A stretch of DNA of 64,000 bases from the NCBI RefSeq assembly GCF_004765795.1, contig NZ_SBIV01000009.1, forward strand, positions 62,001-126,000, in the 5' to 3' direction. The notes below the pieces were generated by a model. It did not search any database and had not been told where the DNA came from. It saw only the letters and a program-made list of their open reading frames with translations. Below, piece by piece: positions 1 through 64,000 of the stretch. The stretch is from Halorussus marinus. GTDB lineage: Archaea; Halobacteriota; Halobacteria; Halobacteriales; Haladaptataceae. Numbering within the stretch: position 1 is the stretch's first letter; the number at the start of each line of letters is the position of its first letter. The translations under genes were made by a program, and so were the position numbers.

Positions 1-115
1 CGACCAGCGGCGTGCTCATCGCCCGGAGCACGCGGGGATGCACTTCGCTGGGACCGGGACCCATCAGCGTCCTGTCCGGGGGTGTCAGCTCGCCAACGGC
101 AGGTTTCTCTACCAT
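1..115 (-). CDS. class V aminotransferase, N-terminal part (runs off the window)
   Basis: Only the first 38 codons lie in the window. From the ATG at 113-115 the protein begins MVEKPAVGELTPPDRTL and then reads MGPGPSEVHPRVLRAMSTPL. The GPGP(S/T)xVxPRVLxAM(S/A)xPLxG block is the N-terminal signature of the class V PLP-dependent aminotransferases of the alanine-glyoxylate / serine-pyruvate type. The second ATG (62-64) is less likely, because a TATA-like element at 138-148 sits about 27 bases before the first ATG and fits a leaderless mRNA. The catalytic lysine and substrate site lie outside the window, so the exact substrate cannot be judged. Confidence 0.8.
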   Translation of the reverse strand, partial: MVEKPAVGELTPPDRTLMGPGPSEVHPRVLRAMSTPLV

Positions 116-137
116 GGGCCGTGATACCGCCCCCGGC

Positions 138-148
138 GACTAAAAGAC
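138..148 (-). promoter_or_regulatory. TATA-like element of the aminotransferase gene
   Basis: On the minus strand the sequence reads GTCTTTTAGTC, centred about 28-30 bases before the ATG at 115. This is the normal haloarchaeal spacing for a leaderless transcript. Confidence 0.5.
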
Positions 149-672
149 TTCCACCCGACCGCGGGGATTATTCGGCTGTTGTCGCGGGGCGTCGGTCGGG
201 TAACGCGGGATTGATGGACAGCCACTCGACCTGTCGCCGAGAAACAATCTGTTTCCCGAGCGAACGGGCGCGAACGGTCACGCCCGTTTATTCGGGATAC
301 CGGTGTAGCCGAGAGCGCCCGGGGATGAACGGGGGCGTCCGCCGGGCGAGAGTTCCCAACGACACGACCGGACTGCGGGAGACGCGCGGCGCCGACCGAC
401 GACCCGGCGGACGCGGTCCGGCCCGTCCGGGACCGATCACATGGGGGAGGGGTCGGTCCCGACGCGGCGGGGCCGTCGTCACGGGGGACGGCGGGTCGCC
501 GGTCGGCGCCGTTGCGCTCCGTACCGAGCCGTCGAGATCGAGGGGCCGAAGCGACCGGCGGCGGGCGAACCGTCGTCCGCCGGCCGGCGCATTTTCCGAT
601 TTCGGTGCGCGGGAGTCGAGCGTCGAGGCGCGCTGTTTTCAGACCGGTCGGGACCGAACGGGCGACAAGAGA

Positions 673-679
673 CTTATAT
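673..679 (+). promoter_or_regulatory. TATA-like element of the DUF457 gene
   Basis: CTTATAT lies 26-32 bases before the ATG at 705, consistent with a leaderless mRNA. It also supports a start here rather than at any upstream in-frame codon. Confidence 0.55.
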
Positions 680-704
680 CGCCCGAGCGCCAATCGACTA
701 CTCC

Positions 705-1667
705 ATGATGGTCGGCCACGCGATGGTGGCGTTCGCGCTCGCCACCGCCGTCGCGGCGCGGCGGTGGCCCGCCGAGCGAGCGCTGGCGTTCGGCGTCGTG
801 GCCGGCGGGTTCGCCGCGGTCCCCGACGTCGACATGGCGTACGCGATGTTCGGGCTCGCGCAGGCGGGCCTGGGCGGCGTCTGGGAGATGACGTCCGCGT
901 TCTGGGGGAGTTCGACGCTAGTCCACCGCGCGGTCACCCACTCGCTGGTCGTCGGCGCGGTCGGTGCGGTCGGGTTCGGACTCGCCGCCTGCGAGAGGTG
1001 GCCGGCCCGGCTCCTCGCGGTCGGGTTCGCGAGCGCCCTCGTCGCGGTCGCGTTCGCGACCGGGGGCGGACTCGCGGGCGCGATCATGACGCTGTTCGTA
1101 CTCTCGGGGCTCGCACTCGCGGTCGTCGCGGCCGGAACCACCGATCTCGGGCCGCGTGCGGTGGTCGTCGCCGCGCTCGTCGGGCTGTTGAGCCACCCCT
1201 TCGGCGACGTGTTCACCGGAACCCCGCCCGCGTTCCTCTATCCGTTCGAGCCGAGCCTGCTCGACGCCCGGGTGGTGTTGCACGCCGACCCGACGCTGAA
1301 TCTGGTGGGCGTGTTCGGGATCGAACTCGCCACCATCTGGGCGGCGGGCTACGTCTACCTCCGGGCGACCGACCGCCGGCTGTTCGCCCACGTCGACGCC
1401 CGCGCGGCGGTCGGGATCGCGTACGCCATCGCGGCGGTGGTGTTGCCCGCGCCCTCGGTCGACGGCTCCTATCAGTTCGTGTTCTCGATTCTGGCGCTCG
1501 GTTTCGTAGGCGTCGCGCCCCAACTGCTCCCGTCGCGGTCGATCCTGACCGCCGAGTGGCACGAGACGGTAACGTGGGCGCTGACGGGGCTGGGCGCGGT
1601 CAGCGTCGCGACGCTGGCGTACACGCTGACCTACCTCGCGTCGACGGGGTCGGCGTATTTCTTGTAG
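705..1667 (+). CDS. membrane-bound metal-dependent hydrolase, DUF457/YdjM family
   Basis: A 320-residue polytopic membrane protein. The family pattern is visible: an N-terminal GHAMVAFALA helix with a His, PDVD at about residue 45, HRAVTHSL at about 70, and LSHPFGDVFT at about 165. These His/Asp residues are the presumed metal ligands of the DUF457 (YdjM) family, whose substrate is not established. The start is one of two adjacent ATGs (705 or 708). The in-frame extension upstream is Arg-rich non-coding sequence. A second member of the family lies at 35212 in the glycan island. Family assignment is firm; function is unknown. Confidence 0.75.
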   Translation: MMVGHAMVAFALATAVAARRWPAERALAFGVVAGGFAAVPDVDMAYAMFGLAQAGLGGVWEMTSAFWGSSTLVHRAVTHSLVVGAVGAVGFGLAACERWPARLLAVGFASALVAVAFATGGGLAGAIMTLFVLSGLALAVVAAGTTDLGPRAVVVAALVGLLSHPFGDVFTGTPPAFLYPFEPSLLDARVVLHADPTLNLVGVFGIELATIWAAGYVYLRATDRRLFAHVDARAAVGIAYAIAAVVLPAPSVDGSYQFVFSILALGFVGVAPQLLPSRSILTAEWHETVTWALTGLGAVSVATLAYTLTYLASTGSAYFL

Positions 1668-1716
1668 AACCCCGAGACCCTCACATTTCTTGTAGCGGGA
1701 GTGAGAACCCCGGCGT

Positions 1717-2322
1717 ATGGCACGCCGCGCGCCGACGCTAGAGAGCGTGGTCGAAGACGAGCGAGTGAACGCGGGGCTCGCGTGGCTACTCGTCGCGTTC
1801 ATCCTTCTCGTGGTCGTCGAGAGCGCTCTCGACGGCGACTTCCTCTGGGCGGGGTTCGCGGCGTTCGTCGCGGGGGTGGCGATCGCCCCGGCCGCGATCT
1901 ACCGCGATCCCAACGCGATGCTCCCGTGGGAGGTGCTCGTGCTCGCCGCGCTCCCTCTGCTCGGCCGGGCGCTCGCGACGATGGTGCTCACCTCGCGGGT
2001 CGCAACCTACTTTTCGGTCGCGGCGCTCGCGCTCATCGTGGCGGTCGAACTCCACGCGTTCACGCCGGTGAAGATGACCCACTGGTTCGCGGTGCTGTTC
2101 GTGGTCGTCGCCACGATCGCGACCGCGGGCGTGTGGGCGGTCGTCCAGTGGCTCTCTGACATCTATCTCGGCACCGCGTTCATCCAGAGCGAGCACCGAC
2201 TCATGTGGGACTTCGTGGCGGCGACCGCGACCGGCGCGGCCGCGGGGGTCGTCTTCGAGTGGTACTTCCGACGGTTCGTCCGGATGGACCCGCGGCTCCC
2301 CGACGAGGTGAGCCGGCGATGA
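1717..2322 (+). CDS. haloarchaeal membrane protein, unknown function
   Basis: A 201-residue hydrophobic protein with about five predicted membrane segments and a basic C-terminal tail ([20 protein letters not shown]). Its stop overlaps the start of the next gene by ATGA, so the two are translationally coupled. I recognise no catalytic motif. The pairing with a YjdF-like membrane protein suggests a two-subunit membrane unit, but that is inference from position only. Confidence 0.6.
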   Translation: MARRAPTLESVVEDERVNAGLAWLLVAFILLVVVESALDGDFLWAGFAAFVAGVAIAPAAIYRDPNAMLPWEVLVLAALPLLGRALATMVLTSRVATYFSVAALALIVAVELHAFTPVKMTHWFAVLFVVVATIATAGVWAVVQWLSDIYLGTAFIQSEHRLMWDFVAATATGAAAGVVFEWYFRRFVRMDPRLPDEVSRR

Positions 2323-2981
2323 AGCTCCGAGACCGGCTCAGAATCTCCAAGCGCCGCCAAGAACAGCTGACCCGCGCGATGGAGCTGATACTGCTTGGCA
2401 TCTTTTTCATCGGGCTCGACCGGGGCCACGTCGGCATCATGGTCAACTCCACCATCGCGCTCGCGGTCACCTTTCTCCCGGCGGTGCTCGAACGCGACTA
2501 CGACATCCCGATGGACGCCGGGCTCACCCTCTGGATCACGAGCGCGGTGTTCCTCCACGTCGTCGGCACCCTCGGGCCGTACCAGAGCCGGATGACGGTC
2601 ATGGGGCTGGGATGGGACAGCGTGACTCACGCCCTCTCGTCGTCGCTCGTGGCCGCGATCGGCTACACGACCGCCCGCGCCATCGACCGCCACACCGACG
2701 ACGTCTACCTCCCGCCGAAGTTCATGTTCGTGTTCATCCTCATGTTCGTGATGGCGTTCGGCGTGGTCTGGGAGGTCATCGAGTTCGGCATCGCCGGCGT
2801 GGCCTCGATGACCGGGAGCACCTCGGTGCTCACCCAGTACGGACTCGAAGACACGATGCGTGACCTGCTGTTCGATGCGGTCGGCGGCCTCCTCGTGGCG
2901 GTGTGGGGCACCGCGTACCTCACCGACGTCGTCGGTGCCGTCGAGGAGCGCCTCGACAACCGCGGGCGACAGGCCGACTGA
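2319..2981 (+). CDS. membrane protein resembling the YjdF/DUF2238 family
   Basis: A 220-residue polytopic protein. The ATG at 2319 overlaps the preceding stop (ATGA) and is preferred to upstream in-frame codons, which extend into the preceding gene. The middle and C-terminal parts carry [22 protein letters not shown] and [19 protein letters not shown]. They follow the order of the DUF2238/YjdF signature (WDxxxH, then a helix with E..E, then D...D.xxDxxG). The conserved acidic and His residues would sit at membrane edges, but no reaction is known for the family. It is co-transcribed with the gene at 1717. Confidence 0.6.
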
Positions 2982-3000
2982 GCCCGCGACCGCCGGGTGG

Positions 3001-3007
3001 CTTTATG
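3001..3007 (+). promoter_or_regulatory. TATA-like element of the dodecin gene
   Basis: CTTTATG about 28-34 bases before the ATG at 3035. It lies just after the stop of the preceding gene, so dodecin has its own promoter. Confidence 0.5.
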
Positions 3008-3034
3008 ACAGTCTGGGACGAACGTCTACTCGCT

Positions 3035-3235
3035 ATGGTGTTCAAGAAGATCACGCTCATCGGTACGAGTCCCGAGAGCTTCGACGAGGCCGCAGACGAC
3101 GCCATCGACCGCGCGGAAGACACCCTCCAGAACATCAAGTGGGTCGAGGTCGACGAACTCGGCGTCGAACTCGGGAGCGTCGACGACCGAGAGTATCAGG
3201 CCGAGGTAACGGTCGCGTTCGAACTCGAAGCGTAG
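3035..3235 (+). CDS. dodecin, flavin-binding protein
   Basis: A 66-residue protein, the normal dodecin length. It reads [20 protein letters not shown] at the start and then [14 protein letters not shown], with the conserved Trp near residue 36 that stacks on the bound flavin. Dodecins assemble into hollow dodecamers. The halobacterial one binds riboflavin and is thought to store or quench it. The start at 3035 is set by the TATA-like element at 3001-3007 and by family length; longer in-frame extensions run into the preceding gene. Confidence 0.92.
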
Positions 3236-3314
3236 CACTCCCGGAAATATTCCCGGCCGAACCCGTTCGATTCTCGGCGTCACAATTATCATCCCGGGCC
3301 CGAAAGGGAGTGGT

Positions 3315-3683
3315 ATGAGTACCGACACCGCGCCGAACGGCGAGACCACGCCCCGAATCGAGGTGACCGAGACCGCCGCCGAGGAGGCGCTCGCGCTCCT
3401 CGACAGCGAGGGCCTCGACGCCGACGAGGCCGGTCTCCGGCTGTTCGTCCAGCAGGGGGGCTGTGCGGGCCTCTCGTACGGGATGCGGTTCGACGAGTCC
3501 GCCGAGGCCGACGACACCGTCTACGAGCACCACGACCTCCGGGTGTTCGTCGACCCCGCGAGTCTGAACTACATCGAGGGCAGCGTCGTCGACTACGAGG
3601 ACGGCCTTCAGGGTGCGGGCTTCCACGTCGAGAACCCCAACGTCGTCAGCGAGTGTGGCTGCGGCGAGAGCTTCCGGACGTAA
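3315..3683 (+). CDS. HesB/IscA-type iron-sulfur cluster assembly protein
   Basis: A 122-residue A-type carrier. The family's three cysteines are present: GGCAGLSYG at about residue 50 and ECGCGESF at the C-terminus, which together bind the iron-sulfur cluster or iron. The first 15 residues are a polar acidic extension typical of halophiles. A TATA-like AATTATC at about 3284-3290 lies 25-31 bases before the ATG, so the gene is probably monocistronic and leaderless. It delivers clusters to apo-proteins in the cytoplasm. One possible client class encoded in the window is SdhB; that link is inference. Confidence 0.88.
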   Translation: MSTDTAPNGETTPRIEVTETAAEEALALLDSEGLDADEAGLRLFVQQGGCAGLSYGMRFDESAEADDTVYEHHDLRVFVDPASLNYIEGSVVDYEDGLQGAGFHVENPNVVSECGCGESFRT

Positions 3684-3691
3684 GCCGGCGC

Positions 3692-3884
3692 CTACGCCGT
3701 CCCGTCGAGCGCGTCCGGATCGACCACCCGTACTGCGCATGGCGTCGAACCGCTCGTCGCCGAGTCGCGCGCCGTCGGTGATCCCGTAGACCTCGTCGTC
3801 GCCGAACTGGGACGCGACGAACCACCGGGCGACGAGCGCCCAGTAGTTGCAGTGGCGTACGGCGATCTCGACGCCGGACGCCAT
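3692..3884 (-). pseudogene. small haloarchaeal gene with a probable one-base frameshift
   Basis: From the ATG at 3884 one frame reads MASGVEIAVRHCNYWALVAR and continues to YGITDGARLGDERFDAMR with G/C at nearly all third positions, as in real genes here. It then turns into Arg-rich nonsense. At the same point (about 3740-3746) another frame takes over with VRVVDPDALDGTA and a stop at 3692. Removing one A in the GCGCAGTACG stretch would fuse them into one protein of about 64 residues. A TATA-like CTTTATGC on the minus strand at about 3925-3932 lies upstream. The family is not recognised. It is either a recent pseudogene or a sequencing error. Confidence 0.5.
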
Positions 3885-3977
3885 CTGTTTTCGTGTCGTC
3901 CGTTCACACTACGTCCAGCGGTCGCATAAAGCTCCGAGAACTACCGACAACGACCCGAACGTGGGTTCGGTCGGCTC

Positions 3978-5258
3978 TCAGTCGCCGCCGTCGAACCGCT
4001 TGCGGACGCTCTCGGCGTGGGCTTCGAGCCCTTCGGCTTCGGCGAGCGTCGTGATCGTCTCCGAGAGGTCGCCCAGTCCCGTCTCGTCGAGGCGCTGGAC
4101 CGTGGTCGAGCGCACGAACGTGTCGACCGACAGTCCGCCGGTGAGCTTCGCCAGCCCGTTCGTCGGCAGGACGTGGTTGGTCCCGCTGGCGTAATCGCCC
4201 GCCGCGACCGGGGTGTACGGCCCCAAAAAGACGCTCCCGGCCGAGTCGATCCGGTCGAGGATCGCCTCGTCGTCGTCGGCCTGAATCGAGAGGTGCTCGG
4301 CGGCGTACTCCTCGGCGAACAACACGGCCTCGCTCATCGAGCGCGCGACGAACAGCCCGCTGGTCTCGTTGTCGAGAGCCGCCCGGATCGTCTCGGTGCG
4401 CTCGCGTTCGGGAGCCTGCCGGTCGATCTCGTCGGCGACCGCCTCGGCGAGCGCCTCGTCGTCGGTCGCGAGCGCGACCGCCGCGTCCGGGTCGTGTTCG
4501 GCCTGCGCGAGCAGGTCGGCCGCGACCAGTTCGGGGTCGGCGGTGTCGTCGGCGACCACCAGCACCTCGCTCGGCCCCGCGAGGAAGTCGATCTCGACGT
4601 CGCCCCGGACCTCGGCCTTCGCCGCGGTGACCCACTTGTTGCCCGGCCCGACGATCTTCTGAACCCGATCGACCTGTTCGGTGCCGTAGGCCATCGCGGC
4701 GACCGCTTGGGCGCCCCCGACGCTGACCACGGTGTCGGCGCCGGCGACGTGGATCGCCGCGAGCGTCGCCGGGTTCAGTTCGTCGGCCGGCGGGGTCGCG
4801 ACCAGCACCTGCTCGACGCCCGCGACCGTCGCGGGGATCACGCCCATCAGCGCGCTGGAGGGGTAGGCCGCGGCCCCGCCGGGGACGTACACGCCGACGC
4901 GCTCGATGGGGCGAAACCGCCGGCCGAGTTCGCGGCCCTCGCCGAACGACTCGCGCCAGTCGTCGGGCGCTTGGGCCTCGTGGAACTCCCGGACGTTCCG
5001 AGCGGTGGCCTCGATCGCCGACCGGAGGTCGTCGTCGAGATCCTCGTAGGCGCGTTCGGCCGCGTCGGTCACGTCGAGGTTGCCGACTTCGACCCCGTCG
5101 AACTCCCGGCAGAACTCCCGGACCGCCACGTCGCCCTCCTCGCGGACGCGCGCGACGATGTCGCCGACGTCGTCCCGAACCGCCTCGATGCCGGCGTCCC
5201 GGTCGAACAGCGCTCGCCGGTCGTCCGGCCCGAGGTCCGCGATCTGTCGTGCGTTCAT
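3978..5258 (-). CDS. hisD: histidinol dehydrogenase
   Basis: A 426-residue enzyme of normal HisD length. It performs the last two steps of histidine synthesis, oxidising L-histidinol through histidinal to histidine with two NAD+. Landmarks in order are GVYVPGGAAAYPSS, VGGAQAVAAMAYGT, GPGNKWVTAAK, DFLAGPSEVLV, AQAEHDP (Gln and His zinc ligands) and AAGDYASGTNHVLPTNG (Asp zinc ligand), with a C-terminal LEAHAESVRKR segment. It is not beside other his genes, as is common in haloarchaea. The next gene on the same strand starts 850 bases upstream, so it probably has its own promoter. Confidence 0.97.
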   Translation of the reverse strand: MNARQIADLGPDDRRALFDRDAGIEAVRDDVGDIVARVREEGDVAVREFCREFDGVEVGNLDVTDAAERAYEDLDDDLRSAIEATARNVREFHEAQAPDDWRESFGEGRELGRRFRPIERVGVYVPGGAAAYPSSALMGVIPATVAGVEQVLVATPPADELNPATLAAIHVAGADTVVSVGGAQAVAAMAYGTEQVDRVQKIVGPGNKWVTAAKAEVRGDVEIDFLAGPSEVLVVADDTADPELVAADLLAQAEHDPDAAVALATDDEALAEAVADEIDRQAPERERTETIRAALDNETSGLFVARSMSEAVLFAEEYAAEHLSIQADDDEAILDRIDSAGSVFLGPYTPVAAGDYASGTNHVLPTNGLAKLTGGLSVDTFVRSTTVQRLDETGLGDLSETITTLAEAEGLEAHAESVRKRFDGGD

Positions 5259-5328
5259 ACCACGCGGTTCGGAGGCCGGGCGAAAAACGGTTTCCTTCCG
5301 GCCGGGGACCCGACCGGCGATCGACCGC

Positions 5329-6108
5329 TCAGACGTCGGGCGTCTCCATGATGTCGGGGACGCCGGCCGCGGTGATCGTCTCGCCGACCACGTAGGAGGC
5401 CGCGGGGCTGGCGAGGAACTGCGCGACGTCGGCGATCTCCTCGGACGTGCCGATCCGGCGTTCGACCTGCTCGCGGTCGATCTCGTCGGCGCTGACGCCC
5501 ATCTGGGACTCGACGCCCGGCGTGGCGACGAACCCGGGCGCGATGCAGTTGACCCGCACGTCGTCGCCGGCCCACTCGAACGCGAGCGTCGAGGTCAGGT
5601 TGATCACGCCCGCCTTGGCCGCGCCGTAGTGGCTCATGTGGGGCGCGCCCTTCTGGCCGGCGACGCTGGCGAGGTTGATCACCGCGCCGCCGCCGTCCTC
5701 GCGCATGCGCTCGCCGGCGACCTGCGTGCAGTGGTAGGTCCCGTGGAGGTTGATGTCCACGATGGTCTCCCAGCCGTTCTCGCTGATGTCCCCAAAGGAG
5801 GCCATGAAGCTCGCGCCCGCGTTGTTGACCAGCACGTCGACGCCGCCGAACTCCTCGACGGTCGCCTCGACCAGCGCCTCGACCGCGTCCCGGTCGGTCA
5901 CGTCGCACTCGACCGCGAGCGCCCGGCCCTCTCGGTCGCTGTCGGCGATGGCGTCGGCGACCGGGTCGACGTTGTCCTGCTCGCGCGAGCAGACCACCAC
6001 GTCGGCCCCGTCGGCGGCGAACCGCTCGGCGATCGCCTTCCCGATGCCCGAGCTCGCGCCCGTGACGATGGCGGTCCGACCGTCGACGCCGAACTGGTCG
6101 GTCGTCAC
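5329..6108 (-). CDS. short-chain dehydrogenase/reductase (FabG-like)
   Basis: A 259-residue classical SDR. It has TGASSGIGKA for NAD(P) binding, VNNAGASF, a catalytic Ser in INLASVAGQ, and YxxxK as HYGAAKAG, followed by NCIAPGFVATP. The start chosen is the GTG at 6106-6108, preceded seven bases upstream by GGAGGG, a good Shine-Dalgarno match; the in-frame extension above it is non-coding. With an acyl-CoA dehydrogenase next upstream and 3-hydroxyacyl-CoA dehydrogenase nearby, a role in 3-hydroxyacyl or 3-oxoacyl metabolism is likely. The substrate cannot be read from sequence. Confidence 0.88.
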   Translation of the reverse strand: MTTDQFGVDGRTAIVTGASSGIGKAIAERFAADGADVVVCSREQDNVDPVADAIADSDREGRALAVECDVTDRDAVEALVEATVEEFGGVDVLVNNAGASFMASFGDISENGWETIVDINLHGTYHCTQVAGERMREDGGGAVINLASVAGQKGAPHMSHYGAAKAGVINLTSTLAFEWAGDDVRVNCIAPGFVATPGVESQMGVSADEIDREQVERRIGTSEEIADVAQFLASPAASYVVGETITAAGVPDIMETPDV

Positions 6109-6147
6109 GCGCGTCCCTCCGTCCCGATCGCCGCGTTCGAAGCTACC

Positions 6148-6190
6148 ATTGTTAACACAATCTCCGTATTGTCGCCGATCGTTAATAAAG
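6148..6190 (-). promoter_or_regulatory. promoter and candidate operator of the SDR gene
   Basis: The minus strand carries a TATA-like CTTTATTAAC at about 6180-6190. Just downstream, across the expected transcription start, is the inverted repeat ATTGT-TAAC-ACAAT (6148-6161). A further ATTGT follows at 6168-6172. An inverted repeat over the start point suggests repressor control. The AsnC-like regulator at 10023 is the nearest candidate, by position only. Confidence 0.4.
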
Positions 6191-6256
6191 GTGGGCCGCG
6201 GTGCGGTCGCGACCGGTGCGAGACCAGATCGGGGCAGACCGAACGGGCTCGGCGAC

Positions 6257-7474
6257 TCAGCCGTCCCGATACCGAGTGAGGTGTTCGACCTCGCCGGCGT
6301 CGACGTCCTCGAAGGCGTCGCGCGCGATGACGCGCTTGTGGACCTCGTCGGCGCCGTCGATGATCCGGAACTGCCGGACGTTCTCGTAGAAGTCCGCCAG
6401 CGGGAGGTCCTTGCCGATGCCGTTGCCGCCACAGATCTGGACCGCGGTGTCGACGGCGTCCTGGACGACGTTGGCGGCGTAGGTCTTGCTCATCGCCACC
6501 TCGGTCCGGGCCTCCTCGCCGGCCGCGATCCGGTCGGCGGCGTGGCGAACGGTCGTCCGGACCGCGTGGAGGCGGGTCTCGGCCTCGGCGATTTCGAACC
6601 GGAGCGCCTGCTTCTCCGAGAGCGTCCCGTCGAACGCGCGCCGTTCTTCGGCGTAGGCCTTCGCGACGTCGAGGGCGCGCTCGGCCATCCCCGAAAAGCG
6701 CATGCAGTGGGTGAGTCGGGCGGGTCCGAGCCGCTGTTGGGAGATGGCGAACCCCGCGTTTTCGGCCCCGAGCAGGTTCTCCTCGGGGACCCGGACCCCG
6801 TCGTACCGGATCTCGGCGTGGCCGATCCCGGTGAGTCCGCCGCCGACGTGGGGCACGTCTCGGACGACCTCCACGCCGGGCGCGTCGGCGGGCACGAGGA
6901 AGATCGAACACCCCTCGTAGGGGTGGGCGTCGGGGTCGGTCCGCGCCATCACTAACAACACGTCGGCCTCGCTTCCCTGCGTGGTCCACCACTTGTGGCC
7001 GTCGATGACCCACTCGTCGCCGTCTTTCTCGGCGGTCGTGCGTATCATCTTGGGGTCGGAGCCGGCGCCGTCCATCGGCTCGGTCATCGAGAACCCCGAC
7101 CGGATCTCCCCGCGAGCGAGCGGCCCGAGCCACCGCTCTTTCTGGTCGTCGGTCCCCACCAGTTCGAGCGTGTGCATGTTGCCCTCGTCGGGCGCGTCGA
7201 CCCGGATCGCGGCGGCCCCGAGCAGGCTCCGACCCGCCTCCTCGAACAGCGCGAGCGCTTCCCGGAACCCGAGGCCGAGCCCGCCGTACTCCTCGGGAAT
7301 CTGGGGCGCGTACACGTCGTACTCGCGGGCCGCTTCCCGGAGGCTCTCGATCGTCTCGGCCGTGACGGGCGGGCCGCCGAGGTGCTCGCGCTCTACCGGT
7401 ATCACTTCCCGGTCGACGAACTCCCGAACTCGGTCGGCCACCGCCTCCCCGCTCGCTGGGTCGTCGTACTCCAT
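6257..7474 (-). CDS. acyl-CoA dehydrogenase
   Basis: A 405-residue flavoenzyme that makes 2-enoyl-CoA from acyl-CoA. It contains IPEEYGGLGLGF, FSMTEPMDGAGSDPKMIRTTA (FAD and substrate loop), GHKWWTTQGSEADVLLVMAR, QICGGNGIGKDLPLADFYENVRQFRI and the DGADEVHKRVIAR tail. The subfamily is the ACAD10/11-like or long-chain group rather than short-chain. The start at 7474 (MEYDDPASG) is preferred to 7492, because a TATA-like element at 7497-7508 fits a leaderless mRNA from 7474. It is divergent from the APH-like kinase gene, a pairing also seen as a fusion in eukaryotic ACAD10/11. Confidence 0.93.
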   Translation of the reverse strand: MEYDDPASGEAVADRVREFVDREVIPVEREHLGGPPVTAETIESLREAAREYDVYAPQIPEEYGGLGLGFREALALFEEAGRSLLGAAAIRVDAPDEGNMHTLELVGTDDQKERWLGPLARGEIRSGFSMTEPMDGAGSDPKMIRTTAEKDGDEWVIDGHKWWTTQGSEADVLLVMARTDPDAHPYEGCSIFLVPADAPGVEVVRDVPHVGGGLTGIGHAEIRYDGVRVPEENLLGAENAGFAISQQRLGPARLTHCMRFSGMAERALDVAKAYAEERRAFDGTLSEKQALRFEIAEAETRLHAVRTTVRHAADRIAAGEEARTEVAMSKTYAANVVQDAVDTAVQICGGNGIGKDLPLADFYENVRQFRIIDGADEVHKRVIARDAFEDVDAGEVEHLTRYRDG

Positions 7475-7496
7475 ACGCCAACGTCTCCGCAACGAT

Positions 7497-7541
7497 GTAA
7501 AAATATTACTCCGTTTCGGTTACTCGCGTAAGTACTATACC
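7497..7541. promoter_or_regulatory. divergent promoter region with a TTAC-N4-GTAA palindrome
   Basis: Between acyl-CoA dehydrogenase (minus) and the APH-like gene (plus) there is an A/T-rich TATA-like stretch for the minus gene (about 7497-7508). The perfect inverted repeat TTAC-TCGC-GTAA follows at 7520-7531, then ACTATAC (about 7533-7539) that could serve the plus gene. The palindrome between two opposing promoters is a plausible shared operator. Confidence 0.4.
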
Positions 7542-7618
7542 GGCGTTGGGCGTACAGTAGATCGACGCGGACCGTGGCCCAGGCGGGTCGCTCCGACGGC
7601 CGCATCCGACCACGAACC

Positions 7619-8689
7619 ATGACCGACGACGAATCCGACTACTTCGACCGACTCGTCGACGAACAGGCGCTTCGAGAGTATCTCGCCGATCGACTGGGCG
7701 AGCCAGACGACTACGCGGTCGCCCACCACGAGGAGGGGTACTCCAACGAGACGCTGTTCGTGACGTGGGGCGACCGAGAGCTGGTCGTCCGACGGCCGCC
7801 GCCGGGCGAGACCGCCGACACCGCCCACGACGTGCTCCGGGAGTACCGCGTGCTCGACGCGCTCGGGGAGACGGCCGTGCCGGTCCCGACCGCGGTGCTG
7901 GCCTGCGAGGACCGGTCGATCATCGGGAGCGACTTCTACGTGATGGAGCGCATCGAGGGCGACGTACTCCGGCGGCGCGAGCCCGATCGGTTCGGCTCCG
8001 TCGACCACCGCCGGCGCGTCGGCGAGGAGCTCGTCGACGGCCTCGCGGAGATTCACGCCGTCGACTACGAGGCGGTCGGGCTCGACGATTTCGGCCGGCC
8101 GGCGGGCTACACCGAACGGCAGGTCGAGCGCTGGACCAAACAGCTACAGTGGGCGTTCGAGCGGACCGCCGACGAGCGGGCGGTCCCCCAACTCCGGAGG
8201 GTCGGCGAGTGGCTCGCCCAGCACTGCCCGGCCGACCACCCCGAGACGCTCGTTCACGGCGACTACAAGCTCGACAACGTGATGTTCGGGCCGGGGACCC
8301 CGCCGGAGCTCGTCGGGGTGTTCGACTGGGAGATGGCGACGCTCGGGGACCCGCGGGCGGACCTCGGTTGGCTGCTGTCCTATTGGCGCGATCCCGGCGA
8401 CCCCGAGCCCGCCACGCCCGACCTCACCGCGGCGTTCATGGAAGCCGAGGGCTACCCGACGCGCCGAGAGCTGGTCGATCGCTACGAGGCGGCGACCGGG
8501 ATCGAGTACGCCCACGACCGGTTCTACCGGACGCTGGCGGTGTACAAGCTCGCGGCGCTCGGCGAGATGTTCTACCGGCGGTACCTCGAAGGCAACAGCG
8601 ACGACGACCTCTACCCGCTGATGGAAGACCGCGTGCCCGCGCTCGCCGACCGCGCCCAGCGGATCATCGACGGCGGCGAGCCGTTGTAG
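7619..8689 (+). CDS. APH-family phosphotransferase (ACAD10/11-like kinase domain)
   Basis: A 356-residue protein of the aminoglycoside/choline-kinase-like phosphotransferase family. Seen motifs are EEGYSNETLFVTWGDRELVVRRPP (nucleotide-binding strands), DFYVMERIEG (hinge), VHGDYKLDNVMF (catalytic loop with Asp) and GVFDWEMATLGDPRADLGWLL (metal-binding Asp). The subfamily found beside acyl-CoA dehydrogenases phosphorylates 4-hydroxyacyl-CoA in mammals (ACAD10/11), letting the partner dehydrogenase eliminate phosphate. The divergent pairing here suggests the same job, by inference. ATG 7619 is preferred to the GTG at 7574, whose extra residues are Arg/Gly-rich. Antibiotic resistance is unlikely. 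Confidence 0.82.
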   Translation: MTDDESDYFDRLVDEQALREYLADRLGEPDDYAVAHHEEGYSNETLFVTWGDRELVVRRPPPGETADTAHDVLREYRVLDALGETAVPVPTAVLACEDRSIIGSDFYVMERIEGDVLRRREPDRFGSVDHRRRVGEELVDGLAEIHAVDYEAVGLDDFGRPAGYTERQVERWTKQLQWAFERTADERAVPQLRRVGEWLAQHCPADHPETLVHGDYKLDNVMFGPGTPPELVGVFDWEMATLGDPRADLGWLLSYWRDPGDPEPATPDLTAAFMEAEGYPTRRELVDRYEAATGIEYAHDRFYRTLAVYKLAALGEMFYRRYLEGNSDDDLYPLMEDRVPALADRAQRIIDGGEPL

Positions 8690-8750
8690 CGCCGCCGGGA
8701 GCGCGGCCACCCCCACCTCGAATTACCAAATTTTTGAATAGCCGAACGAT

Positions 8751-8764
8751 CGGTTAATATCGGT
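8751..8764 (+). promoter_or_regulatory. promoter region of the 3-hydroxyacyl-CoA dehydrogenase gene
   Basis: CGATCGGTTAATATCGGT spans 8747-8764. GTTAATAT is TATA-like. A second possible element, GTTAAG (8781-8786), is at the right distance for a leaderless start at 8812. The word AATATCGGT recurs in opposite orientation upstream of the acyl-CoA ligase gene (12367-12375). Confidence 0.4.
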
Positions 8765-8811
8765 AGCGTAGCTCGGTGGAGTTAAGTCGGCGTGTCACGA
8801 ACCGATTGGGC

Positions 8812-10011
8812 ATGACGGTCGATAGCATCCAGCGAGTCGCGGTGGTCGGCGCGGGCAACATGGGCCACGGCATCGCGGAGGTCGCCGCGATGGCGGGCTA
8901 CGAGGTCGCGATGCGCGACGTCGAGGCCGAAATCGTCGCCGACGGCTACGAGGACATCGAGTGGAGCCTCGAAAAACTCGCCGAGAAGGGCCGGCTCGAC
9001 GAGCCGGTCGAGACGATCCTCGACCGGATCGAGACCACGACCGCCCTCCGGGCCGCGGTCGAGGACGCCGAGCTGGTGATCGAGGCCGCGCCCGAACAGA
9101 TGGCGATCAAGAAAGACGTGTTCGCCGACGTCGACGAGTTCGCGCCCGAGGACGCGATCCTCGCGTCGAACACGTCGAGTCTCAGCATCACCGAGATGGC
9201 GTCGGCGACCGACCGGCCGGCGTCCGTGGTCGGTCTGCACTTTTTCAACCCGCCGGTGAAGATGGAGCTCGTGGAAGTCGTCTACGGCGCCGAGACCGCC
9301 GACGAGACAGCCGAGACCGCCGCCGCGTTCGCCGAGTCGATCGGCAAGACCCCGATCTACGTCCGGAAGGATGTCCGGGGATTCGTGGTCAACACGGTGC
9401 TGGGGCCGTTCTCGGCCGAGCCCGCCTGGATGGTCTCGGAGGGCGAGGCCACCGTCCGGGCGGCCGACGCCGCGATGGTCCACCGCCGGGGCTACCCGAT
9501 GGGGCCGTTCGAACTCGCCGACCTCACCGGCATCGACGTCGGCTACCACGTCCGCGAGGAGGGCGGCCGGCCGATTCCGCCGATCATGGCCGAGAAGGTC
9601 GAGCGCGGCGATCTCGGGCGGAAGACCGGCCGAGGGTACTACGACTACGAGGACGGCGACGGCGCGGACTACGAGCCCGGCGACGGCGAGGACTTCGATA
9701 CCCTCCGAGTGGAGGCCCGGATGGTCAACGAGGCCGCGGGGCTCGTCGGCGAGGACGTGGCGACCCCCGAGGAGATCGACACCGGGGTCACGCTCGGACT
9801 CGGCTTCCCGGAGGGGATCTGTCGGCGGGCGGACGAACTCGGCCTCGAGACGGTCCTCGACGAACTTCGGACGCTCCGCGAGGAGACGGGCGACGACCGG
9901 TTCGCGCCCGACGACTACCTTCTCGAACTCGTCGAGAACGGCCGGACCGGCGAGGCGGCGGGCGCGGGGTTCCACCGCTACGACGACGGCGAGTCGGCGT
10001 CGGACGCCTGA
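8812..10011 (+). CDS. 3-hydroxyacyl-CoA dehydrogenase
   Basis: A 399-residue NAD-dependent dehydrogenase that oxidises 3-hydroxyacyl-CoA to 3-oxoacyl-CoA in beta-oxidation. The N-terminal Rossmann motif is VAVVGAGNMGHGIAEVAAMAG. EAAPEQMAIKKDVF, ASNTSSLSITEMA, the catalytic His region GLHFFNPPVKMELVEVV and GFVVNTVLGPF follow. There are two 3HCDH C-terminal domains (about residues 185-280 and 300-395), the second ending in GAGFHRYD. The start is the ATG 36 bases inside the longest frame. No crotonase domain is fused; the hydratase must be encoded elsewhere. Confidence 0.93.
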   Translation: MTVDSIQRVAVVGAGNMGHGIAEVAAMAGYEVAMRDVEAEIVADGYEDIEWSLEKLAEKGRLDEPVETILDRIETTTALRAAVEDAELVIEAAPEQMAIKKDVFADVDEFAPEDAILASNTSSLSITEMASATDRPASVVGLHFFNPPVKMELVEVVYGAETADETAETAAAFAESIGKTPIYVRKDVRGFVVNTVLGPFSAEPAWMVSEGEATVRAADAAMVHRRGYPMGPFELADLTGIDVGYHVREEGGRPIPPIMAEKVERGDLGRKTGRGYYDYEDGDGADYEPGDGEDFDTLRVEARMVNEAAGLVGEDVATPEEIDTGVTLGLGFPEGICRRADELGLETVLDELRTLREETGDDRFAPDDYLLELVENGRTGEAAGAGFHRYDDGESASDA

Positions 10012-10022
10012 ACGCCGAGGGA

Positions 10023-10550
10023 CTACTCGTCGCGTTCGGCGTGTAACCCCTCGAATATCTCGGGGTCGGTGCCGAACTTGAGCACGTTGTGGATGACCGA
10101 GTTGCGGACGTTGGCGATCACGTCGCCGTGGGCTTTGTAGAATTCGTGGATCCAGCGCGACTCGGACTCCCGATCGGGGAACATCATCACGGTCTTCCAC
10201 TGGTACTCGCCGTCAGAGAGGAAGTAAAACAGGGTGTGGGGGTCGTCGCGGATGTACTCCATCGCCTCGCGCCACCCCTCCGCGAAGTGCTCGGGGTTGA
10301 ACTTGAACTCGAGCAGGCCGAAGATGTAGTACTCCTCGTTCGGGATGATGGCCTCCCGAAACACGCCCTCGTTTCGCATCTGACGGATCGACTCGCTCAC
10401 GGTGACGTGCGAGACGTCGATGTCGTACTCCTCGGCGAGGATGTCGGTGAGATCCCGCGAGGACAGCTGGGGGTCCCGCGTGAGCTCGCGCAGGATGGCG
10501 ATGTCGCGGTCCTTGAACTCCCAGTCGGGAGGCTCCGATTCGGCGGTCAT
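10023..10550 (-). CDS. AsnC/Lrp-like winged-helix regulator
   Basis: A 175-residue protein with an N-terminal winged helix (FKDRDIAILRELTRDPQLSS, then a recognition region around HVTVSESIRQMRNEGV) and a longer C-terminal part (YYIFGLLEFKFNP, FYFLSDGEYQWKTVMMFP) that is not a typical RAM domain. This class is common in haloarchaea. It sits between genes for 3-hydroxyacyl-CoA dehydrogenase and acyl-CoA ligase, so regulation of fatty-acid degradation is a fair guess. A TATA-like CTCTTAAC on the minus strand (10573-10580) gives a leaderless mRNA. The ligand is unknown. Confidence 0.75.
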   Translation of the reverse strand: MTAESEPPDWEFKDRDIAILRELTRDPQLSSRDLTDILAEEYDIDVSHVTVSESIRQMRNEGVFREAIIPNEEYYIFGLLEFKFNPEHFAEGWREAMEYIRDDPHTLFYFLSDGEYQWKTVMMFPDRESESRWIHEFYKAHGDVIANVRNSVIHNVLKFGTDPEIFEGLHAERDE

Positions 10551-10698
10551 GATGGGTAGGTTTCCGGGAGTGCGTTAAGAGGGTTGTCCTTCCAAAGGGC
10601 GCCGCGGTCGCCCTGCGAGCCACCGCGGTTCTGTCGGGGCGAACTGTCTCGGCCCCGGGGTCACCGAGACGGTCGAGGGCACGAACCGGGTGTCGGCG

Positions 10699-12318
10699 CT
10701 ACTCATCCTCGTCGCGATCCCGGAGTTCGTACTTCTGGACTTTCCCGGTCGTGGTCCGCGGGAGTTCCTCGACGAACTCGACCTCGCGGGGGTGTTTGTA
10801 CTCCGCGAGGTTGTCGAGGCAGTACTGCTTGAGTTCGTCGGGAGTCACGTCGACGTCGGGCACCGGCACACCGTCAGACTCACCGTCCGACGAGCCCCCA
10901 CTCGCGGTGCTCGCGGGGACGACGAACGCCTTCACGGTCTCGCCCCGCCGCTCGTCCGGAATCCCGACGACCGCGGCGTCGGCGACCGCCTCGTGTTCGA
11001 ACAGGAGCTCTTCGACCTCGCGGGGGTAGACGTTGTAGCCGGCGGTGTTGATCATGTGTTTCTTCCGGTCGACGACGTAGAAGAAGCCGTCCTCGTCCCA
11101 GTAGCCGATGTCGCCGGTGTGGAACCACCGCTTGCCGTCGGCGTCGGTGAACGCCTCCGCGTTGGCCTCCGGGAGGTCGTAGTAACCTTTCATCACGTTC
11201 GGTCCGGCGACGACCAACTCTCCGGTGATCTCGTCGAGATCGGTCTCCTCCTCGTCGACCGGGCCCGCCTCGACCGGCGGACGCTCCTCGAAGCTCCCGT
11301 CGACGATCCTCGCGTCGACGCCGTCCAGCGACTTGCCGATACTGCCGACCCGGCGTCCGGCCTCGGGGCTGTTGAAGTGGGTCACGGGACTGGTCTCGGT
11401 CAGGCCGTACCCCTCGTAGATCTTCACGTCGTAGAGCTCCTCGAACCGCCGGAGGACTTCGATCGGGATTCCCGAGCCACCGACGCCCGCGAGCCGGAGC
11501 GACGAGAGGTCGAACTCCGCGGCGTTGGGCTGATTTATCACGTCGTTGTACATCGCGGGGACGCCGTGCATCAGCGTGAGTCGTTCGTCCTCGACGAGCG
11601 AGAGCGCCTGCTGGGCGTCCCACTCGGGGAGCGGGTAGTAGGCGCCGCCGTTGAACAGGGTCGCGTTCATCACCACCGTCATCCCGTAGATGTGAAACAG
11701 CGGGAGCACGCCCAGTTGCTTGTCGTCGGTCCGGATGCCGTCGGGGACCAGATCGGCCGCGGTCTGGGCGTTCGACGCGAGATTTCGGTGGGTGAGCTGG
11801 ACGCCCTTCGGTCGACCGGTCGTCCCGCTGGTGTAGGGCTGGACCGCCAGGTCCTCGTCGTCGCGCTCGACCGCCTCGAGTTCGTCGTCGGCGAGAAACG
11901 CCTCGAAGTCGGTGCCCGAATCGACCGCCTCGCCCACGGTGACGACGTGTTCGACCGCCGTGTCGGCCCGGACCTCCTCGACGAACGGGACGAGGTCCGA
12001 GAGGGTCACGACCGTCCGCGCCTCGCTGTCCTCGAGCAGGTGGCTGATCTCCCGTGACTTGTACTGGGGGTTCATCGGGACCACGACGCCGCCCGCCCGG
12101 AGCGTCCCGTGGAACGCGGTCACGAACTGCGGGAGGTTCGGGAGATAGATCCCCACCCGGTCGCCCTCGCCGACCCCGCGGTCGTCCAGCGCGGCGGCGA
12201 ACTGTCCAGTTCGCGACCAGAAGTCCTCGTAGGTCGTCTCCCGGCCCTGATACGAGAGCGCGACTTCGTCGGGGTGTTCCTCCGCGACCGATCGTACGTG
12301 CGTGGCAATATCTGCCAT
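10699..12318 (-). CDS. long-chain acyl-CoA ligase (AMP-forming)
   Basis: A 539-residue ANL-superfamily enzyme activating a carboxylic acid to acyl-CoA through an acyl-AMP. Core motifs are YTSGTTGRPKGVQLTHRNL (P-loop), YGLTETSPVTHFNSP, WFHTGDIGYWDEDGFFYVVD, RKKHMINTAGYNVYPREVE and the C-terminal lysine in TTGKVQKYELRDRD. A Ser/Gly-rich insert near residues 455-475 is a halophile-style loop. A TATA-like CTTTAGA (12344-12350, minus) lies about 27 bases upstream. It is probably the first enzyme of the beta-oxidation set around it. The chain length preferred cannot be read from sequence. Confidence 0.92.
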   Translation of the reverse strand: MADIATHVRSVAEEHPDEVALSYQGRETTYEDFWSRTGQFAAALDDRGVGEGDRVGIYLPNLPQFVTAFHGTLRAGGVVVPMNPQYKSREISHLLEDSEARTVVTLSDLVPFVEEVRADTAVEHVVTVGEAVDSGTDFEAFLADDELEAVERDDEDLAVQPYTSGTTGRPKGVQLTHRNLASNAQTAADLVPDGIRTDDKQLGVLPLFHIYGMTVVMNATLFNGGAYYPLPEWDAQQALSLVEDERLTLMHGVPAMYNDVINQPNAAEFDLSSLRLAGVGGSGIPIEVLRRFEELYDVKIYEGYGLTETSPVTHFNSPEAGRRVGSIGKSLDGVDARIVDGSFEERPPVEAGPVDEEETDLDEITGELVVAGPNVMKGYYDLPEANAEAFTDADGKRWFHTGDIGYWDEDGFFYVVDRKKHMINTAGYNVYPREVEELLFEHEAVADAAVVGIPDERRGETVKAFVVPASTASGGSSDGESDGVPVPDVDVTPDELKQYCLDNLAEYKHPREVEFVEELPRTTTGKVQKYELRDRDEDE

Positions 12319-12367
12319 ATAGGGTACGTATCGGAGGTCACCCTCTAAAGCGTTGCCCCGACCCGAA

Positions 12368-12416
12368 CCGATATTGGACCTAATCGGCCTATTCGCTAAC
12401 GATCGTAGCCGTTAGC
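12368..12416. promoter_or_regulatory. two inverted repeats upstream of the acyl-CoA ligase gene
   Basis: CCGAT-N10-ATCGG spans 12368-12387, and GCTAACG-N8-CGTTAGC spans 12395-12416. Both lie just upstream of the ligase promoter in the divergent region shared with the TRAP operon, as expected of regulator binding sites. Confidence 0.4.
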
Positions 12417-12538
12417 AGTTTGATCCTTACGATGGAACTCCGGGCTCGGGCGCCGGGCGTCGCCGTGGCCGTCCGAGTTCGGTCGACTGGGCCAGAGCGC
12501 AGATCGAATCCGACTCGACGTGTCATACATCATCGACG

Positions 12539-12573
12539 AACGTCTATCGTAACTGATAGTGACGTTGTTAAGC
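12539..12573 (+). promoter_or_regulatory. promoter and inverted repeat of the TRAP operon
   Basis: AACGTC-TATC at 12539-12548 pairs with GATA-GT-GACGTT at 12555-12566, an imperfect inverted repeat with a two-base bulge. It abuts the TATA-like GTTAAG (12567-12572). The ATG at 12599 lies 27 bases after this element, so the message is probably leaderless and the repeat sits where an activator or repressor would act. Confidence 0.45.
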
Positions 12574-12598
12574 GTGCCAGATGTTATCACTGGTGGCT

Positions 12599-13660
12599 AT
12601 GGCGGGGGACGGGATACAACGACGACACTTCTTGCACGGGGCGGCAACTGCCGGCGTCATCGGACTGACCAGTACGACGACCGGTGCTCAAGAGACCACG
12701 ACGGACGGCGACGGCGGCGACGGCCAACAGTTGTCGCTCCGGGTCGGGACGTCGGCGGGCGGCACTCGCGACGTCGGACTCGCGGTCGAACGCGCGGTCA
12801 GCCAGCACAGCGACGCGCTCGACTACTCGACGATCGAGAGTCCGGGCTACATCGGGACCATCTTCCGGATGGCCCAGGGGCAGTTCAACGCCGGCATCAC
12901 GGACAACAACTCGCTGACGAAGGCGATGGACGACCGCGGGCGGTTCTCCGAACAGTCGGTCGATCAGGTGCCCTACTACGGATTCTACGCGTTCCCGTAC
13001 AGCATCTACGTCGTCGCGCGCGACGGCACCGACATCGAGACGTTCGACGATCTGGCGGGCGCGAACGTCTACCCGGCCGAACCGGGCTACTCGACCCGGG
13101 CGACCACCCTCGACGTGTGGTCCCAGGAGCCGACCGCCGACGTGTTCGAGCAGATGAACCTCCAGAACATGGGCGTCGACTCCGCGCCGGGCGCGATGGA
13201 AGAAGGCCGGATCGACGCCGCCATCGCGTACGGCACGCCGGGAGTCAGATACACCGGCTGGGTCCGGGAGTTCGCCTCCCGGGTCGACGTCCACTACGTC
13301 GAGCCGACCGACGCGCTCATCGAGTCCGCCGAGTCCTACGACGGAGCGGGGACCAGCCGGACGGCCTACGACGACTGGAGCATGGATCAGGACATCGGCA
13401 CCGACGAGGTGTTCACCTGGGACCTCCAGGTCAACTACACGTTCAACCCGGCCGCGAGCGAGGACGCGGTCTACGAACTGTGTCGGGTCGTCGACGAGCA
13501 CAACGAGACGGTCAACGAGGCCGAAGAGCAGTTCAACGACTTCGAGTCGGTGAGCGAGATGCACGCCTCGGCGATCGAGCGGCTCCCGGTCCACCCCGGC
13601 GCCGCTCAGTACTACAAGGACAACGACGCCTGGAACGACGACCTCCAGGTCGGCGAGTAA
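12599..13660 (+). CDS. TAXI-family TRAP transporter substrate-binding protein
   Basis: A 353-residue exported protein. The N-terminus QRRHFLHGAATAGVIGLT is a Tat-type signal (twin Arg, then a hydrophobic stretch). The mature part reads LRVGTSAGGTRDVGLAVERA and has an IGTIFRMAQGQFNAGITDNN segment, FDDLAGANVYPAEPGY, and IDAAIAYGTPG, all as in TRAP receptors of the TAXI (TTT) class, which bind organic anions such as glutamate or 2-oxoglutarate. ATG 12599 is chosen over 12581 because it sits 27 bases from the TATA-like element. The fused permease follows 57 bases downstream. Confidence 0.88.
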   Translation: MAGDGIQRRHFLHGAATAGVIGLTSTTTGAQETTTDGDGGDGQQLSLRVGTSAGGTRDVGLAVERAVSQHSDALDYSTIESPGYIGTIFRMAQGQFNAGITDNNSLTKAMDDRGRFSEQSVDQVPYYGFYAFPYSIYVVARDGTDIETFDDLAGANVYPAEPGYSTRATTLDVWSQEPTADVFEQMNLQNMGVDSAPGAMEEGRIDAAIAYGTPGVRYTGWVREFASRVDVHYVEPTDALIESAESYDGAGTSRTAYDDWSMDQDIGTDEVFTWDLQVNYTFNPAASEDAVYELCRVVDEHNETVNEAEEQFNDFESVSEMHASAIERLPVHPGAAQYYKDNDAWNDDLQVGE

Positions 13661-13717
13661 ACCACGGCGGCGCGACGAGAGCCCCTCTCCGGAGGGGCGA
13701 ACCTGTTCACAGACACT

Positions 13718-15709
13718 ATGAGTTCAGAGACAGACCGAGCCACCCTAACGACCAGATTCCTCGGGGGCCTCGACGTGACGGTCACGATCGCCGCGGTCGT
13801 GTTCTGGGCGATCGTCCTCAACTGGTCGTACAACCAGCAGATGTCGAACGTCAAGTACGCCGTCATCTTCGTCGGCGGAATCATGACGGTGTACGCCATC
13901 GACCAGAGCCGGCAGGCGCTCGAGGAGGGCGACTGGGTCGACACCGCGGTGCTGTTGCCGACCTCGATCGTCCTCATCACGGCGTCGGTGTACTTCGCGT
14001 CGAACTTTCAGGACGTCTATCTCCTCCGGCAGGGGTACGCGCTCGACCACGAGTACATGCTCGCGCGGCTCATCATCCTCTCGTTGCTGTATCTCACCTG
14101 GCGGGAGTTCGGAAACCTCTTTCTCGGGCTGGTCGCGGGGGTGATGCTCTACGGGGTCTACGGCAACTACGTGCCGGGCGTGCTCGGTCACGCCGGCATG
14201 AGCGAGCTGACGCTTCTGCAGGCGACCGTCACCGATCTCTACGGCTTTTACGGGAGTCTGACCCAGCTCACCGCCTCGTGGATCGCCCCGTTCTTGCTGT
14301 ACGCCGGCCTGCTGTTCGCGTACGGCGCGTTCGACCTCATCCTCCGGGTCGCCATCGTGGCGGCCCGCCACATCAAGTCCGGGGTGGCCCAGACCGCGGT
14401 GCTGGCGTCGGCGGTCATCGGCTCGATCAACGGCTCGTACACCGCCAACGCCGCGATGACCGGTTCGTTCACCATCCCGACGATGCAAGACAGCGGGATG
14501 GCGGGCCACCGCGCGGCCGCCATCGAGTCGGTCGCCTCGACGTCCGGGCAGGTCCTCCCGCCGGTCATGGGCGCCTCCGCGTTCGTGATGGCGTCGTATC
14601 TGGGCGTCCCGTACATCGACATCGTGGTCGCGGGGCTGATCCCGGCGGCGATCCTGGTCGCCTGCATCGCGGTCGCGGTCCACTACGTCGCGATCAGCGA
14701 CGCGAGCAGTCAGGACATGGAGTTCTCCGAGTTCTTCGACGACGAGCTCTCCTCGAAGCAGAAGCTCTTCGAGGGGGTCCGGTTCGGCGTCCCGTTTTTC
14801 GTCCTGATCTACCTGCTCGGGGTCGCGCAGTTCACCGTGATGACCGCCGCGCTGTACACGATCGTCGCGATGGTGCTTACCGGCGTCCTGATGCCGACGG
14901 TCCAGCGCGCCGTCGACGGCTCCGAGGTTTCGCCTGTCGGGGAGCTCCTCACGCAGGTTCGAAACACCGTCGGCGGGTTCCGACGGGGCGCGATCATCCT
15001 CGCGCCGATCGCGATCATTCTGGTCGTCATCAGCGGCGTGGTCAACATCTTCGGGACGACCGGCGTCCCCGCGAAGATCGCGCTGCTTTTGATCAACCTC
15101 TCGGGCGGGGTGTTGTTGTTCGCGGTGTTGCTCGCGATGGCGGTCTCGATCCTGATGGGCGTCGGGATGCCCACCGTCGCCGCCTACGTCATCGTCGCCA
15201 TCCTGATCGCGCCCACGCTCATCGCCGACTTCGGGATCACCGAGATCTCGGCCCACTACACCGTGTTCTACGCCGCGATCCTCGCGGGGATCACCCCACC
15301 GGTCGCGACCGCGGCGGTGGTCGCGGCCGGCATCGCGGGCGCGAACTTCTGGCGGACCTGCGGGGTCGCGATCAAGATCGCCGCGCCGCTTTTCGTCCTC
15401 CCGGTCGCGTTCGTCTACAACCCCGAGCTCGTCTCGCTGTCGGTCGGCCTCGACAACGCGGTGGTCGGGTCGATGGTGCTGGTCGGCGGCCTGTCGCTGA
15501 TCTACGGGCTGAACTACCCCTTCGAGATGCGGCCCGGCCGGCGGATCGGTCTTCGGGCCGGACTGACCGGGCTCGGGCTGTTCGTGATGGTCTATCCCGG
15601 CCGACTGTTCAAGCTGGCGGGTATCGCGGTGTTCGTCGCGGTGTTCGTCGCCGAGAAGGTCGTGACGAGGGGGCTCCAGTTGCCCTTCCTCAAGGGGGTG
15701 GGTCAATGA
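13718..15709 (+). CDS. TRAP transporter fused permease (4TM + DctM domains)
   Basis: A 663-residue membrane protein. TAXI systems normally carry the small (DctQ-like) and large (DctM) subunits in one chain, and this length fits. Seen landmarks include an N-terminal block of four to five helices, then LGVPYIDIVVAGLIPA, a stretch GQVLPPVMGASAFVMASYLG, and MGVGMPTVAAYVIVAILIAP with AGITPPVATAAVVAAGIAG, typical of DctM half-repeats. Transport would be driven by the sodium gradient. It overlaps the next small gene by ATGA. Confidence 0.9.
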   Translation: MSSETDRATLTTRFLGGLDVTVTIAAVVFWAIVLNWSYNQQMSNVKYAVIFVGGIMTVYAIDQSRQALEEGDWVDTAVLLPTSIVLITASVYFASNFQDVYLLRQGYALDHEYMLARLIILSLLYLTWREFGNLFLGLVAGVMLYGVYGNYVPGVLGHAGMSELTLLQATVTDLYGFYGSLTQLTASWIAPFLLYAGLLFAYGAFDLILRVAIVAARHIKSGVAQTAVLASAVIGSINGSYTANAAMTGSFTIPTMQDSGMAGHRAAAIESVASTSGQVLPPVMGASAFVMASYLGVPYIDIVVAGLIPAAILVACIAVAVHYVAISDASSQDMEFSEFFDDELSSKQKLFEGVRFGVPFFVLIYLLGVAQFTVMTAALYTIVAMVLTGVLMPTVQRAVDGSEVSPVGELLTQVRNTVGGFRRGAIILAPIAIILVVISGVVNIFGTTGVPAKIALLLINLSGGVLLFAVLLAMAVSILMGVGMPTVAAYVIVAILIAPTLIADFGITEISAHYTVFYAAILAGITPPVATAAVVAAGIAGANFWRTCGVAIKIAAPLFVLPVAFVYNPELVSLSVGLDNAVVGSMVLVGGLSLIYGLNYPFEMRPGRRIGLRAGLTGLGLFVMVYPGRLFKLAGIAVFVAVFVAEKVVTRGLQLPFLKGVGQ

Positions 15710-15933
15710 GTACCTCCCAGGATGATCCCGAAGAGCAGGTCGACACCGAGGACGTCGGCGGACTGGGCGAGGTGCTGCCCGACCAGTTGGACCCGGTGTG
15801 GGGCCGGGTCGAGTCGTTCCAGGCGTTCCGGCGACGCCACGGGGACACCTACACCAAGGCGATGGAGGCGATCCTCGGGGCGGCGCTCGCCGCGGGCTAC
15901 CTCTACTGGCTGTTCCTCTACCTCACGGGGTGA
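15706..15933 (+). CDS. small single-helix protein, third gene of the TRAP operon
   Basis: A 75-residue protein: an acidic N-terminal half (MSTSQDDPEEQVDTEDVGGL), a basic segment (VESFQAFRRRHGDTYTKAME) and one C-terminal membrane helix (AILGAALAAGYLYWLFLYLTG). The start overlaps the permease stop as ATGA, and a GGGGG run lies about 9 bases upstream, so it is translated with the permease. TAXI TRAP systems are usually described with two proteins. This extra subunit may be an accessory or assembly factor, which is inference from coupling alone. Confidence 0.7.
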   Translation: MSTSQDDPEEQVDTEDVGGLGEVLPDQLDPVWGRVESFQAFRRRHGDTYTKAMEAILGAALAAGYLYWLFLYLTG

Positions 15934-15992
15934 GATCGGGCGGGCGAGCCCCGAGCGCGGTCCGACTGGGCGTCGCGCCGCCGTCCGATTCG

Positions 15993-17471
15993 CTACTCGT
16001 GCCACTCCGCGGCCCGCGCCACGTCGTGGGGGATGTGGCCGTCCTGTTCCCGGACGTCGTCGAGGTATGCCCGGAGTTCGGGCGCGAACGACGGGTGAGC
16101 ACACTCCTCGACGATCAATTCGGCGCGCTCGACCGGCGCGAGCCCCCGCACGTCGGCGACGCCCTGTTCGGTCACGAACACGTCGATGTCGTGTTCGGTG
16201 TGGTCGACGTGGAACGCCATCGGGACCACCCGAGAGATCTCTCCGCCCTTCAGCGTCGAGGGGAGCGCACAGACCGACACCAGCGCGTTCCGGTTGTAGT
16301 CGGCCGACCCGCCGATCCCGTTTATCATCCGGGTCCCGCGGGCGTGGGTCGAGTTGACGTTGCCGTAGATGTCGATTTCGACGGCGCTGTTGACGCCGAC
16401 GACTCCGAACCGGTCGATGAGCCCCGGGTGGTTCGAGACGTCGGCCGGTCGGAGGACGACGTCCTCGGCGTAGCGCTCGACGTCGTCGAACAGCCGACGC
16501 TGGCCCTCGTCGGTGAGCGCCAGCGAGGTCGCGCTCGCGGACGCCAGCCGGCCCGCATCGAGCATGTCGAACAGTCCGTCCTGGACGACCTCGCCGAAGT
16601 ACACCACGTCCCGGTCACCGAAGTCCAGTTCCTTCAGCTCGCCCATCAGCGCGTTGCCGAGCGAGCCGACGCCGAACTGGAGGTGGACCGCGTCGTCGAA
16701 CGCGGCCGAGCGCGCCAGCTCGTCGGCGAGAAACGCCCCGAGATTGGCCGCGACCGCCAGATCGTCGTCGGTCGGGTCCCGGAAAGTGTAGGTGTCGTCG
16801 GCGCGGTCGGTCTCGACGACCCCGACCAGCGTCTCCGGCTCGAACTCGACGAACGGGTCGCCGATCCGGCCGCCGGGATCGGCCAGCGGGATCGGCTCGC
16901 GGTCGGGCGGCGCCCCCGGCCGATAGACGTCGTGGAGCGCCTGTAGTTCGAGGGGCTGGGCGCGGTTGAGTTCGATCACCAGCCGATCGGCCGCCTCGAC
17001 GAACGCCGGCACCTGCCCGAGCGACGTCGAGGGAACGAACCACCCCTCGCCGACCGCGATCGCCTCCACGACCGCGACGTCGGGGTCGACCAGCCCGCCG
17101 TACTGGACCTCGTCGCCGATCGCAGAGGCGTTCCGGTCGCCGAACGCGATCTCGCGGGCGTTGGTCTTCGCGCGGGCGACCGACGACGACTGGTAGGAGA
17201 ACCGCCGGTCGACGGCCCCCGACTCGACGAGGTCGACGTCGATCTCCGCGCCGACGTTCCCGCTACTCACGAGCGTCAGCGACAGATCGCGGTCCGATTC
17301 CGCGAGCGCGAGCGGTATCAGCTTGGGGTAGCCGACGCTCCCGAAGCCGCCGGTGAGCACCGTCGCGTCGGCGTCGATCCCGGCGGCCGCGGTCTCGGCG
17401 TCGAGCCTCGTCGGATCGCCGTAGAGGCGTCGGTCGACGGTACCCGGCTCGGGTCGCGTATTGTGCGTCAT
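15993..17471 (-). CDS. acetyl-CoA hydrolase/CoA-transferase family protein
   Basis: A 492-residue class I-type CoA transferase (the succinyl-CoA:acetate or propionyl-CoA:succinate branch). It has TVLTGGFGSVGYPKLIPLAL, then FGVGSLGNALMGEL and GEVVQDG, and the diagnostic GVNSAVEIDIYGNVNSTHAR with the catalytic Glu, followed by MINGIGGSADYNRNALVSV. Substrates are probably short organic acids and their CoA esters. Its position next to the TRAP operon, tail to tail, suggests that an imported carboxylate is activated by it. That link is inference. Confidence 0.87.
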   Translation of the reverse strand: MTHNTRPEPGTVDRRLYGDPTRLDAETAAAGIDADATVLTGGFGSVGYPKLIPLALAESDRDLSLTLVSSGNVGAEIDVDLVESGAVDRRFSYQSSSVARAKTNAREIAFGDRNASAIGDEVQYGGLVDPDVAVVEAIAVGEGWFVPSTSLGQVPAFVEAADRLVIELNRAQPLELQALHDVYRPGAPPDREPIPLADPGGRIGDPFVEFEPETLVGVVETDRADDTYTFRDPTDDDLAVAANLGAFLADELARSAAFDDAVHLQFGVGSLGNALMGELKELDFGDRDVVYFGEVVQDGLFDMLDAGRLASASATSLALTDEGQRRLFDDVERYAEDVVLRPADVSNHPGLIDRFGVVGVNSAVEIDIYGNVNSTHARGTRMINGIGGSADYNRNALVSVCALPSTLKGGEISRVVPMAFHVDHTEHDIDVFVTEQGVADVRGLAPVERAELIVEECAHPSFAPELRAYLDDVREQDGHIPHDVARAAEWHE

Positions 17472-17581
17472 GTGTGGACACGCCCCTAAACGGTCGGCGG
17501 TGGGTTGGAACTTCCGATACCGACGAGCTCACCGTTACGACTCGTCAAAAGGTATTTTCCTCCGAGTTCCCGAGAGACAGT

Positions 17582-18268
17582 ATGGTCCCGCTGGAGATGG
17601 GATGGCGCCACCTGTTGTTCGAGAACTGGCCGGTCGACCCCGACCTCGTCGACGCTCACCTCCCCGACGGGCTAACACCCGACGTCCACGACGGATCGGC
17701 GTGGCTCTCGGTGGTCCCGTTCACCAACGTCGCCGTTCGACCGAGCGGCGTCCCCGAGCGACTCGGAATCAGGCTCCCTGAGCTCAATCTCCGGACGTAC
17801 GTCACCCGCGACGGCGTTCCGAGCGTCTACTTCTACAGCCTCGACGCGCAGGGAGTCGTGAGCGTCCTCGGCGCCCGATTGTTCCAGCATCTGCCCTACT
17901 ACTACGCACGAATCTCGCTCGAGCGGGCCGACGGCCGGATCAGATTCAGTAGCCGGCGGCGCCATCCCGGCGCTCGTCCCGTCCACTACGAGGCGAGCTA
18001 CTGGCCGACCGGCGAGCCCTTCTCGGCGTCCGAAGACTCGTTGGCCGCGTTTCTCACCGAGCGCTATCGGTTCTACACGCAGGCCCCGGACGGGACGATC
18101 CGATACACCGACGTCGACCACGACCCGTGGACGCTCTATCCCGCGGCCGCCGACGTCGAGACGAACACGCTGTTTTCGGCCAACGGTTTCGGGACTCCTG
18201 ACGCCGACCCGGTGTGTTACTACAGCCCGGGCCTCGACGTGGTCGCCTCTCGAAGCGAGCGGGCGTAG
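17582..18268 (+). CDS. YqjF/DUF2071 family protein
   Basis: A 228-residue soluble protein with the DUF2071 pattern: MGWRHLLFENWPVDPDLVDAHLPDGL at the N-terminus, SVVPFTNVAVRP, LNLRTYVTRDGVPSVYFYSLDA, and HYEASYWPTGEP. The fold belongs to the acetoacetate-decarboxylase-like group, but no reaction is known for this branch. The start at 17582 is supported by a TATA-like stretch (about 17546-17556), which excludes the longer frame from 17474. Confidence 0.82.
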   Translation: MVPLEMGWRHLLFENWPVDPDLVDAHLPDGLTPDVHDGSAWLSVVPFTNVAVRPSGVPERLGIRLPELNLRTYVTRDGVPSVYFYSLDAQGVVSVLGARLFQHLPYYYARISLERADGRIRFSSRRRHPGARPVHYEASYWPTGEPFSASEDSLAAFLTERYRFYTQAPDGTIRYTDVDHDPWTLYPAAADVETNTLFSANGFGTPDADPVCYYSPGLDVVASRSERA

Positions 18269-18357
18269 CTCTCGGAGCGGTCGCCGACCGACGAGACGCA
18301 GGCCGCGTCGACGAGCGAACGCGGGATTTATGAGCGCACGGTCGGACGTTCGACCGA

Positions 18358-19629
18358 ATGGTGCCCGGCGTCGCCCGACTTCGAGCGATCGCTCCGCGGC
18401 CGGCACTGGTCGCCGTCGGCGTCGCGAACGCCGTCCCGATGGCCGGAATCGGCGTGCTCGGATGGGACGCGGCGGCGCTCGTTTTGCTCTACTGGCTCGA
18501 ACTCGGGATCATGTGTCTGTTCGCTGTCGTTCGAGCGATCTTCGCGGGGCGACCGTCGGAGTTCGACGGCGACCCGCTGATCGTCGGCGCGCTCGAACGC
18601 AGGCGGGCGTCGCTCTCGATTCCGGGGACCGGCCTCGGTGTTCAGCTCTCGACGCTCCCCGTCCTCGTCGCCGCGGTCCCGATGCTCGCGATGGTCTGGC
18701 TGTTCGCCGGGGCGGTGACGGTGGGCGTCCTCGGCGAGCCGCCGGATCCGGGGGCGCTGGAGACGGTGATTCTCGGCGCGTTGGGCATCCTCGTCGGCGA
18801 GGGCGCCCAGACGCTCCGGGAGTACTTCTACGGGGGCGAGTACCGCGAGCACAGCGCACAGACCGCGATTCAGGGCGTGTTCGTTCGCGGTGCCGCGATA
18901 GCTCTGGGCGGGCTGTTCACCGTTACGATGATCGGTCTCGCCAGCGACTCGGTCGCGACCGACGAACCGATCGCCGCGCTCGAACCCGGAGTCGTCGGCG
19001 CCCCGCTGTTGCTCGGACTCGTCGTCGTCAAGTTCGGCTTCGATCTGGCGGGGGTCTACCGCGATCGGCTGGTCGCGTTCGACGAGTCGACGAACGTGCT
19101 GTTCGGGTGGGCGTACGAGCCGCCGACGGACGAGCCGGTCGACGGGTCGCTGGCCTCGAACGCGTCCCGGATTCGGCCAGCGCTCTGGGGGCGACTGCTC
19201 GGCGGTCTCGCGCGCGTCCGGCGACGGCCCGGCGCGGCGCTCGTCGGCGTGCCGGTCCTCCTCGTCGCGCTCCTGTTCGCGACCGGACGGGCGTGGACGA
19301 TCGCGGGAGCGCTCGCTCTCGGTGCGGTTCTCGTCCCGGGAGCGCTCTTGCAGGCCGACTACTGGCTGCGGTATGGCGCCGTGGAGTACCGGACCGACGG
19401 CGACGCGGTCGTCGCGTCCGACCGGCTGTTCCGAACGACCCTCTGGCGGGTCGAGCCGTGGGACGAGACCGGACTCCGGATCGAGCGCGACTGGCTCGAC
19501 GAGCGACTCGGGACGCGGACGCTCGTCATCGAACTCGGGGACGACGAGGAACTGCGACTCGCCCGGCTCCCGGACGTCGCGCCGGTACTCGAAGCGTTCG
19601 ATCGACGCCCGGATCGACCGAAGGAGTGA
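18358..19629 (+). CDS. DUF6498-type membrane protein
   Basis: A 423-residue polytopic membrane protein. The N-terminal segment NAVPMAGIGVLGWDAAALVLLYWLELGIMCLFAVVRA carries the LLYWLE motif of the DUF6498 family. A soluble-looking C-terminal part (about residues 340-420, EYRTDGDAVVASDRLFRTTLWRVEPWDE) resembles a PH-like membrane-protein domain, so the gene may be a fusion of two modules. TATA-like GATTTATG lies at about 18325-18332, giving a leaderless start. Function unknown. Confidence 0.7.
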   Translation: MVPGVARLRAIAPRPALVAVGVANAVPMAGIGVLGWDAAALVLLYWLELGIMCLFAVVRAIFAGRPSEFDGDPLIVGALERRRASLSIPGTGLGVQLSTLPVLVAAVPMLAMVWLFAGAVTVGVLGEPPDPGALETVILGALGILVGEGAQTLREYFYGGEYREHSAQTAIQGVFVRGAAIALGGLFTVTMIGLASDSVATDEPIAALEPGVVGAPLLLGLVVVKFGFDLAGVYRDRLVAFDESTNVLFGWAYEPPTDEPVDGSLASNASRIRPALWGRLLGGLARVRRRPGAALVGVPVLLVALLFATGRAWTIAGALALGAVLVPGALLQADYWLRYGAVEYRTDGDAVVASDRLFRTTLWRVEPWDETGLRIERDWLDERLGTRTLVIELGDDEELRLARLPDVAPVLEAFDRRPDRPKE

Positions 19630-19737
19630 TCGCCCGCTCTCGACACCGGGCGATTCCGACCGACCAACCCCGTCACGGCTCCGTCCCCGACCGAACCTGC
19701 GTCTCGGGAGCCGTGGCGAGGGCTCGTCGGGAGCAAA

Positions 19738-19978
19738 ATGTGCGCTCGGAGCACTACCGGGCGAAGGTCTGTTAGTAGGTTCGGCGGAGATAGAATCGAC
19801 AATCGTTCGGTCCGAAGGATCCGGAAGGTCGCCGATTCGCTGGCGGAACGGATGTGAGCGCGAGGCCGACGAGCGACTACGCGCCGAAGGCGCACTGGAG
19901 CGGAGAGATTTTGGTCGAGCTTTTGCAAGCGAGCGAAGCGAGCGCTACAAGAGGTCGGAATGTACGCCCGGAACACTA
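19738..19978 (+). repeat. imperfect direct repeat pair flanking about 200 bases
   Basis: ATGTGCGCTCGGAGCACTA (19738-19756) and ATGTACGCCCGGAACACTA (19960-19978) match at 16 of 19 positions, and both follow a GTCGG within 12 bases. The segment between contains GCGAGCGAAGCGAGCGC, an internally symmetric word. This could be a degraded small mobile element or a duplicated regulatory segment. Confidence 0.35.
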
Positions 19979-20032
19979 ACCTCCAGCGTCATCCCTGGCG
20001 GCGCGCCGAGTCGGCTGGCAAACCCTCGTGCC

Positions 20033-20165
20033 GGGCGGGTGCTGTGCTGCACCGAGCGGCGGGCCGGCGGTGCCGACCCGCCCGTCGCGGCGTGACGTGT
20101 CGCGAATCGGGCCGGTGTGACCGGCCAGCAGGCGCCGTGAGGTGGCGCCGGCCCGTACTGTCGCG
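20033..20165 (+). other. nested inverted repeats, possible structured RNA
   Basis: GGGCGGGT (20033-20040) pairs with ACCCGCCC (20076-20083). CGCGA (20101-20105) pairs with TCGCG (20161-20165), enclosing two hairpins: GGCCGGT-GTG-ACCGGCC (20110-20126) and GGCGCC-N7-GGCGCC (20131-20149). CGGGCC (20108-20113) can alternatively pair with GGCCCG (20150-20155), which is exclusive with the first hairpin. The stems are long for chance, though high GC content inflates such matches. No known RNA family was recognised. Confidence 0.3.
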
Positions 20166-20331
20166 CACCCGGGTTCTCCGCGCTGTCATCGCTCCCGTGT
20201 GGGTTCGCTCGGGCGGGGACTTGAGGTACGCGCTCGGAGTTGGCGCCCGCCGCGGTTAAACGTTGCCCGACCCGACGCCTAACTGTTTAGGGTGCGTACT
20301 TTTTGACCCGGAATGAGAACGGTATTATTAC

Positions 20332-20697
20332 ATGATGAACGTGGACACCTCGGACGCGCCCGACGAGTACGCGAGCGAGGGTGGCATCTCGCCGACGCTC
20401 GACGCGACGCTCGATCTCCTCTCGGATCGTCGTCGCCGGTACGTCCTCTACACCCTCCGACGCCACAGCTCCGCGATGGCGCTCGACGAGTTGGCCGAGG
20501 CGGTCGCGTCGCGGGACGACGACGCCGAGACCGACCACGTCCGAACGGCCCTCTACCACAGCCATCTTCCCCGGATGGAGAACGCGGGGGTCGTCTCGTT
20601 CGACCCCGACTCGGAACTGGTCCGGCTCACCGACGGCGACAGTTCGCCGGTCGAGGAGTACCTCGATCTGGCGGCCGAAGCCGAGAACGTCGCGTAA
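20332..20697 (+). CDS. DUF7344-type winged-helix protein
   Basis: A 121-residue soluble protein of the haloarchaeal HTH type with ATLDLLSDRRRRYVLYTLRRH at the start of the winged helix, MALDELAEAVA, HVRTALYHSHLPRMENAGVV as the recognition helix region and the wing FDPDSELVRLTD. It lacks the membrane helices found in the homologue at 45518. A TATA-like TACTTTTT at 20298-20305 gives a leaderless start at 20332 or the adjacent ATG 20335. It probably regulates transcription; no target is evident. Confidence 0.78.
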   Translation: MMNVDTSDAPDEYASEGGISPTLDATLDLLSDRRRRYVLYTLRRHSSAMALDELAEAVASRDDDAETDHVRTALYHSHLPRMENAGVVSFDPDSELVRLTDGDSSPVEEYLDLAAEAENVA

Positions 20698-20751
20698 TCG
20701 GTCGCCCGCTGGCGTCCGGTCGGTCTCTTCCTCTGAGATGGGTCGTCCGAC

Positions 20752-21360
20752 TCACTCGCGCCGAACTTCGCTGACGCTCTCGGTCACGTCTTCCTCGACG
20801 CGCCAGAGATAGAGGCTGGCGTAACTGCGGTAGGGCGCCCACCGCTCGGCGCGCTCTACCATCTCGGCCCGCGTGAGGTCGCCGTAGAGCGACGCCATCC
20901 CCTTCCGGATCCCCAGATCTCCGACCGGGAACACGTCCGGACGCCCGAGCGAGAACATGAGTTGCATGTTGGCGGTCCACTCCCCGACGCCCGTGATCGC
21001 GGTGAGTTCGGCGACGACCTCCTGGTCGGTCATCTCGGCGAAAAACTCCTTGGTGTAGCCCCGGTCGCGGAACGCCGCCGCGATGTTCCGCACGTAGTCG
21101 GTCTTCTGTCGGGAGAGCCCCGCGTCCCGGAGGACTTGTTCGTCGGCCGCGAGCACGCCCTCGGGGGTCGTCTCGACCGCGGCTTCAAGGCGCTCGCGGG
21201 TCGCGGCCGCCGACGCCATCGACACCTGCTGGCGGAGCACCGACACCACGAACCGCCAGAAGAAGTCGTCGGCGGGCTCGATGGTCAGCGGGCCGTGCGC
21301 CTCTACGAACGGACCCAGATCGGCATCGGCGCGCAGTGCCTCGTTGGGGTCGGCCGTCAT
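20752..21360 (-). CDS. AlkA-like DNA-3-methyladenine glycosylase (HhH-GPD)
   Basis: A 202-residue base-excision repair glycosylase. FWRFVVSVLRQQVSMASAAAT opens the HhH-GPD fold, the helix-hairpin-helix is LTAITGVGEWTANM, and the catalytic Asp lies in VFPVGDLGIRKGMASLYG. There is no FeS-cluster cysteine loop at the C-terminus, so it belongs to the AlkA/MpgII side of the superfamily, removing alkylated purines. The length is that of the catalytic core without the AlkA N-terminal domain. Confidence 0.87.
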   Translation of the reverse strand: MTADPNEALRADADLGPFVEAHGPLTIEPADDFFWRFVVSVLRQQVSMASAAATRERLEAAVETTPEGVLAADEQVLRDAGLSRQKTDYVRNIAAAFRDRGYTKEFFAEMTDQEVVAELTAITGVGEWTANMQLMFSLGRPDVFPVGDLGIRKGMASLYGDLTRAEMVERAERWAPYRSYASLYLWRVEEDVTESVSEVRRE

Positions 21361-21417
21361 CGCCCGACCGTACGGACCGGAGCCAAATGAGGGTGTGGCT
21401 TCCGGTCGCGGGCGCCG

Positions 21418-22749
21418 TCACTCCTCGGACTCTTCGTAGTCGACCCGCTTTTGGACGTTCACCTGGTAGTGTTTCAGGATGTCCCGACCCAGCAACACCG
21501 GGTACTCCATGTGGCCGCGGTCCTCGACGCTCGCGGTCACGGTGTGGCGGTTCCCGCCGACGCCGATCACCACGTCGACGACCGGTCGCGACCGGCTCGA
21601 CTTGCTGGAGCCGGACTTGACCCGGGCGATGGACTTGATCGGGCCCGCGCCGATCTTGGCGGCGAGTTGGGTGTCGATGCTGGTCCGGGTGGCTCCGGTG
21701 TCGGACTTGGCGACGATGTTCTCCGACCCGCTGGTGCCGCTCACGATGACCTCCTCGGTGTAGCCGATCACGATCGGATCGCCCGACGCGATGTCCTTGG
21801 GCATCGGCTTGCACGCCGGGACCGAGTCGTCGAGCGTCGCCGTCAGGTTCTCGACCGTCGCCTCGTCGACCGCGCCGCCGGCCCGCTCGATGGCGAGTTG
21901 GGCGATGTACGGCGCGGCGCTCCGACCCGTGGCCTTGAACAGCCCCTTGAACCCCGCGGTGGGGTTGACTTCGAGGACGTACCAGCCGTCGTGGCCCTCG
22001 ATCAGGTCGACGCCGGCGCAGTCGAGGCCGATGGTGTCGGCCGCGTCCCGGGCGAGGTCCGCGACCTCACGCGGGAGGCGATCGGTCGCGTCCTCGACGT
22101 TGCCCCCGAGCGCGACGTTGGTCCGCCAGTCGTTGTCGGGCGCGTAGCGGTTCATCGCCCCGACGATCCGGTCGCCGACGACGTACACCCGGAGGTCGCG
22201 GTGTTCGCCCTCGTCGCGCTCGATGAGCTCCTGGAGGAACGCCTGCCGGTCGCCGACTCGGGGGTTCACCAGCTCGTCGGGGCCGACCTTCCACGTCCCG
22301 CCGCCGTGGGTGCCGATCGCGGTCTTGTACACCGCTTCGTCGCCGAACTCCCCGCGGCCGTCGTTGAGCCGGTCGTTCGACAGCGCGAGCAACGCGTCCG
22401 GGACCGGGATGTCGGCCTCCGCGAGCGCGGTCGCGGTCGAGAACTTGTGGATCGCGGTCATCACCGCGCCGGGTCCGTTGAGAACCGGCCGAGCCGCATC
22501 GTAGATTTTCGCCAGTCCGAGCGCCTCGGACGGCTGTTCGGTGTTCGACAACAGGAGTCGGTTCATCACGACGTCGACGTCGGGTTCGAGCTCGACCGAC
22601 CCGTCCTCGATCGAGACCGCGGTGTTCTCCTCTCTGAGCCAGAACGGCTCGTGGCCGAGGTCTTCGATCGCGTTCAGAATCGCTTTCGTCTCCTTGCTGT
22701 TGTGGAGGCTGAGGACGCCTACGCGCACGCCGGACCGGTCGTTGCTCAT
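21418..22749 (-). CDS. RimK-type ATP-grasp ligase fused to a RimB-like retropepsin domain
   Basis: A 443-residue fusion. Residues about 1-285 are a RimK-like ATP-grasp ligase: VGVLSLHNSKETKAILNAIE, NGPGAVMTAIHKFSTATALAEADIPVPDAL, IGTHGGGTWKV, DLRVYVVGDRIVGAMNRYA, and DLIEGHDGWYVLEVNPTAGF with the metal-binding Glu and Asn. Residues about 315-443 are a retropepsin-like domain (VAKSDTGATRTSID with the catalytic DTGA, then GGNRHTVTASVEDR, YPVLLGRDIL) of the RimB / ATP-dependent zinc protease family. The ligase would add an amino acid to a peptide or metabolite and the peptidase would cut it. The start at 22749 fits the TATA-like element at about 22777-22787 (minus). Confidence 0.85.
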   Translation of the reverse strand: MSNDRSGVRVGVLSLHNSKETKAILNAIEDLGHEPFWLREENTAVSIEDGSVELEPDVDVVMNRLLLSNTEQPSEALGLAKIYDAARPVLNGPGAVMTAIHKFSTATALAEADIPVPDALLALSNDRLNDGRGEFGDEAVYKTAIGTHGGGTWKVGPDELVNPRVGDRQAFLQELIERDEGEHRDLRVYVVGDRIVGAMNRYAPDNDWRTNVALGGNVEDATDRLPREVADLARDAADTIGLDCAGVDLIEGHDGWYVLEVNPTAGFKGLFKATGRSAAPYIAQLAIERAGGAVDEATVENLTATLDDSVPACKPMPKDIASGDPIVIGYTEEVIVSGTSGSENIVAKSDTGATRTSIDTQLAAKIGAGPIKSIARVKSGSSKSSRSRPVVDVVIGVGGNRHTVTASVEDRGHMEYPVLLGRDILKHYQVNVQKRVDYEESEE

Positions 22750-22936
22750 CTGTACGGGAGTATTGGACGCCATCTCTTAAAAAGGCCCCCACCTCGGCGG
22801 AACCGGCGACCGACCGCTCGAACGCCGGGACGCGAGCGGTCCGGCCGGCCGAAAGCCGTCGTTACTCGGCGGCGTCGGCCTCGACCGCTCGGCGCTTCCA
22901 CCCACCCTTAAATAGGGCGGGGTCAGAGAGGTAGGT

Positions 22937-24001
22937 ATGGCCGGGTCGGACGCCGACGACGCGTTCACGTACAACGGCGGAATCGTCGAACCGGGCGAGA
23001 CCCAGAACATCCGGTACGGCATCAGCGAGACGTATCTGGGCGACCCGGTGCGGATTCCCGTCACCATCGTCAACGGCGCGGAGCCGGGGCCGACCGTGTT
23101 CCTCTCGGCGGCCGCTCACGGCGACGAACTCAACGGTATCGAGGTCGTCCGGGAGGTCGCCCAGGAGTGGAACCACGACGAGCTCTGTGGCACGCTGGTC
23201 TGTCTCCCGGTGTTGAACGTCCCGGGCTTTCTCGCACAGGAGCGGTACCTCCCCATCTACGACCGGGACCTGAACCGGTCGTTCCCCGGACGGGTCGACT
23301 CGACCAGCGCCAAACGCATGGCCCACCAGATCTTCCGGAACTTCCTCGCACCCTGTGACATCGGGCTCGACTTTCACACCTCCACGCGCGGGCGCACGAA
23401 CATGCTCCACGTCCGGGCGGACATGGACGACCCGGACGTGGCCCGGCTCGCTCGGGCATTCGGCTCGAACGTCATCATCTCCTCGCAGGGGCCCTCGGGG
23501 ACGCTCCGTCGCGAGACCAGCGAGTACGGCGTCCCGACCATCACCATCGAGATGGGAGAGGCCCACCGGTTCCAGCGCCAGTTCATCGACCGCGGACTGG
23601 AGGGGGTCGCGAGCGTCCTCGCGGAGTACGGCGTCCACCGTACCGACGCCGTCCGGTGGCCCGGCTGGCGGACCGTGATCGACGACGAGAAAGAAAAGAC
23701 GTGGCTGCGGGCCGACGCCGGCGGCCTCGTCGAGATGCACCACGATCGGGGCTCGCTGGTCTACGAGGGCGACACCGTCTGCACCATCACGAACCCGTTC
23801 AAGACCGACAGCGAGCGAGTCGAGGCGCCCTTTACCGGACTGCTGGTGGGCGTGCTCGAGAACCCGGTCGTCTACCCGGGCAACCCGCTGTGTCACATGG
23901 TCGAACTCGCGGCCGACACCCGGCGGGCGCTCAAGCGCGAGCGGGCCCGGACCGGCCCGGAGGACGACGGCGACGTCCCGCCCCCGCCCGAGAGCCGATA
24001 G
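22937..24001 (+). CDS. succinylglutamate desuccinylase/aspartoacylase-like zinc enzyme
   Basis: A 354-residue M14-like zinc deacylase. The zinc motif is AAAHGDELNGIEVV (H..E), followed by DLNRSFPGR (substrate Arg) and GLDFHTSTRGR (third zinc ligand His), with a catalytic Glu in TITIEMGEAHRF. The C-terminal 90 residues form a beta-rich barrel (LRADAGGLVEM, VYEGDTVCTITNPF). The promoter is CTTAAATA (about 22909-22916). It is divergent from the RimK/RimB fusion gene. RimK, RimB and this deacylase family are often neighbours in bacteria, so it may release the product of the ligase. That is inference. Confidence 0.85.
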   Translation: MAGSDADDAFTYNGGIVEPGETQNIRYGISETYLGDPVRIPVTIVNGAEPGPTVFLSAAAHGDELNGIEVVREVAQEWNHDELCGTLVCLPVLNVPGFLAQERYLPIYDRDLNRSFPGRVDSTSAKRMAHQIFRNFLAPCDIGLDFHTSTRGRTNMLHVRADMDDPDVARLARAFGSNVIISSQGPSGTLRRETSEYGVPTITIEMGEAHRFQRQFIDRGLEGVASVLAEYGVHRTDAVRWPGWRTVIDDEKEKTWLRADAGGLVEMHHDRGSLVYEGDTVCTITNPFKTDSERVEAPFTGLLVGVLENPVVYPGNPLCHMVELAADTRRALKRERARTGPEDDGDVPPPPESR

Positions 24002-24070
24002 TCACAGACGGCGGCCAGTTTCGTCGGGACCGTCACGGACTGGGTCGACCGGTGACAACGCCGAGCCGGG

Positions 24071-25387
24071 ATGAGTACGAAAACGCTCAGACGCGGATGG
24101 CATCGGTACCGGTCGGTGCCGATCGTGTATCGGATCGCGGCCGGCTTCCTGCTCGGCGCGCTCGTCGGGCTCTCGGTCGGCGAGCGCGCCACGGTGGTCC
24201 GGCCGCTCGGCGAACTGTTTTTGAACCTGCTTCGGATGCTGGTCGTCCCGCTGGTGGTGTTCACGCTCCTTTCGGGGATGCAGAAGCTCTCGCCGTCGAA
24301 GCTCGGACGCGTCGGAGGCACCGTCGTCGGCCTCTACGCGGTCACGACCGCCATCGCGGCCGCGATCGGACTGGCGGTCGCAAACCTCGTCCAGCCCGGC
24401 CGAGGCGTCGAGTTCACGGGCGGGGAGGCCCAGTCGGCGAGCGCCCCCTCGGTCGCGGAGGTCGTGCTCGGCATCGTGCCCGAGAACCCCCTCGGCGCGA
24501 TGGCGTCGGGCGACCTCCTGGCGACGATCTTCTTCGCGGTCGTGTTCGGCCTCGCGCTCGCGATCGTGCGCGACACCGCCGACGACGAGGCGATACGGGA
24601 GGGCGCCGAGACGTTCTTCGCGCTCGCGAACGCCGCCACCGAGGCGCTGTTCAAAGTCGTCTGGGGCGTGATGGAGTACGGCGTGATCGGCGTGTTCGCA
24701 CTGACGGCGGCGTCGCTCGGCTCCTCGGGCGTCGAGGCCGCGCTCTCGCTGGCGACGCTCGTGGGAGCGATCGCGCTCGGGATCGCGGTCCACATCGCGG
24801 TCACCTACCTCGGGCTCGTCGTCGTCGGACTGCTCGGTCAGTCGCCGCTCGCGTTCCTCGACGGGGCCAAAGACGCGATGGTGACCGCCTTCTCGATCCG
24901 GTCGTCGAGCGGGACGCTCCCGGTCACCATCGCGGACGCCGAGGACAACCTCGGCATCGACGAGAGCGTCTACGGCTTCTCGCTACCGCTCGGGGCGACC
25001 ATCAACATGGACGGGGCGGCGATCCGGCAGGCGGTAACGGCAGTTTTCGCCGCTAACTTGGTCGGGGTTTCGCTCGGGATCGGCGATCAGATCGTGGTGC
25101 TGGCGACCGTGGTCCTCATCAGCGTCGGCACCGCGGGCGTACCCGGTGCGGGGTTGATCATGCTCACGATCATCCTCGAGGCGCTCGGGCTCCCGCTGGA
25201 AATCGTCGGTTTCGTGGCTGGCGTCGACCCGATCCTCGGTCGGATCGCCACGATGAACAACGTGACCGGCGACCTCGCAGTGTCGTCGCTGGCGGCCAAG
25301 TGGAACGACGCGATCGACTTCGGATCGGGCGCGTGGGCCCGCGGGTCCGAGGCCGGTGGCGCCGCGGCGTCTGTTTCAGACGACTGA
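24071..25387 (+). CDS. dicarboxylate/amino acid:cation symporter (GltP/DctA family)
   Basis: A 438-residue DAACS (SLC1-like) transporter. All signature elements are there: [17 protein letters not shown] (TM2 region), the HP1 hairpin [19 protein letters not shown] in TM7, [13 protein letters not shown] in HP2 and [13 protein letters not shown] in TM8. Uptake of glutamate, aspartate or C4-dicarboxylates with sodium or protons is expected. It directly precedes sdhCDBA with a separate promoter, so a link to C4-dicarboxylate metabolism is attractive but not shown. Confidence 0.93.
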
Positions 25388-25497
25388 TTGGTTTAGGCTC
25401 TGATTCCCCCGTCGCATCGCGGATTTCCGATCCGTTTCCCCGGCGCGGGTCTCGTAACTTCTATTTGCCCACAGTCCAACCACCCGAACGGACAAGT

Positions 25498-25923
25498 ATG
25501 AGTCAATCGTACAATCGAGGCCTCGTCGAAGACTTCGGCCGGTGGCGGGAGTTCACGGCCGGGATGTGGGCCTGGATACTTCACAAGTTTACCGGGTGGG
25601 TACTCGTCGGCTACCTGTTCACGCACATCGCCGTCCTGAGTACCGCGCTCCCGGCGTCGAACGCCGCGTCGGGCGTCATCGCCGCCGAGACCGACGTCTA
25701 CACGACGACGCTCCAGGGGCTCGAAAGCCTCGCGCTCGTCCGCGTTCTGGAGGTCGGACTGCTCGCGGTCGCCGTCTTCCACATACTCAACGGCGTCCGC
25801 CTGCTGTTCGTGGACCTCGGCGTCGGCCTCGAAGCACAGGACAAGAGCTTCTACGCGTCGCTGGTAGTCACCGCCGCCATCGTGTTGGCGTCGGTGCCGA
25901 CGTTCCTGGAAGGGGTGTTCTGA
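25498..25923 (+). CDS. sdhC: succinate dehydrogenase cytochrome b subunit
   Basis: A 141-residue membrane subunit, the first gene of the sdh operon. [19 protein letters not shown] is the first helix, and [23 protein letters not shown] holds the likely haem-ligand His and the conserved NGxRxL motif. The start at 25498 gives the usual N-terminus ([16 protein letters not shown]). Upstream in-frame sequence belongs to the symporter gene. CTATTTG at 25460-25466 is a possible TATA-like element. The stop is one base from sdhD. Confidence 0.93.
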
Positions 25924-25924
25924 G

Positions 25925-26290
25925 ATGGCCGAGCGCTACTCCTCGTTCCGGAGCGGCAGTCGATCGTGGCTGTTCCAGCGGGTCACCGCCGCGTTCTTAG
26001 TCGTCGTTCTGGCGTTTCACTTCTTCCTGCTCCACTTCGTCAACCACGCCTCCGAAGTGACGTTCGCGGGGACCAGCGCCCGGATGGAGCAGTGGGGCTA
26101 TCTCCTCACGATGGTACTGTTTTTGCTGACCGCGACGTTCCACGGCGTCAACGGCGTCTACGCCGCGCTGTTGAATCAGGGACTCACGGGCACGAAAAAG
26201 CGCGCGGTGAAGGGCGTGCTCGCGATCGCCGGCCTCGCGCTGGCCGCACAGGGAACCTACGTCGCGCTCGTGATGTCCGGAGTGATGTAA
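25925..26290 (+). CDS. sdhD: succinate dehydrogenase membrane anchor subunit
   Basis: A 121-residue protein with three membrane helices: WLFQRVTAAFLVVVLAFHFF, a second ending in FHGVNGVYAALLNQ with the HGxNG motif, and a C-terminal helix. Like SdhC it binds haem and forms the quinone site. One base separates it from sdhC and one base from sdhB, so the operon is compact. Confidence 0.92.
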   Translation: MAERYSSFRSGSRSWLFQRVTAAFLVVVLAFHFFLLHFVNHASEVTFAGTSARMEQWGYLLTMVLFLLTATFHGVNGVYAALLNQGLTGTKKRAVKGVLAIAGLALAAQGTYVALVMSGVM

Positions 26291-26291
26291 C

Positions 26292-27173
26292 ATGAGTACG
26301 CAAATCCAAGAAGAATCCGAAGAGGCGACCGAGACCGAGACCGAGACAGCGCCGGTCGAGCGCGAGTCGCCGGGCGACCGGCGCCGCGAGGCCAAACGAA
26401 CGGCCAGCGACCAGCGGGTCGCGTCCGAGCCGGTCGGCGAGATCGAGGGAGACACCTTCCGGCTGAAGGTGTTCCGCTACGACCCCGAGGTCGAGGGGAA
26501 GATGGAGCCGCGGTTCGACGACTTCACCGTCCCCCGCGAGAAGGGGATGACGGTCCTCGATGCGCTCATCTACGCCCGCGACCACTACGACACGACCCTG
26601 ACCTTCCGTCACTCGTGTCGGCAGGCGGTCTGTGGCTCGGACGCCTTTTTCATCAACGGCCGCCAGCGGCTCGGCTGTCAGACCCAGATCTCGGACCTCG
26701 ACGGACCGGTCCGGGTCGAACCGCTCCCCCACCAGGACGTGGTGAAAGATCTGGTCGTCGATATGGAGCACTTCTACGATCAGATGCACGCGGTCGAGCC
26801 GTTCTTCCAGGGCGACACGCCGGACGGCGACCTCGAAGAGCAGCGCCAGTCCCGGGAGAACCGCGAGAAGATCAAGATGTCGACGCGCTGTATCTGGTGT
26901 GGCGCGTGTATGTCTTCGTGTAACATCGCGGCCGGGGACAACGAGTATCTCGGCCCGGCGGCGATCAACAAGGCCTACCGGTTCGCGATGGACGACCGCG
27001 AGGAAGACGAGCTCAAGGAACACCGCATGAAGATCCTGGATCAGGAACACGGCGTCTGGCGCTGTCAGACCCAGTTTTCCTGTACGAACGTCTGCCCGAA
27101 GGACATCCCGCTGACCGAGCACATCCAGGAGCTCAAGCGCGAAGCGGTCAAGCAGAACCTGAAATTCTGGTGA
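26292..27173 (+). CDS. sdhB: succinate dehydrogenase iron-sulfur subunit
   Basis: A 293-residue subunit with the three FeS sites in order: 2Fe-2S in SCRQAVCGSDAFFINGRQRLGC (about residues 110-131), 4Fe-4S in CIWCGACMSSCN, and 3Fe-4S in CQTQFSCTNVCPKDIPL. It passes electrons from the flavoprotein to quinone. The N-terminal 45 residues are a Glu/Thr-rich acidic extension absent from bacterial SdhB and common in halophiles. Four bases separate it from sdhA. Confidence 0.95.
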   Translation: MSTQIQEESEEATETETETAPVERESPGDRRREAKRTASDQRVASEPVGEIEGDTFRLKVFRYDPEVEGKMEPRFDDFTVPREKGMTVLDALIYARDHYDTTLTFRHSCRQAVCGSDAFFINGRQRLGCQTQISDLDGPVRVEPLPHQDVVKDLVVDMEHFYDQMHAVEPFFQGDTPDGDLEEQRQSRENREKIKMSTRCIWCGACMSSCNIAAGDNEYLGPAAINKAYRFAMDDREEDELKEHRMKILDQEHGVWRCQTQFSCTNVCPKDIPLTEHIQELKREAVKQNLKFW

Positions 27174-27177
27174 AACC

Positions 27178-29064
27178 ATGCACGAACACGACGTACTCGT
27201 AATCGGCGGCGGCGGCGCCGGACTCCGAGCGGCCATCGCGGCCCAAGAGGAGGGCGCCGACGTGGCCATCGTAACGAAGCTCCACCCGGTTCGGAGCCAC
27301 ACCGGGGCGGCCGAGGGCGGTATCAACGCGGCGATCCGGGAGGGCGACTCGTGGGACCTCCACGCCTACGACACCATGAAGGGGTCGGACTACCTCGGCG
27401 ACGCCCCCGCGATCGAGACCCTCGCACAGGACAGCCCCGAGGAGACGATCCAACTCGAACACTGGGGGATGCCGTTCTCCCGCGAGGACGACGGCACCGT
27501 CTCCCAGCGGCCGTTCGGCGGACTCTCGTTCCCCCGGACGACCTACGCCGGCGCCGAAACCGGCCACCACCTGCTCCACACGATGTACGAGCAGGTCGTC
27601 AAACGCGGCATTCAGGTGTACGACGAGTGGTACGTGAGCGAGCTCGCGGTCACCGACGAGGACGACCCGAGCGAGCGGACGTGCCACGGCGTCGTCGGCT
27701 ACGACATCAAGACGGGGCAGGTCGAGGGGTTCAAGGCCCGGAACGGCGTCATCCTCGCGACCGGCGGCCTCGGACAGGTGTACGACCACACCACCAACGC
27801 GGTCGCCAACACCGGCGACGGCGCGGCGATGGCGTATCGGGCGGGCGTCCCGCTCGAAGACATGGAGTTCATCCAGTTCCACCCGACCACCCTCCCCTCG
27901 ACGGGCGTGCTGATCTCCGAGGGGGTCCGCGGCGAGGGCGGCATCCTCTACAACGCCGAGGGCGAGCGGTTCATGTTCGAGTACGGCTACGCGAACAACG
28001 ACGGCGAACTGGCCTCCCGTGACGTGGTCTCGCGGGCCGAACTCACCGAGATCAACGAGGGCCGGGGCGTCGAAGACGAGTACGTGTACCTCGACATGCG
28101 CCACCTCGGCGAGGAGCGCATCACCGACCGGCTGGAGAACATCCTCCACCTCGCGCGGGACTTCGAGGGCGTCGACGGCCTCGAAGAGCCGATGCCGGTC
28201 AAGCCCGGCCAACACTACGCCATGGGCGGCATCGAGACCAACGAGCACGGCCAGACCTGCATCGACGGCCTCTACGCCGCCGGCGAGTGCGCCTGCGTGT
28301 CGGTCCACGGCTCGAACCGGCTGGGCGGCAACGCCCTGCCCGAACTCATCGTGTTCGGCGCTCGGGCGGGCCGTCACGCCGCCGGCACCGACCTCGGCGA
28401 GCCCGAGATCGCGACCGGCCGCGACGAGGAGTTCGAACGCGAGGACGGTCTCGACACGCCCGTCGACCCCGGTGCGGTCGGTGGCGCGAGCGACGCGGTC
28501 GCCGACGGCGGTGAGCGAACCGACGGTTCGCGATCCTCGTCGGACGCGCGGTCCGACGGTGGAACGGCGGTCGCGAGCGCCGACGACGTGGTCCAGCGCG
28601 CGGTCGAGAACCAGCGCACCCGGATCGACCGCCTCCTCAACGAGGACTCGGGCGTCCAGCAGGCCGAACTCCGCGAGAAGCTCCAGAAGTCGATGACCCA
28701 GAACGTCAACGTCTTCCGGAACGAGGAGGGGCTGAAGACGGCGCTCGAAGACATCCGAGAGGTGCGCGAGCGCTACGAGGACGTGTACGTCGACGACCCC
28801 TCCCGGACGTTCAACACCGACCTCATCCACACCATCGAGATGCAGAACCTGCTCGACCTCGCCGAGGCGATCACGCTGGGCGCGCTCGCGCGCGACGAGT
28901 TCCGCGGCGCCCACTGGCGCCAGGAACACCAAGAGCGCAAGGACGACGAGTGGCTCAAGCACACGATGCTTGCGTGGAACGACGGGAGCCCCGAGCTCTA
29001 CTACAAGCCGGTCATCCTCGAAGGCGAGGAAGACACCTACGAGCCGAAGGTCCGGTCGTACTGA
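27178..29064 (+). CDS. sdhA: succinate dehydrogenase flavoprotein subunit
   Basis: A 628-residue catalytic subunit oxidising succinate to fumarate. It has the FAD-binding VIGGGGAGLRAAIAA, the His for covalent FAD attachment in RSHTGAAEGGINAA, FIQFHPTTLPSTGVLISEGVRGEGG, and GEGCACVSVHGSNRLGGN-like sequence (ECACVSVHGSNRLGGNALPE). A Gly/Ser/Asp-rich linker of about 40 residues (about 430-470, GGASDAVADGGERTD onward) is inserted before the C-terminal helical domain; bacterial SdhA lacks it. It is the last gene of sdhCDBA. Confidence 0.95.
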   Translation: MHEHDVLVIGGGGAGLRAAIAAQEEGADVAIVTKLHPVRSHTGAAEGGINAAIREGDSWDLHAYDTMKGSDYLGDAPAIETLAQDSPEETIQLEHWGMPFSREDDGTVSQRPFGGLSFPRTTYAGAETGHHLLHTMYEQVVKRGIQVYDEWYVSELAVTDEDDPSERTCHGVVGYDIKTGQVEGFKARNGVILATGGLGQVYDHTTNAVANTGDGAAMAYRAGVPLEDMEFIQFHPTTLPSTGVLISEGVRGEGGILYNAEGERFMFEYGYANNDGELASRDVVSRAELTEINEGRGVEDEYVYLDMRHLGEERITDRLENILHLARDFEGVDGLEEPMPVKPGQHYAMGGIETNEHGQTCIDGLYAAGECACVSVHGSNRLGGNALPELIVFGARAGRHAAGTDLGEPEIATGRDEEFEREDGLDTPVDPGAVGGASDAVADGGERTDGSRSSSDARSDGGTAVASADDVVQRAVENQRTRIDRLLNEDSGVQQAELREKLQKSMTQNVNVFRNEEGLKTALEDIREVRERYEDVYVDDPSRTFNTDLIHTIEMQNLLDLAEAITLGALARDEFRGAHWRQEHQERKDDEWLKHTMLAWNDGSPELYYKPVILEGEEDTYEPKVRSY

Positions 29065-29070
29065 GACGGC

Positions 29071-29076
29071 GATTTT
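29071..29076 (+). terminator. T-run terminator after sdhA
   Basis: TTTTTT begins seven bases after the sdhA stop, the form of an archaeal oligo-T terminator. The 140 bases that follow contain no gene. Confidence 0.4.
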
Positions 29077-29219
29077 TTCCGGGCGGTCGACGCCCGACGC
29101 GTCTCCTCCGCGTTCGCTCGATCGACCCACCGGAGAGCGTCCCGCTCGCGGTTCGATCGGATCCCCGTCGGCGTCGGCGGCGCGCCGAGCGCAGACCGAA
29201 CGGGCCGACGAGTGGGTTC

Positions 29220-29573
29220 TCAGCCGTCTTCTTCGATCACCGTCGTCTCGTCGCCGCTCGCGTGGCGGAGTTCGAGGCGATGGCGGGTGTGGCGGGCGTG
29301 GGTCTCGGCCCACCGCCGGGCGGCGTCCTCCGAGAGGCGCTCGACGGTCTCCGGGCAGTTGCGACACGCGACCCGCCACGTCGCGATCCCGTCCGGGAAG
29401 TGGCCGGTGTGGCGCTGGTGGTCGAGCGCGAACTGCTCGAGCGCCTGATTGCCGACCCCGAGGTCGTCGAGTTCGTACGCCAGATCCCACTCTTGGCCAC
29501 ACCGCTCGCAGGAGACCGTCGGAGTGTCGTCGATGTCGGTCGCCGATGGCGGGCGGTCGTCGCTGTCGGTCAC
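29220..29573 (-). CDS. small zinc-ribbon-like haloarchaeal protein
   Basis: A 117-residue acidic protein with two CxxC pairs (SCERCGQEW near residue 18 and ACRNC near residue 72) and a His-rich centre (LDHQRHTGHFPDG), consistent with zinc binding. The remainder is helical (RWAETHARHTRHRLELRHAS). The start is put at the GTG 29573 (VTDSDDRPPS), since upstream residues are Arg-rich. A weak TTCAAG element lies at about 29598-29604. Function unknown; it is convergent with sdhA. Confidence 0.65.
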   Translation of the reverse strand: MTDSDDRPPSATDIDDTPTVSCERCGQEWDLAYELDDLGVGNQALEQFALDHQRHTGHFPDGIATWRVACRNCPETVERLSEDAARRWAETHARHTRHRLELRHASGDETTVIEEDG

Positions 29574-29670
29574 GCGCCTGTGTAGCGCCCGCGAGTGCTT
29601 GAACCTGTCCTCCGAGCAGTCTCGGGGAATCGCCAACTATATCTCCGTCTCGGTGTTTTCCCACGGTGGT

Positions 29671-30969
29671 ATGTTGTTGGAGGGAACCGTCGTCGCCGAC
29701 GCGGACACCGTGATCGACGACGGCGCAGTCGTCGTGGAGGGCGACCGTATCGCCGCGGTCGGCGACCGCTCCGAACTGGCAGAGCGCTACCCCGACCGCG
29801 AGCGCCGGCGCTACGACGTGCTCGCGCCGGGGATCGTCGGCGGCCACGTCCACTCGGTCCAGTCGCTCGGACGTGGCATCGCCGACGACACCGCGCTGTT
29901 AGACTGGCTGTTCGAGTACGTCCTCCCGATGGAGGCCGACCTCGACGCCGACGGGATGCGTATCGCGGCCGAGCTGGGGTACGCGGAGCTGATCGAGTCG
30001 GGCGTGACGACCGTCATCGACCACCTCTCGGTCCGCCACGCCGACGAGGCGTTCGAGGCCGCCAGCCGGATCGGGATCCGGGGCCGGATCGGGAAGGTGC
30101 TGATGGACAAAGACGCCCCCGACGGGCTGGCCGAAGACACTGACGCCGCGCTGGCCGAGAGCGAGCGCCTCATCGAAGAGTATCACGGCGCCAACGACGG
30201 TCGGATCGGCTACGCGCTCACCCCGCGGTTCGCGGTGAGCTGTACCGAGGCGTGTCTCCGGGGCGTCCGGGAGCTCGCCGACGCCCACGACGGCGTCCGG
30301 ATCCACACCCACGCCAGCGAGAACCGCGACGAGATCGCGCAGGTCGAGGCCGACACCGGGATGCGGAACATCCACTGGCTCGACGAGGTCGGGCTGACCG
30401 GCGAGGACGTCGTGCTGGCCCACTGCGTCTGGACCGACGAGAGCGAGCGCGAGGTGCTGGCCGAGACGGGCACGCACGTCACCTACTGCCCGTCCTCGAA
30501 CATGAAACTCGCGTCGGGCGTCGCGCCGATCCCCGACTACCTCGACCGGGGGATCAACGTCGCCCTCGGCAACGACGGCCCGCCGTGTAACAACACGCTC
30601 GATCCGTTCACCGAGATGCGTCAGGCCAGCCTGCTCCAGAAGGTCGAGGACCTCGATCCGACTACGTTGCCGGCCCGGACGGTGTTCGAGATGGCGACCG
30701 TCAACGGCGCGGCGGCCGCGGGCTTCGAGGGGGTCGGCCGGCTGGAGCCGGGGTGGAAGGCCGACGTGGTCGGGCTGAGGACCGACCTCACGCGGGCGAC
30801 CCCGATCCACGACGTGCTCTCGCATCTGGTGTTCGCGGCCCACGGCGACGACGTGGCGTTCACCATGGTCGACGGCGAGGTGCTCTACGAGGACGGCGAC
30901 CACGTCGCGGTCGACGCCGATCGGATCCGACGGGAGGCCGACGAGTACGAGGTGTCGGTCGCCGATTAG
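29671..30969 (+). CDS. amidohydrolase: 5'-deoxyadenosine / methylthioadenosine / SAH deaminase type
   Basis: A 432-residue amidohydrolase of the MtaD/DadD class (ATZ/TRZ family). The metal site residues lie in GGHVHSVQSLGRGI (HxH), HTHASE, LAHCVW and GNDGPPCNNTLD (Asp), with TYCPSSNMKLASGVAPI as the family's fingerprint. It deaminates purine nucleosides from SAM metabolism to inosine derivatives; exact substrate not determinable. The start at 29671 sits 27-36 bases after the TATA-like ACTATATC (about 29636-29643). Its stop overlaps the stop of the next, convergent gene. Confidence 0.85.
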   Translation: MLLEGTVVADADTVIDDGAVVVEGDRIAAVGDRSELAERYPDRERRRYDVLAPGIVGGHVHSVQSLGRGIADDTALLDWLFEYVLPMEADLDADGMRIAAELGYAELIESGVTTVIDHLSVRHADEAFEAASRIGIRGRIGKVLMDKDAPDGLAEDTDAALAESERLIEEYHGANDGRIGYALTPRFAVSCTEACLRGVRELADAHDGVRIHTHASENRDEIAQVEADTGMRNIHWLDEVGLTGEDVVLAHCVWTDESEREVLAETGTHVTYCPSSNMKLASGVAPIPDYLDRGINVALGNDGPPCNNTLDPFTEMRQASLLQKVEDLDPTTLPARTVFEMATVNGAAAAGFEGVGRLEPGWKADVVGLRTDLTRATPIHDVLSHLVFAAHGDDVAFTMVDGEVLYEDGDHVAVDADRIRREADEYEVSVAD

Positions 30970-31163
30970 GAGAGTCCGAGCGCCGCCAGCAGGTCGAAAC
31001 TGAAACCGAGTTCTTCTACGATGCGGTATCCCAGATAGATCCCGACGACTCCCATCACGCCCGGCAGTTCGGGCGGCGCCGGGACGGGTATCTGGAGTGC
31101 GTGAAACAGCGCGCCGAGGACCGTGCCGGTCGCCAGCGCGAGGGCGGTGAGCGTCGCGTCCAT
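30966..31163 (-). CDS. XapX-domain membrane protein
   Basis: A 65-residue protein with two hydrophobic helices around IPVPAPPELPGVMGVVGIYLGY, the signature of XapX/DUF1427 proteins. Proteins of this family are small membrane components of unknown role. It ends tail to tail with the amidohydrolase, sharing TTAG (30966-30969). Confidence 0.8.
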   Translation of the reverse strand: MDATLTALALATGTVLGALFHALQIPVPAPPELPGVMGVVGIYLGYRIVEELGFSFDLLAALGLS

Positions 31164-31236
31164 GCGGGGACGTGGACGTCGATCGCCTAAAAACCGTTCT
31201 GCTCGGCGGCGGCCTCCGAACCGGAGTCGCCGACCG

Positions 31237-31485
31237 TCACCGCCACTGCGAGAGGGTGTGTGACTCCTCGTAGGGCATCACGAGCCACGCGTCGTCGTTC
31301 GACACGTCCGCGATCACGGTCGTGGGCTCGTCGCCGCTGTCGTCGAGGGCGAACATGACTTCGCCGTCTTCGAACGATTCGTCGATGTCGTCTGCGGATG
31401 GGATAGTCCAACTCAGGGTAATCACCGTGTGGTTCGGACGGGTGTGATCGTTCCTTGTGACGGACGGCTCTTTAGTATTCACCAC
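31237..31485 (-). CDS. small haloarchaeal hypothetical protein
   Basis: An 82-residue acidic beta-rich protein (VITLSWTIPSADDIDESFEDGEVMFALDDS, TTVIADVSNDDAWLVMPYEE). The TATA-like CTATAAC (about 31509-31515, minus) lies about 27 bases before the GTG GTG pair at 31480-31485, so translation starts at one of these. The family is not recognised. The codon pattern is that of a real gene. Confidence 0.6.
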   Translation of the reverse strand: MVNTKEPSVTRNDHTRPNHTVITLSWTIPSADDIDESFEDGEVMFALDDSGDEPTTVIADVSNDDAWLVMPYEESHTLSQWR

Positions 31486-31548
31486 TGTTCCGGTCGTAAC
31501 GACCCGTTATAGCGCGGTACGCCCGCCAAAACGCGGTGAAACGGTTGG

Positions 31549-33765
31549 CTAACGAACGCGTCTCGCCGACAGGACGGCGGCCGCGAGCGCGACCAGCGCG
31601 GCGGCGACGCCGAAGCCGGGGACGCCGCCGTCGGCGCCGCCGGCTTCGGTCGTTCGGGTCGTCTCCGAGTCGCCGGCCTGCGAGTCGACGGTCACGGTCA
31701 CCGACTCGGTCGCCGTCGCGCCGTACTCGTCTTCGACCACGACCTCGACCGTCGCGGTCCCGCTCGTCCCGAAGCTGTGTTCGACCGACTCGCCGGTCAC
31801 CTCGGCGTCACCGAACCGCCACGTCACCGTGGTCTCGCCAACCGAGTCGGTCACGTCGGCCGAGAAGGTCGCGGCCGAGCCGACGGTCACCGAGTCGGGC
31901 GCGTCGACGGTGACCCCGGGTCGGTCGTTGACCACCAGCGTCGCGGTCGCGGTGTCGTTCAGCGCGGCCGAGTCGGTGACGGTGAGCGCGACCTCGCGCT
32001 CGCCGGGGTCGTCGAAGCTGACGGTCGCGGTCTCGCCGTCGTAACGCTCGCCGTCGATCTCCCATCGGTAGCCGGTCAGTCGACCGTCCTCGGCGGCCGA
32101 ATCGGCCGCGCTCAGTTCGACCGACTCGCCGACCAGCACCGACTCGGCGGCGTCGATGCTCGCGGTCGGCGCGTCGACCGCCGTCACCGCCAGCGTCCCG
32201 GTGCCCTCGGCCGCGGCCGAGAGCCGCGCCGTCGCGTTCGACTCGGCGACGACCTCGGTGTCGAGGATCGCCCAGCCGTCGGCGGCTCGCTGGGCTACCC
32301 GGAGGTCCTCGACCGCCGCCGCGTCGGTCGGCACCGAGAGCTCGACGGTCGCCGAGGCGTTGGCGGCCGCCGCCGGACCGGTCAGCGTGACCGCGTAGAC
32401 GGGGTCGCCCGGCGGCGCCAGCGCCGAGAGGTTCGCCCGCTCGGACACCGTCAGCACGCCCGAGGCGTTCGCGTCGGCCAGCGTCACCGACCTGACGGGC
32501 GAGTCCTCGAGCGCGACGGTGGTGCCCGGCCGGTCGGCGTCGGCGTCCCGGATCGCGGCCGAGGCGGGGCCGCCGATCCGGACCAGCCAGCCGTCTTGGT
32601 TCTCCGAATAGCTCGTCGTGTCGCCGACCCCGACGTAGCCGCCGCCGTGGCCGTCGATCGCCGGCCAGAACTTATCCCAGTACTGGTTGCCGTAGGTCCG
32701 CTCCCACTGCGTTTGACCCTCGCTGTCGGCCTTTACGAGCCAGCCGTCGGCGCCGGTCTGGCCCAGTTTGTGCTTCGCGCCCGAGAGGACGACCCCGTCG
32801 TCGTCGGCCAGCACGCCGTAGAAGGCGTCGTCTTTCTCGGTGCCGTAGGTTCGTTCCCACTGCTTGTCGCCGCCGCCGTCGATCTTCACGAGCCAGCCGT
32901 CTTCGGCGCCGTCGCCCTGACTGGCGGTCCGACCCGCGAGGAGGAACCCGCCGTCCTCGGTCGCGGCCGCGTCGTGGATCCGGTCGGCGTCGGCGCCGCC
33001 GTACTCGGCGTCCCAGTTCACCTCGCCCTCGGCGTCGACGTTCAGCACCCACGCGTCTGAGGGGTCGTAGGTGCTCGACTCGACGGTGCCGGTCAACAGC
33101 AGGTCGCCGTCGTCGGCGACGAAGATCGAGTTGACGTACTCGTCGGCGTTGGACTTGAGCGTGTCGTAGGTCTGGCTCCACGCTTGGGTGCCGTCGCTTT
33201 CGAGTTCGACCAGCCACGCCTCGGCGGTCGAGCCCTTCTGCCAGCCGCCGGCGTAGACGGTGTCGCCCGACTTGGCGAGCGACCAGAAGCCGCTGGGGCC
33301 GTCGCCGCCGTGGGTCTCCTCCCAGACGACTTCGCCGTCGTCGTCGACTTTCAGCACCCAGCCGTCCCACGCCGAGTCTGCGTCGGGACTGGAGTAGCCC
33401 GCGAGCAGGTAGCCGTCCTCGACCGCCTTCACGTCGAAGAGCCGGTCGGTGCCGGGGCCGCCGTAGCTCCGCTCCCACGTCGTCCGGCCCGCCTCGTCGA
33501 CCATCGCGACGTAGCCGTCGTCGGTCCCGTCATCGCCGGCGGTCCACCCGACGACGAGGTAGCCGCCGTCGGTCCGGATGCCGGTCGTCAGCTTGTCGTC
33601 GCCGTCCCCGCCCACCGACGTGTTCCACCGCTCGGGGAGCGGCTCGTCGGCGTCGGCGGCCGGCGGCGACGCGCTGGCGGTCGGCGTCGGTGCGGCCCCG
33701 ACGGTGCCGACGGCCGGAGCCGCCAGCACCGCCACCGCGATCACGCACAGCATCGCTCGGTTCAT
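31549..33765 (-). CDS. PGF-CTERM surface protein: repeat propeller plus PKD domains
   Basis: A 738-residue exported protein. A signal peptide covers residues 1-25. Residues about 45-365 hold six or seven repeats of about 50 residues with the pattern DGGYLLAG..DGWLVKxDxxGxxxWxxTYGG, as in beta-propeller-like WD/Kelch-type surface proteins. Two PKD/CARDB-like domains follow (about 480-690). The C-terminus is a Thr/Gly linker, then GVPGFGVAAALVALAAAVLSARRVR, a PGF-CTERM signal for archaeosortase processing and lipid attachment. It is likely an S-layer-associated protein. The minus-strand promoter word ATAACAAAG lies at 33912. Confidence 0.85.
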   Translation of the reverse strand: MNRAMLCVIAVAVLAAPAVGTVGAAPTPTASASPPAADADEPLPERWNTSVGGDGDDKLTTGIRTDGGYLVVGWTAGDDGTDDGYVAMVDEAGRTTWERSYGGPGTDRLFDVKAVEDGYLLAGYSSPDADSAWDGWVLKVDDDGEVVWEETHGGDGPSGFWSLAKSGDTVYAGGWQKGSTAEAWLVELESDGTQAWSQTYDTLKSNADEYVNSIFVADDGDLLLTGTVESSTYDPSDAWVLNVDAEGEVNWDAEYGGADADRIHDAAATEDGGFLLAGRTASQGDGAEDGWLVKIDGGGDKQWERTYGTEKDDAFYGVLADDDGVVLSGAKHKLGQTGADGWLVKADSEGQTQWERTYGNQYWDKFWPAIDGHGGGYVGVGDTTSYSENQDGWLVRIGGPASAAIRDADADRPGTTVALEDSPVRSVTLADANASGVLTVSERANLSALAPPGDPVYAVTLTGPAAAANASATVELSVPTDAAAVEDLRVAQRAADGWAILDTEVVAESNATARLSAAAEGTGTLAVTAVDAPTASIDAAESVLVGESVELSAADSAAEDGRLTGYRWEIDGERYDGETATVSFDDPGEREVALTVTDSAALNDTATATLVVNDRPGVTVDAPDSVTVGSAATFSADVTDSVGETTVTWRFGDAEVTGESVEHSFGTSGTATVEVVVEDEYGATATESVTVTVDSQAGDSETTRTTEAGGADGGVPGFGVAAALVALAAAVLSARRVR

Positions 33766-33844
33766 GCTCGGTACCCCCGGTCTGCCCTCGTCGCGGCGTC
33801 CAGTTTCATTGGTAATCCACCGTTGTGTTGTCGTATCGAGGCAT
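33762..33844 (-). other. two chained mini-ORFs ahead of the PGF-CTERM gene
   Basis: Reading from the promoter side, ATG 33844 opens a 12-codon frame (MPRYDNTTVDYQ). Its TGA overlaps the ATG at 33809 of a second, 15-codon frame (MKLDAATRADRGYRA), and that stop overlaps the ATG of the main gene at 33765. Both junctions are ATGA. They may be translated leader cistrons, or chance. Confidence 0.3.
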
Positions 33845-33911
33845 TTCCCCGCCTGCGCCGGCCTGCGGTCGCCGGAGCGAAGGTTCGATACGACCGTGGG
33901 ACCGATCGAGC

Positions 33912-33920
33912 CTTTGTTAT
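33912..33920 (-). promoter_or_regulatory. ATAACAAAG element (upstream of the PGF-CTERM gene)
   Basis: ATAACAAAG on the minus strand, about 147 bases before the ATG at 33765. Transcription would start near 33885 and run through the two mini-ORFs at 33762-33844. A divergent copy lies at 34070. Confidence 0.55.
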
Positions 33921-34069
33921 GTGGCGTCTGAACGCGCGGTAGGCGTCGGTTGAACGACGTCCTCGCCCGCGACTCTCGGGGAGTCTCGTCGAACCGAATC
34001 GGCGGCGGTCGCCGAGATCGGTCGCGTCGGTCCGGCCGTACCCGGCGCCTACCGGCCGACAGACGGGAG

Positions 34070-34078
34070 ATAACAAAG
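34070..34078 (+). promoter_or_regulatory. ATAACAAAG element (upstream of the DUF1616 gene)
   Basis: ATAACAAAG, 88 bases before the DUF1616 ATG and 26 bases before the ATG of the mini-ORF at 34104. The latter is the distance of a core promoter from a leaderless start. Confidence 0.6.
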
Positions 34079-34103
34079 TACCGGTCGCCCGATACTCCGG
34101 GCG

Positions 34104-34169
34104 ATGAGTCGCCGACACGTCGCTCGCGAGCACCGGACGACAGCCGTCCCGCGGTGGCCCGCGCCATGA
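34104..34169 (+). CDS. 21-codon leader ORF ahead of the DUF1616 gene
   Basis: A short basic peptide starting MSRRHVAREH, with its ATG 26 bases after the ATAACAAAG element. Its TGA overlaps the ATG of the next gene as ATGA (34166-34169). The geometry suggests a leaderless leader cistron that couples translation to the membrane protein gene. The peptide itself has no recognisable function, and the frame could be fortuitous. Confidence 0.35.
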   Translation: MSRRHVAREHRTTAVPRWPAP

Positions 34170-35182
34170 GCCTCGAAACCAGCGACGGCACGCTGGTCGA
34201 TCGACTCGCGCGGCCGGGCGCGCCGGTCGATCTGATCGCCGTCGTCGGCTACCTCGCTGTCGCGGTCCTCGTGGTCTTTCGGCCCGGAGTGTACGGGACG
34301 CCGATAGCGACCGCGCTCGGGCTCCCGGCGCTTCTGTTCGCGCCCGGCTACGCGCTCGTCTCGCTGCTGTTCCCCGGAGCGACGCCCGACGACGCGGCCG
34401 GCGGCCGAGCGCTCGACGCCGTCCGGTCGGACGGGCTCGGTGGCGGCGAGCGCGCGGCGCTCGGGTTCGGGATCAGTCTGGCGTTTCTCCCGGCGTTCGG
34501 GCTCGCGCTCGCGGCGTCGCCGTGGGCAATCGCGCCGGTCCCGGTCCTGGTCGGGGCGAGCGGGTTCGCGGTCGCCTGCTCGATCGGGGCGGCGATCCGG
34601 CGGCTTCGCCGGCCGGCCGACCGCCGGTTCTCGGTGCCGGTCCGAGGGTTGCTCGCGGACGCCCGGCGCGCGGTCCGGGACGGGTCGGTCGGGGAGGTCG
34701 CGCTCGACGTGGCGCTGGCCGGCGCGGTCGTTATCGCGGTCGCCGCGGTCGGGTACGCGGTCGCCGCGCCCGGCCCCGGTCAGTCGTACACCGACGCCTA
34801 CCTGCTCTCGCAGAACGAGACCGGCCAGCTCGTCGCCGACGACTACCCGCGGAACTTCACCAGCGGCGAGAGCCGACCAATCGTCGTCGGCCTCGACAAC
34901 CACGAGGGCGCCGAGACCGACTACACGGTGGTGGTCGAACTCCAGCGAGTCCAGCAGGCCGACGACGGGGGCGCCCGAGTCGTCCAGGATCGCCGGCTCG
35001 CGGCGTTCACGCCGACCGTCGCGGACGGGGAGACGTGGCGTGTCCGCCACGACGTCACGCCGACGATGACCGGCGATGATCTCCGGCTCGCGTATCTCGT
35101 CTACCGCGGGGCGCCCCCGGAGGACCCGTCCACCGAGAGCGCGTACGAACACGTCCACGTCTGGGTGAACGTCTCGGCGTGA
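34166..35182 (+). CDS. DUF1616 membrane protein
   Basis: A 338-residue protein with four N-terminal helices (AVVGYLAVAVLVVFRPG, LGLPALLFAPGYALVSLLFPG, GFGISLAFLPAFGLALAASP and one more) and an extracytoplasmic C-terminal half (TDAYLLSQNETGQLVADDYP, SRPIVVGLDNHEGAETDYTVVVEL) that reads as an Ig-like beta sandwich. This is the DUF1616 layout. The family is often encoded in archaeal surface-glycan regions, but its role is unknown. The start is the ATG overlapped by the leader-ORF stop. Confidence 0.8.
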   Translation: MSLETSDGTLVDRLARPGAPVDLIAVVGYLAVAVLVVFRPGVYGTPIATALGLPALLFAPGYALVSLLFPGATPDDAAGGRALDAVRSDGLGGGERAALGFGISLAFLPAFGLALAASPWAIAPVPVLVGASGFAVACSIGAAIRRLRRPADRRFSVPVRGLLADARRAVRDGSVGEVALDVALAGAVVIAVAAVGYAVAAPGPGQSYTDAYLLSQNETGQLVADDYPRNFTSGESRPIVVGLDNHEGAETDYTVVVELQRVQQADDGGARVVQDRRLAAFTPTVADGETWRVRHDVTPTMTGDDLRLAYLVYRGAPPEDPSTESAYEHVHVWVNVSA

Positions 35183-35211
35183 TCGACCGCATGCGGAGCC
35201 ACGACTGATCC

Positions 35212-35790
35212 ATGTGGCCGTGGGAACACCTCGCTGTCGGCTACCTCGCGTACTCGTTGAGCTGTCACCTGCGCGGCGACGGCGCCCCCGGCGGCTGGCC
35301 CGCGGTCGCGCTCGCGGTCGGGACCCAGTTTCCGGATCTGCTCGACAAGCCGCTGTCGTGGTCGCTCGGGGTGGTCGCGAGCGGCCAGTCGGTGGCCCAC
35401 TCGGTGCTACTCGCGGTCCCGGTCTCGGCGCTCGCGATCGGCGCGGCCACCGGGGTCGGGCGGCGCCGCGTCGGGGAGGGGTTCGCGGTCGGATACCTCA
35501 GCCATCTCCCGAGCGACGTCTTCTACCCGCTGGTCCGCGGCGCTCGACCGAACGTCGACGCCGTGCTCTGGCCGCTGGCGAGCGCGCCCGCCGGGGAGGC
35601 CAACGCGGGCCTGCTCGCCACCGCCCGGCGGCTGTTCGACCGGTACGCGGGCGAACTGCTCGCCGGCGAGCCGACGCCCTACCTCGCAGTCGAACTCGGC
35701 TTGCTGGTCGGGGTAGTCGCGCTGTGGGTGTACGACGGGATGCCACCGGTCGGCGCGCTGGTGGCGAACGCGACCGAAGACGCCGCCTAG
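35212..35790 (+). CDS. metal-dependent membrane hydrolase, DUF457/YdjM family
   Basis: A 192-residue polytopic protein. The conserved residues are in WPWEHLAVGYLAYS (His), GTQFPDLLDKPLSW (Asp-Asp), SVAHSVLL (His) and YLSHLPSDVFYP (His, Asp). Such proteins act at the membrane, and the substrate is not established. It follows DUF1616 by 29 bases and may share its transcript. A paralogue is at 705. Confidence 0.75.
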   Translation: MWPWEHLAVGYLAYSLSCHLRGDGAPGGWPAVALAVGTQFPDLLDKPLSWSLGVVASGQSVAHSVLLAVPVSALAIGAATGVGRRRVGEGFAVGYLSHLPSDVFYPLVRGARPNVDAVLWPLASAPAGEANAGLLATARRLFDRYAGELLAGEPTPYLAVELGLLVGVVALWVYDGMPPVGALVANATEDAA

Positions 35791-35806
35791 GATCGTCAGG
35801 ACGGTC

Positions 35807-35815
35807 ATAACAATG
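35807..35815 (+). promoter_or_regulatory. ATAACAATG element (one-base variant of ATAACAAAG)
   Basis: ATAACAATG lies 25 bases before the GTG at 35840, the same spacing as the exact copy before the gene at 41805. It decides the start of the Tat lipoprotein gene; the ATG inside the element at 35813 would be upstream of the transcript. Confidence 0.5.
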
Positions 35816-35839
35816 TGTTCGTCCGGCAAACGTCCGGGC

Positions 35840-37249
35840 GTGACAGAGGACGACCGTCGGCTGAACAGACGCGCGTATCTGCGGGCGCTCGGCGCGACCG
35901 GAGCGGCCGGGGCGTTGGCCGGCTGTGGCGGTCTCGACGCCGATCCGGACGGCACCGCGACCGAGACGACCGGTCGGACCCCGACCGGCGGCGAGCCGGC
36001 CGAGGCCCCAGCCCGGGAGAACGCGACGACCGAGGCGACCGACCGCTTCGAGACGGTGGTGAACGTCGCGGACGAGGGGGCCGACACCGCCGGCGAGGAG
36101 CGCGTCGACGACCTGCTCGCGGAGCTGGCGGCCGACGATACGATGCTTTACTTCCCGGCCGGACGCTACCGGCTCGGAAAGTGGAACCTCAGCGGTCACC
36201 GAAACATCGGCGTCGTCGGCGACGACGCGACCTTCGTCCCGCCAGCGGGCAAACAGGACTACTGGCTGGCGTGGGGCCAACTCGAGGACCTCCTTTTCGA
36301 GGGGTTCGCGCTCGATTGCACCGCCGACGGGGTCGCCCCGGTCAACCACATCTCGGTGACCGGCGGCCAGAGCGCGGTCCGGGACGTGGCGCTCCGGGGC
36401 CACCGACGAGTCCCCCGGAGCGGCTTCGAGATCGCGGCCGCCGACCCGGACGCCGAACTCCTGTTCGAGGACGTCCGGCTCCCCGACGGCTCGACCGCGG
36501 GCAACGCCATCTACACCTTTCCGAAGAGCGTCGGCCGCCTGAGGATCCGGAACTGCCGGGTCGAAGACTGGGCAGAGGGGCTGTACGCCTCGCCCCACTC
36601 GGGACCCCTCGAAATCGTCGGGGGCCACTACGCCAACAACGGTATCGACCAGGTCCGGGTCGGCGGCGGCCCGTCGGGCGCGACGGTCCGGGACGTGACC
36701 GTCCGAGTCGACGACCCCGAGCACGCCGACAGCAAGCCGAACATGCGGGGCATCTGGATGGAGGAGGGCGGCCGGGTCCGGATCGAGAACTGCGACATCG
36801 CCATCACCGATCTGACGGGCACGTACAGCTCCGGGGCGATCGTCGTCGGCCAGCAGTTCGGGGCGGCGACCATCGCCGACACGACGATCCGGACCGACGC
36901 CGACGCGCCGGCGATCAGCGTCCGAAACCCGATCGACTCGATCGAGGGCCAGACGATGCCGAGCATGGACCGGCTCCCCGAGGACTGGCGGGTGGAGTGT
37001 CGGAACGTCACCGTCACGGGGTCGGTCGGCTCGGGCACCGCGATCCGGGCGGTCGATCGAGACGACTGCGTCTTCGAGAACATCTGTGTCAGCCACCCCG
37101 AGGGGAGCCGGGACGGCGTGCTCGTCGAGAGCGCCGAGGGGTGTGCGGTCCGGAACGCGACGATCGCGGTCGGCGGCGACGCCGTCGTCGGCGAGGACGC
37201 GACCGTCGAAACCACCGCCGTCCGGACGGACGGCTCCTGTGGCGACTAG
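35840..37249 (+). CDS. Tat-exported lipoprotein with right-handed beta-helix
   Basis: A 469-residue protein. NRRAYLRALGATGAAGALAGCGG is a Tat signal with a lipobox (AGC), so it is anchored outside through a lipid on Cys. After an acidic Thr/Glu-rich linker, residues about 80-460 form a pectate-lyase-like beta-helix (VNHISVTGGQSAVRDVALRG, RIRNCRVEDWAEGLYAS, GIWMEEGGRVRIENCDIAI). The start is the GTG at 35840, nine codons inside the longest frame, placed by the promoter variant at 35807. It may bind or cleave a surface polysaccharide; catalytic residues were not identified. Similar in plan to the gene at 42044. Confidence 0.8.
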   Translation: MTEDDRRLNRRAYLRALGATGAAGALAGCGGLDADPDGTATETTGRTPTGGEPAEAPARENATTEATDRFETVVNVADEGADTAGEERVDDLLAELAADDTMLYFPAGRYRLGKWNLSGHRNIGVVGDDATFVPPAGKQDYWLAWGQLEDLLFEGFALDCTADGVAPVNHISVTGGQSAVRDVALRGHRRVPRSGFEIAAADPDAELLFEDVRLPDGSTAGNAIYTFPKSVGRLRIRNCRVEDWAEGLYASPHSGPLEIVGGHYANNGIDQVRVGGGPSGATVRDVTVRVDDPEHADSKPNMRGIWMEEGGRVRIENCDIAITDLTGTYSSGAIVVGQQFGAATIADTTIRTDADAPAISVRNPIDSIEGQTMPSMDRLPEDWRVECRNVTVTGSVGSGTAIRAVDRDDCVFENICVSHPEGSRDGVLVESAEGCAVRNATIAVGGDAVVGEDATVETTAVRTDGSCGD

Positions 37250-38877
37250 ATGTAGCCGAGGTCCGCGAGCCGATCCTCGACCGCGCCGTCGTCGCCGTCC
37301 CCGACGGCGGCGGTCCCGAACGCCACGTCGCCGTAGTCGGCCCGCGTGACCGCCCGGTCGAGCAGGCCGTCTGGCACCCCGCCCGACATCCGGTCGGGCA
37401 CGTCCCGTCCGGCCGACGCGAGCGCGATCGGCGCGACGTCGGTCAGCGAGAGGACGTCGAGGTCCGTCCCGGCGTCGAACGCGGGTCCGTCGGCGACGAA
37501 CACGCCCCGGGGCTTGTGGTCGTGGGCGTCGATCGGCGCGAACCGCTCGCCGATGAGGTTGGGGTTCACGACGTGGTTCATCTCGGTCGGCATGAACAGC
37601 ACGTCGCAGGCCCGGTCGGCGTACGGTCCGTCGTACACCGCCTCCCGGCGCCGGACCCACTCAAACACCGGGTCGCCGTCGGGCGTCCGGAGCGACGCCA
37701 GCAGTTCCACGAGATCCTCGCGGACCTGTTCGTACTCGTCGGGCGACACGACGCCGCCGGGGTCCCGGCCCGCGACGTTCACCCGGACGCCCAGTTCCGT
37801 GCTCCGGCAGTAGGCCGCCGACGCCCGCCTGTCGACCCCCTCGCTCGCGGCCGAGACCGCGCCGTCGGGGAGCAGATCGAGCAAGAGGTCGTCGATCCCG
37901 GCCCGCCGCGCGAGTGCGTAGGCGTCCCCGGGCGTGAGTCCGACGGCCCCGAGCGCGCTCGTCAGCGCCGAGACCGCGTTCGCGGCGAGGGGCGACCCGT
38001 CGTCGTCGGTCGCGTCGTCCTCGCCGGTGAGCGTCGACTTCTCGCTCGCGAGGCTCGGGCCGGTCTCGTCGTCGGTCGTCTCCACGTAGCCGGCCTCGCG
38101 GAGGATCTCGTTGAGATAGACGTCGTAGCCGTCGACCCGACCGATGCCGTGGTCCGAACAGACCACGACGTTGGCGCCCGGGGCGGCGTCCCTGACCCGT
38201 CCGAGCACCTCGTCGGCGGCCTCGTAGATCTCCCGGAAGGTCTCGCGGTCGTCGAAGTTGTGGAAGACGGCGTCGGTCTTCTGGACCTGAATCACCGCGA
38301 CCCGCCAGTCGTACGATTCGAGGAGGTACTCGGCGGCCCGGCCGCGGACCTCGATCGCGTCGAGGTAGCCCCGGCGCTTCTGGGCCTTGTCGTCGCTGGT
38401 CTCGCCCGACGAGTAGATCCGGTAGGGCTCGCCGATCGCCGCCGAGAGCTCGTCGCGAACGCTCGCCGGATGGCCCGGATCGTCTTCGTGGGCCAGATAC
38501 CCCGGGATCAGCGCTCCCTCGATCGGTTCGGCGGGGTGGGTGACCGGGACGTTCAACACGACCGCCGGCTCGCCGGTCGCCGAGAGGTAGTTCCAGATCG
38601 CCGGGCGCCGGACGTGGTTGCGGGTGACCAGCTCGTCGTCGCCCGGATCGTCGCCGGGGCTGAAAAAGCCGTAGACGCCGTGGCGGCTCGGATCGGTGCC
38701 GGTGTACATCGACGGCCACGCGCTCGCGGTCCACGGCGGGAACGTCGAGGCCAGCGGCGCTTGTACGCCCGACTCGCGTAGCGACGCGAAGTTGGGGAGC
38801 GATTCGTCGAACGCATCGAGGTACTCGAAGTCGAGGGCGTCGAAGCCCACGACCACGGTTTTGTTCTCGGCTGTCAT
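37246..38877 (-). CDS. alkaline-phosphatase-superfamily (type I phosphodiesterase) protein
   Basis: A 543-residue soluble protein. VVGFDALDFEYLD (metal Asp), FPPWTASAWPSMYTGTDPSRHGVYGFF (nucleophile Thr/Ser region), VQKTDAVFHNFD, VVCSDHGIGRVDGYDVYLNEILREAGY (Asp-His metal pair) and the C-terminal His region IDAHDHKPRGVFVADGP match nucleotide-pyrophosphatase/phosphodiesterase-like enzymes. The protein ends VEDRLADLGYI, as do its two paralogues here. No signal peptide is seen, so it acts in the cytoplasm. It could hydrolyse or transfer a phosphodiester in glycan or lipid-carrier chemistry. It ends tail to tail with the lipoprotein gene (CTAG, 37246-37249). Confidence 0.8.
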   Translation of the reverse strand: MTAENKTVVVGFDALDFEYLDAFDESLPNFASLRESGVQAPLASTFPPWTASAWPSMYTGTDPSRHGVYGFFSPGDDPGDDELVTRNHVRRPAIWNYLSATGEPAVVLNVPVTHPAEPIEGALIPGYLAHEDDPGHPASVRDELSAAIGEPYRIYSSGETSDDKAQKRRGYLDAIEVRGRAAEYLLESYDWRVAVIQVQKTDAVFHNFDDRETFREIYEAADEVLGRVRDAAPGANVVVCSDHGIGRVDGYDVYLNEILREAGYVETTDDETGPSLASEKSTLTGEDDATDDDGSPLAANAVSALTSALGAVGLTPGDAYALARRAGIDDLLLDLLPDGAVSAASEGVDRRASAAYCRSTELGVRVNVAGRDPGGVVSPDEYEQVREDLVELLASLRTPDGDPVFEWVRRREAVYDGPYADRACDVLFMPTEMNHVVNPNLIGERFAPIDAHDHKPRGVFVADGPAFDAGTDLDVLSLTDVAPIALASAGRDVPDRMSGGVPDGLLDRAVTRADYGDVAFGTAAVGDGDDGAVEDRLADLGYI

Positions 38878-39152
38878 TGTCGTCTCCGCGCGGTCTCCGG
38901 GACCGCCCGCTCGTCAGATCGAGACGACGCCGGCCACCATTGTTCTCTGGAGCTTAGGTAACCGACAGCACCGGACTAAATCGCCTGCGGTCAGGCACCG
39001 CCTGTGGGAGCGCGCCGGCGCCGAACGCGGCGCCTGAACCAGCCGACGGTCGGCGATGGGAGCGCCTGACCGGTCGCAGACGCCGCGAGAACGGAGTTAC
39101 GAGGACGCTGAGCCCGAGAACAGCGGTCGGTTAAACCGGCGATGGCGCAGGC

Positions 39153-40172
39153 TTACCGGAGCCGCTTGTAGACGCTCGACAGCGCGTTCGTGACCCGCGT
39201 GCCGCGTTCGAGGCTGTAGTACGACCGGAGCTCCGGGCCGAACTTCGCCTTGTACTCACACAGCCGGCGCTCGTTGGCGCCGACCAGATCGTAGCGCTCG
39301 ACCCCGCGGTCGATCGCGTCCGAGACGATGGCCCAGTCGACCAGATCGTTGACCGGCAGGTCCCGATCGTGTTTCGCGCCGCCCTGCCACCGGTAGACGG
39401 TGTCGTCGAACTCCAGCGCGACCATCCCGCCCGCGATCTCGCCGTCGACCTCGCAGGCGTAGGGGCGGACCGTCCCGTCCGGGAGTCGGTCGTAGAGGTC
39501 GGTGACGAACTCGGGCGTGACGCCGTAGGCCTCGTCCTGGTCGGCGTGGCGCTGGGCGACCTGCGAGATGACGGCCTCGATCTCGTCGTGGCCGCCCTCG
39601 TAGACGCGGTAGTCGCCATCGGTCCGGATGTTGTTCCGGGCGTCTCGCGAGAACGACATCAACACGTCGTCCTCGCCGGGCGTGAGGTCCACCTCGTAGG
39701 TGTGGCGGACGTCGACGTCGAACTCGGACCACTCGAACGGCCGCACGTCCCGGTAGGCCGGATCCGACCGGATTTGGACGTACTTGGGGCCGAGTTCGCG
39801 CTCGATCCAGTTGAGACAGCCGTCGACGAACAGCCGGTTTCGCCGCTCGGCCTTCCGGCGCTTGAGCTTGGCCTGATTCAGGAGAGTCGGGCCCAGATAC
39901 GACACCCACAGCCCCGGCGGCGGCGAGAACGCCATCGTCATCCCGCCCTTGCGGAGCTCGAACACCGGGAAGAGCCCGACCGGCTCTTGGCCCTTGTACC
40001 CGACCAGCGGGTGGAGTTCGGCGCCGGCCCGATCGGCCTGGACTTCCAGTGACTCACGGTAATGAAAGACGTTCGCTTCGGGCGACCGTTCGACGAGATC
40101 GTTCCACCGCCGCCAGTCGCCGTCGTCGGCCCGACTGACCGAGATGCCGCGTTTCTGTATCGTCGTGCTCAT
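39153..40172 (-). CDS. FemAB/GNAT-like aminoacyl- or acyltransferase
   Basis: A 339-residue protein of the FemABX-like group: a first half with SPEANVFHYRESLEVQADRAGAELHPLVGYKGQEPVGLFPVF and a second GNAT half with SFSRDARNNIRT, RPYACEVDGEIAGGMVALEFDDTVYRWQGGAKHD and YDLVGANERRLCEYKAKFGPELRSYYSLERG. Bacterial members attach amino acids to lipid-linked peptidoglycan precursors. Archaea lack these, so another glycan or lipid-linked acceptor is likely. It follows the gene at 40174 by one base (operon). A paralogue lies at 52696. Confidence 0.78.
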   Translation of the reverse strand: MSTTIQKRGISVSRADDGDWRRWNDLVERSPEANVFHYRESLEVQADRAGAELHPLVGYKGQEPVGLFPVFELRKGGMTMAFSPPPGLWVSYLGPTLLNQAKLKRRKAERRNRLFVDGCLNWIERELGPKYVQIRSDPAYRDVRPFEWSEFDVDVRHTYEVDLTPGEDDVLMSFSRDARNNIRTDGDYRVYEGGHDEIEAVISQVAQRHADQDEAYGVTPEFVTDLYDRLPDGTVRPYACEVDGEIAGGMVALEFDDTVYRWQGGAKHDRDLPVNDLVDWAIVSDAIDRGVERYDLVGANERRLCEYKAKFGPELRSYYSLERGTRVTNALSSVYKRLR

Positions 40173-40173
40173 G

Positions 40174-41805
40174 TTATTCGATGTACCCCAGATCCGCGAG
40201 TCGCGCTTCGACGTCGCCGTCGTCCGTTGCCACCTGCGCGTCCGGGTCGAACGCCGGATACGCCCGGGTGCCGACCGGCTCGACCGCCGGGAGCGCGGAC
40301 CCGTCCATCCTGTCGCCGGCGGGGATTCCCAGCGTCGCCAGCACCGTCGGCGCCACGTCGAAGAGGTGTGCGCCCGAGAGGTCGGCGTCCGCGTCGACGC
40401 CCGCCCCCGCCATCGCGATCACCCCTTCGCGCTTGTGGTTGTACGGTTCGGAGGGCGGCCCGAACTGGCCGTCGCCCACCCGCGTCGAGAGGAACTCGTC
40501 GAACTCCCGCGGGACCGTCACCACGTCGGGCGCCGCCTCGACGTACGGCCCGGAGAACACCTCCTCGCGGCGCGCGACCCGCTCGAACGCCGGCCGGCCG
40601 TCGGGGGTCTCGACCGCCGACAGCATCGCGATCAGGTCCTCGCGCACTCGCTCGTAATCGCCGGGCGCGACGACGCCGTCGGGTTCGCGGCCCCGCAGGT
40701 TCACCCGGACGCCGAGTTCGATCCGGTCGCGCATGTACGCGACCGACTCGGCGAAGTCGACCCGTTCGGCGGCCGCCCGCGCCACGTCGTTCGGGACGCG
40801 CTCGGCGACGAAGTCGGCGAGCCCCACCGCGTCGAGTCCGGCGCGGATGCGCTGGCTGGTGATGCCGACCGCCGCACCCGCGGCGAGCGCCCGCCCGAGC
40901 GGGGAGAGACTGTCGGCGGCGTCCCTGCTCTCTTTGCCTTCCCGGAGCTGGTTCGACGCGATGGTCGACCACGTCGGCATCCCCTCGCCGTCGGCGGTGG
41001 TCTCGACGAGCCCCTGCTCGCGGAGGAATTCGTTGACTCGGAACTCGCTCCCGCGGTACTCGCCCATGCCGTGGTCGCTCGCTACCACGACGGTGTCCGG
41101 ATCGCACTGGTCGAGGATCGCGCCGACCTGCTCGTCGACCGCCTCGTAGACCGCCCGGACGGCCTCGTCGTCGCCTGGCCGCTCGTGGAAGACGGTGTCG
41201 GTCTGCTGGAACTGGACGAACCCGAACGACGGGTCGAACCGATCGGCGAGGTACCGAAACGCCTCCCCGCGCATCTCGGTGAGTCGGCGGTACCACTCGA
41301 TCTGCTCGTCGCCCGACACGTCCCGGGGCGCGTACACTCGGTAATCGCCCATTTCCGCCCGGAGGTCGGCGAGGAGTCCGGCGGGGTGACAGTCCGGCTC
41401 CTCGGGCGCGGTGTATCCGGGGACGATCGCGCCGTCGATCTCGCGGGGCGGGTGTGTCACGGGCGCGTTCACGACCACGCTGGTGCGGTCGTTGCGGTCT
41501 AAGACCTCCCAGAGGGTCCGCTCGCGGACGTGGGTCGCGTTCACCACGTCCCAGTCGTAGCCGTCGAACGTCAGAAACCCGAACACGCCGTGCTTGCCGG
41601 GGTTGACGCCGGTGTACAGCGACGGCCACGCGCTCGGGGTCCACGGCGGGATCTGCGAGCGCAGTCCCCCCGCGGTCCCCTCGTCGAATATCGACTCCAG
41701 CCGCGGCACCGCGTCGGTCTCGAACAGCGGGTCGAGGACCCGACGACACCCCGCGTCGACCCCGACGAGCAGGGTCTCCAAGTTCGTCTCCGGGCGATCA
41801 GCCAT
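40174..41805 (-). CDS. alkaline-phosphatase-superfamily (type I phosphodiesterase) protein
   Basis: A 543-residue paralogue of the gene at 37246. TLLVGVDAGCRRVLDPLFE replaces the first Asp block (GVDAG), then IPPWTPSAWPSLYTGVNPGKHGVFGFL, VQFQQTDTVFHERPGDDEAVRAVYEAVDEQV, VVASDHGMGEYRGSEFRVNEFLREQGLVETT and EPYNHKREGVIAMAGAG. It ends VEARLADLGYIE. First gene of a two-gene operon with the FemAB-like protein. ATAACAAAG lies 26-34 bases upstream, the clearest example of that element in core-promoter position. Confidence 0.8.
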   Translation of the reverse strand: MADRPETNLETLLVGVDAGCRRVLDPLFETDAVPRLESIFDEGTAGGLRSQIPPWTPSAWPSLYTGVNPGKHGVFGFLTFDGYDWDVVNATHVRERTLWEVLDRNDRTSVVVNAPVTHPPREIDGAIVPGYTAPEEPDCHPAGLLADLRAEMGDYRVYAPRDVSGDEQIEWYRRLTEMRGEAFRYLADRFDPSFGFVQFQQTDTVFHERPGDDEAVRAVYEAVDEQVGAILDQCDPDTVVVASDHGMGEYRGSEFRVNEFLREQGLVETTADGEGMPTWSTIASNQLREGKESRDAADSLSPLGRALAAGAAVGITSQRIRAGLDAVGLADFVAERVPNDVARAAAERVDFAESVAYMRDRIELGVRVNLRGREPDGVVAPGDYERVREDLIAMLSAVETPDGRPAFERVARREEVFSGPYVEAAPDVVTVPREFDEFLSTRVGDGQFGPPSEPYNHKREGVIAMAGAGVDADADLSGAHLFDVAPTVLATLGIPAGDRMDGSALPAVEPVGTRAYPAFDPDAQVATDDGDVEARLADLGYIE

Positions 41806-41830
41806 GTATCGGATCCACCGCCCGTCCGTC

Positions 41831-41839
41831 CTTTGTTAT
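41831..41839 (-). promoter_or_regulatory. ATAACAAAG element, core-promoter position
   Basis: ATAACAAAG on the minus strand 26-34 bases before the ATG at 41805, exactly where a TATA box stands for a leaderless gene. No conventional T/A-rich box is present at this position. Confidence 0.65.
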
Positions 41840-41961
41840 GGGCCGTCTGTCCCCCGACAAACCTGACCTGTCGGATCGTTCGGCGGTTATGCTTCCATTA
41901 CGGCCCCTCACTCGCTATTCAACGGAGTGTTTCGATTTCTCTCCCGGACCGTTCGGTAAAC

Positions 41962-42043
41962 GGCCACTACATTTAAATTGGTAAGCTAGTCTTGAATTGA
42001 AATCGGTACACTTTTGAATAGGTAACTTCCCATTGAGATACAC
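41962..42043 (+). promoter_or_regulatory. promoter copy 1 with two tandem GGTAA-N-TTGA motifs
   Basis: This 82-base segment aligns without gaps to 43710-43791 at 53 positions (65%). It has the TATA-like CTTTTGAA about 31 bases before the ATG, and two copies of a motif of about 16 bases: ATTGGTAAGCTAGTCTTGA and ATAGGTAACTTCCCATTGA. The copies are 40 bases apart, one before the TATA-like box and one over the expected start point. Confidence 0.6.
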
Positions 42044-43558
42044 ATGGCACGCGATGATGCGGCACGCGAGACGGAGTCCGAAACGTCCCTGCTCGACCGG
42101 CGGTCGTACCTCAAGATGGCGGGTGCGGCGGCGGCGTCGGTCGCGGCGGTCGGTGCGTCAAGCAGTACCGCCGACGCGGCCGACTACGAGACGATCGAGA
42201 TCCCCGCGGGCGAGCGCCGAGTGTTCGACGTCGGGTCGGGCGAGACCTTCGAGAACAAGCTGATCGACATCAGCGCCGACGGCGCTCACTTCAAGATCAT
42301 GACCAACGGCGACGGTTGGACCGTCCGGAACATCGGCGTCCGGGGCCGGAACAACGACCGGTCGGACACGTTCGGCTGTATCTACTGCCGGGCCGACGAG
42401 GGCGGCGAGGGTCTCGTCGAGAACGTCTACATGGGCGACGGCGCGGCCGACCGGTGTGGCCACGCCGCCTTTTCGGGCTACGGCAACGCCGGCCACGTCA
42501 CCATCCGGAACGTACACGTCCAGGGCTGGTCGGCCGACGGGATGTATCTGAGCCACCCCGGCGTCCCCGGCAACTCCGGCGGGACGTTCACGGTCGAGCG
42601 CGCGTTCGCGAAGAACAACAACATCGAGAACATTCGGATCGGCACCACGGGTAGCGAGATCCGCGACTCGGTCGTCCACGTCGAGGGCGAGAGCGCGGTC
42701 ACGAGCAACGAGTCGGGCCAGAAGAACCCCCGCGGGATCTGGTTCAAAGAGGAGACCGGCCTGCTGGCCGTGAACTGCGACGTGAAGGTCGACGGCGCGA
42801 CCGCCGTCTACGGCGGCGGGCGCGGCGGCGCGGGCACCCTCCGGAACTGCCGGGTCGACGGCTCGATCCGGGGCGACGTGACCGAGGAGAACGTCTCGGG
42901 CGACCCCGACGTCACCCCGCCCGAGACCGTCCCGATGTCCGCCGAGGCCGCGGCCGCGGGCGAGTCCGGCGGCGACGGCGGTAGCACCACTCAACCGACC
43001 ACCGACGCCGACCAGTCCGCAGACGAGGACGGAACGCTGTTCGAACTGATCAGCGCCGACGACGCGTCGAGCGTCACCTACGAGTTCACCGTCGAGGGGA
43101 GCGTCTCGAAGAACCTCTCGGGGGACAACTCCGCGGAGGTCGCCGACTCGATCACCGACAACGGCGACGGGACCGTGACGGTCTCGGGCGTCGGGGGCAA
43201 CGGGTACGGCGACTCCTTCTACGTTCAGGGGTCGATCACGGCGATCGACGTCGACGAGAGCGTCTGGACGCTCCGGTACGGCGGCGAGGAGGTGTCGGTC
43301 GAGGAGTTGGTCCTCCCGAACAAGCTGATCGTCGACGGCTCGAACCGACCGCGTGCGGTCACCACCTACACCTTCGAGGTCTCGGGGCGGGCCCGCAAGA
43401 GCGCCGACCTCGGGTCGGTCAACGCGTACGACGAGGTCTCGGACGGCGAGATCTCCGGTCGCATCGTCGGCGGGAAAGACGGCTACCGGTTCTCGGGCGA
43501 GGTCACCGGCTTCAGCATCGACGGCCCCGCCGACGTGCAGGTAGAGAACAACTCCTGA
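42044..43558 (+). CDS. Tat-exported beta-helix protein with duplicated C-terminal beta domains
   Basis: A 504-residue secreted protein. DRRSYLKMAGAAAASVAAVGAS is a Tat signal with no lipobox. Residues about 45-300 are a right-handed beta-helix (FKIMTNGDGWTVRNIGVRGR, VTIRNVHVQGWSADGMYLSH, AVNCDVKVDGATAVYGGG). A Ser/Thr/Asp linker (about 312-335) leads to two similar beta-rich units, TYEFTVEGSVSKNLSGDN and TYTFEVSGRARKSADLGS onward, which may bind carbohydrate or the cell surface. Acts outside the cell. It sits in the glycan island; a broken paralogue with a duplicated promoter follows at 43792. A lyase or epimerase role is possible but not demonstrated. Confidence 0.8.
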   Translation: MARDDAARETESETSLLDRRSYLKMAGAAAASVAAVGASSSTADAADYETIEIPAGERRVFDVGSGETFENKLIDISADGAHFKIMTNGDGWTVRNIGVRGRNNDRSDTFGCIYCRADEGGEGLVENVYMGDGAADRCGHAAFSGYGNAGHVTIRNVHVQGWSADGMYLSHPGVPGNSGGTFTVERAFAKNNNIENIRIGTTGSEIRDSVVHVEGESAVTSNESGQKNPRGIWFKEETGLLAVNCDVKVDGATAVYGGGRGGAGTLRNCRVDGSIRGDVTEENVSGDPDVTPPETVPMSAEAAAAGESGGDGGSTTQPTTDADQSADEDGTLFELISADDASSVTYEFTVEGSVSKNLSGDNSAEVADSITDNGDGTVTVSGVGGNGYGDSFYVQGSITAIDVDESVWTLRYGGEEVSVEELVLPNKLIVDGSNRPRAVTTYTFEVSGRARKSADLGSVNAYDEVSDGEISGRIVGGKDGYRFSGEVTGFSIDGPADVQVENNS

Positions 43559-43709
43559 TCGACGAATCGCTTCGACGCCGACCCTCGCGGCTAATCGGTC
43601 CCAAGCCCGGGAGAAACCGCTCGTTACTCCACGCTCGCCGTGAGACGGCTCGCGCGAGCGCTGTCCGTTGCAGACTGTTTCGGCCCTCCCGGATGACTGT
43701 TCCACCGAC

Positions 43710-43791
43710 GGCCAGTGCTTTTAAATTAGTAACTTCACATTGAGCGAAAGTCGGAAGCTTTTTGAAGTGGTAAGCAACCATTGAGAACTGC
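43710..43791 (+). promoter_or_regulatory. promoter copy 2 with two tandem GTAA-N-TTGA motifs
   Basis: Ungapped partner of 41962-42043. The motifs ATTAGTAACTTCACATTGA and GTGGTAAGCAACCATTGA are again 40 bases apart. The TATA-like CTTTTTGAA is about 31 bases before the ATG at 43792. Confidence 0.6.
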
Positions 43792-43989
43792 ATGGCACGC
43801 GACGATACGGCACGCGACCCCGGCACCGAACGCACTCGCCCCGACGAACGGTCACACCCCCGGCTGGCAGGTGTGGCCGCCACCCGTTCGGGCCGCACCG
43901 AGTCTCCCGTCCCCGCTGACACGACCCGGACGCTCGCGCCCGGCGACGCTCGGTCCGTCTGCTCCCCGGAGGGTCGAGATGGCGAGTAA
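43792..43989 (+). pseudogene. truncated paralogue of the Tat beta-helix gene, 65 codons
   Basis: The first 26 bases differ from those of the gene at 42044 by two (MARDDxARD/E in both), and the promoter is also shared. The Tat twin-Arg and the hydrophobic segment are lost (ERSHPRLAGVAATRSGR in place of DRRSYLKMAGAAAASV). An echo of the parent (TTRTLAPGDARSV against TIEIPAGERRVFDV) persists before the stop. It looks like the relic of a duplication that kept an intact promoter. The stop lies 11 bases inside the next gene, so it may survive as a leader cistron. Confidence 0.55.
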
Positions 43990-44203
43990 CGTTCAGGCCG
44001 GCCGCGAACGCTGGGAAGACGTGGCCCGCGATCCGGACCCCGAGGATCTGGGGTACGAACTCGACGACTGGGAGGTCATCCAGGCCCAGAAGGGCGATCG
44101 GGGCCACCTAATGTTCCTCCCCGACGACGAGGATCAGCTCCGCGAGGAGGCGTTCGTGGTGGCCGACGCCTGCTCGGTCTGCGACGTCGTCGACCGGATC
44201 TAG
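43979..44203 (+). CDS. small acidic haloarchaeal protein
   Basis: A 74-residue acidic protein (ERWEDVARDPDPEDLGYELDDWEVIQAQKGDRGHLMFLPDDEDQLREEAFVVADACSVCDVVDRI), with a CSVC pair near the C-terminus. GGAGGG six bases before the ATG is a good Shine-Dalgarno, which decides this start and makes it the second cistron behind the relic at 43792. The codon pattern is that of a real gene. Function unknown. Its stop overlaps the glmM stop (CTAG, 44200-44203). Confidence 0.7.
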   Translation: MASNVQAGRERWEDVARDPDPEDLGYELDDWEVIQAQKGDRGHLMFLPDDEDQLREEAFVVADACSVCDVVDRI

Positions 44204-45516
44204 CTCGACTCGACGATCCGTCGGGCCGCCGCGAACAGGTCCTCGGCCCGCTCGGCCCGCCTCGCCTCCGCGGTCACGCGAACGAGGGGCTCGGTCCCGC
44301 TGGCGCGCACCAGAAACCACCCGCCCTCCGCGCTCGCGCGCACGCCGTCTCTGGTGTCGACTTCCGCGTACCGGGCGCAGACTCGCTCCCGGACGCCCTC
44401 CATCACCGCCTCCTTGCGATCGGTTTCGACGCTCCCACGAGAGAGCGGGTACGTCTCGATCTCCCCGACCAGCGACGCGAGCGATCCGCGGCGTGCGACC
44501 AGACCCGCGAGCCGACACGCCGCCAGCGGGCCGTCGGGACACAGCGTCTCGTCGGGCCAGATCCACGCGCCGCTTGGCTCGCCGCCGAACGCGACGTCGG
44601 GCTCGCTCGCCCGCTCGGCGACGTACACGTCTCCGACGCGCGTACGCGAGACCGAGACCCCGAGCGGGTCGAGCGAGTCGGCGACCGCGAGGCTCGTATC
44701 GACCGGGACGGCCACCCGGTCGGCCGCCGACCGATCGCCGGTCGCCTCGCGGGCGAACAGCGCGAGCAGGACGTCGCCCCCGACGAACTCCCCGTCGGCG
44801 GCGACCGCGCGCATCCGGTCGGCGTCGCCGTCGTGAGCGATCCCGAGGTCGGCGCCGGTCGCGGCGACGGTGTCCGCGAGCGTCCGGCAGTTCTCGGCGG
44901 TCGGCTCGCTCGGGCGCGCCGGGAACGATCCGTCGGGGTCGGCGTCGAGCGTCTGGACGTCGTGTCCAAGCGCCCGGAGCGCCTCGGCGGTCACCCCGCC
45001 GACCCCGTTGCCGACGTCGAGAACCACCGAGAGGTCGCCCGGCTCGGCGGCGTCGGCAAGCGCCGCGGCGTGGCGGTCGGTCGCGCCGTCCCACCGCGTG
45101 ACCTCGCCGAGCCCGTCCCACGGCGCGAGGTCGACGTCGCCCTCCCGGACCCGGCGGGCGACGGCCTCGCGCTGGGCCTCGTCGAACGCCTGCCCGGAGG
45201 GATTCCACAGCTTCAGTCCGTTGTCGGGCGCGGGGTTGTGACTCGCGGTGACCACGAGCCCGGCGTCGGCGTCGCGCCACCCGACGCTCCGGGCGACGGT
45301 GGGCGTGGCCGCCCGTCCGATTCGGACGACGTCAGCGCCACACTCCCGGAGTCCGGCGGCCGCCGCGTCCGCGAGCATCCGGCCGCTCTCGCGGGCGTCG
45401 CGCCCGACCACGACCGTCTCGTACCCCTCGCTGGCGACCGCCCGGCCCACGTCGAGCGCGAGCCGGCAGGTCACGGTGTCGCCGACCGCGCCGCGGACGC
45501 CGCTTGTCCCGAACAT
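44200..45516 (-). CDS. glmM: phosphoglucosamine/phosphomannomutase
   Basis: A 438-residue alpha-D-phosphohexomutase. It starts MFGTSGVRGAVGD, has the phosphoserine loop VVTASHNPAPDNGLKLW, the metal loop GIAHDGDADRMRA, the sugar-binding GGEPSGAWIWP, and the phosphate-binding RASGTEPLVRVT. It is the GlmM-like archaeal type, interconverting hexosamine 6- and 1-phosphates on the way to UDP-GlcNAc, the precursor of the sugar made by the operon at 46535. It follows the HTH/membrane regulator by one base. Confidence 0.85.
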   Translation of the reverse strand: MFGTSGVRGAVGDTVTCRLALDVGRAVASEGYETVVVGRDARESGRMLADAAAAGLRECGADVVRIGRAATPTVARSVGWRDADAGLVVTASHNPAPDNGLKLWNPSGQAFDEAQREAVARRVREGDVDLAPWDGLGEVTRWDGATDRHAAALADAAEPGDLSVVLDVGNGVGGVTAEALRALGHDVQTLDADPDGSFPARPSEPTAENCRTLADTVAATGADLGIAHDGDADRMRAVAADGEFVGGDVLLALFAREATGDRSAADRVAVPVDTSLAVADSLDPLGVSVSRTRVGDVYVAERASEPDVAFGGEPSGAWIWPDETLCPDGPLAACRLAGLVARRGSLASLVGEIETYPLSRGSVETDRKEAVMEGVRERVCARYAEVDTRDGVRASAEGGWFLVRASGTEPLVRVTAEARRAERAEDLFAAARRIVESS

Positions 45517-45517
45517 C

Positions 45518-46078
45518 TCAGTGCTCCTGGCCGTCGGCGCGGCTCAGTTCGGGCGGGGTGCCGACCTCGTCGGTCCGCCGGTAGTTGAGAAAGTGGACGA
45601 CCGACGAGACGCCGAACGCCACGAGGATCACCGTCGCCACCACGAGCCCCGAGAGCAACTCGAACGGGTAGACGTCGAGCCAGACCGCCGCGACCAGCGC
45701 GGAGCTCACCGCGACCAGCCCGAGGTAGTACCGGTCCCACGGGAACTGCTCGCGAGAGACCTCGCCGAGATAGAGGTTGAGATCCGACGCCCGGTCGCCG
45801 AGTCGGACCACGCCCGCGTCCCGATCGTACTCGACGATGTCGGCCTCATCGAGCTTCGGGAGGTGGGTCTGGTACAGCGAGATGTACACCCGCTTTCGCT
45901 GTTCGGTCGTGAGCGCCGCGAGCGTGGTTTCGTTTTCCCACGCCGCGACCTGCTCGGTGAGATCCGACAGCTCGGTTTCGCCGCCCTCCTGACGGAGGTA
46001 GTAGAGCGCGTATCGGCGTCTGGGGCTTTTCAGCACTTCGAACACCTCGTCTTGGGAGAGCTGGTCGGTTCTAGACAT
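45518..46078 (-). CDS. DUF7344-type winged-helix protein with two membrane helices
   Basis: A 186-residue protein. The N-terminal winged helix (EVFEVLKSPRRRYALYYLRQEG, LTEQVAAW, RKRVYISLYQTHLPKLDEADIV) is followed by the wing DRDAGVVRLGD, and then two membrane helices (YYLGLVAVSSALVAAVWL, LLSGLVVATVILVAFGVSSVV). This makes a membrane-tethered regulator, frequent in haloarchaea beside surface genes. It is first in a two-gene unit with glmM and the only recognised DNA-binding protein of the glycan island, hence a candidate regulator of it. Confidence 0.8.
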   Translation of the reverse strand: MSRTDQLSQDEVFEVLKSPRRRYALYYLRQEGGETELSDLTEQVAAWENETTLAALTTEQRKRVYISLYQTHLPKLDEADIVEYDRDAGVVRLGDRASDLNLYLGEVSREQFPWDRYYLGLVAVSSALVAAVWLDVYPFELLSGLVVATVILVAFGVSSVVHFLNYRRTDEVGTPPELSRADGQEH

Positions 46079-46166
46079 AGTCCAGTGGCCGCCGGCCGGT
46101 CGTCGGGGGCGATACGTCTACTGGGCCACCGGACGGGGGAGATGTGCGCAGGTGAGACCGCCGCAT
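46071..46166 (-). CDS. 31-codon leader ORF ahead of the DUF7344 regulator
   Basis: ATG 46166 opens a frame (MRRSHLRTSPPSGGPVDVSP onward) 25 bases after the GTAACAAAG element at 46191. Its TAG ends eight bases into the regulator gene, an overlap that couples translation. As at 34104, the start is where a leaderless mRNA would begin. No function for the peptide is apparent. Confidence 0.35.
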   Translation of the reverse strand: MRRSHLRTSPPSGGPVDVSPPTTGRRPLDYV

Positions 46167-46190
46167 ACACCCGATATTGCGGCGTTGGCA

Positions 46191-46199
46191 CTTTGTTAC
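46191..46199 (-). promoter_or_regulatory. GTAACAAAG element (one-base variant of ATAACAAAG)
   Basis: On the minus strand, 25 bases before the leader ORF at 46166 and 113 bases before the regulator ATG at 46078. Confidence 0.5.
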
Positions 46200-46384
46200 C
46201 CGCGTGCTGTTCGGGGGTAATCCGACGGTACGGTCGGTCAGCGCCGGCGATACGGGGTGGATAGCCCGCGTCGATCCGCGCGCTCGACTCGGCGACGACC
46301 GGGGGTCGACCGCTGGGTCTCGTTCGGGCCCATTCGCCCGCGAGAGGCCCGATAGGCGTCGCCTTCGGGGGAACCAGCCGGCGT

Positions 46385-46393
46385 ATAACAAAG
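46385..46393 (+). promoter_or_regulatory. ATAACAAAG element of the sugar-nucleotide operon
   Basis: ATAACAAAG, 142 bases before the GTG at 46535. Transcription would start near 46420, leaving an unusually long 5' region for this organism, with a 23-codon frame at 46471-46542 whose stop overlaps the operon's first start codon by three bases on each side. Confidence 0.55.
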
Positions 46394-46520
46394 AGGCGTG
46401 CAGGGCATGGGGAGAATAACGCCCGGCCTTCCCCCGCTCGGGACGCACGGGCACACCCACTCGATCCCCTATGATCACGTTACCGACCGAAACGACTCGA
46501 TTCTCGACGCGCACAGCGCC

Positions 46521-46528
46521 GGAGGTGA
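46521..46528 (+). promoter_or_regulatory. strong Shine-Dalgarno of the sugar operon
   Basis: GGAGGTGA, six bases before the GTG at 46535. This near-perfect ribosome binding site decides the GTG start and fits a leadered mRNA, unlike most genes around. Confidence 0.65.
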
Positions 46529-46534
46529 CCGTCC

Positions 46535-47152
46535 GTGGCTAAGTCGGACGCCCCCGCCACCGACGACCGACTGGTCCCGCGGCTCGGAGACGACTGTGAG
46601 ATCGCTCCCGACGCGATCCTCGGCCACCGCCACGCCGCCGACGCCGATCCCCCGGTCGTCGGCGACCGCGCCACCGTCCGGTCGGGGAGCATCGTCTACG
46701 CGGACGTGGAGATCGGCGACGACTTCACCACCGGCCACAACGCCGTGATCCGGGAGGACACCCGGATCGGCGACGACGTGGTCGTCGGCACCGACACGGT
46801 GATCGACGGGACGACGGCGATCGGCTCGCACGTCAGCCTCCAGACCGGAGTCTACGTCCCGACCGACACCGTCCTCGGCGACGAGGTGTTCGTCGGTCCG
46901 CACGCGGTGCTCACAAACGACCCCTACCCGATCCGCCGGGACGTCGACCTCGACGGACCGACCCTCGAAGACCACGTCTCGATCGGCGCGAACGCCACCC
47001 TCCTGCCCGGCGTAACCGTCGGCGAGGGCGCGTTCGTGGCCGCGGGCGCGGTCGTGACCGAAGACGTCCCGCCCGGGACGCTCGCGGTGGGCGCACCCGC
47101 CGACCACCGACCGCTCCCGGCGGAACTGACCGGGGGGAACCGGATCGCATGA
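46535..47152 (+). CDS. WbpD-like N-acetyltransferase (left-handed beta-helix)
   Basis: A 205-residue hexapeptide-repeat acetyltransferase. After about 20 leader residues the repeats run [50 protein letters not shown] through [17 protein letters not shown] to [36 protein letters not shown]. The [11 protein letters not shown] turn is typical of WbpD/WlbB-type enzymes, which acetylate the 3-amino group of UDP-GlcNAc(3N)A. First gene of a chain of overlapping genes; ATGA joins it to the aminotransferase. Confidence 0.83.
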
Positions 47153-48243
47153 GCGAGATTCCGATCGCCGACCCCGCGCTCGGCGACCGCGAGATCGCAG
47201 AGGTGGTCGACGTGCTCGAATCCGGTCACCTCGCCGACGGCCCGCAGGTCCGGAAGTTCGAGGCCGAGTTCGCAGAGTTCAGCGGAGCCGACCGGGGCGT
47301 CGCGACCGCCAACGGCACGACCGCGCTCCACGCCGCCCTCGAAGCGCTCGGCGTCGGCGACGGCGACGTGGTCGTCACCTCGCCGTTCTCGTTCGTCGCG
47401 AGCGCGAACGCGATCCGGCTCGCGGGCGCCGAACCCCGGTTCGCCGACGTCGACCCCGAGACCTTCACCCTCGATCCGACCGCGGTCGAGGAGACGCTCC
47501 GGCGCGAGGACGACGTGGCCGCGATCCTGGCGGTCCACCTCTACGGGCTGGCGGCCGAGATGGACCGACTCGGCGAGCTCGCCGACCGTCACGACGTGGC
47601 GCTGGTCGAGGACGCCGCACAGGCCCACGGCGCGCAGTTCCGTGGCCGGAAGGTGGGATCGTTCGGCGACGCCGCCTGCTTCTCGTTTTACCCGACCAAG
47701 AACATGACCACCGGGGAGGGCGGGATGATCACGACCGACCGCGACGACGTCGCCGACCGCGCCGAGAGCTACGTCAACCACGGCCGACCCCCCGAGGGCG
47801 GCTACGACCACGTCCGGGTCGGCCACAACTTCCGGCTGACCTCGATGGCGGCCGCGATCGGCCGGGTCCAACTGGAGCGGCTCCCCGAGTACAACGACGC
47901 CCGGCGGGCGAACGCCGCCGCCCTGAACGAGGCGCTGGCCGACGCCGACGTGATCACGCCGACCGAGCCCGACGATCGCCGCCACGTCTATCACCAGTAC
48001 ACGATCCGGGCGAACGATCGGGACGCGCTGGCCGCACACCTCGACGACGCCGGGATCGCCACCGGGGTCTACTACCCGACGCCGATCCACGAACAGCCGG
48101 CGTACGACGACGTCGACGACGCCGCCCCCGTCGCCGAGCGCACCGCCGAACAGGCCCTCTCGCTCCCGGTTCATCCGAACGTCTCCGAGCGAGACGTCAG
48201 AACGATCGCCAAAGCGGTCCGCGAGTACGACTCCGATTCATGA
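47149..48243 (+). CDS. DegT/DnrJ/EryC1 sugar aminotransferase (WbpE-like)
   Basis: A 364-residue PLP enzyme. [35 protein letters not shown] opens it, then [86 protein letters not shown] with the PLP-binding Lys in PTKNMT. It converts a 3-keto sugar nucleotide to the 3-amino sugar; in the Wbp route that is UDP-3-keto-GlcNAcA to UDP-GlcNAc(3N)A. Overlaps the genes on both sides by ATGA. Confidence 0.88.
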
Positions 48244-49229
48244 ACGACAACGCATCTCCGATCGACACAGCGGTACTGGGCGTCGGCAGCATGGGTCGCC
48301 ACCACGCCCGCGTCTACAGCGAACTCCCCGACGTGAACCTCGTCGGCGTCTACGACCTCGACCGGGACGCCGCCCGCGAGGTGGCCGCCGACAACGGCAC
48401 GCGTGCCCTGCCGCTCGACGAACTGCTGGACGCCACCGACGCCGCCTCGATCGCCGTCCCGACGCCGTACCACGCCGAACTCGCCGAGGCGTGTATCGAC
48501 AACGGCGTCGACGTGCTGGTCGAAAAGCCGTTCGTCGACGACCTCGACGCCGGCCGAGCGCTCCTCGACCGGGCCGAGGCGGCGGGCGTGACCGTGCAGG
48601 TCGGCCACGTCGAGCGGTTCAACCCGGCGGTCCGGGCGCTGGCCGACATCGTCGCCGACCTCGACGTGATCGCGGTCGACGCCCACCGGCTCGGGCCGCC
48701 CCCGGAGGGTCGAGCCGTCGACGAGAGCGCGGTGCTCGATCTGATGATCCACGACATCGACGTGGTGCTGGCGATGCTCGACGCCGAGGTCGCGGACGTG
48801 AGCGCCAACGGCGCGAAGTCCAACCAGTACGCCAGCGCGAACGTCCGGTTCGACGACGGCACCCTCGCGTCGTTCACCGCGAGCCGGGTGACCCAACAGC
48901 GGGTCCGGACGCTCGCGATCACGGCCGAGGACTGCCGGGTCAACGTCGACTACATCGACCGATCGGTCGAGATCCACCGCCACTCGCTTCCCGAGTACAT
49001 CGAGGACAACGGCGACGTGCGCTACCGCCACGAGAGCATCGTCGAGCGCCCGACCGTCGAGACCGGCGAGCCGCTCAAAAACGAACTGGAGTCGTTCGTC
49101 GCGGCGGCCCGCGGCGAGCGCGAACCGGTGGTCTCCGGCGAGGACGGCCTCCGGGTCCTCGAAGTCGCCCGCCGGATCGACCGGGTCGCCGGTCGCGAGG
49201 CCCCCGAAGCCGAGGTGAGCGCGCGGTGA
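48240..49229 (+). CDS. Gfo/Idh/MocA oxidoreductase (WbpB-like 3-dehydrogenase)
   Basis: A 329-residue NAD-dependent oxidoreductase: AVLGVGSMGRHHARVYSELPDVNLVGVYD (Rossmann), DAASIAVPTPYHAELAEACIDNGVDVLVEKPFVDD with the conserved EKP, VQVGHVERFNPAV and DLMIHDIDVVLAML with the catalytic His. It matches the WbpB/WlbA subgroup that oxidises the 3-hydroxyl of UDP-GlcNAcA, feeding the aminotransferase just upstream. The stop overlaps the next start as GTGA. Confidence 0.87.
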   Translation: MNDNASPIDTAVLGVGSMGRHHARVYSELPDVNLVGVYDLDRDAAREVAADNGTRALPLDELLDATDAASIAVPTPYHAELAEACIDNGVDVLVEKPFVDDLDAGRALLDRAEAAGVTVQVGHVERFNPAVRALADIVADLDVIAVDAHRLGPPPEGRAVDESAVLDLMIHDIDVVLAMLDAEVADVSANGAKSNQYASANVRFDDGTLASFTASRVTQQRVRTLAITAEDCRVNVDYIDRSVEIHRHSLPEYIEDNGDVRYRHESIVERPTVETGEPLKNELESFVAAARGEREPVVSGEDGLRVLEVARRIDRVAGREAPEAEVSAR

Positions 49230-50617
49230 GCCTACAGGTCCACGGCCTCTACGGGAGCGAGGCGCCCGAGAGCGTCCAGCGGGCGGCGTTCCGGACCGGG
49301 CAAGTCCCGGTCGCGGTGTACGGCCTCGGGAAGATGGGGCTCCCGCTGGCGGCGGTGTACGCCGAGACGACCGGCAACGTCGTCGGCGCGGACGTCGATC
49401 CCGAGGTAGTCGAGGCGATCGACGCCGGGGAGTGTCACGTCGACCGCGAGCCCGGCCTGCCCGAGTTGGTCCGCGAGACCGTCGCGGCGGGGGCGCTCGA
49501 AGCGACCGACGATCCCCGAGAGGCGGCGGCTCGCGCCGCCGTCCACGTCGTCATCGTCCCGACCCCGATCACCGACGAGAAGGAGGCCGACCTCTCGATC
49601 CTGCGGTCGGTCGCCGGCGACATCGGCGCGAACCTCGACCCCGGCGACCTCGTGGTCGTCGAGTGCACGGTACCGCCCCGGACCTGCGAGGACCTCCTCC
49701 GGCCGTTGCTCGCCGACGCGGCGGGCCACGAGGCGTTCGGGCTCGCGTTCTGTCCCGAGCGCACCGCGAGCGGGCGCGCGCTCAGGGACATCCGGGGCGC
49801 CTACCCCAAGGTGGTCGGCGGGATCGACGACGAGAGCACCCGAGTCGCCGAACTCGTCTACGACCACATCACGGACAACGAGGTGCTCGCGGTCTCGGAC
49901 GCCACCACCGCGGAGGCGGTGAAGGTGTTCGAGGGCCTCTACCGCGACGTGAACATCGCACTGGCGAACGAGCTGGCGACGCTCACCGACGAGTTCGGGA
50001 TCGACGTCAACGAGGCGATCGCGACCGCCAACACCCAGCCGTTCTGCGACATCCACGACCCCGGACCGGGCGTCGGGGGCCACTGCATCCCCTACTACCC
50101 GTACTTCGTGATCAACGAGGTCGACGCCGACGCCCGACTGCTGTCGACCGCCCGCGAGGTCAACGACGCGATGCCGGCGTTCACCGTCGAGACGCTGGCT
50201 CGCGAACTCGACGCCGAGGGGACGAGTCCCGACGACGCGACCGTCGCGGTGCTGGGCCTGACCTACCGACCCGGCGTCGAGGAGATCCGGGCGACCCCGG
50301 CCGGCCCCATCGCCGAGCGGCTCTCGGCGCTCGGCGCCGAAGTCCTCGCGGTCGATCCGATGCTCGACGACGCCGAACCCTTCGAGGCCGAAATGGTATC
50401 GCGCGCGGAGCTTTACGGCGCCGATCTCGACGCCGCCGTGATGGTGACCCCCCACGAGGAGTTCGACGCCATCGAGTGGGAGCGGTTCGACCCGCTGGTC
50501 GTCGTCGACGGTCGCGGGAGCCTCGACCTCGCGGCCACCGACCACCGCGTCTACACCATCGGGAGCGGCCCGACGGGCGGACGCGACGCGGCGCTCTCCG
50601 AGGAGGTGGCCGAATGA
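49226..50617 (+). CDS. UDP-N-acetyl-hexosamine 6-dehydrogenase (WbpA/WecC type)
   Basis: A 463-residue UDP-glucose/UDP-HexNAc dehydrogenase. VAVYGLGKMGLPLAAVYAETTGNVVGADVD begins the NAD domain, then VHVVIVPTPITDEKEADLS, ECTVPPRTCEDLL, ERTASGRALRDI, EAVKVFEGLYRDVNIALANELA, and the active-site Cys in GPGVGGHCIPYYPYF; a C-terminal domain (VAVLGLTYRPGVEEIRATPA) follows. It oxidises C6 of UDP-GlcNAc (WbpA) or UDP-ManNAc (WecC) to a uronate; with 3-dehydrogenase and aminotransferase present, the WbpA role is favoured. GTG start overlapping the previous stop. Confidence 0.9.
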   Translation: MSLQVHGLYGSEAPESVQRAAFRTGQVPVAVYGLGKMGLPLAAVYAETTGNVVGADVDPEVVEAIDAGECHVDREPGLPELVRETVAAGALEATDDPREAAARAAVHVVIVPTPITDEKEADLSILRSVAGDIGANLDPGDLVVVECTVPPRTCEDLLRPLLADAAGHEAFGLAFCPERTASGRALRDIRGAYPKVVGGIDDESTRVAELVYDHITDNEVLAVSDATTAEAVKVFEGLYRDVNIALANELATLTDEFGIDVNEAIATANTQPFCDIHDPGPGVGGHCIPYYPYFVINEVDADARLLSTAREVNDAMPAFTVETLARELDAEGTSPDDATVAVLGLTYRPGVEEIRATPAGPIAERLSALGAEVLAVDPMLDDAEPFEAEMVSRAELYGADLDAAVMVTPHEEFDAIEWERFDPLVVVDGRGSLDLAATDHRVYTIGSGPTGGRDAALSEEVAE

Positions 50618-51675
50618 AGGTCCTGACCGTGGTCGGGGCCCGACCGCAGTTCATCAAGGCCGCCGCGGTCTCGCGCGAGCTTCGCGAGCGCCACGAGGAG
50701 GTGCTGGTCCACACCGGCCAACACTACGACGAGGAGATGTCGGACGTGTTCTTCGAGGAACTGGGGATCCCGGAGCCCGACGCCAACCTCGGGGTCGGGT
50801 CCGACGACCACGGCGCCCAGACCGCCGAGATGCTGGTCGGGCTCGAAGACCTGATCGCCAGCGAGCGACCGGACGCGGTGCTCGTCTACGGCGACACCAA
50901 CTCCACGCTCGCGGCGGCGATCGCCGCCGCGAAGATGGACCCCGCGCTGGCGCACGTCGAGGCCGGGCTCCGGAGCTACAACCGCGAGATGCCCGAGGAG
51001 ATAAACCGGGTCCTGACCGACCACGCCGCAGACCGGCTGTTCGCGCCCTCCGCGCGTGCGGTCGAGAACCTCGCCGCCGAGGGCGTGACCGACGGGGTCC
51101 GGGACACCGGCGACGTGATGTACGACGCGGTGCTGTGGGCGCGCGACCGGGCGACCGACCGCTCTACGGTCCTCGACGATCTCGGAGTCGACCCCGGCGA
51201 GTACGTGCTTGCGACGGTCCACCGCGCGGCCAACACCGACGACCCCGACCGGCTCGCGGCCGTGCTCGACGCGCTGGCCGCCGACTCTCGCGAGGTGGTG
51301 TTCCCGGCCCACCCACGGACAGTAAACCGTATGCGCGAATACGGACTCTACGACGAGGCGCGCGACCGACTCACGCTCACCGATCCGGTGGGGTACCTCG
51401 ACTTCGTGCGCCTGCAGGACGCGGCGGCCGTCGTCGCGACCGACTCCGGGGGCGTCCAGAAGGAGGCGTTCTTCCTCGATACGCCCTGCGTGACGATGCG
51501 CGAGGAGACCGAGTGGCGCGAGACCGTCGCCGCGGGCTGGAACACCCTCGTGGGCGCCGACGGCGAGGCCATCAGCCGGGCGCTCGCGAGCGCCGACCCG
51601 CCGGCGGACAAGCCCCAGCCGTACGGCGACGGCACCGCCGCGGCGGCCATCGTCGACGGATTAGACGATGTCTGA
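50614..51675 (+). CDS. wecB: UDP-N-acetylglucosamine 2-epimerase, non-hydrolysing (WecB/WbpI type)
   Basis: A 353-residue epimerase: VVGARPQFIKAAAVSREL, HTGQHYDEEMSDVFFEELGIPEPD, VYGDTNSTLAAAIAAAKM, HVEAGLRSYNREMPEEINRVLTDH, ATVHRAANTDDPDRL and TDSGGVQKEAFFLDTPCVTMREETEWRE. ATG 50614 overlaps the previous stop and is preceded by GGAGG. It interconverts UDP-GlcNAc and UDP-ManNAc, or in the Wbp route UDP-GlcNAc(3NAc)A and its manno epimer (WbpI). The next gene starts eight bases before its end. Confidence 0.92.
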   Translation: MKVLTVVGARPQFIKAAAVSRELRERHEEVLVHTGQHYDEEMSDVFFEELGIPEPDANLGVGSDDHGAQTAEMLVGLEDLIASERPDAVLVYGDTNSTLAAAIAAAKMDPALAHVEAGLRSYNREMPEEINRVLTDHAADRLFAPSARAVENLAAEGVTDGVRDTGDVMYDAVLWARDRATDRSTVLDDLGVDPGEYVLATVHRAANTDDPDRLAAVLDALAADSREVVFPAHPRTVNRMREYGLYDEARDRLTLTDPVGYLDFVRLQDAAAVVATDSGGVQKEAFFLDTPCVTMREETEWRETVAAGWNTLVGADGEAISRALASADPPADKPQPYGDGTAAAAIVDGLDDV

Positions 51676-52699
51676 GCCGACGTCGGCGCCGATGCCCGGT
51701 GGCGCCGAGTTCGTCCTCCTGCTGACCCACGACGTCGACCGGCCGTACAAGTCGGTGCAGGCGCTCTATCACGCGGTCGAGCGCCGAGACCTGGGCCAGC
51801 TCCGGTCGCTTGTCCCCGGAACCAACCCGTGGTGGCAGTTCGAGGAGATCAGGGAGTTAGAGGCGTCGCTCGGGGTGCGGTCGGCGTTTTACTTCCTCCG
51901 GGAGAGACGCCTGCTCGAACGCGAGCCGAGCGACTGGCTCGATCCCTTCTACTGGATCGAGCACGTCGGACGCTACGATTTTACGGCCCCCGAGATGCGA
52001 GATCTCCTCGCCGAACTCGACGAGGGCGGCTGGGAGGTCGGCCTCCACGGCTCGTACGACTCCTACGACGACCCCGACCGGCTCCAGCGCGAGAAGGCGC
52101 TGCTGGAGGCGGCGCTGGGGGGGTCGGTCGCGGGCGGGCGCCAGCACCACCTGAACCGGGGGCCCGAGACGTGGCGCCATCACCGCGAGATCGGACTGCG
52201 ATACGACGCCACGCCGGGGTCGAGCACCGAGTACGGGTTCGAGCGGGGCTACGAACCGCTCCGGCCGTTCGACGACGAGTTCGTCGTGTTCCCGCTCACC
52301 CTGATGGAGGCCGCGCTCCCGGACCCCGGCGAACAGTTCGACCGGGCGTGGGCGGCGTGTGCGGATCTGCTCGCGGAAGCCGACGACAACGACGCCGTGA
52401 TGACGGTGCTGTGGCACCCGCGGCTGTTCACCGAGCGGGACTTCCCCGGCTACCGGTCGCTCTATCGGCGCCTCGTCGAGACCGCCCTCGAAATGGGCGC
52501 GTGGGTCGGCCCGCCGGGCGAGTACTACGAACTGCTCGACCACCCCGACGGATCGGCGTCCGGCGCCGAGTCCGACCGCCCGAACGGCGCGAACGCCGAC
52601 GACCGCGCGGGCCGCGGTGAGGGGCAGGGCGGCCCTACCTCGGGACAGGCGGGGGATAACAAAGTGAAAACCGCCGCTAATCGGGAGCCAACAGGATGA
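51668..52699 (+). CDS. polysaccharide deacetylase family protein
   Basis: A 343-residue NodB-like deacetylase. FVLLLTHDVDRPYKSV carries the HDVD metal and catalytic Asp motif, VGLHGSYDSYDD the second metal His, then ETWRHHREIGLRYDATPG and VLWHPRLFTERDFPGYRSLY with the last conserved His. The C-terminal 45 residues (DGSASGAESDRPNGANADD onward) are low-complexity and contain the promoter word of the next gene, so the tail is probably not needed for the fold. Likely deacetylates an N-acetyl sugar of the glycan. Confidence 0.83.
   Translation: MSEPTSAPMPGGAEFVLLLTHDVDRPYKSVQALYHAVERRDLGQLRSLVPGTNPWWQFEEIRELEASLGVRSAFYFLRERRLLEREPSDWLDPFYWIEHVGRYDFTAPEMRDLLAELDEGGWEVGLHGSYDSYDDPDRLQREKALLEAALGGSVAGGRQHHLNRGPETWRHHREIGLRYDATPGSSTEYGFERGYEPLRPFDDEFVVFPLTLMEAALPDPGEQFDRAWAACADLLAEADDNDAVMTVLWHPRLFTERDFPGYRSLYRRLVETALEMGAWVGPPGEYYELLDHPDGSASGAESDRPNGANADDRAGRGEGQGGPTSGQAGDNKVKTAANREPTG
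52656..52664 (+). promoter_or_regulatory. ATAACAAAG element inside the end of the deacetylase gene
   Basis: ATAACAAAG 32 bases before the ATG at 52696. It provides the FemAB-like gene with its own promoter although the genes overlap (ATGA, 52696-52699). Confidence 0.5.
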
Positions 52700-53778
52700 G
52701 AGTCGAGCAACTCGAACTGTCCGAGTGGGAGTCGGCGCTGCCGAGCGACGGCTTCGAGGTCTTCCACCTGCCCGAGGCCCTGACCGTGATCGAGCGCCAC
52801 ACCGACGCGGAGATGAAGCTGTTCGGCGGCTTCAAGGGCCAACAGCCCATCGCGCTGTTGCCCGCGTTCGTCCGCGAGCGGTCGGTCGGGACCGCCGTGA
52901 CGTCGCCGCCGCCGGGACTCGGCATCCCGCGGCTCGGCCCGATCATGATGCCCACCAGCCCGAAGCGGCGCAAGCAGGAGAAAGTCAACCAGGAGTTCAC
53001 CGAGAAGGTGCTCGCGCAGGTCGGCACCGACCTCGGGCTCGACGAGCGCCTCGCCGACGCGGGCGTCGAATCGCCGGTGGCCGAGTCGGTGCTCGATCGG
53101 CTCGACGTCGACTCGCGGCTGACGCTCTTCCGGATGATCTGTAACGCCGACTACGCGGACCCCCGGCCGTACGCGTGGGGGAGCCTCCGGGTCGAGCCCA
53201 ACTTCACGTACTTCCTCGATCTGAGCGGTCGAGACGCCGAGGCCGTCCGCAACTCCTTCTCGAAGAGCCTCCGGCGGGAGATCCGCGACGCCGAGGCGCT
53301 CGACGTGAGCGTCGACACCGAGGGGCTGGCGGGCGCTCGGGACGTGTTCCGGGCGACCCGGCGGCGGTACGCCGAGCAAGACGAGCCGTTCACCCAGTCG
53401 TGGGCGTACGTCCGGAGCCTCTTCGAGGCGCTTGACGACCGCGCGCGGGCGTACGTCGCCCGCGGTCCCGACGGCGAGTACCTCTCGGGGATCACCGCCC
53501 TCTACTCGAACGACGCGGCGTACTTCTGGCAGGGCGGCGCGAAGGCGATCTACGAGGGAACCGCGGTCAACAGCCTGATCCACTGGCGGCTCATCGAGGA
53601 TATCATCGAGGACCCGCCGGTCGAGTCGGTCGACACCTACGACCTGATGGGCGCGAACACCGAGCGGCTCTGTCGGTACAAGGCGAAGTTCGGCGCCGAC
53701 CTCGTCCCCTACTACGTGGTCGAGTCGTCGGGCGCGGCGATGGACGTCGCCAAACGGGCCTATCAGCTGGTCCAGTAA
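52696..53778 (+). CDS. FemAB/GNAT-like aminoacyl- or acyltransferase
   Basis: A 360-residue paralogue of the gene at 39153. GFEVFHLPEALTVIERHTDAEMKLFGGFKGQQPIALLPAFV matches the first half of the family; FLDLSGRDAEAVRNSFSKSLRREIRDAEAL, YLSGITALYSNDAAYFWQGGAKAIY and YDLMGANTERLCRYKAKFGADLVPYYVVE the second. The (D/N)LxGAN-x-RLCxYKAKFG motif is shared with the paralogue. The acceptor is unknown, perhaps an amino sugar of the glycan, since the operon makes amino-uronic sugars. Last gene of the overlapping chain from 46535. Confidence 0.78.
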   Translation: MRVEQLELSEWESALPSDGFEVFHLPEALTVIERHTDAEMKLFGGFKGQQPIALLPAFVRERSVGTAVTSPPPGLGIPRLGPIMMPTSPKRRKQEKVNQEFTEKVLAQVGTDLGLDERLADAGVESPVAESVLDRLDVDSRLTLFRMICNADYADPRPYAWGSLRVEPNFTYFLDLSGRDAEAVRNSFSKSLRREIRDAEALDVSVDTEGLAGARDVFRATRRRYAEQDEPFTQSWAYVRSLFEALDDRARAYVARGPDGEYLSGITALYSNDAAYFWQGGAKAIYEGTAVNSLIHWRLIEDIIEDPPVESVDTYDLMGANTERLCRYKAKFGADLVPYYVVESSGAAMDVAKRAYQLVQ

Positions 53779-53845
53779 CGAACTCGACAGTCGCTCGCGA
53801 GCGTCCGTTTTCTCGCCGGCGCAGTTTCCGGCCGGAAGCGGCCGG

Positions 53846-54013
53846 CTACGCCATCTCGGCGATCTCGACGCCGGCGTCGGATTCGAGCCACGCGGCGTGG
53901 TTCCGGGTGTCGTAGACGACGACCCGGCCCTCGCCGTCGGTGAACGCGGCGTAGCGGTCGGTCTCGGGGCGGTTCTCCCGTCGGTCGTTCTCGCCGTCGT
54001 ACTTGGTGGTCAT
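53846..54013 (-). CDS. 55-residue haloarchaeal protein (DUF7331-like)
   Basis: From the ATG at 54013: MTTKYDGENDRRENRPETDR, then YAAFTDGEGRVVVYDTRNHA, AWLESDAGVEIAEMA and a TAG at 53846. Codons are G/C at the third position throughout and the sequence is well ordered, unlike neighbouring frames. I believe it is the haloarchaeal short family annotated as DUF7331, but this is from memory. It is a single small beta-type domain of unknown role. A/T-rich TAATACTTATC on the minus strand (about 54072-54082) is a possible promoter. Confidence 0.72.
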   Translation of the reverse strand: MTTKYDGENDRRENRPETDRYAAFTDGEGRVVVYDTRNHAAWLESDAGVEIAEMA

Positions 54014-54151
54014 TGGATTCGCTCGCTGTGTCCCCGTTAGTGGGTTTCTATGAGTAACTCAGGGTCGAGGACTGATAAGTATTAGCACGGTGTGGAAACT
54101 CGCCCCACTGCCGTGTCCGCTTTTCGGAGCCTATCGGTCTACAGGCGCCCC

Positions 54152-54160
54152 ATAACAAAG
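54152..54160 (+). promoter_or_regulatory. ATAACAAAG element of the GT-C-like/flippase operon
   Basis: ATAACAAAG 42 bases before the ATG at 54202, leaving a leader of roughly 15 bases. Confidence 0.55.
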
Positions 54161-54201
54161 CCCCGAGACGGGCACGGTTCGACGTACCTACCGCTCTCAC
54201 C

Positions 54202-55995
54202 ATGGATTCGGACACCCACGCCTCCCGAACGCGGGAGAAAGTGACACTCCTCGTCGGTTTCGCGTCGCTCGCCGCGGCGGTGGCCATCGCCCACCGGTCG
54301 CCGCCGTCGGCGTACGAGCTGTCGATCTACGCCGGGACCCCGGCGGCGTTCTGGGTCGGTGCGGGCGCCGGTCTCGTCGCGTCGGTGTTCGTCTCGCTGA
54401 CCGGACGGGGCCGGCGTCGACGGCTCGGGCTGGTCCTCGGCGGAGTCACCGCGCTCGCGATCGCCTCGCTGCCCGTGATCCGGTCGTACCACTTCTACGG
54501 CGCCGGCGACTCGCTCACTCACCTCGGATGGGCGAAAGACATCGCGGCCGGCCGGCTCTCGGTACTGGAGTTTCTCTACCCCGGGGTCCACACGATCGCG
54601 GTGATGATCGGCGACGTGACCGGGATGGCGCTGTCGCGCGCGCTGCTCGTGACGGTGGTGGCGTTCACCGCGGTGTTCGTGGTCTTCGTCCCGCTCGCGA
54701 CGTGGGCGATGACCCGGGACCGCCGCGCCACCGCGGTCGCGGCCCTGTCGTCGTTTCTCTTCTTGCCCGTAAACAACCTCAGCGTCTTCGAGATGGCCCA
54801 TCCGACCTCTCAGGCCATCATGTTCCTGCCGCTGGTGCTGTATCTGCTTGCCCGGTACGTGACCCGCGCCGACCGCGGGGGCCTGCCGATCGGGACCCCG
54901 ACGGGCGTGCTCGCGGCGCTCGCGTCGGTCGCGATCCTGCTGGTCCACCCCCAGCAGGCCGCCAACGTGGTGGTCGTGTTCGGCGCGGTGCTCGGAATCC
55001 AGTTGCTCTCGCGGTGGCTCGGGACGCCGGCCGCCGACCACAAGCTTCTGGGCTTCCAGACCGCCTTCGTGGCGGCGGCGTTCCTGCTGTGGGCGCCCCG
55101 CCACGACCGAGCGTCGGGTGCCACCTCCTCGCTGGTCGAGATGCTACTGAGCGGATCCGAGATAGCCGGCGACGTCGGCGCGCAGGCGCTGTCGGTGTCT
55201 GCCATCGGCGGGAGCGTCGCGGTGCTCTTTCTGAAGCTCTTTCTGGTGAGTCTCGTGTTCGCCGCCCTCACCGCACTGCTGGTCTTCGACGGGCTCCGGG
55301 GCGGGCTCGAAGACCCCGACGCCAACGCCTTCGTCCGGTACTTCGGGGTCGGACTGATCCCGCTTCTGGGGCTTTTCGCGGCGTTCCTGCTCGTGAGCTA
55401 CGCCGGGCTCCACTTCCGCCAGCTCGGGTTCGTGATGGTGCTCGGGACGATACTGGGCGCGCTCGCGATCGCCCGGGCCATCGAAACGCTTTCGACCCGG
55501 TTCTCGGCGGGAACCGCGAGGGCCGCGGTCGGCGTGGTCTTCGTCGTGATGCTGGCGCTCTCGGTCCCGACGCTATATCAGTCTCCGTACATGTATCAGG
55601 GGTCGGGCCACGTCACGCAGGCCCAGATGACCGGCTACGAACACTCGTTCGAGTACGCCGGCGACCCGTCGTTCTTCGGAATCAGAGGCACCGGCGAGCG
55701 GTACGCGGACGGCACGCTCGGCTTCGAGGCGAGCCGAGAGCGTGCGCCCACCGCCGGGAGCCTCTACGCGAACACGAACGCCACCGGCGAGAACTTCACC
55801 GGATCGTACATCGCCGCCAACCTCGGGGAGCGGTACCTCGCGTTCACCGACGCGACGCGCCAACAGGACGTGGCGGTGTATCGCGAACTCCGGTTCTCGG
55901 CGGCGGGCTTCCGGTCGCTCGACGCCACGCCGGGGATCGACCGCGTGCGGGCCAACCCCGACGCACAGACGTACCTGATCAACGGGACGCGATAG
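54202..55995 (+). CDS. polytopic GT-C-like membrane protein
   Basis: A 597-residue protein with about 12 membrane helices and a C-terminal extracellular domain (from about residue 455, YQSPYMYQGSGHVTQAQMTG). The first external loop carries RSYHFYGAGDSLTHLGWAKDI, where the Asp resembles the catalytic/metal Asp of GT-C glycosyltransferases that use polyprenyl-linked sugars. FHPTSQAIMFLPLVL-like and HPQQAANVVVVFG helices follow. GT-C enzymes transfer sugars outside the cell, which fits the adjacent flippase (one base downstream). Function by context; it could also be an unrelated permease. Confidence 0.65.
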   Translation: MDSDTHASRTREKVTLLVGFASLAAAVAIAHRSPPSAYELSIYAGTPAAFWVGAGAGLVASVFVSLTGRGRRRRLGLVLGGVTALAIASLPVIRSYHFYGAGDSLTHLGWAKDIAAGRLSVLEFLYPGVHTIAVMIGDVTGMALSRALLVTVVAFTAVFVVFVPLATWAMTRDRRATAVAALSSFLFLPVNNLSVFEMAHPTSQAIMFLPLVLYLLARYVTRADRGGLPIGTPTGVLAALASVAILLVHPQQAANVVVVFGAVLGIQLLSRWLGTPAADHKLLGFQTAFVAAAFLLWAPRHDRASGATSSLVEMLLSGSEIAGDVGAQALSVSAIGGSVAVLFLKLFLVSLVFAALTALLVFDGLRGGLEDPDANAFVRYFGVGLIPLLGLFAAFLLVSYAGLHFRQLGFVMVLGTILGALAIARAIETLSTRFSAGTARAAVGVVFVVMLALSVPTLYQSPYMYQGSGHVTQAQMTGYEHSFEYAGDPSFFGIRGTGERYADGTLGFEASRERAPTAGSLYANTNATGENFTGSYIAANLGERYLAFTDATRQQDVAVYRELRFSAAGFRSLDATPGIDRVRANPDAQTYLINGTR

Positions 55996-55996
55996 G

Positions 55997-57463
55997 ATGG
56001 ACCTCAAACGCATCTCCCGCGGGCTCAAGGCGACGTTCGGCGCGCGAGTCATCTACATGGCCGCGAGCGGACTGTTGACGCTCGTTCTGACCCGGTTTCT
56101 CCTCTCTAACGAGCAGTACGGCCTGCTCGGCTCGGCGGTCGCGGTGCTCGGCGTCGCCCAGCTGTTCGGCGACCTCGGCATCGCCAAATCGGCCGCCAAG
56201 TACGTGACCGAGTACCGCGAGAAAGACCCCGGACAAGCGCCCCACGTCCTCCGGGCCGCGGTGGTCTTCCGACTCGCCGCGGCGGGGGTCGTCGCCGGCG
56301 CGTTCCTCGCGTTCGGCGGCCCCATCGCGTCGCTGGTCGGCCAGCCCGAGATCGAACCCCTGCTCGCGCTCGGGGCCGGCTACATCGTGGTCCACTCGCT
56401 TTTCACCTTCTCGCAGGTCGTCTTCCAGGGATACAACCGGGTGAGCTACAGCGCGCTCGTTCAGGCGACCGGCGCGGCCGCCCGGCTCGTGCTCGCGGTC
56501 GCGGGGGTCGTCCTCGTCGGCGGCGCGGTCGGCGCCATGGCCGGCTACGTCGCGGGGTACGGGCTCGCGGCCGCGCTCGGGCTCGGGCTCCTGTACGCCA
56601 AGTGTTACCGGGGCGTCGAGGCCACCGCCGACCCCGAGCCCGGACTCGTCGGTCGGATGCTCCGGTACAGCGTGCCCCTGACCGCGACCCGAGGCGCGAA
56701 CGTCCTCGACAAGCGGGTCGACACCATCCTGGTCGGATACTTCATGACGCCGGTGGCGGTCGGCTACTACTACCTCGCCAAACAGATCGTCGGGTTCGTC
56801 CAGACCCCGGCGGCGTCGCTCGGATTTACGCTCTCGCCGACCTACGGCGAGGAGAAGGCCAACGGCGACACCGACCGGGCGGCCCGACTCTACGAGACCG
56901 CCCTCGAACACACGCTTTTGTTCTACGTGCCGGCCGCGGCCGGCATCGTGCTGGTCGCCGAGCCCGCGATCAGGCTGGTGTTCGGCGAAAGCTACGTCGG
57001 AGCGGCGCCCGTGCTCCAGGTGTTCTCTGGGTACGTCGTCCTCCAGGCGGTCGCGTTCATCACCAGCGACGCGCTCGATTTCCTCGGGCGGGCCCGGTCG
57101 CGGGCCTACGCGAAGGGGCTGACCTCGGTCGGGAACTTCCTGCTCAACCTCGTTCTCATCCCGGCGTACGGCGTCGCGGGCGCGGCGGCCGCGACGGTCG
57201 TGACGTTCGCGGGCTACACCGCGGTCAACGTCTGGGTCATCCACAGCGAGCTGTCGCTGTCGGTCGGCCGGCTCGTCCGCCACCTCGCGGCGACCGTCGG
57301 GGTCGCGGCCGCGATGTCGGTCGCGGTGGCGCTCGTGTTGACCGCCACGACGGGCGCGTTCGCGGTGGTCGCCGCGATCGCACTCGGAGTCGCGGTCTGG
57401 GCGGGGCTGTCGGTCGCCGGCGGGCTGGTCGATCCCGGACGGGTCACCGCCATCCTCTCGTGA
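55997..57463 (+). CDS. polysaccharide flippase (MVF/Wzx superfamily)
   Basis: A 488-residue protein with 12-14 helices. GLKATFGARVIYMAASGLLTLVLTRFLLSNEQYGLLG begins the family pattern (an R near residue 25, then SxxQYGL), followed by GDLGIAKSAAKYV and, in the second half, LDKRVDTILVGYFMTPVAVGYYYLAKQI, FGESYVGAAPVLQVF and LNLVLIPAYGVAGAAAATVVT. It would flip a lipid-linked oligosaccharide to the outer face of the membrane. Two-gene operon with the GT-C-like protein. Confidence 0.87.
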   Translation: MDLKRISRGLKATFGARVIYMAASGLLTLVLTRFLLSNEQYGLLGSAVAVLGVAQLFGDLGIAKSAAKYVTEYREKDPGQAPHVLRAAVVFRLAAAGVVAGAFLAFGGPIASLVGQPEIEPLLALGAGYIVVHSLFTFSQVVFQGYNRVSYSALVQATGAAARLVLAVAGVVLVGGAVGAMAGYVAGYGLAAALGLGLLYAKCYRGVEATADPEPGLVGRMLRYSVPLTATRGANVLDKRVDTILVGYFMTPVAVGYYYLAKQIVGFVQTPAASLGFTLSPTYGEEKANGDTDRAARLYETALEHTLLFYVPAAAGIVLVAEPAIRLVFGESYVGAAPVLQVFSGYVVLQAVAFITSDALDFLGRARSRAYAKGLTSVGNFLLNLVLIPAYGVAGAAAATVVTFAGYTAVNVWVIHSELSLSVGRLVRHLAATVGVAAAMSVAVALVLTATTGAFAVVAAIALGVAVWAGLSVAGGLVDPGRVTAILS

Positions 57464-57560
57464 GTCGACCGAGCCCCACACCGCCCGAGCCGACGGTCGG
57501 GTCGGCGGTACGCCCCGCGTAAATCCCCGCAGAACGCGCGTACGGCCCCGAAGACGGGCC

Positions 57561-57569
57561 ATAACAAAG
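57561..57569 (+). promoter_or_regulatory. ATAACAAAG element of the third phosphatase-like gene
   Basis: ATAACAAAG 58 bases before the ATG at 57627, in the 160-base gap after the flippase. Confidence 0.55.
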
Positions 57570-57626
57570 GCCGACCCGCCCCTCGGTTGCGGCGAGCGGC
57601 GGGTTCGACGCCCGCAGTACACAACT

Positions 57627-59216
57627 ATGTCCATGGAAACCTCTGATCCGAACCGAGCGTTCGTGCTCGGCCTCGACGGCGTCCCGTGGTCGCTCGTCGA
57701 GGGATGGGTCGACGACGGCGAGCTACCGAACTTCGGCCGCCTCCTCGCGGAGGGCGCGGCCGGACCGCTCGAGAGCACGATGCCCCCGACCACGGCGCTC
57801 GCGTGGCCCACCATCGCCACCGGGACGTGGGCCGACAAGCACGGCGTCTACTCCTTCCGGGAGGTCCAGTCTGACTACACCAACCGGATGAACACGAGCA
57901 ACGACGTCTCGCGGCCCGAGCTCTGGGATCTCCTCGCGCCCGCGGTGGTCGCGAACGTCCCGATGACCTACCCCGCCGACGACGTCGACGGGCGAGTCGT
58001 CACCGGGATGATGACCCCCGAGATCGGCGAGGGGTTCACACAGCCGCCCGCGCTGGCCGAGGAGATCGCCGACCGGATCCCCGACTACGACGTCGGACTG
58101 TCGTGGGAGGAGTACCGCGACGACACCGAGGGGTTTCGGGCCGACCTCGACGAGCTGGTCGAAGCCCGCCGGGCGCTGTTGGACCTGCTGATGGAGACCG
58201 ACGACTGGCGGCTGTTTTTCTTCGTGTTCACCGCGCCCGACCGGCTCCAGCACCTCGTCTGGGACGAGGAGGTGCTCCTCGATCACTACCGCGACCTCGA
58301 CGACGCGCTCGGGGACGTCCTCGACTACGTCGCCGACCGCGACGCGAACCTCTACGTGGTCTCGGACCACGGCTTCGGGCCGGTCGACACCTACGTCCAC
58401 ACCAACACGTTCCTCGAACGCGAGGGGTATCTCACCCGGAAGGGCGGGTCTGGCCGGGGCACGCTCGAACGCCTCGGGCTCACCAAAGACCGGATCAGGG
58501 GCGCTATCTCCTCGGTCGGCATCGACGAGCGGGCGCTGTACGACCACCTCCCCGACGCGCTGGTCGACTCGCTCGCCTCTCAAGTCCCGGGAACCCACGA
58601 GCTCTACGACGTCGAGTTCTCCGAGACGGTCGCGTTCACCCACGGCGCGGGCAACTTATTCGTCAACGACACCGAGCGCTTCGAGGAGGGCGTGGTCGCG
58701 CCCGACGATATCCCGGCGGTCAAAGCCGAGATCCGATCCCGGCTCGAAGGCCTCACCGATCCCAAGACCGACGAGCCGGTGTTGAACGTCTACGACGGCG
58801 ACGACGTGTTCGAGACCGACCCCGAGAGCCCCGACCTCGTGGTTCGGGCCGACGAAGATGCGGGGTATCTGGTCGGCAACTCGCTGACCGACGAGGTGTT
58901 CCGCGAGAGTCGGATGGCCGCCAGCCACCGGGCCGAGGGCGTCTTCTTCGCGTGGGGCCCCTCTATCGAGGCCGGCGCGCGCCCCGACGGCGCCACGGTC
59001 GCCGACGTTGCCCCGACCGTGCTCCACGGCGTCGGCGAACCGGTGCCGGCGGACGCCGACGGCCGGGTGCTCGCGGAGATCTTCGACGCCGACGCGGCCG
59101 CCGGGCGAACTCGCCCGAGCGAGCGCGACTACGCCGACCGAGAGAGCGCCCAAGCGGTCGAGGCCGACTTCGAGGACGTGGAGTCCCGACTCAAAGGCCT
59201 CGGCTATATGGAGTAA
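57627..59216 (+). CDS. alkaline-phosphatase-superfamily (type I phosphodiesterase) protein
   Basis: A 529-residue paralogue of the genes at 37246 and 40174. FVLGLDGVPWSLVEGWVDDG (metal Asp), STMPPTTALAWPTIATGTWADKHGVYSF (nucleophile region), FVFTAPDRLQHLVWDEEVLLDHYRDLDDALG, YVVSDHGFGPVDTYVHTNTFLEREGYL, and AASHRAEGVFFAWGP near the end. It closes with VESRLKGLGYME, the shared tail motif. It is followed 18 bases downstream by the NDP-sugar epimerase, so it joins sugar metabolism to phosphoester chemistry. It may act on a phosphorylated sugar or polyprenyl intermediate; not proven. Confidence 0.8.
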   Translation: MSMETSDPNRAFVLGLDGVPWSLVEGWVDDGELPNFGRLLAEGAAGPLESTMPPTTALAWPTIATGTWADKHGVYSFREVQSDYTNRMNTSNDVSRPELWDLLAPAVVANVPMTYPADDVDGRVVTGMMTPEIGEGFTQPPALAEEIADRIPDYDVGLSWEEYRDDTEGFRADLDELVEARRALLDLLMETDDWRLFFFVFTAPDRLQHLVWDEEVLLDHYRDLDDALGDVLDYVADRDANLYVVSDHGFGPVDTYVHTNTFLEREGYLTRKGGSGRGTLERLGLTKDRIRGAISSVGIDERALYDHLPDALVDSLASQVPGTHELYDVEFSETVAFTHGAGNLFVNDTERFEEGVVAPDDIPAVKAEIRSRLEGLTDPKTDEPVLNVYDGDDVFETDPESPDLVVRADEDAGYLVGNSLTDEVFRESRMAASHRAEGVFFAWGPSIEAGARPDGATVADVAPTVLHGVGEPVPADADGRVLAEIFDADAAAGRTRPSERDYADRESAQAVEADFEDVESRLKGLGYME

Positions 59217-59234
59217 GAGCGCGGAGTCAGACCC

Positions 59235-60179
59235 ATGCCCGAGGCCACAGCCCCGGACATCGACGTGTCGAACCGAACGGTGTTGATAACCGGCGGCGCG
59301 GGGTTCGTCGGAAGCCACCTCGCGGAAGCGCTGGTCGCCGACAACGAGGTGCGGGTGCTCGACGACCTCTCGGGGGGCTCGCCCGACAACGTCCCCGCGG
59401 GCGCCGAACTGATCGAGGGCGATATCCGGGACCCCGAGACCGTCGCCGACGCGATGGCGGGGGTCGATCTCGTCTTCCATCAGGCCGCGCTGGTCAGCGT
59501 CGAGCAGTCGATCGAGCGCCCGCAGGCCAGCCACCGGATCAACGTCGACGCCACGGTCGAACTCCTCGAACGCGCACGCCAGACGGACGCTCGGGTGGTG
59601 CTCGCCTCCTCGGCCGCGATCTACGGTCACCCCGAGTCGGTGCCGGTCGCCGAGAGCGATCCGAAAGAGCCGACCTCGCCGTACGGGATCGACAAGCTCT
59701 CGATCGACCACTACGCCCGGCGCTACCGGGACCTCTACGGGCTCGAAGCCGTCCCGCTCCGGTACTTTAACGTCTACGGGCCGCGCCAGAACCCCGAGTA
59801 CAGCGCGGTCGTGAGCGTGTTCTTCCGGCAGGCCCGCGACGGCGGTCCGATCACGGTCGAAGGCGACGGCGAGCAGACCCGCGACTTCGTCCACGTCTCG
59901 GACGTGGTCCGGGCGAACCTGCTGGCGGCGACCACCGACCGCGTCGGCGAGCCGTTCAACGTCGGGACCGGCACCAGCGTCACCGTCAACGAGCTCGCCG
60001 AGACGGTGATCGAGGTGACCGGCTCGGACGCCGACATCGAACACGTCGACCCCAGACCCGGCGACATCCGCCACAGCGAGGCCGACGTCTCGGCGGCCCG
60101 CGAGGCGCTCGGCTACGAGCCGACCGTCTCGTTAGAGGATGGGCTCCGGGAGTTAGCCGAGGCCCAGGGCCTCAGATAG
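59235..60179 (+). CDS. NAD-dependent NDP-sugar epimerase (GalE/WbpP-like)
   Basis: A 314-residue extended SDR. VLITGGAGFVGSHLAEALV binds NAD, VFHQAALVSVEQSIERPQASHRINVDAT follows, the catalytic triad is Ser in LASSAAIYG with YGIDK (SPYGIDKLSIDHYAR), and PLRYFNVYGPRQNPEYSAVVSVF is the substrate loop of UDP-(N-acetyl)hexosamine 4-epimerases. RPGDIRHSEADVSAAREALGYEP ends it. It likely interconverts the C4 epimers of UDP-glucose or UDP-GlcNAc. Co-transcribed with the gene at 57627. Confidence 0.88.
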   Translation: MPEATAPDIDVSNRTVLITGGAGFVGSHLAEALVADNEVRVLDDLSGGSPDNVPAGAELIEGDIRDPETVADAMAGVDLVFHQAALVSVEQSIERPQASHRINVDATVELLERARQTDARVVLASSAAIYGHPESVPVAESDPKEPTSPYGIDKLSIDHYARRYRDLYGLEAVPLRYFNVYGPRQNPEYSAVVSVFFRQARDGGPITVEGDGEQTRDFVHVSDVVRANLLAATTDRVGEPFNVGTGTSVTVNELAETVIEVTGSDADIEHVDPRPGDIRHSEADVSAAREALGYEPTVSLEDGLRELAEAQGLR

Positions 60180-60283
60180 CCCGGTCGAGAGACCGATCGG
60201 ACTCGGAGTCCTGAGTCGGCGTTCTCCGAGCCGAAAACCAGACCGCACCGCGAGAGACGCGTTCGCACGTTCCCCGACGTCGG

Positions 60284-61150
60284 TCACTTCTCGTTGATGG
60301 ACTCGCTTGCGATGTTACGCCCGCGAGTCTTCAAACTCACTTCGCGCCGCTTGCGGACCTCCTCCAGCACGTCGACTTCGATGAGTCGCTCGAAGATGCT
60401 CTCGACCTCGTCGACGTCCATCCCGAGGAAGTCCGGGATCTCGAACGGCGATACCCCCGAGTACAGCGCCATCAGCACTTCTTTTTCGACTTCGTTCAGC
60501 TCGACGCCGCCCTCGTTCTTTCGCTCGCCCTTCCGGAGGAGCGACTCCAGGAGGGTTGCCCGCCGGGTGTCGCCCGAGATGTACGTCTGGACGCTGGTGT
60601 CGCCCTGCGTGTGTTCGACTTCGAGGACGGTCCGCTGTTGGCCCTTGACCGTTCGGGCCGCCCGGTCGACGCCGCCGATGTCGTCGAGTTCGATGCCGAC
60701 GAACGTCCCGCTCGCGATGGCGACGTTGACCATCTCTTCGGTGATCTTGATGCGGGCTTTCTCCCACTCGGTGTCCTGGACGACGCCCCCTTCGACCGCG
60801 GGGTGTTTCGTCAGGATCATCTCCTGGTTGAGGAGCGCGCCGTAGAAGTCGGTCTCGAACTCGTCGATGTCGGTGTTGGGCCCGAGCAACACGACGTTAT
60901 CGCCGAACTCCACGCTCAGGTAGTCCGAGACGCTCGCGACCGCCTGATTCACGTCGTAGCGCCCCTTCAGGCCGTCGACCTCCGAGAGGGGAATCGTTCG
61001 CTTGCCACCGTTGCCGGCCAGCACCAGTCGCTTGTTCGACAGCAGGATGCGGCCGCTGGTCCAGTCGGGGTCGTTCAGCTTGCGGCCCTTCTTGACCACT
61101 TGCAGGAACTTCCCCTGCGTGTCGGATATCTTGTACTCGCCTTCGCTCAT
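60284..61150 (-). CDS. cheF: CheF, archaeal chemotaxis adaptor
   Basis: A 288-residue protein of the DUF439/CheF family: an N-terminal PH-like part (GRILLSNKRLVLAGNGGKRTIPLSEVDGLKGRYDV), a middle domain (EWEKARIKITEEMVNVAIASGTFVGIELDDIGGVDRAARTV) and a C-terminal winged helix (VELNEVEKEVLMALYSGVSPFEIPDFLGMDVDEVESIFERL). In Halobacterium CheF proteins link CheY and the other Che proteins to the archaellum motor. It lies on the same strand as a transducer and a HEAT protein. Confidence 0.9.
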   Translation of the reverse strand: MSEGEYKISDTQGKFLQVVKKGRKLNDPDWTSGRILLSNKRLVLAGNGGKRTIPLSEVDGLKGRYDVNQAVASVSDYLSVEFGDNVVLLGPNTDIDEFETDFYGALLNQEMILTKHPAVEGGVVQDTEWEKARIKITEEMVNVAIASGTFVGIELDDIGGVDRAARTVKGQQRTVLEVEHTQGDTSVQTYISGDTRRATLLESLLRKGERKNEGGVELNEVEKEVLMALYSGVSPFEIPDFLGMDVDEVESIFERLIEVDVLEEVRKRREVSLKTRGRNIASESINEK

Positions 61151-61258
61151 GCGTTATCTCCGGGCTCGCGGCGTCTCGCCTGCCGGCGGGGCGCCGCGAT
61201 TCGTCGCGGATCGTCGGTTCCGGTGGCGCGATTCGATCATGCGGGTGGCCGAACGGGC

Positions 61259-63226
61259 TCAGTCGCCATCGCGCATCGCGTCCACGCGGGTCGAGAGCTC
61301 CTCGATGGCGTCTGTCTGTGCCTCGGTCGCCGCGACGATGTCGTCGGTCGCCGACTCGACGTCGTTGGTCTGATCGCGCACCGAATCGACCGTCGCCATC
61401 ACCTGCTCGACGTTGGCCGCCTGCTCGTCGTTGGCCTCCGCGACCTCGGTCACGCCGGAGGCGGCCTCCTCGACCGCGTCGGCGATCTCTTCGAGCGCGA
61501 CCAGCGCGTCTTCGATCTCGTTGCCGGCGTGCTTGACCTGCTCGTTCGACTCCTCGACGGCGACCACAGTCTCGTTGGCCTGCGACTGGATCTCCTCGAT
61601 CCGGCCGGCGATCTCCTCGGTGTGCTCGCGGGTCTCGTTGGCCAACTGCTTGACCTCGTCGGCGACGACTTCGAATCCCGAACCGGCCTCGCCCGCGCGG
61701 GCGGCCTCGATGTTGGCATTGAGCGCGAGGAGGTTGGTCTGGTCGGCGACCTCCGCGATCACCTCGACGACGTCCTCGATCTCGTTCATCTGGGATTCGA
61801 GTTCGGTCACCGTCTCGACGAGGCTCTCGCTCATCTCGATGACCTCGTCGGTCGCCTCCCGGGCACCCTGACTCGATTCGAGCCCGCTGTCCGCCGAGGC
61901 CTTCGCCTGCTCGGCCGCCGACGCCACCTGATCGGAGCTCGCGGCGACCTCCTGCATGCTCGCCGAGAAGTTCTCCATCTCGGTCGCGACCTCCGACAGC
62001 TGGTCGGTCTGCTCGTCGACCCGATCGTCGATGACCCGGGCGGCCTCGGCCGCGTTCTCGACCTCGGTCGCGAGGTCGTCGGCTTTCTGCCCGACGTGCT
62101 CGGCCGACGTCTCGAACCGCTCGGCCATCGCGTTGACCTGATCGACGACTTCGATCAGCGAGTCATCGACCACGCCGTACTCGTCCTCGAACGAGGCTCT
62201 CGCCGAGAGCTCCCCGGCCTCCATCGCCGAGAGAGTCCCGCCGAGCTCCTCGACCAGCGAGGCGATCCCTCGCTGGCGGCGTGCGTCCTCGGTGCGGTCG
62301 CGCACGGTTTCGACCACCGCGACGAGTTCGTCGCCCTCGTACAGCGGCATCGCGGAGAACTCGATCTCGCGGTGCTCGCCGTCACGGTCGGTCATCGTCC
62401 CCTCGTCGCGATAGAGCGTCCGCTCGCCGCCGGCCCGTTCGACATCGAACTCCGTGTGGGCCGACTCCGGCGCCGCCGCGACCTTGTCGGCCAGCGTCTT
62501 GACCCGACGGCCGTCGGGGTAGAACGCCTCGCTGACCTGCTCCATCCCGAGCGCCTCCTCGGCGGAACGGCCGGTCAGCTCCTCGAGCGCCGTGTTCCAC
62601 GCCGCGACCTCGTCGCGTTCGACGTCGAGCATGAACACCGGAACGCCGATCCCGTCGAGGAGTTCGTCGTCGTCGACGTTGAGTTCGTCGGCTGGCTCGG
62701 CCCCACCAGTCGCCGCCCCCGCGTCGCTCGCCGTCCTCGCGCCGTACGCCTCGAGACCGCGCTCCATATCCTCGAACGTCGCCGACAGCGCCGACCGGAG
62801 CTCCGATTCGGCGTGCTGGATCTCGGCGGCGACCGCTTCGTTGTCGGCCCCGAGTCGGTGTTCGAGCCGCTCGAACGCCTCCTCGACGAGCGTCGAGACG
62901 CTCGCCTCGTACGTGGCCGCGAACGCGGCCGCCGGAGCCCCCGCCTCGACGTGGCGCCGCCCCAGTTCGGTCGCGTCTTCGATTACGCCGCCGGGGTCCT
63001 CGACCGTTCGGCCGAGGTGAGTCGCTTGGGACTGCTGGAGGGCCTCGTCGGTTTCCGTTCCACGATAGGCGTCCGCGAGATCGGCCGGGGCGATACGCTC
63101 GGTGTCGGAGACCGACACCGCGGACGTCTGCGTTCCCCCGTCGAAGGTGACATCGTGCTGTCGATCGGCGGGATTGCTATCCCGACTGAATCTTGTTAAA
63201 ATTTTTACGAGCCTGTCCCTGACCAT
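61259..63226 (-). CDS. soluble methyl-accepting taxis transducer with PAS domain
   Basis: A 655-residue cytoplasmic transducer without membrane helices. Residues about 45-140 (ADLADAYRGTETDEALQQSQ, LGRRHVEAGAPAAAFAATYEASVSTLVEEAF) look like a reduced globin-type sensor with the H-xx-G pattern. A PAS domain (about 185-305, ELLDGIGVPVFMLDVERDEVAAWN), a HAMP-like linker (about 320-370) and the MCP signalling coiled coil (about 390-655) with the hairpin VAEVADQTNLLALNANIEAARAGEAGSGFEVVADEVKQLA follow. It signals to CheA/CheW. The TATA-like element at 63251 gives a leaderless start at 63226. Confidence 0.9.
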   Translation of the reverse strand: MVRDRLVKILTRFSRDSNPADRQHDVTFDGGTQTSAVSVSDTERIAPADLADAYRGTETDEALQQSQATHLGRTVEDPGGVIEDATELGRRHVEAGAPAAAFAATYEASVSTLVEEAFERLEHRLGADNEAVAAEIQHAESELRSALSATFEDMERGLEAYGARTASDAGAATGGAEPADELNVDDDELLDGIGVPVFMLDVERDEVAAWNTALEELTGRSAEEALGMEQVSEAFYPDGRRVKTLADKVAAAPESAHTEFDVERAGGERTLYRDEGTMTDRDGEHREIEFSAMPLYEGDELVAVVETVRDRTEDARRQRGIASLVEELGGTLSAMEAGELSARASFEDEYGVVDDSLIEVVDQVNAMAERFETSAEHVGQKADDLATEVENAAEAARVIDDRVDEQTDQLSEVATEMENFSASMQEVAASSDQVASAAEQAKASADSGLESSQGAREATDEVIEMSESLVETVTELESQMNEIEDVVEVIAEVADQTNLLALNANIEAARAGEAGSGFEVVADEVKQLANETREHTEEIAGRIEEIQSQANETVVAVEESNEQVKHAGNEIEDALVALEEIADAVEEAASGVTEVAEANDEQAANVEQVMATVDSVRDQTNDVESATDDIVAATEAQTDAIEELSTRVDAMRDGD

Positions 63227-63250
63227 CTTTGGCGGAAAGAGACACCAAAT

Positions 63251-63260
63251 GGATATAAAG
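63251..63260 (-). promoter_or_regulatory. TATA-like element of the transducer gene
   Basis: CTTTATATCC on the minus strand, 25-34 bases before the ATG at 63226. The flank (63230-63290) is the most A/T-rich stretch in this part of the window. Confidence 0.6.
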
Positions 63261-63388
63261 CTTTACGCAAATTTCACACGCGATAACCCCGTTCGGCCGC
63301 GCGACTCGACGGAGTATCACGTCCCTGTCAAGCCGTTCGATGTCGGTCGATCGATCCCGGGCTGACTCGTCCGGCGACGGCGAGCGAA

Positions 63389-64000
63389 TCAGGCCCTCCC
63401 GCCGAGTTTCGAGAGCGCCGAGAACGCCCGCTTTCGGACCTGCTCGTCGTCGGTGTCGTCGATCAAGCTGTCGAGTCTGTCGCGCGAGCGCTCGCCGCCC
63501 ACCTTCCCGAGCGTGAACGCCGCCTTCGCCCGGGCGTCCGCGCCGGCCTCGGGATCGTCGAGCAGGTCGAGCAGGGCGTCTTCGGCGGCTTCGCCGCCGA
63601 CGTTCGCGATGCTCGTGGCCGCGAACTGGGCGGTCATGCCGTCGTCGTCACCCAGAACCGACACCAGCGCCTCGACCGCGGCCTCCCTGTTCGCCTCGCC
63701 CGTGACGCGCCCGAGGAGCCACGCCGCGTTCCGGCGCTGGTGGGCCTGGGTCCCCTGTTCGAGGATGTCGATCAGCGACTCGACGACGCTCCGGTGGTCG
63801 TTGGCGCTCAGCTTCTCGACCATTCGCTGGCGGAGCTGGTGGCTCTGCTGGCCGGGGGCGTTCGAGAGGAGTTCGATGAGCGAGAACACCGCCGCCCGGC
63901 GGACCGCCTCGACGTCGTCGGACAGCAGCGAGACGAGCGCGTCGAGCGGTTTGGCGCTCCCGAAGTTCCCCAGCGAGTTGGCGGCGATCCGCCGGACGGT
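63389..64000 (-). CDS. HEAT-repeat protein (start beyond the window)
   Basis: 203 codons are visible, and the frame remains open to the end of the window, so the true start lies outside. Tandem HEAT/PBS-type helix pairs of about 31-37 residues are seen: TVRRIAANSLGNFGSAKPLDALVSLLSDD at the window edge, then VRRAAVFSLIELLS, QRRNAAWLLGRVTGEANREAAVEALVSVLGDD, TAQFAATSIANVGGEAAEDALLDLLDD and ARAKAAFTLGKVGGERSRDRLDSLIDD. In Halobacterium a HEAT-PBS protein (OE2401F) is encoded next to the CheF genes and interacts with them; this is its likely counterpart. Confidence 0.85.
   Translation of the reverse strand, partial: TVRRIAANSLGNFGSAKPLDALVSLLSDDVEAVRRAAVFSLIELLSNAPGQQSHQLRQRMVEKLSANDHRSVVESLIDILEQGTQAHQRRNAAWLLGRVTGEANREAAVEALVSVLGDDDGMTAQFAATSIANVGGEAAEDALLDLLDDPEAGADARAKAAFTLGKVGGERSRDRLDSLIDDTDDEQVRKRAFSALSKLGGRA

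Follow-up and report, generated by a model that had tools for sequence, protein, structure and literature searches.

A paired promoter element with 41-base spacing in Halorussus and its family, a putative operator of genes for exported proteins

Two promoters in a 64,000-nucleotide stretch of Halorussus marinus DNA (the window) carry the same sequence unit twice, with the starts of the two copies 41 bases apart. This paired architecture is found before homologous genes in 28 of 28 genomes of the host's family, which comprises Halorussus, Haladaptatus, and a third genus, and in none of 217 other genomes of the order. Judged from its sequence, the pair very probably serves as the binding site of a putative regulator.

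Promoter 1 (41962-42043) and promoter 2 (43710-43791) align without a gap over 82 bases with 53 identical positions, exactly as the original prediction had claimed. Shuffled controls for this match have a mean of 21.4 and a maximum of 42, with 0 of 200,000 reaching 53, and the next-best match to promoter 1 within the whole window is 36 of 82. The alignment extends into the first 26 coding bases. Within each promoter, the unit TTTrAAT-n-RGTAA-n5-cATTGAR is present twice and includes an AT-rich box, which is TTTAAAT in the upstream copy and the TATA box (TTTTGAAT/TTTTGAAG) in the downstream copy. The tandem copies had been predicted with a spacing of 40 bases, which measures 41. The predicted motif formula was one base too long; the true interior is GGTAA-N7-TTGA, and the upstream copy of promoter 2 reads AGTAA.

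In promoter 1, the upstream copy (41972-41996, forward strand; matrix score 35.3) is composed of box A (TTTAAAT, 41972-41978), box B (GGTAA, 41980-41984), and box C (TCTTGAA, 41990-41996). The downstream copy (42011-42037, forward strand; score 30.9) lies exactly 41 bases after it, with GGTAA at 41980 and 42021, and is composed of the TATA box (CTTTTGAAT, 42011-42019), box B' (GGTAA, 42021-42025), and box C' (CATTGAG, 42031-42037). The BRE-like box D (AAATCGGTA, 42000-42008, forward strand) is conserved in 71 promoters. Promoter 2 has the same layout on the forward strand: an upstream copy (43720-43744; score 37.1) with TTTAAAT at 43720-43726, AGTAA at 43728-43732, and CATTGAG at 43738-43744; a BRE-like box D (AAGTCGGAA, 43748-43756) recognized by alignment and by conservation in relatives; and a downstream copy (43759-43785; score 28.4) with TTTTTGAAG at 43759-43767, GGTAA at 43769-43773, and CATTGAG at 43779-43785. 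These four sites alone score above 28 in a matrix scan of the window, and the next best, at 10.8, is inside promoter 1. A sequence at about 33811 that had been proposed as similar is not a copy, and no matrix score near it exceeds 8.

Promoter 1 precedes a gene for a Tat-signal right-handed beta-helix protein (MARDDAARE...; 42044-43558, forward strand), homologues of which are encoded in all 28 family genomes. The protein has no Pfam or NCBIfam match. The best PDB neighbors of its AlphaFold model (pLDDT 74.8) include the PL3 pectate lyase 4yzx (prob 1.00, E 0.0093), and the model also resembles tailspike-like glycan enzymes, though the structural E-values are weak. Based on this model, the protein is likely a polysaccharide-acting enzyme or binder. 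Promoter 2 is followed by a decayed open reading frame of the MARD type, a relic (43792-43989, forward strand) that runs into the beginning of the following gene (ATGGCGAGTAA). This gene encodes a conserved 74-amino-acid protein (...CSVCDVVDRI; 43979-44203, forward strand). It starts inside the end of the relic and in several relatives follows an intact MARD gene; therefore, the relic may be a translated leader. Despite the decayed MARD frame, promoter 2 scores as high as working promoters, probably because it still drives the 74-amino-acid gene.

Upstream regions of homologous genes (71) were collected and aligned on CATTGA. Relative to the downstream CATTGA block, box A (TTTAAAT) lies at -58, box B (RGTAA) at -51, box C (CATTGAA) at -41, box D (RAATCGGAA) from -31 to -23, the TATA box (TTTTTGAAT) at -20, box B' (RGTAA) at -10, and box C' (CATTGAA) at 0. 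The conserved ATGGCACGCGA follows, its ATG 10-13 bases past the downstream CATTGA block. Pairwise identity across the 69 distinct paired promoters averages 0.87 for box A, 0.46 for B, 0.89 for C, 0.64 for D, 0.61 for the TATA box, 0.62 for B', 0.88 for C', and 0.36 for the spacers. Because box B stands at 0.46 and box C at 0.89, GGTAA is the weaker half of the unit and CATTGA the stronger. The two copies resemble each other most when offset by 41 (similarity 0.59, compared to at most 0.36 at all other offsets), and of the 67 promoters with a unique distal CATTGAA copy, 62 have it at 41. The consensus RGTAAtnnnGCATTGAA is an asymmetric unit in direct repeat, and no inverted repeat was found in it. 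The original prediction held that conservation is concentrated in the motifs while the spacers have diverged. Across these orthologous promoters, which are non-independent observations, motif boxes at 0.87-0.89 are far above spacers at 0.36 rather than equally conserved, but box D, a conserved spacer element in both window promoters and in relatives, had been missed.

The coding start of the MARD genes has a pattern of its own. Alanine codon 2 is GCA in 73 of 74 MARD genes (including 42044-42070 and 43792-43818), and codon 3 is CGC in all 74. GCA is the dominant alanine codon at position 7 (46 genes) and accounts for 8.4% of alanine codons later in the same genes. The coding start also contains the direct repeat ATGGCACGCGAC-n5-GGCACGCGA. 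The first codons of MARD genes are under nucleotide-level constraint.

A sequence model composed of blocks A to D (R1) gave 2-5 sites in each of the 28 family genomes and, at E 0.02, none in the 217 other genomes of the order; the second of the two scans had stricter filters. Nearly all strong matches precede Tat-signal genes whose product starts with MARD. The bearers are beta-helix proteins, GH16 enzymes (Pfam E 1.1e-23 and 5.9e-16), and other exported proteins, and the target set is Tat-exported, probably polysaccharide-acting proteins. The element also precedes proteins unrelated to the main family, namely GH16 and DUF7344 proteins. Within one genome, bearers occupy unlinked loci; in the host, one of them is a GH16 gene located on a different contig, whose element is partly degenerate and has a spacing of 40. 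A factor at these loci would therefore act in trans. The search beyond the duplication, which the original prediction had called for, thus recovered the element both family-wide and at unlinked loci, and neither of the two refuting conditions set by the prediction held.

Other sequences were noted during these scans. A palindrome at C1:393049 of the host was considered as a separate site and rejected, as it is the complementary-strand reading of the GH16 gene's MARD promoter. In several Halorussus genomes, genes for YdjM-type membrane proteins (five loci) have a single TATA-GGTAG-CATTGAA promoter. These genes possibly belong to the same regulon and were left out of it as a possible chance occurrence. 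Haladaptatus and the third genus have a conserved open reading frame of 42-43 amino acids (67 in one) that begins MAREQRNDRLP and has a related single-copy promoter, TTTTTAAAAT...ATATTGAAnnnCATGGCACG (eight loci).

The window encodes a DUF7344 protein with two C-terminal hydrophobic helices (45518-46078, reverse strand; PF24035, E 6.4e-33). Orthologues of this protein (at least 64% identity) are found in 27 of the 28 family genomes, and elsewhere none exceeds 53%. The sole family genome without one is a 62%-complete assembly. All 27 orthologues are located 0.7-3.5 kb from a paired promoter. The gene's own upstream region is without the element and has a different conserved sequence instead, leaving autoregulation through the element unsupported. 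Positions 41838-41848 (reverse strand), about 33905-33915, and about 46385-46400 hold a second shared promoter-like sequence, YATAACAAAG, close to where the neighboring sugar-polymer genes start, together with GGTAACAAAGTG, which lies in this conserved upstream region of the 45518 gene.

Of 18 Halorussus genomes, 17 encode a second, smaller DUF7344 protein; at the cut-off applied, Haladaptatus does not have it. Two members of this group match PF24035 with E-values of 9.7e-23 and 1.8e-20. About 112 bases (85 in one) before this gene, 15 of the 17 Halorussus orthologues have the block A-B-C. The sites score 19-35, compared to a simulated maximum of 9.1 in 3,000 trials, and the R1 model found six of them unaided, with no such promoter in its training. 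The host's own site is degenerate and scores 13.1. In its promoter, 60 to 110 bases upstream of the start, the small DUF7344 gene also has recurring GTTGCAAC-type elements (GTTGCAACGGTCGG, CGTTGCAATCGACGG), which may be the site of a second regulator.

Both candidate regulators belong to the DUF7344 (PF24035) family, which is itself uncharacterized. Its HTH_24 score of 21.3 is just under the cut-off of 21.9, and there is a weak ArsR-type NCBIfam match. A PDB profile search found nothing significant, and a single-sequence structure model (pLDDT 49.5) was unusable. Among the open-access papers searched, none names DUF7344 and no function or operator of the family was found, and nothing on the element was found in work on Halorussus promoters or haloarchaeal operators. 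The case for DUF7344 is one of guilt by association and a shared site, given the linkage of the 45518 gene and the site at the second DUF7344 gene. On these circumstantial grounds, the membrane protein at 45518 is the first-choice candidate regulator.

In Haloferax volcanii, the haloarchaeal core promoter is composed of a BRE (CGAAA), a TATA box (TTWT), and a -10 WW motif (PMC4983044). Box D of the paired element resembles this BRE, and the downstream box D, TATA box, and CATTGAA occupy the BRE, TATA, and WW places expected if transcription begins at the ATG or slightly ahead of it. The ATG lies approximately 29 bases after the TATA center, consistent with a leaderless transcript, the start of which is expected approximately 22-30 bases after TATA. 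The paired element departs from the core promoter in that CATTGAA and RGTAA are specific sequences whose conservation goes far past WW, and in having a second unit, lacking a BRE, 41 bp upstream. Haloarchaeal repressor elements over the WW motif are found in SPS3 of sptA (Natrinema) and in xacR (Haloferax) (PMC6085418). Those elements likewise lie between the TATA box and the start site; however, they are semi-palindromic, whereas the paired element is a direct repeat of an asymmetric unit over TATA and -10 and is common to a multi-gene regulon.

The reading we lean towards, by a modest preference, is a paired operator around one core promoter, bound by a trans-acting dimeric regulator that is likely a DUF7344 protein. 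In this reading, the promoter is leaderless or close to it, and the downstream copy lies over its functional TATA box and -10 (WW) region. At 41 bp, or about four helical turns, higher, the upstream copy would be on the same face of the DNA. A dimeric regulator would bind both copies cooperatively, the upstream copy strengthening binding, and on the downstream copy it would compete with TBP or RNA polymerase, resulting in repression. Repression is favored since both the TATA box and the -10 region fall within the downstream copy, although activation through the upstream copy could be envisaged instead. A signal linked to polysaccharide at the cell surface would lift the repression. The regulator would be a DUF7344 winged-helix protein, the first choice being the membrane protein encoded at 45518. 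Most winged-helix dimers prefer inverted-repeat sites, and the direct-repeat arrangement of the half-sites appears to weigh against such a dimer.

The likeness of the promoters could be a passive leftover of gene duplication, owed only to recent gene copying, and the bearers are indeed mostly homologous genes with similar first codons. This explanation is highly improbable and is refuted by the conservation profile, in which spacers fall to 36% identity while boxes are still at 87-89%; relic copies also retain intact promoters, and the element stands before the unrelated GH16 and DUF7344 proteins. Rather more credible, yet still unlikely, is that the pair represents two tandem core promoters of a special class, served by one particular combination of TFB and TBP, in which CATTGAA acts as an extended -10 element. 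A longer transcript would then begin 41 bases earlier, from the upstream copy, and a dedicated regulator would be unnecessary. In favor of this reading, a TATA-like box is present in both copies, the upstream TTTAAAT matches TATA very well, the -10 region is covered by CATTGAA, and in this gene family the promoters with a single copy retain TATA and CATTGAA with GTAA absent. However, 50 of 69 promoters have a BRE-like match (CGRAA at 4 of 5 positions or better, just upstream of TATA) ahead of the downstream TATA box and only 6 of 71 have one ahead of the upstream AT-rich box, against 10.5% of random 8-mers, and the upstream copy therefore looks like an operator rather than a second promoter. 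The downstream GTAA is found in 50 of 67 paired and 4 of 35 unpaired promoters; Fisher's p of 8e-10, uncorrected for shared ancestry, is a guide only, because the sequences are related and a few of the 35 are mis-sorted, including the window's promoter 1 with its distal copy TCTTGAA. A simple second start site would not need a GTAA that goes with pairing, and the full element, at 2-5 per genome and nearly always before one gene family, occurs too seldom to be a class of promoters. The presence of a BRE on only one copy and the tie of GTAA to pairing thus favor the paired operator over tandem core promoters.

Even with the paired operator accepted, its regulator may be a different protein, with the second DUF7344 gene a target and the 45518 gene a mere neighbor, an alternative that carries real weight while remaining the less probable one. 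Haladaptatus retains the pair without the second DUF7344 gene, the 45518 promoter is without the element, and each genome encodes dozens of DUF7344 candidates beside many other regulators. The linkage of 45518 to the pair may be no more than a by-product of the conserved cluster of sugar genes that surrounds it. Against this, the 45518 orthologue has the only DNA-binding-type domain among the cluster neighbors scanned, and it has the same distribution as the element.

For the paired operator, the boldest picture, offered as speculation with the odds well against it, is that a DUF7344 regulator tethered to the membrane and produced next to the cell-surface sugar cluster senses a signal at the surface and runs a family-wide secretome via 41-bp paired sites that would straddle the TATA box, with the invariant coding start ATGGCACGCGAC...GGCACGCGA as an additional, nucleotide-level component of this control unit. 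The strong-site targets are mostly exported proteins. To our knowledge, few haloarchaeal operators are defined well enough for a regulator to be assigned. Strictly family-wide and with a small, coherent target set, the element makes the function of DUF7344 directly testable. If true, this would be the first function and the first operator for a large uncharacterized family of haloarchaeal regulators.
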